In this document: positions 1-43,078 of the stretch, piece after piece
Numbering within the stretch: the stretch's first letter is position 1
Layout of the letters: each line of letters starts with the position of its first letter
Origin: Bacteroidales bacterium
Lineage (GTDB): Bacteria; Bacteroidota; Bacteroidia; Bacteroidales; JAAUTT01
Direction of reading: 5' to 3'
Length of the DNA stretch: 43,078 nt
Assembly (NCBI GenBank): GCA_025361285.1
Contig: JANYAP010000061.1
Coordinates: forward strand, 1 to 43,078
Notes under the pieces: generated by a model
Seen by the model: only the letters and a program-made list of their open reading frames with translations
Databases searched by the model: none
Told to the model about the DNA's origin: nothing
Position numbers and translations under genes: made by a program

Positions 1-57
1 GTTGTAAAGGTTGTAAAGGTTGTAAAGGTTGTAGAGGTTGTATAGGTGGTAGAGGTT
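1..57. repeat. 9-bp tandem repeat (GTTGTAAAG)n
   Basis: The window opens inside a tandem array of the nonamer GTTGTAAAG. Three copies are perfect and about three more are degenerate (GTTGTAGAG, GTTGTATAG, GTGGTAGAG). The array may extend left of the window. The period of nine is a multiple of three, so it could be the end of a repeat-coding gene, but no open frame continuing into unique sequence is evident. It lies upstream of thioredoxin and is otherwise unexplained. Confidence 0.85.
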
Positions 58-190
58 AAAGCAACTTAAAGACCACGCACTATAAAAGTCGAATACATAC
101 CTGCTTAAGAGCCAATAAGTATTTCACTGTCAACGAAAACATAATCGGTTCAAATTTGTTTAAATGCAAGTCGAGAATTAAAAAAAATCG

Positions 191-198
191 TTATTTTT
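191..198 (+). promoter_or_regulatory. candidate -7 box of trxA
   Basis: TATTTTTG matches the Bacteroidota sigma-ABfr -7 consensus TAnnTTTG and lies about 65 bases before the thioredoxin start. I could not see a convincing -33 TTG element at the usual spacing, so the call rests on the -7 box alone. Confidence 0.4.
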
Positions 199-263
199 GG
201 TAAATACATTCCTTACTTAGAAAGCCTTATAAATCAAGTTGAAATATAATTAAATATAGAAAT

Positions 264-581
264 ATGACAATAGATGTAACTGATGCTACTTTTGATGAAG
301 TAGTTTTAAAATCGAGCAAACCAGTAATTGTTGATTTTTGGGCTGAATGGTGCGGTCCATGCCGCATGGTAGGTCCATTGGTGAAAGAAATAGGCGCCGA
401 TTTCGAAGGGCGTGCCGTTGTTACCAAACTCGACGTTGATAGTAATCCTCAAGTATCGGCCAAATTTGGTATTCGCAACATTCCAACCATCTTATTTTTT
501 AAAAATGGCGAAATAGTTGATAAACAAGTAGGTGCAGTACCTAAAAATGTGCTTGTTGCAAAGCTAGAAGCACTTTTGTAA
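264..581 (+). CDS. trxA: thioredoxin
   Basis: A 105-residue protein of classic thioredoxin length with the active site W-C-G-P-C (Cys30 and Cys33). The downstream N-I-P-T segment carries the conserved cis-proline. There is no signal peptide, so it is cytoplasmic and should act as the general dithiol reductant regenerated by thioredoxin reductase. It is a stand-alone transcription unit, with a -7 box upstream and a strong terminator downstream. It precedes the redox operon at 1654-8578 but is separated from it by another gene, so a specific link is not implied. The ATG start gives the canonical thioredoxin N-terminus. Confidence 0.97.
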   Translation: MTIDVTDATFDEVVLKSSKPVIVDFWAEWCGPCRMVGPLVKEIGADFEGRAVVTKLDVDSNPQVSAKFGIRNIPTILFFKNGEIVDKQVGAVPKNVLVAKLEALL

Positions 582-612
582 AACGTTAATTACTAGTATT
601 TAAAATATATTG

Positions 613-646
613 CCAGAACTTGATGCACTTTGAGTTCTGGTTTTTT
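613..646 (+). terminator. rho-independent terminator after trxA
   Basis: A perfect 8-bp stem, CCAGAACT pairing with AGTTCTGG around a 12-base loop, is immediately followed by six T residues. It is well placed, 32 bases after the thioredoxin stop, to end that transcript. Confidence 0.85.
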
Positions 647-776
647 ATTTTAAGCAATAAATATCACAACGCAACCATAAATTTTTATACATAGAAATAT
701 TTTTTATTTCTTTGTATTTCAACATATTATGTGTAATAGAATTGAAAACTTACCAAACTATTTTTACAACCATCTC

Positions 777-1322
777 ATGATCAAATCTATTTGCGTTTTT
801 TGTGCCTCCAGTAGCACTATCAATAAGGTTTACATCGATACAGCACACGAAATTGCCGATATATGCATCGAGCATAATATTCACGTTTTATATGGAGGCG
901 GAAATGTAGGATTGATGGGGGCTTTGGCCGATAGGATAATAGAGAAAAACGGTAAAATTACTGGCATTATTCCGCACTTTATGCACGAGCAGAAATGGGC
1001 TCATTCTCAAGTGGACGAAATGATTTTGGTGGACGATATGCGCGAACGCAAACGCCGGTTAATTGAAAATGTTGACGCAGTGGTGGCACTTCCTGGCGGT
1101 GTAGGAACTCTCGAAGAACTCCTCGAAGTTATTACACTTAAGCAATTAGGGCGTTTTAACAAACCTATTATAATTGTGAATACAAACGGGTTTTACAATT
1201 CTCTATTTACTTTTTTTAACGAATTGATTGATAAGCAATTCATGCATAACAGCACTAACAACTTATGGCAAAGTATTAATAAACCATCCGAATTAATTAC
1301 GGTAATTAGTGTTCATCCATAA
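777..1322 (+). CDS. LOG family protein (nucleoside 5'-monophosphate phosphoribohydrolase)
   Basis: A 181-residue Rossmann-type protein of the LOG/TIGR00730 family. It has the diagnostic P-G-G-x-G-T-x-x-E motif (from about residue 106) and the upstream R-x-x-R-K segment (M-R-E-R-K-R). Family members cleave the base from nucleoside monophosphates, including cytokinin ribotides; the physiological role in Bacteroidota is unclear. I chose the ATG at 777 because it gives the family-typical start M-I-K-S-I-C-V-F-C. The in-frame ATG at 729 adds 16 residues without family resemblance. There is no signal peptide, so it is cytoplasmic. It is a single-gene unit between the thioredoxin terminator and the redox operon. 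Confidence 0.9.
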   Translation: MIKSICVFCASSSTINKVYIDTAHEIADICIEHNIHVLYGGGNVGLMGALADRIIEKNGKITGIIPHFMHEQKWAHSQVDEMILVDDMRERKRRLIENVDAVVALPGGVGTLEELLEVITLKQLGRFNKPIIIVNTNGFYNSLFTFFNELIDKQFMHNSTNNLWQSINKPSELITVISVHP

Positions 1323-1653
1323 AGTGTAAAAGCCTGTTGGGATTGTGGACATTACGGATGGACACTAATAAGGTTATGGAAGGGTTAGGATGTGTCTGAT
1401 AGGTATTAGCACCTGTCGTAATTGTGTTAGCACGTTCCTTCATAACAAAAGTACGTTCCTATCGTACAATAGGAATTATGGATTTCAATCTTACATGCTT
1501 CATAATTCAAATTTAAAATTATATTTGCACCAAATTTTTAATAATCTAACTACTATCTATAAATGAAACATCCATGATAATTATTTCTCACAAAGGGGAA
1601 CGATTATAAATAATGGATGTTCCATGTGGCAATTAAAATCAAAATATAAACAC
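1323..1653 (+). other. intergenic leader region with small palindromes
   Basis: There is no gene here. It contains a 7-bp palindrome, TTCCTAT (1456-1462) facing ATAGGAA (1469-1475); a candidate -7 box at 1520-1527; and an imperfect inverted repeat, 1565-1575 facing 1613-1623 (10 of 11 pairs), which would form a long hairpin in the 5' leader of the following operon. The latter overlaps a possible upstream ATG at 1613. Any regulatory role is inference. Confidence 0.5.
1520..1527 (+). promoter_or_regulatory. candidate -7 box for the 1654-8578 operon
   Basis: TATATTTG is an exact match to TAnnTTTG. It lies about 127 bases before the first gene of the redox operon, which would give a leader of roughly 120 nt containing the inverted repeat at 1565-1623. 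No clear -33 element is visible. Confidence 0.45.
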
Positions 1654-3573
1654 ATGAAAAAGCTTAAATCTCTTATCCTATTATCTAAAACAATATTCGG
1701 TATAGTTTTAGTTATAAGCATTTTATCATCATTAGTTTTTAGTTGCGCCGAAAAACAGTTAACCGATATTACCCCTCCTAAACCATCAACCTTGGTTTCA
1801 CCTAGCGAAGCCGATACCATATATGGTAATGAAGTAACCTTAAAATGGACCAACGCCATTGACCGAAGCGATATTCAAGGTTATGAGTTAGTTTATTACA
1901 AAGATTATTACGAAGGATATGGGTACGACAGCACCTTTATATCATTAAAAGATACAACTACCTCTTATACCATACCCACGGCATTGTTAAACGGATATTA
2001 CCGTTGGAAATTAAGGGCTACCGATAGGGCTGGCAATACCAATGATTTTGGTTCTGAACAATCGTTCTATGTTAAGTCATCAGATCCGATTTCGACAATT
2101 GAAAATTACAAACCTGTAACTGTATCGCCCAAGACTGGGAGGATAATTCCCTTCAAAGATGTTACCCTTAAATGGAAATTTCCATACAAAAGAAGCGATA
2201 TCGAATCGTTTGTTTTAATATTCGGCGACATAAAATATGACAATATTACCGATACTACTTTTACCTTTACCGATACCTTACCAGAAGGACGTTATAAGTG
2301 GAAGGTTTTAGCTGTGGATAAAAATGGACATAGCTATGGGTATTGCGAAACCGATAGCTTTTCAACTTCGGCTCTAGATAACTTTAAGCCAATATTGATA
2401 TCGCCAATTTCAACTTTTACTGAACTTACTGGCGATACAGTTAAGTTTACGTGGCAATATACTGGCGAGGAAGATAAAACCTACACCTACACTTTAAATC
2501 TTAACGGAACTGAATACACCGGAATAACCAGTACAAGCTTTACCCTTACCGATAAGTTGAACGTTGGCATTTACGAGTGGAAAGTGAAGGCTATCGATAA
2601 TGAAGGTAAAAGTTATGGTTATGGCGTACCTAAAAGCTTTTTAGTTTCGGAGCTGCCGATATTAATATCGCCAATCTCAACGTTGTATGAACTTACAGGC
2701 TACGCAGTTAAGTTTACGTGGCAATATACTGGCGATCCTAATAAAACCTACACTTATGTATTAAATGTTAACGGAACAGAATACACCGGAATAACCAGTA
2801 CAAGTTTTACCCTTACCGACAAGTTGCCTGGCGGTAATTACGAGTGGAAAGTGAAGGCTATTGATAATAACGGTGAAACATTTGGCTATAGCAAGCCTAA
2901 ATACTTTATTGTTGAAACCATGGCAAACGCATTAACCGGTGGAAGCGTTAAAATTACGGCAAATTTAAACCGCTATCCTGGAGCATGGTTTAAGGCCTTT
3001 TGCTATACCTGCTTCGTTGTTAAAATTGAGCGCAACGCAGAGGGAAATATCATACAAGAAAAAAAATTCCGTGAAACAGATACAAAACAGGGAGGTTCAT
3101 GGAGTCCTATAACCGCTATGGGCGATAAAGAAACTTTTGTTAAAACAATTCAAATGAATGCACTTAATTATATGGAAATGCAAAAGTATTGGCTTAATAT
3201 GTCCAAAGAAAATGTTATTGGCCCATCTGGTAATGTACAGCTTAACAGTAGAGTTGATGGTTGGACAGGTGCCTCGTTAGTTGACGACCCCAGTAGCAGT
3301 TCAATGATGATGAAAAAAGATCTGGTAAAAACGTGGGACTTAAAAGATAATAATGGCAATGTGGTATCACCAGGCGAGTACAAAATTTATCTTGAATATA
3401 CGGAACTCAATACTGAAGGTCCGCGATGTTTTATATTAATTAAACTTAACAATAAACCTCTAACCTATTCGAAAGTAGATGCCATAGTTCCAAAAGTAAC
3501 AGATCCAAATTCTTGGGGTCTCAATAAACGATCGAATTTTAACAAATTCGATGTTGTATATACACCCAATTAA
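1654..3573 (+). CDS. Fn3-repeat lipoprotein with DUF2271-like C-terminal domain
   Basis: A 639-residue exported lipoprotein: a hydrophobic signal ends in L-V-F-S-C with the lipidated cysteine at residue 31. Four fibronectin-III-like repeats follow (about 40-135, 145-235, 246-333 and 335-421), each ending in a Y-x-W-K-x-x-A-x-D signature. The last two are near-duplicates at DNA level as well. The C-terminal part (421-639) has a C-Y-T-C pair, a V-D-G-W-T-G-A-S segment (Asp535-Ser541) and W-D-L-K-D-N-N-G-N-V-V-S-P-G-E-Y. To me this resembles the DUF2271 family, found near extracytosolic flavin/iron redox genes. The ATG at 1654 gives the lipoprotein signal; an ATG at 1624 would add ten residues. 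It is the first gene of the redox operon, 13 bases before the next. The Fn3 and lipoprotein calls are firm; the DUF2271 call is inference. Confidence 0.75.
   Translation: MKKLKSLILLSKTIFGIVLVISILSSLVFSCAEKQLTDITPPKPSTLVSPSEADTIYGNEVTLKWTNAIDRSDIQGYELVYYKDYYEGYGYDSTFISLKDTTTSYTIPTALLNGYYRWKLRATDRAGNTNDFGSEQSFYVKSSDPISTIENYKPVTVSPKTGRIIPFKDVTLKWKFPYKRSDIESFVLIFGDIKYDNITDTTFTFTDTLPEGRYKWKVLAVDKNGHSYGYCETDSFSTSALDNFKPILISPISTFTELTGDTVKFTWQYTGEEDKTYTYTLNLNGTEYTGITSTSFTLTDKLNVGIYEWKVKAIDNEGKSYGYGVPKSFLVSELPILISPISTLYELTGYAVKFTWQYTGDPNKTYTYVLNVNGTEYTGITSTSFTLTDKLPGGNYEWKVKAIDNNGETFGYSKPKYFIVETMANALTGGSVKITANLNRYPGAWFKAFCYTCFVVKIERNAEGNIIQEKKFRETDTKQGGSWSPITAMGDKETFVKTIQMNALNYMEMQKYWLNMSKENVIGPSGNVQLNSRVDGWTGASLVDDPSSSSMMMKKDLVKTWDLKDNNGNVVSPGEYKIYLEYTELNTEGPRCFILIKLNNKPLTYSKVDAIVPKVTDPNSWGLNKRSNFNKFDVVYTPN
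2389..2913 (+). repeat. intragenic direct duplication of an Fn3 module
   Basis: Segments 2389-2649 and 2656-2913 are highly similar in DNA. Long identical runs include the stretches encoding V-K-F-T-W-Q-Y-T-G, T-E-Y-T-G-I-T-S-T-S-F-T-L-T-D-K-L and Y-E-W-K-V-K-A-I-D. This indicates a recent in-frame duplication of one Fn3 repeat and a site where copy number could change by slippage or recombination. Confidence 0.85.
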
Positions 3574-3586
3574 GTTTTTTTGAATA

Positions 3587-3970
3587 ATGCGAATATTTAA
3601 AGTAATAAAAGTAATAGTTATTTCGATATTACTTTCTTGTGGATTTTTATTGAATGTAAACGCCTGCGAGATAATATTTAAGGTAATAAGTGAAGAAAAA
3701 AAGGAATATAAAGAGGGCGACGAAATAATTTTCTCTATTGAAGTTAAGCTTACGCACCGGGTTTGCCCAATTGCTATGCAGGACACGAAGTTCACCTACG
3801 ATGGCATTAAGGTAATAGGTGCAACTAAATGGGAAGAAACGAAACCGGGTATATGGACTCGTAAAATAAAGTCGCAAGTAATTAACAATGGGAAAACTAC
3901 CATAATGCTTTCGGCTCAGCGAAAATGCGAAAAGGATGGAGGCTTTAGCACAATACAGCTTAATAAGTAA
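3587..3970 (+). CDS. small secreted cysteine-containing protein, paralogue of 7157-7519
   Basis: A 127-residue protein with a clear N-terminal signal peptide (hydrophobic core about residues 9-22, A-C near 26-27). The mature domain of about 100 residues looks all-beta. I do not recognise a named family. It aligns with the protein at 7157-7519 in the same operon: Y-x-x-x-D-x-I, then V-K-L-x(4)-C-x(3)-M-Q-x-T-K, then E-x-K-x-G-x-W, then a second Cys near the end (R-K-C-E). The two shared cysteines could form a disulfide or bind a metal or cofactor. It sits 13 bases after the Fn3 lipoprotein and 6 bases before the polyferredoxin gene, so co-expression is likely. It probably acts in the periplasm or on the envelope surface with the neighbouring redox proteins. 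Confidence 0.8.
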   Translation: MRIFKVIKVIVISILLSCGFLLNVNACEIIFKVISEEKKEYKEGDEIIFSIEVKLTHRVCPIAMQDTKFTYDGIKVIGATKWEETKPGIWTRKIKSQVINNGKTTIMLSAQRKCEKDGGFSTIQLNK

Positions 3971-3976
3971 TTACCT

Positions 3977-5476
3977 ATGCGTCAAACAGTTACTAATATT
4001 AATCGTGCATTTTGTCGTTTCGTATTAACCCTTTGTTTATCGGTAATTTCATTTGCTGCTTATGCCACCGATAGTATTCAAACCGGTGCCAATTGTCCAT
4101 ACTACCAATCGTGCGAAGTAAGCACCCAGTCGCATTTTTCAGTAGAGTTGCTATTAAAGATGGCCGGCATGTTGTTAATAGTTTTTCTTGCTACTCGTTT
4201 CTTTTATTTAAAAAAATCACATTTAAAATATATTATTATTGGTTCGGCGGTTTCGTTGGTAATTGTTGGAGCTACTCTATTTCCAATTGTTTATAATTAC
4301 CAAACGCCATCCGAAAAATGCGATACCGCCTTAATATCTAAGCATACTGGCACTTCCAATTCCAATGAGTTTTTTGCAGCCGGAAACGAATTTGAGTCCG
4401 GCAACAAAACTTCAACGCCTAAAACTGATGATTTTGAGTCCGCTAACAACGAATTTAAAACTGATAGCAATAAAACTACTTCCAATAACAGTGAGTTCGA
4501 AAACGTGGATAATGAATTCACTAAACCAGGTACATCTACAAAATCTACATTCGATACGCTCAATGGCAGTTTGGACGAGTTTTCCGCTAGCTCCGACGAA
4601 TTTTCCGCAACAACAAATTCAAAATCCGATTCGGCAATCACCAAACCCACTGATAAGCATTCGTTTAAATTAATTAACGATAGCGAATGGGGTTTATTTT
4701 ATCGCATAATTGTTTTGTTTATTCTCACAGCCATTTGCGGATACATGGTTCGATACGCTTGGTTTCGGAATACCAGAGGCATTGTGCTGCTTTCTTCTGT
4801 AATTTATTTAGGCTTTATTTTAGGTGCTTGCCCTTGTATGATAATGAGCTTAATAAATTTCATGCTTTTTACCATTGGGCACGATGTGTCGTTTACCTCT
4901 ATGTTGTGGTTTTTAGGACTTTTGCCGCTCACTTATTTCTTTGGGAAAGCTTGGTGCGGCTGGTTATGCCATTTGGGGGCTTTGCAGGAGCTTATTTATT
5001 TACCAGAAAAACTTACTGTGCTTACAAGTGCTAGGGCTCAAAAGGTTTTACGTATTTCGCGTATTGTATTTTTGATTGCGCTAATTTCGCAAGTAATTAT
5101 CTCACGAAGTAATTTATTCGTTAAAATTGACCCATTTAAGGTAGCATACAACTTATTCTCGGCAAATGTAACTGGCTATGTGTTATTGGTATTGTTACTT
5201 TTAACGTCGGTATTAATTTACCGCCCATTTTGCAGAGCTGTATGTCCGGTGGGATTAATATTGGGCTGGGTAAGTAAACTAAAAGGAGCTCAGAAAATTG
5301 TAATCGACCAAAATTGCACAAACTGCTATTCGTGTAGCCATGCTTGCACACATAAAGCAATTGTTAAGGATCACAAGAAGACAATTATAAATGTTGAAGA
5401 TTGTATATATTGCGGCAAATGCCTGGAAACATGTAAAGTAAAACACGCCATAAAACCTAATAATTTTTTAAAATGA
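3977..5476 (+). CDS. NapH/NosR-like membrane polyferredoxin with a long acidic-Phe repeat loop
   Basis: A 499-residue membrane protein. It has an N-terminal signal-like helix, two helices (about 55-73 and 82-104), a Ser/Asn/Thr-rich loop (about 105-228) and a C-terminal 5-6 helix core. The core has C-G-W-L-C-H-L-G (Cys327, Cys331) and C-R-A-V-C-P-V-G (Cys419, Cys423), the paired motifs of NapH/NosR/CcoG-type proteins, plus an earlier G-A-C-P-C (Cys285, Cys287). Two 4Fe-4S motifs follow: Cys447/450/453/457 and Cys476/479/482/486. The second has Lys where Pro usually follows. Such proteins pass electrons across or along the inner membrane. The loop holds about nine x-E-F/x-D-F motifs. No NapA, NosZ or oxidase genes are nearby, so the partner is unknown. 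It overlaps the next gene by four bases. Family call firm, pathway open. Confidence 0.88.
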   Translation: MRQTVTNINRAFCRFVLTLCLSVISFAAYATDSIQTGANCPYYQSCEVSTQSHFSVELLLKMAGMLLIVFLATRFFYLKKSHLKYIIIGSAVSLVIVGATLFPIVYNYQTPSEKCDTALISKHTGTSNSNEFFAAGNEFESGNKTSTPKTDDFESANNEFKTDSNKTTSNNSEFENVDNEFTKPGTSTKSTFDTLNGSLDEFSASSDEFSATTNSKSDSAITKPTDKHSFKLINDSEWGLFYRIIVLFILTAICGYMVRYAWFRNTRGIVLLSSVIYLGFILGACPCMIMSLINFMLFTIGHDVSFTSMLWFLGLLPLTYFFGKAWCGWLCHLGALQELIYLPEKLTVLTSARAQKVLRISRIVFLIALISQVIISRSNLFVKIDPFKVAYNLFSANVTGYVLLVLLLLTSVLIYRPFCRAVCPVGLILGWVSKLKGAQKIVIDQNCTNCYSCSHACTHKAIVKDHKKTIINVEDCIYCGKCLETCKVKHAIKPNNFLK

Positions 5477-6819
5477 AGAAATTAGCTACTATCATTCTTC
5501 TCAGTTTTATTGTAACCCTTAGTAATGCGCAATGGGAATGTCGCAGTAAAATCGGGGCTTCGCTGCGTCCTCTTGGTACAAGTCCATTTTCGGTGGGTAA
5601 CGAATTAATAACCTCTACAGGTTACTTAAATAATAGCCTTATACACAACACTATGGTGTTTGGAAGTTTCGATTTTTTAAAACAAAACCACAACATATAT
5701 GTGGAGGGTGGCTATAAATTTTGGTATCGCACTCAGTACAATATGCCATTACGCGATAATAACGATCCGTTAAATACCGACACTGTAAATTTTACCAGCT
5801 ACACTAATAGATTTGGCCTGCGCGAGGCATTTTATCGATACCAGAATTCAAAAACCCGGTTAGTTACCGGATTACAATCGGTTAAACTGAACGATCATTT
5901 TTTGGTAAACGAACGTATGATTGGCGTTTCGTTGAATCAAAAGGTTGGATCGTTCGAGGTAAATGTTACTGGCGGTACCGTATCGCGCGATTATGCCCGT
6001 AATGGTTCGTTTTGCAGTGTACGCTATTTGTACGATATCTTTCCCGATCGCAAAATAGCTCCAATGGGTGTAGGTTTGGGGCAAACCAACTTTGGTTCGG
6101 CGTCGTTAACCTGGTTCCCAGGTCGCAAAAGCAGCAGTGTAAGCACTGCCGGAGCTGATGAATTTGCAACCGACGAATTTGCCGATGGTAAAGTAGATGA
6201 TAAGAGGTCGTTAAAGTTGGAGTCGGTGGGAGCTATTGCTTATTTGGAGCAAGGCGATATGATTACTACATTAACAAATGATTCTACAATAAAAGCTATT
6301 CAACCCATTTTGGTCGGTGGCTTTTTAACTCTTAATTTGTTCAATATACTCGATTTAAAAACTGAAGCATTGTTGCAGATGGCCGAGAGCAATTTAGGAG
6401 CTGTTGTGTTTGCATCGTTGGGAAAAGATTATATTTTGCGCTGTGGCAATAAATTAGGGTTCGAAACCAAGTACTATCATTTTTTTGAGTCCGATTCCGG
6501 TGCTCGACCGCTAATGTCGTTCACAAACTTATTTTTAGGCGAAGTGGTTAGGCTCGATGGCATTGATATGCCCTTATGGCAAGTACACGCTAAATATAGT
6601 ATGACAAAGCAAAAGCTTCATTTTAAAGTACAATACGTTGGGCAAGTAAACGATTCAAAATTACGCGAGACAGATATTGAAATAGGTAAAATGTTTTTCT
6701 CGAAATTACTTGTAAATCTTCAACTTGGATATATTGAAAGCAGCGTACCTTTCGATTCGAATACCGACAATACGAAAAACACATATATATCACGCATCGA
6801 ACTACGATATAACTTTTAA
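5473..6819 (+). CDS. putative outer-membrane beta-barrel protein
   Basis: A 448-residue protein with a cleavable signal peptide (M-K-K-L... ending S-N-A-Q near residue 20), many amphipathic beta-strand stretches, and a C-terminus I-E-L-R-Y-N-F. The terminal aromatic residue is typical of outer-membrane barrels. I do not recognise a named family. Around residues 228-240 it has A-D-E-F-A-T-D-E-F-A-D, the same kind of acid-Phe motif repeated in the loop of the polyferredoxin encoded just upstream. The start codon overlaps the upstream stop (ATGA), implying translational coupling. The context suggests an outer-membrane partner of the redox system, either a scaffold or porin, but this is inference. 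It contains no haem-binding CxxCH motif, so it is not itself a cytochrome. Confidence 0.7.
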   Translation: MKKLATIILLSFIVTLSNAQWECRSKIGASLRPLGTSPFSVGNELITSTGYLNNSLIHNTMVFGSFDFLKQNHNIYVEGGYKFWYRTQYNMPLRDNNDPLNTDTVNFTSYTNRFGLREAFYRYQNSKTRLVTGLQSVKLNDHFLVNERMIGVSLNQKVGSFEVNVTGGTVSRDYARNGSFCSVRYLYDIFPDRKIAPMGVGLGQTNFGSASLTWFPGRKSSSVSTAGADEFATDEFADGKVDDKRSLKLESVGAIAYLEQGDMITTLTNDSTIKAIQPILVGGFLTLNLFNILDLKTEALLQMAESNLGAVVFASLGKDYILRCGNKLGFETKYYHFFESDSGARPLMSFTNLFLGEVVRLDGIDMPLWQVHAKYSMTKQKLHFKVQYVGQVNDSKLRETDIEIGKMFFSKLLVNLQLGYIESSVPFDSNTDNTKNTYISRIELRYNF

Positions 6820-6830
6820 CCTAAATACCT

Positions 6831-7160
6831 ATGACCTCGAAAAATTATAACAGACGTAATTTCTTAAAATCAACCGGAAAACTTTTGGGCATAGTTGGTG
6901 TTGGCGCCGTAATTGGCAGTAGCCTTATTTCGTGCGAAAAGGGTATGTATCCGTATTATTTTATCGATATAGATTTGTGTACTAAGTGCGAAAAGTGTGT
7001 AACTGTATGTAAATACAATGCTATTACCTATCAAACTAAAAAAATCGACAACAGCGAACAAGGTTTCAAATATTTAAATATCGACAATAATAAATGCTAT
7101 AAATGTGGCAAATGTATCGATGTTTGTCCGTACAATGCGCTGTTTATGTTGCAATCATGA
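6831..7160 (+). CDS. exported two-cluster [4Fe-4S] ferredoxin with Tat-like signal and lipobox
   Basis: A 109-residue protein. The N-terminus has N-R-R-N-F-L-K, a twin-arginine signal (Arg8-Arg9), followed by a hydrophobic segment and L-I-S-C (Cys35), a plausible lipobox. The mature part has two C-x2-C-x2-C-x3-C motifs (Cys50/53/56/60 and Cys89/92/95/99), so it should hold two 4Fe-4S clusters. Tat export fits cofactor insertion in the cytoplasm before transport. It would be an extracytoplasmic, probably lipid-anchored, electron carrier exchanging electrons with the membrane polyferredoxin upstream. It is smaller than typical DmsB/HybA subunits, and no molybdopterin partner is present. The gene starts 11 bases after the barrel gene and overlaps the next by four bases. 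Confidence 0.88.
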   Translation: MTSKNYNRRNFLKSTGKLLGIVGVGAVIGSSLISCEKGMYPYYFIDIDLCTKCEKCVTVCKYNAITYQTKKIDNSEQGFKYLNIDNNKCYKCGKCIDVCPYNALFMLQS

Positions 7161-7519
7161 TCAAAATAGCCACACTTTTTTTCTTAATTTTTAATATTCA
7201 ACTGCTTGCGGCACAAGCAAAAATTACGCAAACGTCGGCAATTAAAAATTATTATTCAATTAACGACACCATAGTAATCGATGTGGTAGTTAAGCTAGAT
7301 CCATTAACTTGTACCGATGGAATGCAAAAAACAAAAACTTATTTGTCGGGCTTTAAAATATATAAAAACAAAGAATGGGTTGAGCTAAAAAAGGGGTATT
7401 GGAAAGGTACTTTTACACTTTTAGTGGTTGGTAATCGAAAGCAAAAGGGGTGCTTTACAGTTGTAAGGGTAACCGATAAAGATCAGTTAAAATCGCAGTT
7501 TATTGTAAACACAAAGTGA
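7157..7519 (+). CDS. small secreted cysteine-containing protein, paralogue of 3587-3970
   Basis: A 120-residue protein with an N-terminal signal peptide (core F-F-L-I-F-N-I-Q-L-L, likely cleavage near A-A-Q-A). The mature domain shares length, order and key residues with the product of 3587-3970: V-K-L-x(4)-C-x(3)-M-Q-x-T-K, E-x-K-x-G-x-W, and a second cysteine (K-G-C-F). I chose the ATG at 7157 because it overlaps the ferredoxin stop (ATGA) and directly gives a signal peptide; an in-frame start at 7103 would read through ferredoxin coding sequence. Family unknown. Two divergent copies in one operon suggest a heterodimer or two substrate-specific versions of one periplasmic module. Confidence 0.8.
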   Translation: MIKIATLFFLIFNIQLLAAQAKITQTSAIKNYYSINDTIVIDVVVKLDPLTCTDGMQKTKTYLSGFKIYKNKEWVELKKGYWKGTFTLLVVGNRKQKGCFTVVRVTDKDQLKSQFIVNTK

Positions 7520-7576
7520 AGTTAAAATTTCTTTATTGAGAAATGAAGACTTGTGTCATTTAAAAAATTTATATTG

Positions 7577-8578
7577 ATGATTAAAATATTCAAAATAGAT
7601 CAAAAACAATTTAATACTATTGCCAAGGTAATTGTGATTGTTGCTTTTACGTTGATTGTAACCGATTTTATTTACCGACAAGTTGCCGGAATAACTTACG
7701 ATAATCGCGACCAGTGTATTATTTATAACTACATGCCTCGTTGGCTTTTTTTAGTTTACGAATATTTCTTCGAATTAATTATGGTAGTTATAATAGGTGT
7801 TTTTTCGGGAGTTCTTATTAATCAATACATTACAAAGGTTAAGCGGTTTTTCCCAAAAAATCAGATATTAGCATTTGTTTATGGTTCAATTATTCCGGTA
7901 TGCTCATGTGGCGTACTTCCGTTAATTGAAATAATGAAAGAGCGAGTTAAATTACGGGTAATAATTACATTTATATTAGCGGCACCATTGCTTAATCCTT
8001 TTATTATTGCACTTGCATTCTCACTTATGGGTTTTAAGTACGCCATTATTAGGATATTAGCATCTTTTATTCTTGCTATACTTGGTGGTTTGCTTTTGGA
8101 ATGGGTTGCGAAATTGCTCAACGAAACTAATATTGGCAAATACGATTCGTGCCGAATTAACTGCGAACCAACTAATAGAGATGTTTTTGGACAAACCCTT
8201 CAGGTTACTCTTAAAATGGTACCTTATATTATGATAGCTGGCGTAATGGCGCTTTCGCTTGAATGGTTCGACCCGAAAAAGCACCTGGAATTATTAAATT
8301 TAGGAAACAGTTGGTTAACAATGTTTTTCATGGGAATAATTGGCATACCAATATATATTTGTAATGGCGGCGACATGTTTTTTCTAAAACCATTACTTGC
8401 TTATACCGATTTGTCGTTGGGGTCGTCGATGGTTTTTTCGCTTACCGCATCCTCTGTTTGCATTACATCAATTGTAATGTTAACCAAGTTTATTGGTCGA
8501 AAACTTACCACTGCCCTTGTACTTATAATATTTATTTTAAGCTACATGATAGGAGCGGTATTAAACTTCTTATTTTAA
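7577..8578 (+). CDS. DUF318 / ArsP-type permease
   Basis: A 333-residue multi-spanning protein with about eight hydrophobic segments. The first half has P-V-C-S-C-G-V-L-P (Cys109, Cys111), the hallmark of the DUF318/UPF0718 permease family (PF03773). The second half has the matching P-I-Y-I-C-N-G-G-D segment. Some members (ArsP) export methylated or aromatic trivalent arsenicals through conserved cysteines; for most members the substrate is unknown. I preferred the ATG at 7577. A GTG at 7553 would add eight residues and cannot be excluded. It is the last gene of the redox operon, 57 bases after the small secreted protein, and no ars genes are nearby. The context hints at transport of a thiol-reactive or redox-active species, which is inference. 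Confidence 0.85.
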   Translation: MIKIFKIDQKQFNTIAKVIVIVAFTLIVTDFIYRQVAGITYDNRDQCIIYNYMPRWLFLVYEYFFELIMVVIIGVFSGVLINQYITKVKRFFPKNQILAFVYGSIIPVCSCGVLPLIEIMKERVKLRVIITFILAAPLLNPFIIALAFSLMGFKYAIIRILASFILAILGGLLLEWVAKLLNETNIGKYDSCRINCEPTNRDVFGQTLQVTLKMVPYIMIAGVMALSLEWFDPKKHLELLNLGNSWLTMFFMGIIGIPIYICNGGDMFFLKPLLAYTDLSLGSSMVFSLTASSVCITSIVMLTKFIGRKLTTALVLIIFILSYMIGAVLNFLF

Positions 8579-8740
8579 ATTTTAAAAAATTTTTTCGGTA
8601 AAAAAGCAACAAATAAAGAGTTCTTAATTACACCTTAACCGTTTATTTTAATGCATTTGCACTGTTTATAGCTTCAGCTTTTTTTTGATTTGACCTTAAA
8701 ATCATCTATTTTCGGCAATTGAAATTTTTGCATTCTTTTT

Positions 8741-8766
8741 GATACTCAGTACCTGATACTCAGTAC
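8741..8766. repeat. 12-bp direct repeat upstream of osmC
   Basis: GATACTCAGTAC occurs at 8741-8752 and again at 8755-8766, a 14-base period, 26 bases before the OsmC-family start. It could be a tandem operator or a remnant of a larger repeat. The core is not palindromic apart from GTAC. Confidence 0.6.
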
Positions 8767-8792
8767 TATTTTTAAACATCTAATTAACACCT

Positions 8793-9197
8793 ATGGCAAC
8801 AAGCACTACACAATATTTAGGCGATTTACGCACCGAAGCAACGCACATACTTTCGGGCAAGCAAATAATTACCGATGCTCCCTTAGATAACGAAGGCAAG
8901 GGCGAAGCTTTTTCGCCTACCGATTTATTGGCTACATCGCTAGGCTGTTGCATGTTAACTATTATGGGCATTGCGGCTCGCAAACATGGGTTTTCTATCG
9001 ATGGAACTAAAGTGGTTACAACCAAGATAATGGCACAAAACCCGCGACGTGTTGGCGAAATTATTGTGGAATTTACCTTTCCGCCAAATGATTACAACGA
9101 TAAAGCAAAGAAATTTATTGAAGCTGCCGCACGCGAATGCCCAGTGGCTAGTAGCCTACATCCCGATTTGGCTCAAACAATACTTTTTAACTATTAG
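8793..9197 (+). CDS. OsmC/Ohr family peroxiredoxin-like protein
   Basis: A 134-residue cytoplasmic protein of OsmC length. It has the G-E-G-x-x-F-S-P-T-D-L-L-A-T-S-L-G-C-C segment bearing the first redox cysteine (Cys52 or Cys53) and R-E-C-P-V-A-S with the second (Cys116). OsmC/Ohr proteins reduce organic or inorganic hydroperoxides with this cysteine pair. The doublet Cys-Cys at the first site is slightly unusual but seen in the wider family. The gene is a single unit downstream of the redox operon, with 214 bases between them. A functional link to oxidative stress from that operon is possible but unproven. Confidence 0.92.
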   Translation: MATSTTQYLGDLRTEATHILSGKQIITDAPLDNEGKGEAFSPTDLLATSLGCCMLTIMGIAARKHGFSIDGTKVVTTKIMAQNPRRVGEIIVEFTFPPNDYNDKAKKFIEAAARECPVASSLHPDLAQTILFNY

Positions 9198-9346
9198 TAA
9201 CCAGCAATGGCTCTGAGGGTTTTTTAATTCTTCTACTTTAACAAGTTGTAGTATAGCAAAATACATATAAATTGAGAAATATTCCTATGTATTCCTAAAA
9301 CATTAAATATGAAGGGTTTGTGAAATATTTACAGAATGATTAAAGA

Positions 9347-10189
9347 ATGATTTTAGCAAATTATCACACTCATACTAAATTTTGTGATGGGTTAGAGATG
9401 CCAAAAACTTATGTTAGGGAGGCTATTCGTTTAAATATGAAAACGTTGGGCTTTTCTGCCCATGCGCCTTTGCCATTCCATTGCCCATGTACCTTGCCTA
9501 TTGAAAAATACGAGGAATATAAAAATGTTATTTCTCAGCTCAAAAATGAATTTTCGGACTCAATTGAAATTTTGTGTGGGCTGGAAATTGATTATATTCC
9601 CGATTTATGGAAAGAGCTTGAGGGCTCTATTGTTCCATCATCGCTCGATTACTTTGTAGGATCGATTCATTTTATTGATACATACCCCGATGGAACTCGC
9701 TGGACTATTGATGGTTCGAATGAGCGCTTTCGGAAAGGGTGGGAAGAAATTTTCGCCAAAGACTCCAGTGCCGTTATTACCAAGTTATTCAAATACACTC
9801 GAGAAATGATTTCGGTTATGAAACCCTCTATTATAGGGCATTTCGATAAAATTAAAGTGCAAAACAGCAAAAAGTGCATTATCGATGAGAATGATGGTTT
9901 GTACCGTGCCGAAGTACTAGAAACCTTGCAAGCCATTGAGGCGTCAGATTGTGTTGTTGAGGTAAATACGCGTGGAGTTTACCGCCGAAATGAAGCGGAA
10001 CTATACCCTAGTTTTTGGATACTTGAACTTATGGCTAAAATGAATATTCCAGTAGTTATAAATTCCGATGCCCATCGTGCTAGCGAGCTGGTAAATCATT
10101 TCGAATATGCCGCCGATAAGTTACGCAAAGCAGGTTTTAAAAGTAGAGTGTATCTAACTGGTGGAGAATGGTTTTCGGTGAAATTGTAG
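9347..10189 (+). CDS. hisK: PHP-domain histidinol-phosphatase (HisJ/HisK family)
   Basis: A 280-residue PHP-superfamily metal hydrolase. The N-terminal N-Y-H-T-H-T motif, then S-A-H-A-P, G-L-E-I-D-Y, G-S-I-H-F, G-H-F-D and the C-terminal N-S-D-A-H are the metal-binding set of the HisJ family. These enzymes dephosphorylate histidinol phosphate in histidine synthesis. No other his genes are in the window, and some PHP members act on other phosphates, so the substrate is inferred from family. There is no signal peptide. It converges with the minus-strand MBL hydrolase, with only three bases between the stop codons. Confidence 0.85.
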   Translation: MILANYHTHTKFCDGLEMPKTYVREAIRLNMKTLGFSAHAPLPFHCPCTLPIEKYEEYKNVISQLKNEFSDSIEILCGLEIDYIPDLWKELEGSIVPSSLDYFVGSIHFIDTYPDGTRWTIDGSNERFRKGWEEIFAKDSSAVITKLFKYTREMISVMKPSIIGHFDKIKVQNSKKCIIDENDGLYRAEVLETLQAIEASDCVVEVNTRGVYRRNEAELYPSFWILELMAKMNIPVVINSDAHRASELVNHFEYAADKLRKAGFKSRVYLTGGEWFSVKL

Positions 10190-10192
10190 GGT

Positions 10193-10969
10193 TTAGAAGT
10201 AAAAAAAGTCGCCAGTTAGTACCTGATGTATTTTAAATGCATCGTTAAACCTCGTTAAAGCTGCAAGCGAAGTGCAGTGTGCTGGATAAAGAGTTGGTAC
10301 CGATAACGATTGAAAATACTCCACAGTTTTTCGGGTTTGTTCGTTATCCGATCTTAAATGAAAACCGCCAATTACCGCATAAACATTGTCGATACCAGTG
10401 ATTTTTCGCGCGTACTCCACAATATTACAAATGCCTGCATGTGCGCAACCCGACACAATAACTAAGCCATTGGTGGTTGATATTGCTAATGCAGAATCAT
10501 CTGGAACGTTGTCGTCGTTTCCATTTTCGTCGATAAAATGGTTGGCAGATAATTCAAAATTGTTTATCCTCGGTATTTCACCCAAAAAAGTAATTGAAGG
10601 GCTTATTTTATAAGGTTTTCGGCTTAAGGTTAGCGTAAATCTCTCCTCAATTTCGCTAAGCGATTGATTTAAGCCTATATAACGATTGTCTTTTCTATTA
10701 TATCTTTTTATAAATGCATCGGGGTGGCATATAAGCGGCAATCCACTTATGTTTATAAGTCCGTTCCCATGATCCCAATGCCCGTGGCTTAAAACAATAG
10801 CATCTATATCGGTAAGACTGATATCTAATAAGTTGGCATTTTTTATATACACGTCGGTAGCACCTGCATCGAATAGTATTTTTTTATCGGCCTCCACAAG
10901 GTACGATAAACCATATTCCGAAAGGCAGTTTCGACCTGGAGCATTGTCATTTAATACGGTTAATTTCAC
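10193..10969 (-). CDS. MBL-fold metallo-hydrolase
   Basis: A 258-residue cytoplasmic protein with the metallo-beta-lactamase signature S-H-G-H-W-D-H-G, followed by S-G-C-A-H-A-G, G-G-F-H-L and P-A-H-C, which complete a two-metal site. The sequence resembles the group of archaeal and bacterial enzymes annotated as 7,8-dihydropterin-6-methyl-4-aminobenzene-phosphate synthase-like (MJ0936/TM0207 type), although the true substrate is unknown. The start is GTG at 10969, giving M-K-L-T-V-L-N-D-N, the expected family start. It follows the LysE gene by 24 bases on the same strand, so the two are probably co-transcribed. Confidence 0.85.
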   Translation of the reverse strand: MKLTVLNDNAPGRNCLSEYGLSYLVEADKKILFDAGATDVYIKNANLLDISLTDIDAIVLSHGHWDHGNGLINISGLPLICHPDAFIKRYNRKDNRYIGLNQSLSEIEERFTLTLSRKPYKISPSITFLGEIPRINNFELSANHFIDENGNDDNVPDDSALAISTTNGLVIVSGCAHAGICNIVEYARKITGIDNVYAVIGGFHLRSDNEQTRKTVEYFQSLSVPTLYPAHCTSLAALTRFNDAFKIHQVLTGDFFYF

Positions 10970-10993
10970 TAAATACCCTATTAATCAAATTGT

Positions 10994-11617
10994 TTAGAAA
11001 TAAAGTTTGTATATTACAACCAATCCACATACAAATATTACAACACCCATAATTTTGTTAAGCCACCATATATTTTTCAATCGTATTTTATCGCGAAACT
11101 TGCTAATCCCAAAGCATAAAATATACCACCAGCCCATAGCGCCTACAAATACGCCACCTATAAGCAAAATGCCCGACAGGATATTTGTATTTTCTTCCAA
11201 CATATTAAAACCAGCAAACGAGGCTAGAAACACGAAAAAAGGAACTGGATTTGAGAGAGTTATGAAGAAAACTGAAAGAAACTCCTCCATCGGGTTTGTT
11301 TTTTTATTGCGCATTTTGCGCATTTCAACTGCCGGGTTAGTGTAAAATGTTCTTATTGCTATTACTATAATTATTACTGCTCCAATAAGTTGTATCCAAT
11401 ATTTTTCGCGATTTATAAAGCTTACTATAAAGCCAAAGCCAACGCCAGCAAGAATTGCGTAAAACGTATCGGCAACAGCCGCCCCGAGCCCCGTTACAAC
11501 GCCCGATTTCAGTCCGCGGTTTATAGTGCGTTGAATACACATAACACCAACTGGCCCGAGCGGTACCGAAACCAAAAGACCGAGAAGCAATCCTTTAATT
11601 AATTGAGCAATTAACAT
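10994..11617 (-). CDS. LysE/RhtB family exporter
   Basis: A 207-residue inner-membrane protein with about six hydrophobic segments. It carries the family opening G-L-L-V-S-V-P-L-G-P-V-G and a conserved L-S-N-P-V-P segment in the middle. Members export amino acids or related small molecules; the substrate cannot be read from sequence. It is first in a two-gene minus-strand unit with the MBL hydrolase and is divergent from lnt. A good -7 box lies at 11637-11644. Confidence 0.88.
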   Translation of the reverse strand: MLIAQLIKGLLLGLLVSVPLGPVGVMCIQRTINRGLKSGVVTGLGAAVADTFYAILAGVGFGFIVSFINREKYWIQLIGAVIIIVIAIRTFYTNPAVEMRKMRNKKTNPMEEFLSVFFITLSNPVPFFVFLASFAGFNMLEENTNILSGILLIGGVFVGAMGWWYILCFGISKFRDKIRLKNIWWLNKIMGVVIFVCGLVVIYKLYF

Positions 11618-11636
11618 TCGAGTTGTTTTGAGATTT

Positions 11637-11644
11637 CAAAGGTA
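11637..11644 (-). promoter_or_regulatory. candidate -7 box for the LysE-MBL unit
   Basis: Read on the minus strand this is TACCTTTG, an exact TAnnTTTG match, 20 bases upstream of the LysE start codon. Spacing is as expected for a short leader in Bacteroidota. The -33 element is not obvious. Confidence 0.5.
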
Positions 11645-11722
11645 GTAATTCATGCGAATTACGAGATTGGAAATTAAAAATACCATATTTTTACTGGCTA
11701 TATTCTTTACGAAAATTTAAAA

Positions 11723-13315
11723 ATGAAAGGTAGTGTTATTCTGTACGTGCTATTTAGTGGAGTTTTACTTAGTTTTCCGTGGCTTTCGGGTTTTTCGGGA
11801 ATATTTATCCTTCTAGCTTTTGTACCTCTATTAATTATTGAAAATGAGGTATATATAAGTGAATCGGGCAAATTGTCGGGTAAAGTATTTTTGTATGCTT
11901 CGCTAACTTTTTTTACTTGGAACATACTCACTACTTGGTGGATAGCTTATGCATCGGTTGCCGGAGCTGCTACCGCAATTATAGTGAATACATTTTTGCT
12001 TTCGGTGGTTTTTTGGATGTTCCATATTACTAAATTGACTTTAGGTAAAGTTCTGGGCTATACTTCGTTAGTAGTTTATTACGTAGCATTTGAATATTTT
12101 TACCTTAATGCCGAAATTTCATGGCCTTGGTTAAATTTGGGAAATGCATTTGCAAACAGTTACAAATTGGTACAATGGTACGAATATACCGGAACATTGG
12201 GAGGAACCGTTTGGATATTGGTTGCGAACATTGTTGTATATCTAATAATTGAAATTATTCTTTCGCGAAGCATGAAAAATCTATTTTGGAATTCCTTTAT
12301 TTGCTTTATAATTATTGGGTTACCTGTTGTTTTTTCTGTTTTTGTGTATAATGCTTATAATGAAAGTGTTAAGCCTTGTAGCTTTACTTTAGTTCAACCT
12401 AATATCGATTCGTATAATTCCAGCATTACAACAGCGCAAAAGTACTCATTATTAATTGATTTAGCCGAAGCAGCTACCGACGATTCGACCAACTTTGTTA
12501 TTGCACCCGAGGTTTTTCTGGACGATAATTTGAATGAAGTTTCTATTAGTAATAAATTACATATTAACACTTTACGTAATTTTGTCGATTCTGGTAGGCA
12601 TACTGCGTTAATTGTTGGCGCATTAACCTACCGAAACTACTCAGCCAACGAAATAATGTCGCCAACGGCTCATATACAGGCATCAACTGGTGTTTATTAC
12701 GACATTTATAATTCGGCATTGCAAATTTCGAAAGGCAATTCCGTAGACATATACCATAAATCGAAGCTTGTGGTGGGTATCGAAAAAATGCCGTATCAAA
12801 AGTTGTTGAGGTTTTTAAAAAAGCCAGTCGAGAAATTTGGGGGTTCGATTGTAAGTTATGGCACACAGGCTAATAGAGATGTTTTTGTTTCGAAGGGTCA
12901 CAATTTTCGAATTGCACCTGTTATTTGCTACGAATCGGTTTATGGCGAACATGTTACGGGGTATGTAAATAACGGAGCAAATGCAATAGTTATTATTACC
13001 AACGATGGCTGGTGGGGCAATACACCTGGTTACAAGCAACATTTAAGTTTTGCAAAGCTACGGGCTATTGAAACACGCCGAAGCATTGCTAGGTGCGCAA
13101 GTACTGGTATTTCGGCCTTTATAAACCAGCGTGGCGATATTATTGCGTCGACCAGTTTTAACGAGCGCACCGCCATAAAGGGCTCGGTAAACTTAAACGA
13201 TAAAGTAACATTCTATGTAAAATATGGCGATTTTGTTGGTAAAATAGCTGTTGCAGTGAGTATTATGATTTTGGTTTTAACATTAACATTTAGTGTTATT
13301 AGGTTGAAGCGTTAA
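11723..13315 (+). CDS. lnt: apolipoprotein N-acyltransferase
   Basis: A 530-residue inner-membrane enzyme. The N-terminal half has about six to seven hydrophobic segments and a final one sits near the C-terminus. Between them is a periplasmic nitrilase-like domain with the expected catalytic Glu263 (A-P-E-V-F), Lys346 (Y-H-K-S-K-L-V) and Cys402 (V-I-C-Y-E-S). Lnt adds the third acyl chain to the N-terminal cysteine of mature lipoproteins. The usual loop around the essential second glutamate reads G-I-E-K-M-P instead of F-G-E, as in other Bacteroidota. The gene starts a plus-strand run of envelope genes. The many lipoproteins here (1654, 6831, 27869, 41304) are its kind of substrate. Confidence 0.93.
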   Translation: MKGSVILYVLFSGVLLSFPWLSGFSGIFILLAFVPLLIIENEVYISESGKLSGKVFLYASLTFFTWNILTTWWIAYASVAGAATAIIVNTFLLSVVFWMFHITKLTLGKVLGYTSLVVYYVAFEYFYLNAEISWPWLNLGNAFANSYKLVQWYEYTGTLGGTVWILVANIVVYLIIEIILSRSMKNLFWNSFICFIIIGLPVVFSVFVYNAYNESVKPCSFTLVQPNIDSYNSSITTAQKYSLLIDLAEAATDDSTNFVIAPEVFLDDNLNEVSISNKLHINTLRNFVDSGRHTALIVGALTYRNYSANEIMSPTAHIQASTGVYYDIYNSALQISKGNSVDIYHKSKLVVGIEKMPYQKLLRFLKKPVEKFGGSIVSYGTQANRDVFVSKGHNFRIAPVICYESVYGEHVTGYVNNGANAIVIITNDGWWGNTPGYKQHLSFAKLRAIETRRSIARCASTGISAFINQRGDIIASTSFNERTAIKGSVNLNDKVTFYVKYGDFVGKIAVAVSIMILVLTLTFSVIRLKR

Positions 13316-13629
13316 ACGGTTGGGCTTTGTTAAATTTGATAATCGAACCAAATAAGGTTGGCTTTATGGTTTCATATTTTTCTACCAAGGTGAAAAAGTA
13401 TAGTTAAATACCTTGTTTTAAATTTGTTAACCTTAGTAGAAATTAAAATGCCGAGATTTCTAAAAACCTTATTAACAAATAAAGCCCGCAACCTTCTGAT
13501 AGGTTTAATCCTGCGATCTTCTTCACTCCAATTTTCATTTTCACTATTTTATATTTTATCTGTCGAAATAAGTATCTCGCGATATAATTTTATCTTTGTT
13601 GCGGCGTTTATAAAACATATCTTTTTATA
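13316..13629 (+). other. intergenic region lnt to PASTA gene
   Basis: No supported gene. A 68-codon open frame (13424-13630) ends on the start codon of the next gene but lacks similarity and typical codon use. The notable signal is the -7 box at 13591-13598. There is no obvious terminator after lnt. Confidence 0.5.
13591..13598 (+). promoter_or_regulatory. candidate -7 box for the PASTA-T9SS-rluD-ddl operon
   Basis: TATCTTTG matches TAnnTTTG exactly and lies 32 bases before the PASTA gene start, at ordinary leader distance. Confidence 0.5.
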
Positions 13630-14430
13630 ATGAAGGATCTTATTGCATTTTTTCAGAATCGGACGGTACAAAAGCATATACTTTATTATCTTGGTGGGTT
13701 AATTGTTTTTATCATTCTTGTATTCTTGTCGTTACGTGTATATACGCGCCATGGGCAAGCACTTTCGGTGCCCGACTTTCGCGGCAAAAGTATGAGCGAA
13801 GCAACAAACATGGCCGACCAGAAGCATCTTCGATTGTTGGTTTCCGACTCGTCATTTATTCAGGGTCAGGAGCCTGGGGTGGTTATAGGTCAAAATCCGT
13901 CGTTCGACACTAAGGTGAAGGAAAACAGAACTATATTCATAACTATTAATGCTATGAATCCCGAAAAGGTTGAAATGCCCGATGTTGTTGGCGTATCGCT
14001 TCGCGAAGCTGAGGCACGACTTATGCGATATGGTTTGCGCGTTGGCTTTAAAAGATACGTTCCCGATTTGGGTAAAGATTATGTGCTGCGGCAGATTTTC
14101 CATAACAGGGAAATAGCCAAAGGCAAAATGATTATTAAAGGTTCGTATATCGATTTAGTATTAGGCGGTGGCCTAGGAAACTCTCAGGGCACTGTACCCA
14201 ACTTAAAAGGGCTTACGCTCGACCAAGCAAAAGAGGTACTGTCGTTAAATTACCTTAACTTTGGTGCTACTATTTATAATAATTCCATAGAAACATATCA
14301 GGATACGCTCGATGCCGTAATTGGGAAACAAAAGCCCGAAAATGGCGCATCGGTAAGCATGGGGTCATCTATAGACGTTTGGTTTATAGTTAGTAAGGCA
14401 GTAGCAACTTCCGACACAATTAAAAATTAA
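13630..14430 (+). CDS. PASTA domain-containing membrane protein
   Basis: A 266-residue protein with a short cytoplasmic N-terminus, one transmembrane helix (about residues 17-37) and three extracytoplasmic PASTA domains (about 43-110, 113-183 and 188-258). Each opens with V-P-D/N-x-x-G-x-x-x-x-E/Q-A. PASTA domains bind peptidoglycan stem peptides or muropeptides. Unlike the serine/threonine kinases and PBPs of Gram-positives, there is no attached kinase or transpeptidase. Small PASTA proteins next to rluD and ddl are a recurrent Bacteroidota arrangement. The next gene starts one base after the stop. Likely role: cell-wall sensing or scaffolding, by inference. Confidence 0.9.
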   Translation: MKDLIAFFQNRTVQKHILYYLGGLIVFIILVFLSLRVYTRHGQALSVPDFRGKSMSEATNMADQKHLRLLVSDSSFIQGQEPGVVIGQNPSFDTKVKENRTIFITINAMNPEKVEMPDVVGVSLREAEARLMRYGLRVGFKRYVPDLGKDYVLRQIFHNREIAKGKMIIKGSYIDLVLGGGLGNSQGTVPNLKGLTLDQAKEVLSLNYLNFGATIYNNSIETYQDTLDAVIGKQKPENGASVSMGSSIDVWFIVSKAVATSDTIKN

Positions 14431-14485
14431 CATGGAGAAATTACCCAATAATTTGAGCGACACAAGCTTCTGCAGAATTGAAAAA

Positions 14486-16381
14486 ATGGCTGTAAGAATG
14501 AACTTGGCTATTGTTGTAGCGGTTATTTTTATGTTTGTTTTTAATACAACATTAATAAGGGCGCAAGAAGCTATTGAAGGGTTATCGGAAAACGCTACGC
14601 TGATGAATTATAAAGCCAGCAATGGCTTACAACTTAAGGCGGTACGTGCTGCCGACACACTTACGCTTCCTTTTATCGACGATTTTTCATCAACAAAAAT
14701 CTATACCGATGCAAATAAATGGGCTGATAAGTATGTGTATATTAATTCGACTTATGCATACAACCCTCTAAGTATTGGGGTGGCTACTTTCGATGCACTA
14801 AACGAAAATGGGCTGTTATACGAAAAGCCCGATACGATATTGGCGGTTCCATCCGACACTTTAACGTCGTTGCCAATAGACTTAAGCAATCCAAGGGATT
14901 CTGATATTTACCTTAGTTTTTATTACGAACCAGGTGGTTTTGGCAATAAACCCGAGAAGGGCGATTCGCTTATGCTCGATTTTTATTCGCCATTAACAAT
15001 GGCTTGGAAAAACCATATATGGGGTGCGGCCGGCGATACATTTAGGCATAATTTCAGGCAGGTTTTAATTAAAATCGATAGCCCCGAATATTTGCAAAAG
15101 GGCTTTCGTTTCCGCTATCGCAATTTAACATCGTTCGGCATTTCAACGGTGGCGTCCGACGGAAAAAATTTTAGAAATAATAGTAATTGGCATATCGATT
15201 ACGTGCGGCTCGATGCTAATAGAAACGACAAAGATACAGCTATTCAGGACGTTGCATTTATTAAGCCGATGACTTCGCTTATTCTGCAATATCAATCGAT
15301 ACCAAAGGATCAGTTTAATGCAGCGTCAAAAAGTATTTTAAAATCGCAAATGCAAGTAACCTACCGTAATAACGATGCTGAAAAAACTTATGGGGTATTT
15401 AGATATTTCGAAATTAAACAGTTAAACTCGACCAACAAACCCATTCTTCTTCCCGATGGGAAAGAAAACATCTTGCCCAATTCAACCTTCGAGTTAAATA
15501 GAAACTTTAACAATCCTTTTGGAACATCGCCCGATTCGGCAGTTTTCGAAGCAAAATGTTATCTAACAGATACTCCTGCCGATTATAAATGGAACGACAC
15601 TATACGCTTTAACCAGGTGTTTAGCAACTACTTTGCTTATGATGATGGCTCGCCCGAAAAAGGCTACGGGATGGATAATGCGCAAGGCTACGGTAAATAT
15701 GCATATAGGTTTACATCGTTCGTTGCCGATACTCTTACCGACGTACAATTTTATTTTAACACTATAAAATGGGCCGACGACAAAAAACATTATTTTAAGA
15801 TAGGTGTATGGGCCGATACGATTGATAGCAAGCCTGGTAGATTAATATTTGCAAGCGATTATTTTTCGACTGATTCAATTAAGTCGAAAGGCTTTAACAA
15901 ATTCATTACCTTTCCGTTAGATACTTTTTTAGTTTTAAAGGGTAAATTTTATGTAGGTTGGATTCAAACTGGCGACTATTTCTTTATGAATGTTGGTTAC
16001 GATATGAATAACAATAGCAACAGCTCCACCTTTTCATTTTTCGAAAACAGATGGGTTAACTCAGAACTAAATGGTTCGTTGATGATTAGGCCAGTTTTTG
16101 GGAATGCAAAAATTAAAAAGCCTAGCACCATCACTCAAAAGTCGAAGTTGTCTTTTCAAAATCCAGTAGATCAAAGTATTAAGCTCGGATCGGATGAGCT
16201 TCAGGATTTCGAACAAGCCCAATATACAATATATAACATTCAGGGTACTAAGGTAATGCAGTCAAATTATTTCGATCGCAATTCTATTGATGTAAGTAGT
16301 CTTTCGCAAGGTGTTTATATTCTTATACTTGTGCAGAAAAATAAAAGTTTTGCACCCGTTAAATTTTTGATACAACGATAA
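14486..16381 (+). CDS. T9SS type A sorting domain-containing protein
   Basis: A secreted protein of 631 residues from this start. The signal peptide begins M-A-V-R-M-N-L-A and ends I-R-A-Q. An in-frame ATG at 14432, one base after the PASTA stop, would add 18 polar residues and could be the true start. The middle is unrecognised, beta-rich and rich in W-x-D and D-T segments, with no catalytic motif I can name. The last ~75 residues form a type A sorting domain: Q-Y-T-I-Y-N-I-Q-G-T-K-V, a V-S-S-L-S-Q-G-V-Y segment and the final basic residues. This sends the protein through the outer membrane by T9SS for surface attachment or release. It lies between the PASTA gene and rluD with no gap, so it is transcribed with cell-wall and ribosome genes. 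Confidence 0.87.
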   Translation: MAVRMNLAIVVAVIFMFVFNTTLIRAQEAIEGLSENATLMNYKASNGLQLKAVRAADTLTLPFIDDFSSTKIYTDANKWADKYVYINSTYAYNPLSIGVATFDALNENGLLYEKPDTILAVPSDTLTSLPIDLSNPRDSDIYLSFYYEPGGFGNKPEKGDSLMLDFYSPLTMAWKNHIWGAAGDTFRHNFRQVLIKIDSPEYLQKGFRFRYRNLTSFGISTVASDGKNFRNNSNWHIDYVRLDANRNDKDTAIQDVAFIKPMTSLILQYQSIPKDQFNAASKSILKSQMQVTYRNNDAEKTYGVFRYFEIKQLNSTNKPILLPDGKENILPNSTFELNRNFNNPFGTSPDSAVFEAKCYLTDTPADYKWNDTIRFNQVFSNYFAYDDGSPEKGYGMDNAQGYGKYAYRFTSFVADTLTDVQFYFNTIKWADDKKHYFKIGVWADTIDSKPGRLIFASDYFSTDSIKSKGFNKFITFPLDTFLVLKGKFYVGWIQTGDYFFMNVGYDMNNNSNSSTFSFFENRWVNSELNGSLMIRPVFGNAKIKKPSTITQKSKLSFQNPVDQSIKLGSDELQDFEQAQYTIYNIQGTKVMQSNYFDRNSIDVSSLSQGVYILILVQKNKSFAPVKFLIQR

Positions 16382-17464
16382 ATGACAATTAATAACACCA
16401 ATCCTTCGAAAGAAGAATTTACTTTAGAAGACGTTCAAGAGGAACAATCGGAGCTTTTCGAACATCATCGGTTTGTTTCCGACAAGGGGCAAGGTTTGTT
16501 ACGCATAGACAAATACCTTGTAAGCCGCGTTGAAAATGCCTCGCGGACAAAATTTCAGAGTGCTGCCGAGGCTGGTAATATTCTGGTTAACGGCAAAGTG
16601 GTAAAATCGAACTACAAAGTTAAGCCGTGCGATGTAATTACGGTTGTGCTGCCTCATCCACCACGCGATATAGAGCTTATTCCACAGGATATTCCTATTA
16701 ATGTTATGTACGAGGACGATCATGTGATGATAGTTAATAAAAACCCTGGCATGGTGGTGCATCCAGGTGTGGGCAACTACTCTGGAACGCTTGTAAATGC
16801 TGTGGCTTACCATTTAAAAGATTTGCCATTGTTTGCATCGGGCGAATTGCGACCTGGCTTGGTACACCGTATCGATAAGGACACATCGGGAATATTGGTG
16901 ATTGCCAAAAACGAATTGGCTCTGAATAAGTTAGCCAGTCAATTTTTTAACCGAACCACCGAACGAAAATATATTGCGCTCGTTTGGGGCGATATGCCAG
17001 AAGACGAAGGAACTATTACCGGAAACATTGGCCGTAACCCACGCGACCGTAAACAAATGTTCGTTTTTGCCGATGGCACGGACGGTAAACACGCCGTTAC
17101 GCATTACAAAGTACTTGAGCGCTTAGGTTATGTAAATTTAGTTGAGTGTAAGCTCGAAACGGGGCGTACACATCAAATTAGAGTACATTTCAAATTTATT
17201 GGGCATCCTATTTTTAACGACGAACTATACGGAGGTAACGAAATTCTGAAAGGAACTACATTCACAAAATATAAACAGTTTGTACAGAATTGCTTTAAGA
17301 TACTGCCACGGCAAGCATTGCACGCCAAATCGTTAGCGTTTACGCACCCCGATACAGGCAAGTGGATGGAGTTTGATTCGGAGCTGCCAACCGACATGGC
17401 TCAGGCTATTGAAAAATGGCGTAACTATATAGTTAATAGGTCGATAGAGGAGGTGGAGGTGTGA
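16382..17464 (+). CDS. rluD: RluD/RluA family 23S rRNA pseudouridine synthase
   Basis: A 360-residue cytoplasmic enzyme. An S4 RNA-binding domain (about residues 42-105) precedes the catalytic domain with R-P-G-L-V-H-R-I-D-K-D-T-S-G, where Asp165 is the catalytic nucleophile. Downstream G-R-T-H-Q-I-R-V-H completes the RluA-family set. It converts specific uridines in helix 69 of 23S rRNA to pseudouridine if it is a true RluD; RluA/RluC specificity cannot be excluded by eye. The ATG directly follows the upstream TAA without a gap. About 20 extra acidic N-terminal residues precede the S4 domain. Confidence 0.93.
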   Translation: MTINNTNPSKEEFTLEDVQEEQSELFEHHRFVSDKGQGLLRIDKYLVSRVENASRTKFQSAAEAGNILVNGKVVKSNYKVKPCDVITVVLPHPPRDIELIPQDIPINVMYEDDHVMIVNKNPGMVVHPGVGNYSGTLVNAVAYHLKDLPLFASGELRPGLVHRIDKDTSGILVIAKNELALNKLASQFFNRTTERKYIALVWGDMPEDEGTITGNIGRNPRDRKQMFVFADGTDGKHAVTHYKVLERLGYVNLVECKLETGRTHQIRVHFKFIGHPIFNDELYGGNEILKGTTFTKYKQFVQNCFKILPRQALHAKSLAFTHPDTGKWMEFDSELPTDMAQAIEKWRNYIVNRSIEEVEV

Positions 17465-17526
17465 AGATGTGCAAATGACAAATTACAGATGAGCAAATGA
17501 CAAAGGGTATAATAAAACACAACTCC

Positions 17527-18510
17527 ATGATAAAGAAAAACATAGCCATTGTTGCTGGTGGCGATTCGGGTGAATATGATGTTTCAATAAAAAGCGGACA
17601 ACAGCTTATTAATCAAATTGATAAAGTGGCGTACAATGCCATATTAATTCATATTAAAGGCATTGAATGGTCGGCCAATGTAAACGAAACAAACGTAGTT
17701 GTCGATAAAAACGACTTCTCTGTTACAGTTAATGGTAATAAAACTAAGTTCGACTGCGTGCTTATTGGTATTCATGGTACTCCTGGAGAAGATGGGAAGC
17801 TACAATCGTATTTCGAAATGATGAAGATACCGTACACCTCGTGTGGCGTGTTATCGTCGGCACTTACATTTAACAAATATGCCTGTAAGCAATACCTTAT
17901 ACCTTCTGGAATTTATACCGCAAAGTCGATGTTGTTTCATAAAAGCGATGTAATTGATGCTGTTGAAGTTGTAAAAAACCTTGGTTTGCCATGCTTCGTT
18001 AAACCCAATAATGGAGGTTCAAGCTGTGGCGTTTCGAAAATTTCGACGGAAGCCGAAATTGTTGCTGCTATTAAAACGGCACTCGAACACGATACCGAAG
18101 TAATTGTAGAAGAATATATTAAGGGAACGGAAATTACCTGTGGGGTAATGAAAACTCAAAATCGTTCCATCGTATTTCCTATTGCTGAGATAGTTATCAA
18201 AAAAGAGTTTTTCGATTACGAAGCTAAATACACATCGGGTTTGGCCGACGAAATTATACCTGCCCGTATAGCCGATGCAATTAAGCGCGACTGCGAAAAA
18301 ACGTCGGCAATGATTTACGATAAATTATTTTGCCGTGGAATTGTACGCATCGATTATATTATTCGCGACGAAAAGCTTTATTTTCTTGAAGTTAACACAG
18401 TTCCCGGAATGACAGAAGCAAGTATTGTTCCGCGCATGATTATTGCCGCACAACTAACAATGACGGGAGTTATAAGCGATTTAATTGAAGATGCTATTGC
18501 TAATGCATAA
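17527..18510 (+). CDS. ddl: D-alanine--D-alanine ligase
   Basis: A 327-residue ATP-grasp enzyme joining two D-alanines for peptidoglycan precursor synthesis. The N-terminus M-I-K-K-N-I-A-I-V-A-G-G-D-S-G-E is the Bacteroidota variant of the family start. The ATP-binding loop N-N-G-G-S-S-C-G-V, the metal/substrate segment D-Y-I-I and E-V-N-T-V-P-G-M-T are all present. I chose ATG 17527; an in-frame ATG at 17497 adds ten residues and lies in a short repeated stretch (GCAAATGACAAA twice in 17465-17500). It follows rluD by 62 bases and closes the PASTA-T9SS-rluD-ddl run. Confidence 0.95.
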   Translation: MIKKNIAIVAGGDSGEYDVSIKSGQQLINQIDKVAYNAILIHIKGIEWSANVNETNVVVDKNDFSVTVNGNKTKFDCVLIGIHGTPGEDGKLQSYFEMMKIPYTSCGVLSSALTFNKYACKQYLIPSGIYTAKSMLFHKSDVIDAVEVVKNLGLPCFVKPNNGGSSCGVSKISTEAEIVAAIKTALEHDTEVIVEEYIKGTEITCGVMKTQNRSIVFPIAEIVIKKEFFDYEAKYTSGLADEIIPARIADAIKRDCEKTSAMIYDKLFCRGIVRIDYIIRDEKLYFLEVNTVPGMTEASIVPRMIIAAQLTMTGVISDLIEDAIANA

Positions 18511-18834
18511 TAGTGTGATGAATGCGGAGACTTTCAGACGTAGCATAAAGATAATGAGCCTTATAGCTAAATGATAATCGTTGTCATCCCGACGCAGGTC
18601 GGGATCCCTAAAAAATAAGAGATTTTAGTGCAATAACATCCTCGTTATGGATGCCGACCTTCGTCGGAATGACAGTAGTTCTAACTTCTCGGAGAATATA
18701 CAACGAATTTATTGTTTTGATATATTTATTTTTAACACACTATTTTTAAGTTTATTACATCTTAATTCTTGGTTCTTAATTCTTGCGTTCTATATATTTG
18801 CCTTTTCAAAACTCTGTGTCTTTGCGCCTCTGTG
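18511..18834. other. intergenic region rich in interspersed repeats
   Basis: No gene. It holds the 93-bp palindromic element at 18582-18674. At its right end is the CTCTGTGTCTTTGCG-type sequence (about 18811-18837), a string I associate with intergenic repeats in Bacteroidota, which runs into the stop codon of the minus-strand gene at 18835. The region lies between convergent genes, a typical place for such repeats. Confidence 0.6.
18582..18674. mobile_element. REP/MITE-like palindromic element
   Basis: The 26-base left end (18582-18607) and right end (18649-18674) are inverted copies with about four mismatches, both beginning TGTCATyCCGAC. Each end is also a small hairpin: CCCGAC-GCAG-GTCGGG on the left, CCGAC-CTTC-GTCGG on the right. 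This nested palindrome in a convergent intergenic region is the typical shape of a REP doublet or non-autonomous element. No target-site duplication was clear. Confidence 0.75.
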
Positions 18835-21800
18835 TTAATAATTTTTCTTTTTCACGAACTTCTTTGTAATTCTTTGGTTCTGATAATCAACAACTAAAAC
18901 ATATACGCCTGGCTTTAAAAAGCTTACATTAATTTCCGAAACAATACTTTGCTTATCCTTAATCGGAAACTCCCTATACATTAATCTTCCATCAATAGAG
19001 TAAATACTTTTAGTTATTGTGCCAATATAGTTACTTGTTAATGAGTCGGTTAATACGTAAATAACAGGATTAGGATAAACATAAAAACTTGTTACATCGG
19101 CTAATGTGTCAATAGGTTTTGGTTCGGGTTCTTTCTCTGGCAAAGAGGAAGTCCAAATTCCTCGCCCGTGTGTAGCCACAACAACCTCGTTATCACGCAC
19201 TTTAATCTGCCAGATTGATACGGGAGGCAAACCATTATTTGCGTAAGCCCAAGTTTTACCGTTATCGGTGCTTTCGAATAAACCTATTTCGGTGCCAGCC
19301 CATAACCTATTGGTATCGGTAGGCATAACTAACAAACAGTTTATCATTACATTAGGGAATCCGTTTGTGCTTTCAACTCCTTTATCGAAGCCCGAAATAT
19401 CGCTCCATGTTTTTCCTAAATTCATGGTTCGGAGTATTTTAGGTGCTCCACTAATTGAAAATAAAGCAAAAGCTTCGTTTGCATTTGTTGGATGCGTAGC
19501 CAATCCGCTTATATAACCCATTCGTAATGAATTGAATACCGAAGTAGCCGAAAACGATGTGCCGCCATTTATTGAAACCGAAAGTGCAAGATATGGATTT
19601 TGCAGCATTCCAGCTCCAGCCCATACAACATCGGGGTTGGTGAGCGAAACAGCTACGTTGTGCATACTAGTTACCGACTCATCGATACTCCATCCTTCAT
19701 TTATAGGTACCTTTGTCCATGTATTGGTTGTAGAAACTGCAAAAGAAGTGGTTTTCCAAACACCACCTGTACCAACAGCAAAAACAACGTCGGGTCGAGC
19801 ATCGGAATTACTAAGGCGAGTAATAAATGGACCGTCTTCGTTAATACCTTTGTCGGCAGCAGCCCACGACGAGCCGCCGTTCTTACTCAAATAAAGCCTA
19901 TTGTTATATACGCTTCCAATAATAAGGCTAGCATTTTTTGAATTCCAAATAGTTGAAAAGCCGTCGCCATCGAGGCTACGAATATAATTTGTAGTTAATT
20001 GTGCGTTAACGTTCGTTGGCGATTTCCACGTTCCATTGTCCTGCATTCCTCCTATATACTCTTGTTTTCCAGGCTTTTTATCAACGCCATAAAACTGAGT
20101 GTTTATAAGTCCGCCCGCAAGTTGTGTCCATGTATTTCCCTGATCTTTCGAAATACCAACCCCGCCATCATTACCATTAAGGATATAAAATGTTCCTCGG
20201 GCTTTGTCGATTGGTATTGGAATCATAGCATGATGATCGGGATGCAAATTTCTGTTTATGAATCCTCTATCGCCACGCCCATCGGAAACGGTTGTTGGTT
20301 GCCCCAAAGTGTATTTCATTTGTCCGTAATCGATTTGAATTTTCGATTCGGGCAACGAATTAGCATTCCAAGTTGCCCCCGACGCTAATGTTGGCCACAA
20401 AAAATATAGTTGTTTGTATGCTTGGCCTCCGTTTTTAGAAATATTTGCATCGGGTAAAGTATTATATGGCAAGGCATTAACAAATAAATATTCTCTACCA
20501 GTTTCGTCGCTAGTATTATTTCGGTTTATAAGATTAAATGCTCCATCGCGGTTCTGATCGCGGAAACTAATCATTAGCTGCCGATTATGTGTTACGTCCC
20601 AGGCCTGAAACGGAACTTGTATATAATTGCTATAACTATAACTCGAAGTTGGCACTCCCGCACCCCCATCGCCATTAGTGCCCGATGTGGTAGGTACAGT
20701 AAAGCGGTGGGCTAATTGCGATATTCCCGAACCGAACCGCAACTCAACTGCACACCAATCGTTATCTACTAGGTTAATTGCATTATTTTTATTGCCCAAT
20801 TCCAAACCGCCACCAAGAAATTGACCACCAAAATTTACAAACGACAAAAACGATTCGGTATTTATTGGCGTAGCCTTAATAATTTGAGGATCTGACAATT
20901 GTGTTTGTTTCGAAAATTTATACGAGCCTAAGTAAACCCCACCAATGTAAACTATCGAATCGTTGAAAGGGTGGCACACAATTGCATTGTCGTACCAACC
21001 CTGTTTTGCTAAGTAATCAACAAAATTATCGGAACTTGTAGGTTTAAACTTACTCCAACTTATTGCTCTATTGGTACTGCAATAAACAAAAGTTAAGCTA
21101 TCCGACACTTCGGTGCAAGCATATAATTTATTGGGGTTTATTGGCGAAATTGCCAGTTCAACCCTTCCGCAATTGCCCATGCCATTCGACGCATATTGCC
21201 AAGTTTCGCCGCCATCGGTTGACTTAATAACCCCAAACGAATTTACCCCAGCATATTGTGTTTGAAAGTATCTAGGTTCGGTCTTCAAATCCTGAACACT
21301 TAAGCCGTTTGAAAATACCGATTTCCAACTAATACCACCATCGAAAGAACGAAAAATGCCTGTATTAGTGCATATTAGCACATGGTTTTCGTCAATTGGG
21401 TTAACAATTATTCGGTTGATAAACGAAAAATCCTTGTTAGTTCCGGTTTGCGATAATAATTTCCAAGTAACACCTTTGTCGGAACTTTTAAATACACCCG
21501 ATCCGGTAACCATAGCTGCTGCGCCAAAGCCTTCGCCAGTACCTGCATAAATAATATTATGGTTCGATTCGGCCATTGCTAACGCAGTAGTTGCAAGGTT
21601 TGGAAGGTCGCCCGAAATATTGCTCCATGTTTTTCCTGCATCGGAAGTTTTCCAAACACCACCCGACGCCGAGCCTACAAACCAAGTACTATTAGTAGCA
21701 TCGTCGGGGTCGAGAATAATACTTCGAACCCTACCCGATATATTATATGGACCACGGCATTTCCATGGTAATTGCTCATTAACAGACTTTAAGTATTGGC

Positions 21801-22059
21801 GCGAAGTTGCTTTTTGAAATTCGAGCATTGCATATCCATGAAGGTATTTACTATATTTTTCGCCTATTCGAGTAGTAATTGCTCTATAATATTCCTGAAA
21901 CTTTTCGGGTTTATCCTTACCTTCTTTTTTAAACTCATCTTCTTCCGATTCCCTTCCAATCGAAAATAAATTGGTTTTAAATTCAAAAATATTAAGTATC
22001 GAATAGCAAATAACTATAAGAAACACAGTAGATAATAGAAATATTAGCTTTCGCTTCAT
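18835..22059 (-). CDS. large T9SS-secreted BNR/sortilin-type repeat protein
   Basis: A 1074-residue protein. It has an N-terminal signal anchor (about residues 5-22), many BNR/Asp-box-like repeats such as G-G-V-W-K-T-S-D-A-G-K-T-W and S-x-D-x-G-x-T-W across residues 115-950, and a C-terminal type A sorting domain (about 990-1074) with Y-P-N-P and L-K-P-G-V-Y. The repeats predict multibladed beta-propellers of the Vps10/sortilin or xyloglucanase-like type. Catalytic residues cannot be assigned. A segment around 400-600 lacks Asp boxes and may be an inserted domain. It is probably exposed on the surface or released by T9SS. It is a single minus-strand gene, divergent from the MFS exporter, and its stop lies in a common intergenic repeat sequence. 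Confidence 0.88.
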   Translation of the reverse strand: MKRKLIFLLSTVFLIVICYSILNIFEFKTNLFSIGRESEEDEFKKEGKDKPEKFQEYYRAITTRIGEKYSKYLHGYAMLEFQKATSRQYLKSVNEQLPWKCRGPYNISGRVRSIILDPDDATNSTWFVGSASGGVWKTSDAGKTWSNISGDLPNLATTALAMAESNHNIIYAGTGEGFGAAAMVTGSGVFKSSDKGVTWKLLSQTGTNKDFSFINRIIVNPIDENHVLICTNTGIFRSFDGGISWKSVFSNGLSVQDLKTEPRYFQTQYAGVNSFGVIKSTDGGETWQYASNGMGNCGRVELAISPINPNKLYACTEVSDSLTFVYCSTNRAISWSKFKPTSSDNFVDYLAKQGWYDNAIVCHPFNDSIVYIGGVYLGSYKFSKQTQLSDPQIIKATPINTESFLSFVNFGGQFLGGGLELGNKNNAINLVDNDWCAVELRFGSGISQLAHRFTVPTTSGTNGDGGAGVPTSSYSYSNYIQVPFQAWDVTHNRQLMISFRDQNRDGAFNLINRNNTSDETGREYLFVNALPYNTLPDANISKNGGQAYKQLYFLWPTLASGATWNANSLPESKIQIDYGQMKYTLGQPTTVSDGRGDRGFINRNLHPDHHAMIPIPIDKARGTFYILNGNDGGVGISKDQGNTWTQLAGGLINTQFYGVDKKPGKQEYIGGMQDNGTWKSPTNVNAQLTTNYIRSLDGDGFSTIWNSKNASLIIGSVYNNRLYLSKNGGSSWAAADKGINEDGPFITRLSNSDARPDVVFAVGTGGVWKTTSFAVSTTNTWTKVPINEGWSIDESVTSMHNVAVSLTNPDVVWAGAGMLQNPYLALSVSINGGTSFSATSVFNSLRMGYISGLATHPTNANEAFALFSISGAPKILRTMNLGKTWSDISGFDKGVESTNGFPNVMINCLLVMPTDTNRLWAGTEIGLFESTDNGKTWAYANNGLPPVSIWQIKVRDNEVVVATHGRGIWTSSLPEKEPEPKPIDTLADVTSFYVYPNPVIYVLTDSLTSNYIGTITKSIYSIDGRLMYREFPIKDKQSIVSEINVSFLKPGVYVLVVDYQNQRITKKFVKKKNY

Positions 22060-22076
22060 TAGAATATTTTTTTGCG

Positions 22077-22084
22077 CGAAGTTA
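22077..22084 (-). promoter_or_regulatory. candidate -7 box of the BNR-repeat T9SS gene
   Basis: On the minus strand it reads TAACTTCG, one mismatch from TAnnTTTG, 17 bases upstream of the ATG. Confidence 0.35.
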
Positions 22085-22148
22085 CGTAAAGCATTGTAAC
22101 CTATTACGTCGAACAGTATTTTTTAATTTCTTACTGCTTCGGCAATGG

Positions 22149-22172
22149 AAAAGGTCGTTTCGACCTATTTTT
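22149..22172 (+). terminator. terminator-like hairpin in a divergent intergenic region
   Basis: AGGTCG (22152-22157) pairs perfectly with CGACCT (22161-22166) around a TTT loop. It is flanked by A residues on the left and ATTTTTT on the right, the shape of an intrinsic terminator for plus-strand transcription. There is no plus-strand gene just upstream, so it may end a small RNA or act in the MFS leader. Confidence 0.5.
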
Positions 22173-22387
22173 TCTTCGGTAATATTAAGGTATTTTTCTA
22201 TCCGATATAATGTTATCTAGTGGCTACGGTATAAAAAGTTACCGATTGCAGTTGATTTAATATCAAGCTACATAAAAGTTGAAGCTGACTACAATTCTTG
22301 AACAGCCAAATGTAACGACAATATTGCATACCATTACTGTTTTATCCAATAAGATTGATAAATTGCCGTTCAAAATATATTAATCAA

Positions 22388-23767
22388 ATGGAACCGTTGC
22401 AGCCAACTTTTAATAAATATATATTACTGTCAATTAGTGTGATAACGTCGTTTTTAAACCCTTTTATGGCAGCATCGGTAAACGTAGCTTTGCCTAAAAT
22501 AGGACTGGAGTTTGCCATGAACGCCGTTGCGATGAGTTGGATTGCAATGGCTTTTTTGCTTTCATCGGCCGTAGCACTTTTGCCAGCAGGTAAAATGGCC
22601 GATATAATTGGTCGAAAACGCGTTTTTATTTATGGAAACATAATCGTTGGAATTGCCTCATTAATATGCGCATTATCGGTTTCGGGTACAATGTTAATAG
22701 CTGCACGCTTGTTGCAAGGTTTTGGTGCCGCCTTGATTTTTGGAACTGGTATGGCTATAGTTACTTCGGCCTTCTCGCCAAAGGAGCGAGGTCGAATAAT
22801 TGGCATTAATGTAACAGCAGTGTATTTGGGCTTGTCGTTAGCACCTGTGTTGGGCGGCTTTTTAACGCAAACTATAGGTTGGCGCAGTTTATTTTTCCTT
22901 ACTATTCCTATATCACTTTTCGCAACCCTATCGATGTATTATTTTGTAAAAGCCGAATGGAAAGGTTCGCAGCACGAAACGTTCGACTTAAGAGGGTCGG
23001 TGGGTTACATGCTTGCCATGTCGGCTCTAATGTTCGGCTTTTCTAAAATACCCGACACCTTGGGCATTGTAATTGCTTTTGCAGGCTTAGGTGGCTTAAT
23101 TGCTTTTGTTAAACTTCAGCAACTAACACTATATCCGCTAATTAACATTCATCTGTTTAAAAATAATCGAATATTTGCTTTTTCTAACCTTGCCGCACTT
23201 ATTAACTATGCCGCTACCTTTGCTATTTCGTTTGTTCTAAGCTTGTATCTTCAGTATGTTAAGGGATTATCTCCTAGCGATGCAGGCTTATTACTTATTA
23301 CTCAACCACTAGTGATGGCGTTATTTGCCTCTGTTTCAGGTCGATTATCAGATAAATACGATTCACGAATTCTTTCATCGATAGGAATGGCAATTATTGT
23401 AATTGGGCTAATTATGCTTGTGGCTATTAGTGCTTCAACGGAAACTCCTTATCTAATAGCGTGTTTAATAGTGTTAGGGGCTGGTTTTGGCTTGTTTTCA
23501 TCGCCAAATACAAATTCGGTTATGAGCTCTGTAGAGATTAAGTATTTGGGAGTTGCTTCGGCTGCAATATCTACAATGCGTGTTACTGGCCAGATGTTTA
23601 GTATGGGCATTGCCACGCTTATTATTCACGTTTTTATTGGCGAAGCAAAAATATCATCTGTGAACATTACCTCGTTTATAGGTAGTATAAAAGCTATATT
23701 TTTTGTATTTTCGGTACTTTGCGCAGCAGGCATATTTGCTTCGTTGGCACGTGGCAATAAAGCCTAA
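22388..23767 (+). CDS. MFS transporter, DHA2 (14-helix drug exporter-like) family
   Basis: A 459-residue inner-membrane protein with about 14 hydrophobic segments. It has the motif A variant G-K-M-A-D-I-I-G-R-K-R-V-F between helices 2 and 3, and the G-x-x-x-A-P-V-L-G-G-F motif C region typical of proton-driven antiporters such as EmrB/QacA. Substrate unknown. I chose ATG 22388 (M-E-P-L-Q-P-T); the upstream in-frame TTG at 22355 is unlikely. No membrane-fusion or outer-membrane partner gene is adjacent. It is divergent from the T9SS gene. Confidence 0.88.
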   Translation: MEPLQPTFNKYILLSISVITSFLNPFMAASVNVALPKIGLEFAMNAVAMSWIAMAFLLSSAVALLPAGKMADIIGRKRVFIYGNIIVGIASLICALSVSGTMLIAARLLQGFGAALIFGTGMAIVTSAFSPKERGRIIGINVTAVYLGLSLAPVLGGFLTQTIGWRSLFFLTIPISLFATLSMYYFVKAEWKGSQHETFDLRGSVGYMLAMSALMFGFSKIPDTLGIVIAFAGLGGLIAFVKLQQLTLYPLINIHLFKNNRIFAFSNLAALINYAATFAISFVLSLYLQYVKGLSPSDAGLLLITQPLVMALFASVSGRLSDKYDSRILSSIGMAIIVIGLIMLVAISASTETPYLIACLIVLGAGFGLFSSPNTNSVMSSVEIKYLGVASAAISTMRVTGQMFSMGIATLIIHVFIGEAKISSVNITSFIGSIKAIFFVFSVLCAAGIFASLARGNKA

Positions 23768-23916
23768 TATTGTATTTTCTGAGTTACCTTTTTCCTACAA
23801 AATATAGTTGCGTTTCGATAAAAAGTTTACTAAATTTAAATAATGCAGAATATTGCTAGCTATATACATAAAATGGCTCTGTAAAGCATTCTTTTTAACG
23901 TTAATAAACTTTTGCG

Positions 23917-26118
23917 ATGAAATTTTGCCGATGGATTTTAGTTATTCTTCTTTTTACGTATGCAATTGCCTTATCGCAAGATAACCAAACTATTACTGAG
24001 CTCGAAGGCTTAGCCGTTAAATACGAAAAGGATGGAAATATTTTGGAACTAGCTCGTTGCCAATCGAAACTGGGTGCTTTGTACCAGCAGAACAACAACA
24101 ATGCTAAATCGGTCGAAAATTATTTGAAAGCTATTAAAAGCAACGAAACCCTTGGTAATATTGCTGCGGTTAAAAATATTAGTGCAAATTTAGGTATGTA
24201 TTATGCTGATATTGAAAATTACGATCAGGCATTGGTTTTCTTCAAAAAGGCGCTTAAAATTAGCGAGAAACAAGACAAGAAGCCCGACATTGTTTCAAAT
24301 CTCATCAATATTGCTCAATCGCAGCAAAGTTTAAAAAGCTATGCGGAATCGAATAAAAACCTCGAACGAGCCGCCACTATTGCGCAAGAACTTGAGGATA
24401 TGGTTTCGGTAAAGGTATGCTATACAACACTTTCCGAAAATTACGATAAGCTGGGAAATCAAACAAAATCGAAAGAATACTTCGAATTAGCATCATCGAT
24501 AAAATCGCACCTTCAAAAGCAGGAAATAAACAAGTTCGAGACACGAACTCAACAAGCCGAAAACGAGGTTTCTGTGAAAGATGTTGAACTAAGGTCGAAG
24601 GATAGTAAAATTCAGCATTTAAGCCGCGAACAGCAACTAACACTCGATCTTCTTCAACAGCAAAAAGAGGTTTCCGAACTTAAGGACAGAGAGCTTCAAT
24701 CGCAAAATAAGCTTCAACAGGAGCAAAATAAACTTGAGCATGCACGCAAAAAAAATACGCGTACAATAATTTCATCGCTCGGCTTAATTCTGCTAATGGC
24801 TTTTGCATCTATGTTTTTTATATTTAAACAATTACGAGCTAAAAAGAAAGCTAACGCCTTGCTCGAACAAAGCAATATACAAATTACCCAACAAAAGCAA
24901 GAAATTGAAAAACAGCGTGATATTGCTAATACCCAGAAGAAAAAAATTACCGATAGTATAATGTATGCACAACGGATACAGAACGCTGTATTACCGCCTT
25001 TGAGCATTATCGAAAAGGCCTTGCCCGACCATTTTATTCTTTATAGACCAAAAGATATTGTGAGTGGCGATTTTTATTGGATGACTGAAAAAGAGGGTTT
25101 CGTAATTATTGCTGCCGTTGATTGTACTGGTCATGGCGTTCCTGGAGCTTTTATGAGTATGCTTGGCGTTGCATTTTTAAACGACATTATTAATAAAGCT
25201 ACTTTTAACCGGCATTTTCGCACGTTAACCGCCAGTAATATACTCAACCAACTTCGTGAGCATGTTATTCTATCGCTGCACCAATCGGGCATGGAATCGG
25301 AGAGCAAAGATGGTATGGATATTTCGCTTACAATAATCGATTTCGAGGGTATGCATTTGCAATTTGCAGGTGCCCATAATCCAATTTATATTATTCGCGC
25401 CAATAACATAATTCAAATGGCAGGCGACCCTATGCCAATTGGCGTTTACCGAACATCCGACAAGCCTTTTACTAACCAAGAATTTGAATTGGAAGAAAAC
25501 GATTTGGTTTATTTATTTACCGATGGCTATTACGATCAGTTTGGTGGCACAAAGGGCTCGAAAATGCTAAGTGCCAATTTTAGGAAGTATTTGCTCGAAA
25601 TTCATCACAAACCAATGAAAGAGCAGAAAAAATTGCTTGAAGAATTTTACAATAACTGGAAAGGTACTCACGATCAATTAGACGACGTAACCGTAATTGG
25701 ATTTAGGTTTCAGCCGTTGTATAAAATTTCGAATGCACCTCAATACAAGCTGTGGCACAACAAACGCATACTTATTGCCGAGGATGTTGAGTTAAACTTC
25801 CTATTACTTGTTGAAGCTTTAAAGCCTACGCAAGCTAAAATATTTAGAGTGGAAAACGGGCGCGATGCTGTTGAGTATTGCCGAAATAACGATATCGACT
25901 TAGTACTTATGGACATACACATGCCAATAATGAATGGCATTGAAGCAACAAAATTAATAAAGAGCTTTAAACCTCTTATTCCCGTTGTAGCCCAAACTGC
26001 CGTTGGCTCGCAAGCCGATATCGACGAAATAATGGAAGCAGGCTGCATCGATTTTGTTGCGAAACCTATTAACCTTAAAACATTTTTGTCAACTGTACGA
26101 AAACACTTAATAAAATAA
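23917..26118 (+). CDS. TPR - SpoIIE-type PP2C phosphatase - receiver fusion
   Basis: A 733-residue signalling protein. Order: signal peptide (1-21, ends A-L-S-Q); about four to five TPR repeats (25-210); coiled coil (210-280); a transmembrane helix (about 283-303); a second coiled coil (305-350); a SpoIIE/PP2C phosphatase (about 373-605) with S-G-D-F-Y-W, D-C-T-G-H-G-V-P-G-A and F-T-D-G-Y-Y-D metal-site motifs; and a C-terminal response-regulator receiver (616-733) with phospho-acceptor Asp666 and Lys716. The sensor part lies in the periplasm and the phosphatase in the cytoplasm. The TPR/SpoIIE architecture is common in Bacteroidota; a receiver on the C-terminal end is less usual. The next gene, one base downstream, encodes a SiaC-like protein, its likely substrate. 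Confidence 0.92.
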   Translation: MKFCRWILVILLFTYAIALSQDNQTITELEGLAVKYEKDGNILELARCQSKLGALYQQNNNNAKSVENYLKAIKSNETLGNIAAVKNISANLGMYYADIENYDQALVFFKKALKISEKQDKKPDIVSNLINIAQSQQSLKSYAESNKNLERAATIAQELEDMVSVKVCYTTLSENYDKLGNQTKSKEYFELASSIKSHLQKQEINKFETRTQQAENEVSVKDVELRSKDSKIQHLSREQQLTLDLLQQQKEVSELKDRELQSQNKLQQEQNKLEHARKKNTRTIISSLGLILLMAFASMFFIFKQLRAKKKANALLEQSNIQITQQKQEIEKQRDIANTQKKKITDSIMYAQRIQNAVLPPLSIIEKALPDHFILYRPKDIVSGDFYWMTEKEGFVIIAAVDCTGHGVPGAFMSMLGVAFLNDIINKATFNRHFRTLTASNILNQLREHVILSLHQSGMESESKDGMDISLTIIDFEGMHLQFAGAHNPIYIIRANNIIQMAGDPMPIGVYRTSDKPFTNQEFELEENDLVYLFTDGYYDQFGGTKGSKMLSANFRKYLLEIHHKPMKEQKKLLEEFYNNWKGTHDQLDDVTVIGFRFQPLYKISNAPQYKLWHNKRILIAEDVELNFLLLVEALKPTQAKIFRVENGRDAVEYCRNNDIDLVLMDIHMPIMNGIEATKLIKSFKPLIPVVAQTAVGSQADIDEIMEAGCIDFVAKPINLKTFLSTVRKHLIK

Positions 26119-26119
26119 T

Positions 26120-26506
26120 ATGAACGCACTTATAATTAACGAAAACGACGACTCTACGCCAAAAATCATTCTAGATAAAGAAAAAAATATTTTAGAAATA
26201 TCGGGAATTTCTTTGCCCGAAGATGTTATTGCTTTTTATAAGCCTGTTATTGAGTGGCTAAAAGAATATATAAAAGCACCTAATGCCAAAACCGAGTTTT
26301 CAGTAAGGTTAACGTATTTTAATACAGCGTCGTCTAAAATTATTTTAGATATTTTAGCTATGTTCGACGAATTAATCGAAAAGGGACAGGAAGCCTCAAT
26401 AACTTGGTATTACCCCGAAATGGACGACGATTTGCTTGCTTCGGGCAAGGAATTTAAAAGTATGCTAAAAACGCCGTTTAACTACATTCCTTACGTGCAG
26501 GATTAA
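26120..26506 (+). CDS. SiaC family (DUF1987) regulatory phosphoprotein
   Basis: A 128-residue cytoplasmic protein of the DUF1987/SiaC family. It has the family core T-P-x-I-x-x-D, I-S-G-x-S-x-P-E-D and Y-F-N-T-A-S-S-K. Thr69 in the latter matches by position the threonine phosphorylated in Pseudomonas SiaC. In that system a kinase (SiaB) phosphorylates SiaC, a SpoIIE-type phosphatase (SiaA) removes the phosphate, and free SiaC activates a diguanylate cyclase (SiaD). Here the phosphatase is the fused protein just upstream (one-base gap), but no SiaB or SiaD gene is in the window, so the kinase and output are elsewhere or different. Translational coupling is likely. Confidence 0.88.
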   Translation: MNALIINENDDSTPKIILDKEKNILEISGISLPEDVIAFYKPVIEWLKEYIKAPNAKTEFSVRLTYFNTASSKIILDILAMFDELIEKGQEASITWYYPEMDDDLLASGKEFKSMLKTPFNYIPYVQD

Positions 26507-26513
26507 GAGATTT

Positions 26514-26675
26514 GAGGCTGTAGGCGCTATGAGGCTGTAGGCTGTAGGCTTGAGGCTGTAGGCTTGAGGCTGTAGGAACTTCGTTGCCACCAATAAAATA
26601 TCGCTTTTCGGGCAAACGCAAATAGTTTTATCTTTAAAATCTTTTACTCCAGCCTCTAGCCTCCAGCCTACCGCC
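26514..26675. repeat. GAGGCTGTAGG inverted-repeat element, copy 1
   Basis: Four copies of GAGGCTGTAGG (26514, 26531, 26552 and 26566) form a left array. After about 70 unique bases comes a right array of the complementary type (26649-26675, AGCCTCTAGCCTCCAGCC). The transcript could fold into a large hairpin between genes 26120 and 26770. A shorter relative is at 32382-32490. Confidence 0.8.
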
Positions 26676-26712
26676 TAAATAGTTACACAAATTATAATTC
26701 CCAAAAGTTTAT

Positions 26713-26720
26713 TACTTTTG
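26713..26720 (+). promoter_or_regulatory. candidate -7 box of the RNA ligase gene
   Basis: TACTTTTG is an exact TAnnTTTG match, 49 bases before the RNA ligase start and just after the inverted-repeat element. Confidence 0.45.
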
Positions 26721-26769
26721 AAAAAAATGCAGCACATTCAAAAATAGAATTCATATTAACAGTTTCAAT

Positions 26770-27840
26770 ATGACAAATTTAGCGTCAATTCAACGAATAT
26801 TAAATTTAGAACCTATTGAAGGAGCCGATTTAATTGAGAAGGCAACCGTTTTAGGGTGGGAAATAGTAGTTAAAAAGGGCGAGTATCAAGTAGGCGACCT
26901 TTGCTGCTACATTCAAATAGATACCATAGTGCCCGAACTTCCTGAATATGAATTTCTAAGAGCGCGTAAATTTCGGGTACGAACAATAAAATTGCGAAAA
27001 CAAATATCGCAAGGTCTTATTGTGCCTTTGCCAAAAGGTAAATGGACTGAAAACAACGACGTTACGAAGCTGCTTGGTATTATAAAATACGAAAAACCCG
27101 ATAATAACCCCGAGCGATACGTAAAACCCCGAAAGCCAAAAATATGGTATAAGAAATGGATTTATACTTTTAAATACAACTACCTTTTCAAAGCTTTTCC
27201 ATGGCTCCAAAAGCAAAGCCGTAGCCCTTTCCCGAAGCATTTGGTAAGCATTACCGACGAGGAACGGATACAGAATATGCCACAAGTATTGCAACAATAT
27301 GCAGGTAAATTATTTATTGTAAGCTACAAACTCGACGGCTCGAGCATAACAATTATTCACTCTAAAGTTTTAGGTAAAAGTAAATTCCGCATTTGCAGCC
27401 GTAAATTTGAGCTACACGACAAGGATAACGATTGGTATAAGGTTTTTACCGATACTAATTTCAAAAATGAAGTTTTGAAACTAGTGAAACTGTTCGAAAC
27501 CAACGATATAATAGTGCAAGGAGAGGCAATTGGTAAATTCAACGGCAATCATCATAATCTGAAACGCGACGAAATACGATTATTCAATATTTACGTGAAT
27601 GGTAAACGGCTTAACCAGAGAGATTTTATAGAAACTTGCGTAAAAAACAATATACCGAATTGTCCTCTTTATAAGGAAATTACACTTAACCACACCTTGC
27701 CCGAAATATTAAAGGAGAGCGAAATACCCGATTTACTTAACCCGAAAGCCGATGCCGAAGGCTTGGTTTGGCGCTGCGTTGAGGATAAGATGAGCTTTAA
27801 AGTAATAAACAACAATTTTCTGTTAACTAATAATGAATGA
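26770..27840 (+). CDS. RNA ligase, DraRnl (Rnl5, DRB0094) family
   Basis: A 356-residue nucleotidyltransferase. The N-terminal part (1-130) is an OB-fold-like module, as in Deinococcus DraRnl (Y-Q-V-G-D-L-C-C-Y-I-Q-I-D and F-R-V-R-T-I-K-L-R-K-Q-I-S-Q-G-L). The adenylyltransferase domain follows, with motif I K-L-D-G-S-S (Lys187 is the adenylated residue), motif III/IIIa around V-Q-G-E-A-I-G and L-F-N-I-Y, motif IV E-G-L-V-W-R and motif V S-F-K-V-I-N. DraRnl-type enzymes seal 3'-OH/5'-phosphate nicks where the 3'-OH strand is RNA. The biological role (RNA repair) is largely unknown. No RtcB or kinase/phosphatase repair partner is adjacent. Its own -7 box is at 26713. Confidence 0.92.
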   Translation: MTNLASIQRILNLEPIEGADLIEKATVLGWEIVVKKGEYQVGDLCCYIQIDTIVPELPEYEFLRARKFRVRTIKLRKQISQGLIVPLPKGKWTENNDVTKLLGIIKYEKPDNNPERYVKPRKPKIWYKKWIYTFKYNYLFKAFPWLQKQSRSPFPKHLVSITDEERIQNMPQVLQQYAGKLFIVSYKLDGSSITIIHSKVLGKSKFRICSRKFELHDKDNDWYKVFTDTNFKNEVLKLVKLFETNDIIVQGEAIGKFNGNHHNLKRDEIRLFNIYVNGKRLNQRDFIETCVKNNIPNCPLYKEITLNHTLPEILKESEIPDLLNPKADAEGLVWRCVEDKMSFKVINNNFLLTNNE

Positions 27841-27868
27841 GTTATTCGCGATTTTATAAACCTTAAAA

Positions 27869-28711
27869 ATGAAAAAACATTTTGTAGTACTTTTATTCAT
27901 ATTACCGATTATGGCTTTTGAAAATCAATCGTGTAAAAAGGAAATAGCTTCGGTCGATTACAGCAACTTAAACAATTTACCAAAGGATACTGGTGGTGTG
28001 CAAAGAGCTTATTTTTTAAATAGTAGTATCGAATACGGGTATTATATTTACACGCCTTCGGGTTATGAAAAAAATACCGCCAATTATCCTTTACTGTTAT
28101 TTCTTCACGGATCGGGCGAGAAGGGCAATAGCTTAAACGATACCAACAGCTTAAAAAAGGTGCTTGTAAACGGACCTCCAAGGCTTATAAAGTATAAAAA
28201 ATGGTCCCCAAAATACCCAATGATTGTGCTAACGCCTCAGTGCCATGAAGGCGGCTGGGATGGCAAAAAATTGCATCGTTTTTTAACATATATACAAACT
28301 AAATACCGAATAAACACATTGCGCATTTATTTAACAGGGCTTAGCATGGGTGGCTATGGAACATTCTCATATTTGGCAGCAACTGGCGATACCAGTTACA
28401 TTGCTGCCGCAGTGCCAATTTGCGGAGGCGGTAGTACAAATAGTGCTTCGAAAATGACTACTGTTCCTATTTGGGCTTTCCATGGAGATAGCGATGGTAC
28501 CGTAAACGTGTCCAACTCTATAAATATGATTACTGCAATTAACGCACTAAAACCAATAGTAAAGGCCAAGATTACCGTTTACCCTAGTGTTGGTCACGAT
28601 TCGTGGTCGAGAACATACGACGGTAGCGGAATGGGCACTGAAAAGAGCGATTACGATGCGTTTAACACAAGTATTTACGATTGGATGTTTAGCTACACAA
28701 AAAATAAATAG
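27869..28711 (+). CDS. exported alpha/beta hydrolase (esterase/peptidase-like) lipoprotein
   Basis: A 280-residue alpha/beta-hydrolase of the prolyl-oligopeptidase/PHB-depolymerase-like group. It has oxyanion segment L-F-L-H-G-S-G-E, nucleophile elbow G-L-S-M-G-G (Ser159), acid in H-G-D-S-D-G and His243 in G-H-D-S-W. The N-terminus is hydrophobic, followed by N-Q-S-C-K-K-E (Cys22), a likely but non-canonical Bacteroidota lipobox, so it is probably a periplasmic or surface lipoprotein. Substrate unknown; related proteins cleave acetyl or feruloyl groups from polysaccharides. It follows the RNA ligase by 28 bases. The TAG stop lies in the left copy of an 8-bp duplication flanking a MITE-like element. 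Confidence 0.85.
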   Translation: MKKHFVVLLFILPIMAFENQSCKKEIASVDYSNLNNLPKDTGGVQRAYFLNSSIEYGYYIYTPSGYEKNTANYPLLLFLHGSGEKGNSLNDTNSLKKVLVNGPPRLIKYKKWSPKYPMIVLTPQCHEGGWDGKKLHRFLTYIQTKYRINTLRIYLTGLSMGGYGTFSYLAATGDTSYIAAAVPICGGGSTNSASKMTTVPIWAFHGDSDGTVNVSNSINMITAINALKPIVKAKITVYPSVGHDSWSRTYDGSGMGTEKSDYDAFNTSIYDWMFSYTKNK

Positions 28712-28936
28712 TGCCTCTAAGAAAACTCTTCTTTATTCACATCATATTATTTTTAAGGTGTTCATGAAATCGCTATCGCTAAGTTGTTACTTTTTTCGAT
28801 AACTTAGCCGAAGGCGCTCTTATGAGCGAAAGCGAATAAAAAAGTAACAAGAAAAATATTTGAAACTCATTATTAATATTGACATACAATTACGTTTTTG
28901 ACATTTTAACGAGTTTTCTTAGAGGCCCTAAATAGT
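28705..28936. mobile_element. MITE-like element with 16-bp TIRs and 8-bp flanking duplication
   Basis: Perfect 16-bp terminal inverted repeats begin GCCTCTAAG (28713-28728) and end CTTAGAGGC (28911-28926). The sequence TAAATAGT occurs immediately left (28705-28712) and two bases beyond the right TIR (28929-28936), like an 8-bp target-site duplication. The ~214-bp interior has no gene but contains a second palindrome, TTGTTACTTTTTT (about 28783) facing AAAAAAGTAACAA (about 28839). The left duplication overlaps the stop codon of the hydrolase gene. Confidence 0.8.
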
Positions 28937-29160
28937 AATGGGGCTGTTTTTCTCTGTTACTTTTTTATCGCTTTCGTAAAGCTGTTTACTTTGTCTTCTA
29001 AACATATTACAAGTAAAAGATTATAAATGATATACAATAACAACACTAGTGTTATTCGATAAATATTAATGCTTTTGTCCTTAATATATAATTTAATCAA
29101 TTTGCATTAACTTCATTTTTTGTTATATTGCGCCTTTTCAAATTAAAGCTACGCAAATAG
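28712..29160. other. 449-bp intergenic region
   Basis: No gene. The left half is the MITE-like element. To its right, 28956-28982 repeats part of the element's inner sequence (TGTTACTTTTTTATCGCTTTC), suggesting an older related copy. The last ~100 bases before the START-like gene are plain AT-rich sequence with a TATATTGC box near 29124 as a weak promoter candidate. Confidence 0.55.
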
Positions 29161-29538
29161 ATGAAAATTAAATATACCATCGAATACCCTATGAATTGCT
29201 CTCCGCTGCTACTGTATCCACGGATAAGTACCCCCGGAGGATTGTCGGAGTGGTTTGCCGAAAATGTAAATGTTGAAGGTAAGAACTTTGTTTTTTTCTG
29301 GGACGGATCATCGCAAAAAGCTGAAATACAGCTAAAACGCGAAAATTCGTTTATTCGTCTACATTGGGTTGACGACGTGCAGGAAAATACTTTTTTCGAA
29401 TTTCGTATAATTAGCGACGAACTAACTGGAGATATAGCTCTTATGATAACCGATTTCGCTGAAGCCGACGAAAAAGATGACGCCATTGATTTGTGGAACT
29501 CTCAAATTTCGGAGCTTAAGCATTGTGTAGGCGTATAA
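29161..29538 (+). CDS. START-like domain protein
   Basis: A 125-residue cytoplasmic protein of the START-like/SRPBCC fold found almost only in Bacteroidota. The features I recognise are the opening M-K-I-K-Y-T-I-E-Y-P-M-N, the S-P-L-L-L-Y-P-R-I-S-T-P-G-G-L-S-E-W-F segment and the acidic T-D-F-A-E-A-D-E stretch near the end. The fold makes a hydrophobic cavity, but the ligand is unknown. It sits 83 bases upstream of the LptF/G-type permease on the same strand, a pairing that recurs in the phylum and hints at a role in lipid or LPS handling. Confidence 0.85.
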   Translation: MKIKYTIEYPMNCSPLLLYPRISTPGGLSEWFAENVNVEGKNFVFFWDGSSQKAEIQLKRENSFIRLHWVDDVQENTFFEFRIISDELTGDIALMITDFAEADEKDDAIDLWNSQISELKHCVGV

Positions 29539-29573
29539 ATATATTGCATTTCTTCCAACTTATAAAATAATCT

Positions 29574-29581
29574 TACCTTTG
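29574..29581 (+). promoter_or_regulatory. candidate -7 box of the LptF/G permease gene
   Basis: TACCTTTG is an exact TAnnTTTG match, 40 bases before the TTG start of the permease. It suggests this gene has its own promoter despite the START-like gene upstream. Confidence 0.5.
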
Positions 29582-29621
29582 CCATCGTTTCTGGCATACA
29601 TAATCTCATTATTTTATCATT

Positions 29622-31091
29622 TTGAAACGATTACATAAATTTATTATTTCGTCATTTCTTGGCCCGTTTGCTTTAACCTTCTTCATCGTTATTTTTATAC
29701 TTCTTATGCAGTTTCTGTGGAAGTATATCGACGATTTGGCTGGTAAAGGATTGGCAATTAGTGTTTTAGCTGAGCTTATGTTTTATGTATCAGCTAGCTT
29801 GGTACCCTTGGCATTACCGCTGGCAATACTTATGGCTTCGCTAATGACTATGGGCAGCATGGGCGAAAACTACGAGCTCACCGCAATGAAAGCGTCGGGA
29901 ATATCGTTATACAGAATAGTTGCGCCATTGGCAATATTTTGCATCTTCTTATCTTTCTCCGGCTTTATATTTTCGAATTACGTTCTTCCAGTTTCTAACC
30001 TAAAAATGAACTCGTTAATTTGGGATATTACAAACCAACGCCCCGAGTTAAACCTTCGCGAAGGCATTTTCTATAGCGGAATTGATGGTTACAGCATACG
30101 TATTGGCAAAAAGGATTACAATACCAATCTGCTCACAAACATTAAAATATACGACCACACCAAAGGAAATGGCAATACTACTGTAATGGTGGCCGATTCG
30201 AGCTACATGAAAGTTACTGCCGACAAAAAACACCTTGTTGTAACCCTATTAAGTGGCTATAACTACGAGGAGATGAGCGACAACCGTCCGCGAACATCGT
30301 CGAAAAACCCTGCTCACCGCGACAAATTTTCCAAACAGGAAATACGAATTCCATTAAGTGGGTTTAAACTTCAGCGCACTGATGAAAACTTGTTTAAGCA
30401 GAATTATAAAATGATGAGTATCCGACAGTTAAAAAGATATTCCGATTCCCTGCAAAACGATGTGAATTTTAAAACTAACCAACTGTATAAGAGTTTAATG
30501 TATTCGCAAATTCTTCGATATCGCCCTTCAACTATTCAAAATAAAGTACCAATTGATTCTCTGAAAATTGACTCGCTTAAACGATTGAACTTCGACACGT
30601 TGTACAATAAATTTACAGCGCAGCATAAGGTGAGTATGGTTATTAGTGCTTTATCCGAAGCACGCGAATCGAAAACATACATTATGTCGTCGCAAATGAA
30701 TATCGAGGATATTGGTAGGCGAATGCGTAAATACCAAATTGAGTGGTGGCGAAAATTTACCTTATCGGGAGCCTGTTTAATCTTCTTCTTTATTGGGGCA
30801 CCACTTGGAGCAATTATCCGCAAAGGCGGACTGGGTATGCCTGTAGTGGTTTCGGTAATGTTTTTTGTGCTTTATTATATTATTTCAATATCGGGCGAAA
30901 AAATTGCTCGCGAAGGCTTCATGGATCCCGGAATAGCCATGTGGATATCGGGTATAGTACTGTTGGCTGTTGGCATTTTCCTAACCCGCAAGGCAACTCG
31001 CGAATCTACTTTCTTAAATATCGATACCTATATAAATTTCTTTAAAAAACTTGGTAATTTATCGTTTAAAAAACTCGAACACTCTAGCTGA
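29622..31091 (+). CDS. LptF/LptG family (YjgP/YjgQ) lipopolysaccharide export permease
   Basis: A 489-residue inner-membrane protein. It has three N-terminal helices (about 12-32, 52-85 and 102-122), a large periplasmic beta-jellyroll plus inserted segment (125-385), and three C-terminal helices (about 390-465), the standard LptF/G layout. The LptB2FG transporter extracts LPS from the inner membrane and passes it to LptC/A/D. The start is TTG at 29622, giving M-K-R-L-H-K-F-I-I-S-S-F-L-G-P-F, which fits the family start. No in-frame ATG gives a complete first helix. The periplasmic part is longer than in E. coli, usual for Bacteroidota. Whether it is LptF or LptG cannot be told by eye. Confidence 0.92.
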   Translation: MKRLHKFIISSFLGPFALTFFIVIFILLMQFLWKYIDDLAGKGLAISVLAELMFYVSASLVPLALPLAILMASLMTMGSMGENYELTAMKASGISLYRIVAPLAIFCIFLSFSGFIFSNYVLPVSNLKMNSLIWDITNQRPELNLREGIFYSGIDGYSIRIGKKDYNTNLLTNIKIYDHTKGNGNTTVMVADSSYMKVTADKKHLVVTLLSGYNYEEMSDNRPRTSSKNPAHRDKFSKQEIRIPLSGFKLQRTDENLFKQNYKMMSIRQLKRYSDSLQNDVNFKTNQLYKSLMYSQILRYRPSTIQNKVPIDSLKIDSLKRLNFDTLYNKFTAQHKVSMVISALSEARESKTYIMSSQMNIEDIGRRMRKYQIEWWRKFTLSGACLIFFFIGAPLGAIIRKGGLGMPVVVSVMFFVLYYIISISGEKIAREGFMDPGIAMWISGIVLLAVGIFLTRKATRESTFLNIDTYINFFKKLGNLSFKKLEHSS

Positions 31092-31132
31092 ATAAGCTAG
31101 ATTAATACAACATATAATAGATATAATTACAA

Positions 31133-32374
31133 ATGATTGAAAATAAAGAGCTTGAACAAAAATTTGTGTTAAACAGCATTGAAGAAGCAATTATTGATAT
31201 TCGCGAAGGCAAAATGCTTATTGTTGTCGACGACGAAAGTCGCGAAAACGAAGGTGATTTTATTGTTGCTGCCGACAAAATAACTCCCGAAATTGTGAAC
31301 TTTATGGCAACGCACGGTCGCGGGTTAATATGTACGCCTATTCCCGAAAAACGATGCGAAGAGTTGGAGCTCGATTTAATGGTTGGCACCAATACCGCGC
31401 TGCATGCAACACCATTCACAGTATCGGTCGATTTAATTGGGCAGGGCTGTACAACAGGCATATCGGCTTCCGACAGAGCAAAAACTATAAAATCGTTGGT
31501 CGACGCCAACACTAAACCCGCTGATTTAGGTCGCCCAGGGCATATTTTCCCGCTTAAAGCACGCGATAAAGGCGTATTGCAGCGAGCAGGGCATACCGAG
31601 GCCGTTGTTGATATTACGCGCCTTGCAGGCCTTATCCCTGGCGGAGTTTTAGTAGAAATAATGAGCGAGGACGGCACAATGGCTCGTTTACCTGAACTAA
31701 TGAAAATATCGCAAAAATTTGGTATAAAAATTATTTCGATAGAGCAACTTATTAAGTATCGCCTTGAGCGCGAAACACTTATAAAACGTGGTGCTAAAGT
31801 GCTTCTTCCAACAAAATATGGCAACTTTCATCTAATTCCATTTATTCAGCTATCGAATAATTTGGAACATGTAGCTTTAGTTAAAGGCGAATGGGCTGAT
31901 GATGAATCGGTTCTGGTACGAGTGCATTCGTCGTGTGTTACGGGCGACATTTTTGGATCGTTTCGCTGCGATTGTGGCTCGCAACTGCATCAGGCAATGC
32001 GTCAAATTGAAAATGAAGGTAAGGGCGTTTTGCTTTATATGATACAGGAAGGCCGTGGTATTGGGTTGTTTAATAAAATAATGGCATATAAACTGCAAGA
32101 GGAAGGACGAGATACCGTTGAAGCCAACCTCGACCTTGGTTTTGAGGCCGATGAGCGCGATTACGGGGTTGGCGCAAGTATTCTGCGCGAGCTTGGCTTA
32201 GGTAAAATTCGACTTATGACAAATAACCCCGTAAAACGTGCTGCTTTAGAAGCGTATGGCTTACATATTGTCGAAAACATTCCGTTAGAAATAGAACCCA
32301 ACACCCATAATGAGTTTTACTTACAGACCAAGAAAAATAAGATGGGGCATTTTATTGATATAGCAAAAAAGTAA
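31133..32374 (+). CDS. ribBA: bifunctional DHBP synthase / GTP cyclohydrolase II
   Basis: A 413-residue riboflavin-biosynthesis fusion. The N-terminal RibB half (about 15-215) has [10 protein letters not shown], which binds ribulose 5-phosphate and metal, plus T-G-I-S-A-S-D-R and G-H-T-E. The C-terminal RibA half has the zinc cysteines in S-S-C-V-T-G-D...F-R-C-D-C-G, and R-G-I-G-L and T-N-N-P-V-K. It makes both precursors of lumazine, from ribulose 5-phosphate and GTP. No FMN riboswitch was seen upstream; the 41-base spacer after the permease is too short for one. Both active sites look intact. Confidence 0.96.
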
Positions 32375-32381
32375 AATTTAA

Positions 32382-32490
32382 CGTAGGCTTTAGGAATTAG
32401 GCCAGAGGCTGTAGGAGCTTCATCGCAAATGGTAAAATTATTTACCCTTTACCCTTAATCCTACAGCCTCCATTCCCCAGCCTCTAACCT
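32382..32490. repeat. GAGGCTGTAGG inverted-repeat element, copy 2
   Basis: GAGGCTGTAGG (32405-32415) faces its perfect complement CCTACAGCCTC (32460-32470). Further related words lie outside (TAGGCTTTAGG on the left, CCAGCCTCTAACCT on the right). It fills the ribBA-fmt gap. It shares its core word and overall layout with the element at 26514-26675, so this is an interspersed family. Confidence 0.8.
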
Positions 32491-32498
32491 ATACCATC

Positions 32499-33473
32499 AT
32501 GACCTCATACGATTTTCGAATTATTTTTATGGGCACTCCCGAGTTTGCTGTGGCCTCGTTAAAATCGCTTCTCAATGCTGGTTTTAATGTGGTTGCAGTA
32601 GTTACATCGCCCGATAAACCTTCCGGACGCGGACAGAAACTACAAGAATCGGACGTTAAGCAGTTTGCTACAACTTGTAATATTCCAATACTTCAACCCG
32701 AAAGGCTTAAAGATGAATTGTTTATAAGCGAATTGAAATCGTTCGAAGCCGATTTACAGGTGGTTGTTGCGTTCCGCATGTTACCCGAAGTTGTTTGGAG
32801 CATGCCAAGACTAGGGACAATTAACCTTCATGCATCGCTACTGCCACAGTACCGCGGTGCGGCTCCAATAAATTGGGCAATTATTAATGGCGAAAAAACA
32901 ACTGGCGTAACTACTTTTTTTATTGAAAGAGAAATTGATACAGGTAAAATCATTAACTATAAAGAAGTTGAAATAGAACCAGTTGATAATGCAGGACTGC
33001 TGCACGATAAATTAATGGAAGCTGGAGCAAAACTGCTAGCACTATCTGTAACAGATATTAAATCGGGTAATTATACTAAAATCGATCAGTCTTTATCTGC
33101 GAAGGCATATAATAAATTGAGGTTGGCGCCTAAAATATTTAAAGACGATTGCAAGATAGATTGGAGCGCATCGGTTGAGGAAATACATAATTTTATTCGT
33201 GGCATGAGCCCATACCCAGCGGCGTGGACTACAATCGCAAATATTGAAACCAACGAACGGCTATCGCTAAAAATTTATGAGTCGGAAATGCACATTTGCC
33301 AGCATTCGCAAAGCATAGGTGCCATTAGTACCGACGAAAAAAAATATGTTAAAATATGCGTTTTAGGAGGTTATATTAACATTATAAGCCTTCAAATGGA
33401 AGGCAAGAAACGCTTACATATCGAGGATTTTCTGCGAGGATTTAAAAACCTTGGTAATTACCGCCTAGTTTAA
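32499..33473 (+). CDS. fmt: methionyl-tRNA formyltransferase
   Basis: A 324-residue cytoplasmic enzyme that formylates initiator Met-tRNA using 10-formyl-tetrahydrofolate. It has F-M-G-T-P-E-F-A-V at the start, the catalytic H-A-S-L-L-P-Q-Y-R-G-A-A-P-I-N segment (with Asn in N-L-H-A-S), and R-E-I-D-T-G supplying the catalytic Asp. The C-terminal OB-fold (about 205-320) is complete. It is separated from ribBA by the inverted-repeat element and followed by a hairpin terminator. No def gene is adjacent. Confidence 0.96.
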   Translation: MTSYDFRIIFMGTPEFAVASLKSLLNAGFNVVAVVTSPDKPSGRGQKLQESDVKQFATTCNIPILQPERLKDELFISELKSFEADLQVVVAFRMLPEVVWSMPRLGTINLHASLLPQYRGAAPINWAIINGEKTTGVTTFFIEREIDTGKIINYKEVEIEPVDNAGLLHDKLMEAGAKLLALSVTDIKSGNYTKIDQSLSAKAYNKLRLAPKIFKDDCKIDWSASVEEIHNFIRGMSPYPAAWTTIANIETNERLSLKIYESEMHICQHSQSIGAISTDEKKYVKICVLGGYINIISLQMEGKKRLHIEDFLRGFKNLGNYRLV

Positions 33474-33476
33474 ATT

Positions 33477-33508
33477 AAAATAGCCTCACCTTTCGGAGAG
33501 ACTATTTT
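33477..33508 (+). terminator. hairpin after fmt, probable terminator
   Basis: AAAATAG (33477-33483) pairs with CTATTTT (33502-33508) and CTC (33485-33487) with GAG (33498-33500), with one mismatch between. It begins four bases after the fmt stop. The U-rich 3' arm fits a terminator, though the stem has few GC pairs. Confidence 0.6.
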
Positions 33509-33581
33509 ATAATGCTTACATCTGTTTGGTACCTAACATATTTTCTTTTACCCAATATTGCAATTATTGCTTTCTTACGGA

Positions 33582-33624
<43 letters not shown>

Positions 33625-33834
33625 GAGATTATATTGTGTTTATTGCCTATTGCTATTCGTGCGTTAATCACAAAAATATACAAGTAGTAACCCTCAGTTT
33701 AAAAAAATATTTCAATCGACATAACGAAGAAAAGGAGGAAGCCATTCACGTGCTGTAATTTTATCGCTTGTAACGCCTATTTTGTTTATTTTCTGGCATC
33801 CTTTCTAATCCCTCGATTAACTCGATAGTGCAAA

Positions 33835-33885
33835 TTAGTTTGCTTTAACTTTTTCTGGTGGCTCAATATTGAACTCTTCAAAGTA
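33835..33885 (-). pseudogene. possible C-terminal remnant of a lost gene
   Basis: On the minus strand a short frame encodes Y-F-E-E-F-N-I-E-P-P-E-K-V-K-A-N followed by a stop, which looks like a natural protein C-terminus. A stop and a poly-A run lie just upstream in the same frame, so the rest is missing or frameshifted. Family unknown. It may be debris of a gene displaced when the AbiE module arrived. Confidence 0.25.
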
Positions 33886-33978
33886 TTTTTTTCAACTTAA
33901 CTAGTGGTCTGAATTTTGGGGAGCATTATCGTAAAGTTGTGCAGGGACTATTGATGTGTTTGATATGCAAATAAATCA

Positions 33979-34029
33979 CAAATACTGCATACATATTCGA
34001 TAAAAATGCGCTATTGTATGCAATATTTG
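33979..34029. promoter_or_regulatory. inverted-repeat operator candidate of the AbiE operon
   Basis: CAAATACTGCATACA (33979-33993) and TGTATGCAATATTTG (34015-34029) are inverted copies matching at 14 of 15 positions, 21 bases apart. The right arm ends one base before the -7 box at 34031. AbiEi antitoxins are known to repress their own promoter by binding inverted repeats, so this is the likely binding site. Confidence 0.75.
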
Positions 34030-34030
34030 T

Positions 34031-34038
34031 TATATTTG
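34031..34038 (+). promoter_or_regulatory. candidate -7 box of the AbiE operon
   Basis: TATATTTG is an exact TAnnTTTG match, 23 bases before the antitoxin start and directly abutting the inverted repeat, so repressor binding would block it. Confidence 0.6.
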
Positions 34039-34060
34039 TATTGTGTTTTAAAATTATTAA

Positions 34061-34699
34061 ATGAACAAAATTGAGAACTTTGGCATAGTACCCTTCCGCA
34101 CAGCTGTTCTTTACAACTTACTCAGCCACTATAAATCGCCCAAAGACAAAGTTCGAAGGATGGAGCAAACGGGCAATATATTGCGCTTAAAAAAGGGTTT
34201 GTTTGTACTATCGCCGGCCATTGCAAAACAAGAACTATCCATTGAGCTAATAGCTAATCAAATATATGGTCCGTCGTATATTTCCTATCAAAGCGCACTT
34301 TCGTTTTATGGCTTAATACCCGAACGTGTTTATAACACAAAATCGGCTACTGCCAAAAGAAGGAAAAAATATGAAACACCATTAGGTAGCTTCGAATATA
34401 TAACAGTTCCTGCAAAGTATTACCCAATTGGACTGCAATCTATAATAGTAAATAATACCTATGCTTTTATTGTTGCAAGCCCCGAAAAAGCTATATGCGA
34501 TTTAATACTAGCGACTTCGGGTTTACGATTTCAATCAAAAAAAGCAATTCATCAGTATTTACGAGACGATTTACGCATTGATTTTGACAACAACACAAAA
34601 TGGAATCTGTCGATTATAGCAGATTGCATAAAGTATGCATATAAAAAAATAGAGTTGCAATTGCTTTATAATCTATTAAAAAATGAATACAGTATTTGA
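34061..34699 (+). CDS. abiEi: type IV toxin-antitoxin AbiEi family antitoxin
   Basis: A 212-residue protein. The N-terminal winged-helix-like part (residues 1-50) includes the typical G-N-I-L-R-L-K-K-G-L-F segment. It is followed by the AbiEi C-terminal domain with S-Y-I-S-Y-Q-S-A-L-S-F-Y-G-L-I-P-E and A-S-P-E-K-A-I-C-D-L. In this type of system the antitoxin represses its own promoter and counteracts the toxin's effect without a stable complex. The 3' end overlaps the toxin gene by 17 bases, the normal arrangement. Roles known for relatives are phage abortive infection and maintenance of mobile DNA. Confidence 0.92.
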   Translation: MNKIENFGIVPFRTAVLYNLLSHYKSPKDKVRRMEQTGNILRLKKGLFVLSPAIAKQELSIELIANQIYGPSYISYQSALSFYGLIPERVYNTKSATAKRRKKYETPLGSFEYITVPAKYYPIGLQSIIVNNTYAFIVASPEKAICDLILATSGLRFQSKKAIHQYLRDDLRIDFDNNTKWNLSIIADCIKYAYKKIELQLLYNLLKNEYSI

Positions 34700-35516
34700 C
34701 CAAATGCTTGCGCGGTACGAGATAAAAACCAGCAATGATAAACGCAATGCTATACACGAGGTAATGCAACAAATTACTTTGTTAGGTCTATACAGGGCCG
34801 GCTTTTTTAATAAAGCTGCATTTTATGGAGGCACTTGCCTTCGCATATTTTATAACTTAAAGCGTTTCTCGAAAGATATGGATTTTTCGTTGCTCGAGAA
34901 GGACTCAAATTTTGAACTCGACACATACTTTGAAGCAATAACCGATGAGTTTAAGGCAATGGGACGCGAAGTAAGTATTAGCAAAAAGGCAAAAACTGCC
35001 AACTCTCAAATTGAATCGGCCTTTTTAAAGGACACCACCGAAATAATTAATATTCAATTTGCTACTGAACGCGCTATAAAAATAAAAATTGAAGTTGACA
35101 AAGACCCTCCCCTGCATTTTAAAACCGAACACAAATTGCTGTTATTGCCCCAAAGCTTTATGACTCGTTGCTTTACCTTGCAGGGTTTGTATGCAGGCAA
35201 AATGCATGCTTTGCTTTTCAGAACCTGGAAAACTCGCGTAAAAGGTCGCGATTGGTACGATTTTGAATGGTACGTTCGCAACGGAACCGCAGTTGACTTT
35301 ACTCATTTAAAAGAACGTGCCAGCCAAAGTGGCTATAATGGCAAACAAGCGTTTACAAAAGAATTATGTATCGAACTACTAAAACATCGAATTAAAAACA
35401 CAAATATTGAAATGGTAAAAAACGACGTAATGCCATTCCTTAAAGAAACTCAGGAAACGGAAATATGGAGTACCGATTATTTTTTGCAATTGGCTGATAT
35501 GATTAAGTTTGAGTAG
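34683..35516 (+). CDS. abiEii: AbiEii/AbiGii family nucleotidyltransferase toxin
   Basis: A 277-residue protein of the DNA polymerase-beta-like nucleotidyltransferase superfamily. It has motif G-G-T-C-L-R followed by R-F-S-K-D-M-D-F-S, where the two aspartates bind metal, and a later K-I-K-I-E-V-D with the third acidic site. C-terminal segments M-H-A-L-L-F-R and K-G-R-D-W-Y-D-F-E-W match the family's conserved K/R-x-R-D-x-x-D region. AbiEii-type toxins, including MenT relatives, transfer nucleotides onto RNA such as tRNA ends and stop growth. All key residues appear intact, so the toxin should be active. Confidence 0.92.
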   Translation: MNTVFDQMLARYEIKTSNDKRNAIHEVMQQITLLGLYRAGFFNKAAFYGGTCLRIFYNLKRFSKDMDFSLLEKDSNFELDTYFEAITDEFKAMGREVSISKKAKTANSQIESAFLKDTTEIINIQFATERAIKIKIEVDKDPPLHFKTEHKLLLLPQSFMTRCFTLQGLYAGKMHALLFRTWKTRVKGRDWYDFEWYVRNGTAVDFTHLKERASQSGYNGKQAFTKELCIELLKHRIKNTNIEMVKNDVMPFLKETQETEIWSTDYFLQLADMIKFE

Positions 35517-35586
35517 CAGTAAGCCAAGCAAGTTAGCATTTCCTTCAAAAAGCCTTATCTTCGCCACGTTTTTTAAAAATATCCCC

Positions 35587-36330
35587 GTGGATTACTCACA
35601 TATAACACTTCTAGGCTGGCTTTGTGGAATACTGTCGGCATTACTCATTGGAATGGGAAAGACAGGCCTATCGGGTGCTGGAACCTTAGCTATACCGTTA
35701 ATGGCCATATTGTTCGGGGGAAAACCATCCACTGGAATAATTTTACCGATGCTTTGCATGGCCGATATTTTCGGAGTTATATATTACCACCGGCATGCCG
35801 AATGGAAGCACATTGTTAAACTACTTCCATGGGCATTGGCTGGCGTGTTTATTGCCTTATTGATAGGTACATATATATCCGACGGCACTTTTAAAACTAT
35901 AATTGGAGTTACTATTTTGGCAAGCGTGGCTTTAATGTTTTGGCAGGATTTCCGAAAGGAAAAATTCGAAATGCCAACAAAACGCTGGTTTTCGCCATTA
36001 TTTGGTGTTTCTGGTGGGTTCGCCACAATGATAGGTAACGCTGCAGGACCTATTATGGCTATTTATCTTCAATCGATGCGGCTACCCAAAAACGTTTTCA
36101 TAGCAACTGGTGCTTGGTACTTCCTCATTATCAATTTCACTAAGGTTCCTTTACAAATATTTTTTTGGAACAACATTACCTGGCAAAGTTTCACTTTTAA
36201 TTTAATACTGCTTCCCGCCATTGCTATCGGTGCTTATATGGGAGTTAAGCTTGTAAAAATGCTTCCCGAAAAAGCATATCGAATATTTATTTTAGTTTCT
36301 ACTGGCATTTCGGCGTTGTTTCTATTGTGA
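35587..36330 (+). CDS. TauE/SafE family membrane permease
   Basis: A 247-residue inner-membrane protein with about eight hydrophobic segments. It has the family motifs G-M-G-K-T-G-L-S-G-A-G and G-N-A-A-G-P-I. Such permeases export sulfite, sulfoacetate or other organic anions; the substrate is unknown. I chose GTG 35587 (M-D-Y-S-H-I-T): a TATCTTCG box lies about 35 bases upstream (near 35552), and the longer frame from a TTG at 35509 would begin inside the toxin gene and carry a polar N-terminal stretch. It converges with the deacetylase gene, 15 bases between stops. Confidence 0.87.
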   Translation: MDYSHITLLGWLCGILSALLIGMGKTGLSGAGTLAIPLMAILFGGKPSTGIILPMLCMADIFGVIYYHRHAEWKHIVKLLPWALAGVFIALLIGTYISDGTFKTIIGVTILASVALMFWQDFRKEKFEMPTKRWFSPLFGVSGGFATMIGNAAGPIMAIYLQSMRLPKNVFIATGAWYFLIINFTKVPLQIFFWNNITWQSFTFNLILLPAIAIGAYMGVKLVKMLPEKAYRIFILVSTGISALFLL

Positions 36331-36345
36331 GAAAGCCGCGAAAAC

Positions 36346-37644
36346 TTAAACAGCCATCTGTAATAGTTTAAAGTAAGCCTCGCGCCAACCCTTCCACTCA
36401 CGCATTTCGCTTAGAGATTCGTTGTGCCACAGCGGAATAAAGGTTCCTTTAACTTGCTTTACCTCGGTTATAATGTTTTTACATTGCTCTAATGCCTCAT
36501 TTACTGATAATTTCATATATTGGTTCAGCGTTCCGTCCATTACCTGAAACGGATTAATGGTAAAATCGGTTTCCGTTTCGGTAGATAAATCGTAGAAATG
36601 AAAAGGTGTGCATGTTCCAGCCCTAAACCCAGGCAAATCGGCGTAACCCATAGTGTAATCGTGGGTAATTCCGTTGTCTATTAATTGTTTATAGGTTTCG
36701 GGAAACCGCAGTTTTAGGAAATGTTGGCGACTAATTGTTACTTTTTTGTTTATTATTTGGCTTATAGAAGCTATTTCCGATTGCAGTTCCTGTACACGTA
36801 CGTTCGAATGGTACGATGGATGTATCCCAATATCGGCATATTTACTTGTATCGAATATAAGTTGCTGCATTGCAGGATGTTCCGCAGAAATATTTTTGTC
36901 GTAAGATCCATATTTGCCTACCAAAAAGAAGAATTTGGGCTGTAATTCAAATTTAGTAAACCACTTACGCATTAACTCAAATGTGTCGTACGGGTCGGTT
37001 TTATCTAACACCAACGTACGAAAACGATGCATGGAATCAGTCCAATTACCACTTAAAACGGCCTTTGCAGTAGCTCCCATAGTGCGAACAAAACCTCTAC
37101 ACTTGTACGCATAAGCAATATCCACATCTATAGTTGGAACTAAGCAGTATTTACGTTCGGGAAACATAAATTCGGGGTAATGCTCTTTTATGATGTCCCT
37201 CAGCCATATAGACCATATATCGACAACAGGTTTGTGTAAAAAGCCATTCTTATAGGCTACCGATTCTGTTGCAAATGTACGTCCATGCTTGTCGAGCAAT
37301 TGAGGTAAATATTCCTCATAACGAGTTATCATGTAAAACGTTGCAGCAAAAATATCGAACGATAAAGTTGGGCTATCGGATACAGGAAATAAAACAGGCA
37401 TGTTATCCACCAAGCCAGTATTGGGGGTAAAAGTGCGAATACCTTTTTCGAAAAGCAGCGACTGCGGTTTAATTGAAACGCCTTCGGTTTTTATGTTGGA
37501 ATAATTGAGTTTTGCTCCATCGTAATTGTTAAACAGCTCAATATTTGAAGTTAACTTGCATACCACATTTAATATTTGCGTGAATACAAATTTCGAAACA
37601 AACGAAATTCGGGGCGTGATATCGGTGGTGTATATAAGTATCAT
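36346..37644 (-). CDS. polysaccharide deacetylase family protein with Bacteroidota N-terminal domain (DUF7033-like)
   Basis: A 432-residue protein without a clear signal peptide. The N-terminal ~150 residues resemble the DUF7033 domain that precedes NodB-like deacetylases in Bacteroidota. The catalytic part follows, with T-I-D-V-D (metal/base aspartates), G-I-H-P-S-Y-H (metal histidines), R-Q-H-F-L-K-L-R-F-P-E-T-Y and P-L-W-H-N-E. Related enzymes remove N- or O-acetyl groups from glycans. It follows the glycosyltransferase gene by 32 bases on the same strand, so both probably act on one surface or cell-wall glycan. The exact substrate is unknown. Confidence 0.85.
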   Translation of the reverse strand: MILIYTTDITPRISFVSKFVFTQILNVVCKLTSNIELFNNYDGAKLNYSNIKTEGVSIKPQSLLFEKGIRTFTPNTGLVDNMPVLFPVSDSPTLSFDIFAATFYMITRYEEYLPQLLDKHGRTFATESVAYKNGFLHKPVVDIWSIWLRDIIKEHYPEFMFPERKYCLVPTIDVDIAYAYKCRGFVRTMGATAKAVLSGNWTDSMHRFRTLVLDKTDPYDTFELMRKWFTKFELQPKFFFLVGKYGSYDKNISAEHPAMQQLIFDTSKYADIGIHPSYHSNVRVQELQSEIASISQIINKKVTISRQHFLKLRFPETYKQLIDNGITHDYTMGYADLPGFRAGTCTPFHFYDLSTETETDFTINPFQVMDGTLNQYMKLSVNEALEQCKNIITEVKQVKGTFIPLWHNESLSEMREWKGWREAYFKLLQMAV

Positions 37645-37676
37645 AATACTTGATCTTTACAATTACAAGAATTAGG

Positions 37677-38789
37677 CTAAAGAAGTTTATCGTAAATTTT
37701 CATTAATTCAAGCTCTTCCTTCTCCCAGCAAAGTACTTCGGCAGCTTTAGCGAGGTTTTGCTTCCAAATATTCATTTGAAGTTCATTATAAAGCATTTCC
37801 TCTATAACCGATGCTAAATACTGTGGGTTGTGGCTTTCTGCAACTCTACCTACTTGCCATGTATTTACCACGTTAGCAACTTCAACTAAATTTGAACACA
37901 GAACTGGTATTTGGGCTTGAATATAATCGAATACCTTATTTGGCAGGCTAAAACGATAATTAATGTTTGTGTCCTTGTCGAGCGACAAGCCTATATCGGC
38001 AAGGCGCGTGTGACTCATTAATTCGGCATAAGGCATTTTAGGTATAAAAATAACGTTTTCACCTAAATTGTATTCTAAAACCAACATTTTAAGGCGATTA
38101 AGTACATCTCCTCCTCCAACTATAAGAACTACTGTATTTTTTAGATACCTCGCCGCTAACACTGCTTCTTCGGCACCTCGGTTAATGTTAATTCCCGATC
38201 CTTGTAGGAGAACAATTTTCTTATCGTCGGGTAACCCCAAATCGCGTCGGCTTGGCCAATCGGTTCGATTAAAACGGATTGGTACATTTCGAACTACTCG
38301 GAGCTTAATGCCGTATTCTTGTTCGTAAAGATTTGCTATTGAGCCATTAACAGTAATTACATTTGTTAATTTGGGTAAAATAGACCCTTCAATTTTTCGC
38401 CATATTGCTTGTACTATTTTCCGGCTTTGCAATTCGGGTACACCGCAAAAATACTCATGCGTATCGTACACCAATTTTTTCCGACGAATAACCGACGCTA
38501 AATAGTTTGCCGCTAAGGTGTCTAAATCGTTAGAAACCAATATGTTTACTTTAGCAAACAATAAGTAAAAAAATAATCGCACATTATATTCGGCATAAAA
38601 AAACGCACCTTTAGTGAATAGTAGCCGCATACGATATGTTTTGTAATCGCGGTTTAAGAGCAAGCTGTTTTTGAGCAATCGACCAACTAATGTAACCTTA
38701 GCACCCCTATTTGTAAGCGAAGTAGCCACTCGGTGAACCCGTTGATCGGTAGCTAGGTCGTTTGTTACTGAAAGTATTATGTGTGTCAT
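37677..38789 (-). CDS. glycosyltransferase family 4-like protein
   Basis: A 370-residue GT-B fold enzyme. The N-terminal donor-independent half has the T-D-Q-R-V-H-R-V segment and D-L-D-T-L-A. The C-terminal half has V-L-L-Q-G-S-G-I-N-I-N-R-G, the E-E-A acid motif region (R-G-A-E-E-A), V-I-F-I-P-K-M-P and a P-N-K-V-F-D-Y-I nucleotide-sugar motif. Donor and acceptor unknown. It is first in a two-gene minus-strand unit with the deacetylase, suggesting synthesis and trimming of one glycan. No wider polysaccharide cluster (flippase, polymerase) is in view. Confidence 0.9.
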   Translation of the reverse strand: MTHIILSVTNDLATDQRVHRVATSLTNRGAKVTLVGRLLKNSLLLNRDYKTYRMRLLFTKGAFFYAEYNVRLFFYLLFAKVNILVSNDLDTLAANYLASVIRRKKLVYDTHEYFCGVPELQSRKIVQAIWRKIEGSILPKLTNVITVNGSIANLYEQEYGIKLRVVRNVPIRFNRTDWPSRRDLGLPDDKKIVLLQGSGININRGAEEAVLAARYLKNTVVLIVGGGDVLNRLKMLVLEYNLGENVIFIPKMPYAELMSHTRLADIGLSLDKDTNINYRFSLPNKVFDYIQAQIPVLCSNLVEVANVVNTWQVGRVAESHNPQYLASVIEEMLYNELQMNIWKQNLAKAAEVLCWEKEELELMKIYDKLL

Positions 38790-39086
38790 AGCTCCAAAAA
38801 TAATACTAATTACTGTTACTTTCGACTATTTTGGTTGTGAATAATGGAAAAGGTTAATTGAAAAAACCGATAAAATTCAAATTGCAACCAACCAATTTAA
38901 CATACCAATAGCTTTGCTTCAGCACAAAAGGAATTAAGTCGGTTGCTTTTATCTGTAAATCAACTCAATACAATACCGTACAATTATTTTATGCATTCAG
39001 TTAACTAAATATTAATAGAAAAAAATTGAATTATCAACCCGAAAATGTATTTTTAACAACTCTATTAAAACTAAAATTACAAATTT

Positions 39087-41129
39087 ATGTCCGAGCAAAA
39101 GAAGTTTATTCCGTTCGTTTCGCCCGACACTAATATGGCCGAGTTTACCGTAAAAGCACTGCTTATTGGTTTGGTTATGGCCGTTGTTTTGGGTGCTGCC
39201 AATGCTTATCTGGGTTTAAAAGCTGGTATGACAATTGCTGCCACATACCCTGCCGCCGTAATAGGTATGGCCATTCTTAAAGCCACTAAAGGTTCAATTT
39301 TAGAAGAAAACTTTGCCCGTACCGTGGGATCCATTGGCGAATCGGTAGCTGCAGGAGCCATTTTTACTCTTCCAGCATTTTTTGTGGCCGGTATATGGGA
39401 TCCTTTTTTCACAACTGGTCATTACATTACCTCAACATTAATACTTATTGCAGGCGGTGTACTTGGAATAATGTTTGTGGCATTGCTTCGCCGCGTAATG
39501 GTTGAGGATGTTGAACTGCCTTTCCCCGAATCGGTTGCTGCTGCCGAAATACATAAAGCAGGACAGAAAACTGGAGGAAACTCAAAATTCCTGTTTGGTG
39601 CAATGATATTCGGCGCAATGATTAAACTTCTTGGAGAGCTGAAGTTCTTCGCCGTAAACTGGGAAAAATTTATTGCTTTCTCCAAACAAACCATCACAGG
39701 CACAAAATATGCTGGCGAGGGTGGAATGATGGTGGCTTCGCCTGGTATAAGCCCTGCATACATGGGTGTTGGGTATATTATTGGTCCAAAACTAGCATCG
39801 CTAAATTTTAGTGGTGGTGTAATTGCTTGGGGCTTATTAACCCCTATGATACTGTATTTTCTGGCTCCATCGTTCGATATACAAGCAATGGCATCGGCAT
39901 TTATGAGTTCCGACCCATCGCTTTCGCATGGCGACGCTGTCGATAAAGTCTGGTCCACATCGTTTTACACTATTTGGCGTTTTGTAGTTCGCCCCATTGC
40001 TATTGGAGGTATGCTTGTAAGTGCCGTGTTTACGCTCTACCGAATGCGAAAAAGCCTAATTGAAGGTATTGCGCGGTCAATTAGCGACGTTAAAAAAGCT
40101 GCATCGGGCAGCGAGGTAAACACACCACGCAACGAAAAAGATATTAACTTCAGTTGGATTGTAACAGGCATAGGCATAGTAGCTTTATTAACTTTCTTTA
40201 TAACGTTTTTCATTTTTAATACCTCAGCGGTGGTTGCTTTTGTTGCTGCAACAGTAATGATAATTTTAGCTTTTTTTCTGGCAGCAGTTTCTGGTTACTT
40301 GGTTGGAATTATGGGATCGAGTAATAACCCAATATCGGGGCTTACCTTAACGGCACTGGTTGTAACAGCACTAATTATGGTTGCTCTTGGCGTAACCGGA
40401 AACGAAGGCGTGGCCGCTGTGCTTGGCGTTGCTGCAATAGTTTGCGTTTCGGCAGCTGTGGCAGGCGAAATGTTGCAGGACTTAAAAGCGGGGCACATTC
40501 TTGGCGGCACACCGTGGCGTATGCAAATTGGCGACATCCTTGGTGTTGTATTGTCGGGAGTTGTTATGTTTGGCGTATTAGTGTTTCTTAACGATGGCGA
40601 TATTGCCAAAGGGCTTCGCGAAGGTTACGAAGGCGGTTTTGGTAGCAAAAACCTTTCGGCACCACAGGCCAGCTTAATGGCCATTCTTTCGAAAGGAATT
40701 GTTGGCGGATCAATGGCATGGCCTCTTATTATTGCCGGAATGCTTATGGGTATTGGCTTTATAATGATGCAGGTTAAAAGCCCAATGCTAGTTTGTGTAG
40801 GCATGTATCTTCCGTTAGAAACAACGTTTGCTATTTTCCTCGGCGGACTAGTAAAAGGCATTGTAGAGTACTTTGTTGAAAAACGTAAGTTTACCGAATC
40901 GCAAAAGGTTAACACCGAGAATATTGGTATTCTTTTAGCATCGGGCCTTATTGCTGGTGAAGCACTTATGGGGCTAGTAATCGCAGTTTTTGCCGTAGGA
41001 AACGTTTTCCTTTACGACCTTTTCTCGCTATTCAAAAACCCACCAGTAACAATTAGCATTGCAGTACTAGTGCTTATTGGGTTTGTTTTAGTTTGGTATC
41101 CGATAAAAAATTCAGAAAAAAGCACTTAG
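39087..41129 (+). CDS. oligopeptide transporter, OPT family
   Basis: A 680-residue inner-membrane protein with about 15-16 hydrophobic segments, the length of prokaryotic OPT members (TIGR00733 type). Features include the N-terminal F-T-V-K-A-L-L-I-G segment, G-L-K-A-G-M-T-I-A-A-T-Y-P-A-A, the E-N-x-x-R-T-V-G-S-I-G-E-S-V-A-A-G region and P-I-S-G-L-T-L-T. OPT proteins import peptides or metal chelates by proton symport. It is a single gene. The 297 bases upstream contain TAGCTTTG at 38909-38916 (a distant -7 candidate) and nothing else clear. Confidence 0.92.
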   Translation: MSEQKKFIPFVSPDTNMAEFTVKALLIGLVMAVVLGAANAYLGLKAGMTIAATYPAAVIGMAILKATKGSILEENFARTVGSIGESVAAGAIFTLPAFFVAGIWDPFFTTGHYITSTLILIAGGVLGIMFVALLRRVMVEDVELPFPESVAAAEIHKAGQKTGGNSKFLFGAMIFGAMIKLLGELKFFAVNWEKFIAFSKQTITGTKYAGEGGMMVASPGISPAYMGVGYIIGPKLASLNFSGGVIAWGLLTPMILYFLAPSFDIQAMASAFMSSDPSLSHGDAVDKVWSTSFYTIWRFVVRPIAIGGMLVSAVFTLYRMRKSLIEGIARSISDVKKAASGSEVNTPRNEKDINFSWIVTGIGIVALLTFFITFFIFNTSAVVAFVAATVMIILAFFLAAVSGYLVGIMGSSNNPISGLTLTALVVTALIMVALGVTGNEGVAAVLGVAAIVCVSAAVAGEMLQDLKAGHILGGTPWRMQIGDILGVVLSGVVMFGVLVFLNDGDIAKGLREGYEGGFGSKNLSAPQASLMAILSKGIVGGSMAWPLIIAGMLMGIGFIMMQVKSPMLVCVGMYLPLETTFAIFLGGLVKGIVEYFVEKRKFTESQKVNTENIGILLASGLIAGEALMGLVIAVFAVGNVFLYDLFSLFKNPPVTISIAVLVLIGFVLVWYPIKNSEKST

Positions 41130-41303
41130 TAAACCATCTATAATGTTGGCTTTTTAATAGCTATGGCATTTATGCCAGTGAAAAAGAATGTATAGTTATG
41201 GGCTTTAGCTTATATATTGTATTGTTAGGGCAAATTAAAACAAAATGTCTTCTGCTAGTTTGAGTTTGAAAAATGTGTTAATTAATTTTAATTTAATAAG
41301 AAT

Positions 41304-42956
41304 ATGAAAATTAAAGGGTTGATTTATTTAATGTTACTTTTTGTAGTGTTTGTTAGTTGTGAAAAATCAAAAGAGGATGATGGAATTGATCCACAATTGT
41401 TATTGTCAGCAGATACATTGTTGTTTAATGGTAGTGAAGTTAAATCATTGTTTTTATGTACAAAACCAGCATCTGTGTGTAAATTTCAAATTACCTCTTC
41501 GCCTGATTGGATAAATATTTCTCCAAAGTCAGGCACAATCAGTAGAGATATTCAAGAGCTGCAAATGTCGTCATCTTTTCCCTTTAATGAACCAGGTGTT
41601 TATGAAGGTACAGTATCTATCTTGACAACATTTGGGAATAAGTCTGTTTTTTTAAGAGGATTTGTTGGAGAACAACTTATTTATAGCACTCCTGATTCGG
41701 TATATGTTGATGTATTTGCTAATAGCCAAAATATTACTATTACTAATGATGGCAATGTGCCTATTTCATATAGTGCAAGTGTTTCAAATGATTACATTTC
41801 ATTAAATTCATATTCAGGAACTATTTTAGTAGGTAATCAAGGTTTAATTACATTTAATGTTAAACGTAACGATTTATTAACAGGTAATTATACGTCAAAG
41901 ATTTTTTTTAGTCTAAATGGAGTGTTAGATACAGTTGTTGTATCAATTGAAAATTTTAAAGAGCAAAAATTAACGTTAACATCTGATGTTGTCGATGCTG
42001 AATACTCAAAAGCTAAGGATGTTTTAGTGTATGTATCTTCTACGCCTTCGATGATTAATATCTTTACGCCTTCAGATGCTTCTACTAGTAGTATTTCTCT
42101 CGACTATGTACCTACATGTGTTTCCGTTTCTTCTGATGGTTTAACTGCTGTCGTTGGTCATGATGGGCATATTACGTATGTGGATGTGCTTAATAAATCA
42201 ATACTTAAGTCATTTAGTGTGTCGTGTAATGCACTTGATATTGTGCTTGGTAATAATAAATGGGCATATATTTTCCCAAAAACTGATCAATGGGCGAATA
42301 TAAGATGTATTGACGTGGATTTGACAAATGACAACGAAGTTTTGCATACAGGTAATTCTATTTATGCAGGTACTAAAGCAAAATTACATCCCTCAGGCAA
42401 ATATGTTTATGGAGCAGACAATGGCTTGTCACCATCCGATATTGAAAAATATGATATTCAATCTGGGCGAGCAGTTTATCTATATGACTCCCCATATCAT
42501 GGAGATTATCCTATAAATGGAGATTTGTGGTTTTCTGAAGATGGACTTAGAGTTTTTACGAGAGGTAAAACTGTTTTAAAGACAACTGAAATTCAAGATA
42601 ATGACATGCGATATAATGGCTCGATTTCACTTGAAACAACTTATGCTGCTATTAAATGGTTAGACCACTCATTAGTAAGTAATAATTTGTATATAATTTC
42701 TTCAAGTGATGATTATTGGAGCGGCAAAAACAAGCCCTATATATATGTTTATAATGCATCGAACCTTGTTTATAAAAGCAAATTTGAGTTGGAGAAATAT
42801 TTAGTTCCAAACAATGGAGGAGGCGGTGTGTTTTACGTACCAGAACCTTTTTACGTTTTTAGTACTTCGACAGGTGATAAAATAATTGCGTTGACAAAGG
42901 CAATAGGTTCTGGTTTAGTAAATGAATGGGCGATTCAAATATTACAGAATGATTAA
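41304..42956 (+). CDS. lipoprotein with BACON-like domains and a beta-propeller-like C-terminus
   Basis: A 550-residue exported lipoprotein with lipidated Cys19 in F-V-S-C-E-K. Two BACON-like/Ig-like modules follow (about 25-120 and 120-210); the first has S-P-D-W-I-N-I-S-P-K-S-G-T. A WD/YVTN-like propeller candidate occupies about 215-545, with repeats of Y-V-x-V and V-S-V-S-S-D-G-L-T-A-V-V. No catalytic motif seen; glycan or protein binding at the cell surface is plausible. Serine codons are mainly TCA/TCT/AGT here, whereas neighbours favour TCG/AGC, so it looks acquired. It has no clear promoter of its own and is framed by cassette-like boxes. Confidence 0.75.
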   Translation: MKIKGLIYLMLLFVVFVSCEKSKEDDGIDPQLLLSADTLLFNGSEVKSLFLCTKPASVCKFQITSSPDWINISPKSGTISRDIQELQMSSSFPFNEPGVYEGTVSILTTFGNKSVFLRGFVGEQLIYSTPDSVYVDVFANSQNITITNDGNVPISYSASVSNDYISLNSYSGTILVGNQGLITFNVKRNDLLTGNYTSKIFFSLNGVLDTVVVSIENFKEQKLTLTSDVVDAEYSKAKDVLVYVSSTPSMINIFTPSDASTSSISLDYVPTCVSVSSDGLTAVVGHDGHITYVDVLNKSILKSFSVSCNALDIVLGNNKWAYIFPKTDQWANIRCIDVDLTNDNEVLHTGNSIYAGTKAKLHPSGKYVYGADNGLSPSDIEKYDIQSGRAVYLYDSPYHGDYPINGDLWFSEDGLRVFTRGKTVLKTTEIQDNDMRYNGSISLETTYAAIKWLDHSLVSNNLYIISSSDDYWSGKNKPYIYVYNASNLVYKSKFELEKYLVPNNGGGGVFYVPEPFYVFSTSTGDKIIALTKAIGSGLVNEWAIQILQND

Positions 42957-42961
42957 CTAAC

Positions 42962-43078
42962 TTGCCCTAACACTGGCTCATAAAGCATAGCTGCGAGTAC
43001 GTTGCAACTTGCGTGTTTCAGCTTCGCTTTACAAGCATAACGTAATGATTGAGAATCGCAACGCATACCGCTACGCTT
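42962..43078 (+). other. attC-like recombination site (5' portion)
   Basis: It begins with GCCCTAAC (42964-42971), the complement of the GTTAGGGC left of the gene. An imperfect inverted repeat follows, arm 42983-43012 against arm 43051-43078: AAGCATAGC faces the complement of GCTACGCTT, and CGTTGC faces GCAACG. There are unpaired bases on one side, as in the bulged attC hairpin. The window ends inside the right arm, so the closing box is not visible. Confidence 0.5.

Follow-up and report, generated by a model that had tools for sequence, protein, structure and literature searches.

The window, the whole 43,078-nucleotide stretch of DNA analysed here, comes from contig JANYAP010000061.1 of a Bacteroidales bacterium and harbors an operon of seven genes at positions 1654-8578, hereafter termed g1 to g7. 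All features of the operon described below lie on the plus strand. The ORF coordinates give intergenic gaps of 13, 6, -4, 11, -4 and 57 nucleotides, in agreement with the genes, coordinates and gaps of a preliminary description of this locus; the ORF listing also contains in-frame starts further upstream for g1 (1624) and g7 (7553).

The operon is not private to its source genome, and its conserved core consists of g2, g3 and g4. The NapH-like gene g3 adjoins the barrel gene g4 in 30 of the 32 barrel-bearing genomes, and g2 is located near this pair in 28 of them. The ferredoxin gene adjoins the barrel gene in 10 of these genomes and is absent beside it in the other 22, and a permease gene is found beside it in three. 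Two further loci, L056 and L061, have the same order NapH-barrel-ferredoxin-g6-permease and share 45-54% and 36-49% identity, respectively, with the five genes of the window (for L061, with the ferredoxin aligned to the long form). Homologues therefore occur together outside the source genome, so that the lack of co-occurrence named as a refutation in the preliminary description is not observed; the seven genes that it treated as a set make up one of the variants of a modular system with differing accessory genes. The carriers are mostly uncultured Bacteroidota. In a phylum-wide sample, with at most four candidates scored per genome among those listed, the barrel was found in one of 395 genomes, namely the source genome, and in order-level samples in 9 of 149 genomes with a single-protein query and 19 of 393 with an alignment query. 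All four other genomes of the same genus among those listed in the order-level sample lack the barrel, indicating a patchy distribution. A search against PHROGs yielded a single weak match, to g6 (E 0.027), and no described system of this kind appears in the titles and opening lines of abstracts among the listed matches from freely available papers.

The product of g3 (3977..5476) is a NapH-like membrane Fe-S protein, as indicated by Pfam, the NapH model and hydropathy. It has two Fer4_5 domains (56.8 bits, cut-off 22) and a 4Fe-4S dicluster domain, with two CxxCxxC motifs following the last hydrophobic stretch. The combination of Fer4_5 and a C-terminal 4Fe-4S pair places it among the NapH-like Fe-S membrane proteins (PF12801 class), consistent with the NapH/NosR-like membrane polyferredoxin proposed earlier, at a score of 75.8 bits against the NapH/MauN model TIGR02163, which is below the curated cut-off of 213.05. 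According to hydropathy and the charge rule, the segment of residues 105-239 (4289..4693), which carries an array of DEF/NEF motifs, is predicted to be periplasmic. A GACPC motif (4820..4843) is predicted at the periplasmic end of a membrane helix; its side was assigned by reading the sequence, as the hydropathy script left the side open for g3 of the window. In the clade without an adjoining ferredoxin gene, the CPC motif has disappeared from NapH; L055 and L077 retain it, though these loci lack a ferredoxin gene beside the barrel.

In the AlphaFold model, g4 (5473..6819) folds into 18 long strands, as do the AlgE/Occ porins, which lends support to the outer-membrane barrel suggested in the preliminary description. 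The model superimposes onto AlgE with a Z-score of 27.2 and an rmsd of 3.2 over 320 residues at 11% identity, and the identity to AlgE/Occ porins ranges from 10 to 14%. No Pfam family scored over its cut-off for g2, g4 or g6, and alignments of the barrel and of the small proteins, searched against solved structures, found nothing better than an E-value of 0.17, with no sequence match for g4. Cys23 and Cys181 are invariant in all 19 barrels of alignment A6. The loop between strands 8 and 9 (residues 215-247, 6115..6213) bears DEF motifs at residues 229-231 and 234-236 and is positioned on an even turn of the barrel. The model makes g4 an AlgE/Occ-like 18-strand porin, in which the DEF loop would be periplasmic and face the array of g3. 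It shares the 18-strand fold with the AlgE/Occ (OprD) porins, but differs from them in its DEF loop, which is disordered and extends a turn on the predicted periplasmic side, and in the two invariant cysteines.

Repeated DEF motifs, which the preliminary description missed, are common to g3 and g4 and occur in most homologues of both. The predicted periplasmic segment of g3, an acidic segment flanked by hydrophobic stretches, contains seven [DN][DE]F motifs. At least one DEF is present in 24 of 27 NapH sequences and 26 of 28 barrels. Of 299 other ORFs, 275 contain no DEF and two contain two. The motif was counted 99 times in NapH proteins versus 6.3 in shuffled sequences, and 90 times in barrels versus 3.9. 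As the shuffles take the repeats to be independent, whereas such arrays grow by duplication, the stronger point is that two unrelated proteins bear the same motif. The residue following the motif also agrees somewhat between partners (22 pairs, cosine 0.457 versus 0.352, p 0.015, kinship being ignored), an agreement to which we give no weight. The strict DEF is absent from NapH of L017, L062 and L077 and from the barrels of L018 and L077, and the motif is thus weakest in the most distant phyla. DEF-type motifs also occur on NapH in cases where no barrel was found, suggesting that the tag is not for the barrel alone.

The small secreted proteins g2 (3587..3970) and g6 (7157..7519) share 28% identity, bearing out the paralogy claimed for them. 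Three cysteines of g2 are conserved within its own branch, one of which is kept in g6. The predicted structure of g2 is an Ig-like β protein, with a best Z-score of 9.6, to pilin domains. The γ-adaptin ears bind acidic-phenylalanine peptides; we give no weight to the resemblance of g2 to these ears, which appeared at a Foldseek E-value of about 0.011 among many other Ig folds.

The ferredoxin g5 (6831..7160) possesses a Tat-type motif (RRNFL), a lipobox (LISC) and two CxxCxxC motifs, which Pfam assigns to two Fer4 motifs, and hence has the makings of the exported two-cluster ferredoxin described before. Compared with its relatives, the Tat-exported lipoprotein polyferredoxins, which have up to 19 CxxCxxC motifs, g5 is short. 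Both the Tat motif and the lipobox are present in all ten ferredoxins. Its score against the NapG model is 31 bits, below the cut-off of 269.

The lipoprotein g1 (1654..3573, lipobox VFSC) comprises Fn3-type repeats and a C-terminal DUF2271-like domain. The Fn3 part of this earlier assignment was recovered by Pfam; for the DUF2271 part, Pfam (PF10029) gave no match over the gathering score, and the domain was detected by a home-made profile built from the domains of three relatives (40.2 bits, E 1.2e-11) and by BLASTP against the DUF2271 domain of L061 across the motif (E 8e-6). The motif reads TGAS (residues 538-541, context VDGWTGASL), a candidate site of the published [S/T]GA[S/T] type for flavinylation by ApbE, and aligns with SGAS of L061 and TGAS of L130, the site of L058 being degenerate (TGPT). 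ApbE is not among the operon genes and is encoded elsewhere in the source genome (C147:4293-5108, E 4.3e-80). Type IX secretion (T9SS) tails are found on the DUF2271 proteins of L058, L061 and L130, that of L061 being weak and below the cut-off. As DUF2271 was found in only four loci, g1 does not belong to the core. Going by its sequence, g1 is a candidate flavinylated DUF2271 carrier beyond a plain Fn3 lipoprotein.

The last gene, g7 (7577..8578), encodes a DUF318 permease, as previously proposed, with an ArsP_1/DUF318 match of 96.3 bits (cut-off 32.3), a CSCG motif and seven cysteines invariant in three orthologues. Despite exceeding the ArsP_1 cut-off, it falls below those of the SO_0444 Cu/Zn efflux model (68.9 bits, cut-off 300) and the SaoE model (61.1 bits, cut-off 325); at the latter score, a selenium system was dropped from consideration.

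The arrangement resembles several known systems. Like the NapGH-type quinol dehydrogenase and further NapH-like systems (NapH, NosR, PceC), the operon encodes a membrane protein, g3, that unites Fer4_5 with a C-terminal pair of 4Fe-4S motifs, and the exported Tat ferredoxin g5 would be the counterpart of NapG. In contrast to these systems, g3 scores below the NapH cut-off (75.8 versus 213) and has an additional, putatively periplasmic DEF array, and the operon has the porin and g2 as partners, without a reductase. The MtrCAB-type porin-cytochrome conduits combine the same elements, namely quinol oxidation at the inner membrane, a periplasmic multi-centre carrier and an outer-membrane barrel. 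However, 4Fe-4S motifs replace the haems here, and none of the seven genes matches a cytochrome family. Moreover, the MtrB barrel has 26 strands compared to 18 in the g4 model, which is not a large sheath; the porin is probably no sheath, as an 18-strand barrel seems too narrow for a ferredoxin rod. The third likeness is to the clusters of flavinylation with NapH-like and DUF2271 proteins (Meheust et al. 2021, PMC8238504), in which DUF2271 is reported as an ApbE substrate. The window likewise encodes a DUF2271-like protein with [S/T]GA[S/T] and a NapH-like protein, and the genome encodes ApbE, but the operon lacks ApbE and an FMN-binding domain; the porin, the polyferredoxin and the DEF arrays have no equivalent in the excerpted part of that cluster account.

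Altogether, we propose, with a rough probability of 0.45, that the operon encodes an electron relay in the cell envelope that is linked to quinol and built on iron-sulfur and flavin proteins, equipped with DEF docking, a porin and a permease. In this relay, g3 would take electrons from quinol at the inner membrane, and g5, with two clusters, would carry them through the periplasm, making the inner-membrane-to-ferredoxin route of the preliminary description a plausible one. Family-model searches found no cytochrome among the seven genes, and the operon has no molybdoenzyme, as that description stated; its further point, that a terminal component is missing, may not hold, since g1, once flavinylated by ApbE, could serve as the distal carrier. 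The type IX system apparently delivers the DUF2271 proteins of relatives to the cell surface. The porin might admit or release a redox substrate, and g7 might move a thiophilic substrate or product across the inner membrane. The DEF arrays of g3 and g4 may represent docking tags for one common soluble partner, most likely g2/g6, and would thereby join the inner- and outer-membrane parts. The conserved core order, the shared DEF motifs, the Tat motif and lipobox of the ferredoxins, the aligned DUF2271 site and the loss of CPC in the clade without a neighboring ferredoxin gene speak for this relay; the 22 of 32 core loci lacking that gene beside the barrel, the degenerate site of L058 and the position of ApbE outside the operon speak against it.

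A more far-reaching version, which we regard as doubtful, is a cytochrome-free trans-envelope conduit, running from menaquinol through the NapH-like protein and a ferredoxin wire to a surface-exposed flavinylated DUF2271 protein. The wire, a lipoprotein with as many as about 19 4Fe-4S clusters, would span the periplasm, and a small Ig-like periplasmic adaptor would read the matching multivalent DEF arrays. If true, extracellular electron transfer would gain a new kind, and the periplasm a new code of short linear motifs.

The membership of g2 and g4, and not of the ferredoxin, in the core would be expected if electrons from g3 reduced a disulfide of g2 and then the Cys23/Cys181 pair, thereby opening a redox-gated porin, with the ferredoxin and DUF2271 as add-ons in some lineages. 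The invariance of both porin cysteines and the cysteine pattern of g2 fit such a thiol relay, and DEF tags on g3 and g4 would draw g2 to both. Nevertheless, we consider it unlikely, as g6 lacks two of the three cysteines, a thioredoxin-type CxxC motif was not noticed in g2, and polyferredoxins with up to 19 motifs are left unexplained. Similarly improbable is the detoxification or assimilation of a metal(loid), of which the porin would admit the oxidised form, the periplasmic relay reduce it and the permease export or import the product. The DUF318 family of g7, its CSCG motif and seven invariant cysteines, the weak sub-cut-off matches to SO_0444 and SaoE, and a link between flavinylation and iron transport genes, published in PMC8238504, are consistent with this function; however, the permease occurs in three of 32 loci only, and the operon has neither a metal regulator nor a reductase.

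In one clade, the neighbors of the core are TetR-like and MMPL genes and include no ferredoxin, and the barrel resembles substrate channels and AlgE. Both would suit a system for substrate transport, in which the relay serves an unseen reductase encoded elsewhere, and the core shares only the porin with MMPL/LolA-like or permease modules. We give this explanation little credence, as no reductase lies beside the loci examined and the DEF motifs on NapH would be unexplained. A chance neighborhood of unrelated genes is highly improbable despite the varying accessory genes, as 30 of 32 genomes preserve the core order and three loci the five-gene order.

If the proposed relay is correct, Bacteroidota have an envelope electron route invisible to searches for multihaem cytochromes, and provide a bacterial case of a repeated short linear motif on both a redox protein of the inner membrane and a porin of the outer membrane. 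The combination of a DEF-bearing NapH, a DEF-bearing barrel and g2 would offer a handle for detecting systems of this kind among uncultured anaerobes.

The envelope redox gene set is real, conserved and modular. An ORF check recovered all seven plus-strand genes (g1~g7, 1654-8578) at the positions assigned in the preliminary description, beginning with the Fn3/DUF2271-like lipoprotein g1. Pfam and NCBIfam placed the membrane Fe-S protein g3 in the NapH-like class, with a score below the NapH cut-off, and identified g5 as a ferredoxin with two motifs and g7 as an ArsP_1/DUF318 permease; no family exceeded its cut-off for the paralogous small secreted proteins g2 and g6 or the outer-membrane barrel g4. 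Seven cysteines are invariant across three permeases. A second ArsP_1 match of the genome (G000:C43:2875-3537) has three stop codons within the matched stretch, and is perhaps a broken gene.

Within the order, a single-protein search detected g4 homologues in 9 of 149 genomes, this one counted, and an alignment search in 19 of 393, while a sample of the whole phylum gave 1 in 395; the barrel is absent from the other four same-genus genomes among those listed. A scan of named genomes yielded 21 barrel loci, 8 on contigs already known, judged by their equal lengths, and 13 new, the latter including Lutibacter, Marinilabiliales, Ichthyobacteriaceae, Zixiibacteriota and a Myxococcota MAG, with mis-binning possible. 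The co-occurrence of homologues across genomes, proposed earlier as a check, was borne out in a comparison set of 32 genomes, all selected for presence of the barrel: NapH adjoins the barrel, in the same orientation, in 30, the two exceptions being congeneric genomes with NapH on a separate contig, and g2 is present in 28, missing from those same two and from two others at contig-end cuts.

The loci fall into three variants around a core of g2, NapH and barrel. Variant A (the window, L056 on the same contig as L060, and L061) has the order NapH-barrel-ferredoxin-g6-permease, with g2 upstream in all three. Variant B (L017, L018, L021, L024, L054, L062 and G642, the last comprising L057/L058) has NapH-barrel-long ferredoxin without the permease; L061 combines both, with a long ferredoxin, g6 and permease. 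Variant C, the core without an adjacent ferredoxin, often has as neighbours a TetR-like gene (pattern match in 8 loci, Pfam being applied to L019 only) and an MMPL transporter (identified by Pfam in L019 and L022 and by BLAST in L051, L075, L078 and L079, 6 loci altogether), and L055 and L077 consist of the core alone. An rnf-like gene cluster, so named from a look at the sequence only, adjoins the core in L049 and L023.

All ten barrel-adjacent ferredoxins begin with a Tat-type RRxF signal and have a lipobox-like cysteine after it; they contain 2, 2, 9, 11, 13, 15, 15, 15, 19 and 19 CxxCxxC motifs, which probably correspond to cluster counts; the window g5 is a short form. At a predicted periplasmic helix end, 10 of 30 barrel-adjacent NapH sequences possess a Cys-Pro-Cys (CPC) motif, within GACPC in g3. 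It is retained at eight of the ten ferredoxin loci, the remaining two having an incomplete sequence and GCTGCP, respectively. GGPG replaces it in 16 sequences and CPG in one, all without an adjacent ferredoxin; one further sequence is incomplete. In the NapH tree, the 16 sequences of this kind that it contains form one group (support 100/98), and the window pairs with L056 (96/92). L055 and L077 retain CPC with no ferredoxin nearby. Overall, the pattern loosely ties the motif to the ferredoxin.

NapH and barrel share a repeated Asp-Glu-Phe (DEF) motif. In g3, seven DEF/NEF-type motifs lie in an acidic segment flanked by hydrophobic stretches, and g4 has two DEF in one loop. At least one DEF occurs in 24 of 27 NapH sequences reaching the N-terminal part (missing in L017, L062 and L077) and, among barrels at least 400 aa long, in 26 of 28 (missing in L018 and L077); every sequence passes with a relaxed motif, which is weaker proof. 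The 27 NapH linkers contain 99 DEF vs 6.3 (SD 2.4) in shuffles of the same linkers, and the 30 barrel linkers 90 vs 3.9 (SD 1.9). Among 299 other ORFs of the loci, 275 have none, 22 have one and 2 have two within 60 aa, one of these being a broken NapH piece. A DNA pattern of two GAT-coded DEF gave 17 matches in eight genomes, 15 of them within NapH/barrel loci; of the remaining pair, one falls in an ORF whose sequence reads as sigma-54-like and the other is out of frame. A distant NapH in L132 (7017-8207) has DEW/EEW repeats instead.

As modelled by AlphaFold (mean pLDDT 71.5, pTM 0.72), g4 has 18 long strands in a fold shared with AlgE and Occ porins (Z 27). Even strands are followed by turns of 2~5 residues, except strand 8, whose 33-residue turn carries the DEF motifs (pLDDT <50 over residues 220-243); the remaining long loops are among those after odd strands. 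Because this turn follows an even strand, the array would face the periplasm, taking the N-terminus as periplasmic. Hydropathy and charge suggest a periplasmic array in g3 as well. NapH relatives in 8 genomes where no barrel was found have [DN][DE][F/W] in every sequence, four with g2 nearby, which makes g2 a better candidate DEF reader than the barrel. For g2, modelling gives an Ig-like fold (pLDDT 87), with pilin domains as the best structural match (Z 9.6); three cysteines are conserved in g2-type sequences, and one is kept in the g6 type.

DUF2271 proteins are encoded in L058, L061 and L130, and a profile from these three matches g1 (E 1.2e-11), aligning its VDGWTGASL with VDAISGAS and VDAITGASL. 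Meheust et al. 2021 (PMC8238504; also PMC11334425) showed that the flavin-attaching enzyme ApbE flavinylates DUF2271 proteins with [S/T]GA[S/T]; the genome encodes one ApbE. The motif is degenerate in L058. Type IX secretion tails end the proteins of L130, L058 and, weakly, L061; the lipoprotein g1 has no type IX tail match. The genome does code type IX cargo, since two window proteins (14432-16381 and 18835-22059) carry Por_Secre_tail. In the L130 locus (107-3703), a relative lacking the g4-type barrel, the tailed DUF2271 protein adjoins g2; close by are a DUF5777 barrel, a small CxxCH lipoprotein and, opposite, a two-DEF NapH. This locus may encode a form of the relay that uses haem. Elsewhere in the window, an AbiEii-type nucleotidyltransferase toxin gene (34683-35516; PF08843, 103.9 bits) overlaps an upstream gene in antitoxin position (34061-34699) with no Pfam match.

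In the simplest reading, electrons would pass from quinol via g3 and g5 to g1, in the direction proposed and with g1 predicted to be flavinylated. The porin g4 would serve the substrate, and g7, judged from its invariant cysteines, a thiophilic substrate or product, while the DEF motifs may gather all these parts through a candidate reader. Alternatively, the relay might serve an unseen reductase, metal(loid) reduction might be coupled with transport, or a thiol relay might gate the porin. Altogether, the system belongs with NapH/flavin envelope electron transfer, of which it forms a new variant; its unusual feature is the motif common to g3 and g4, which could raise it above a mere variant.
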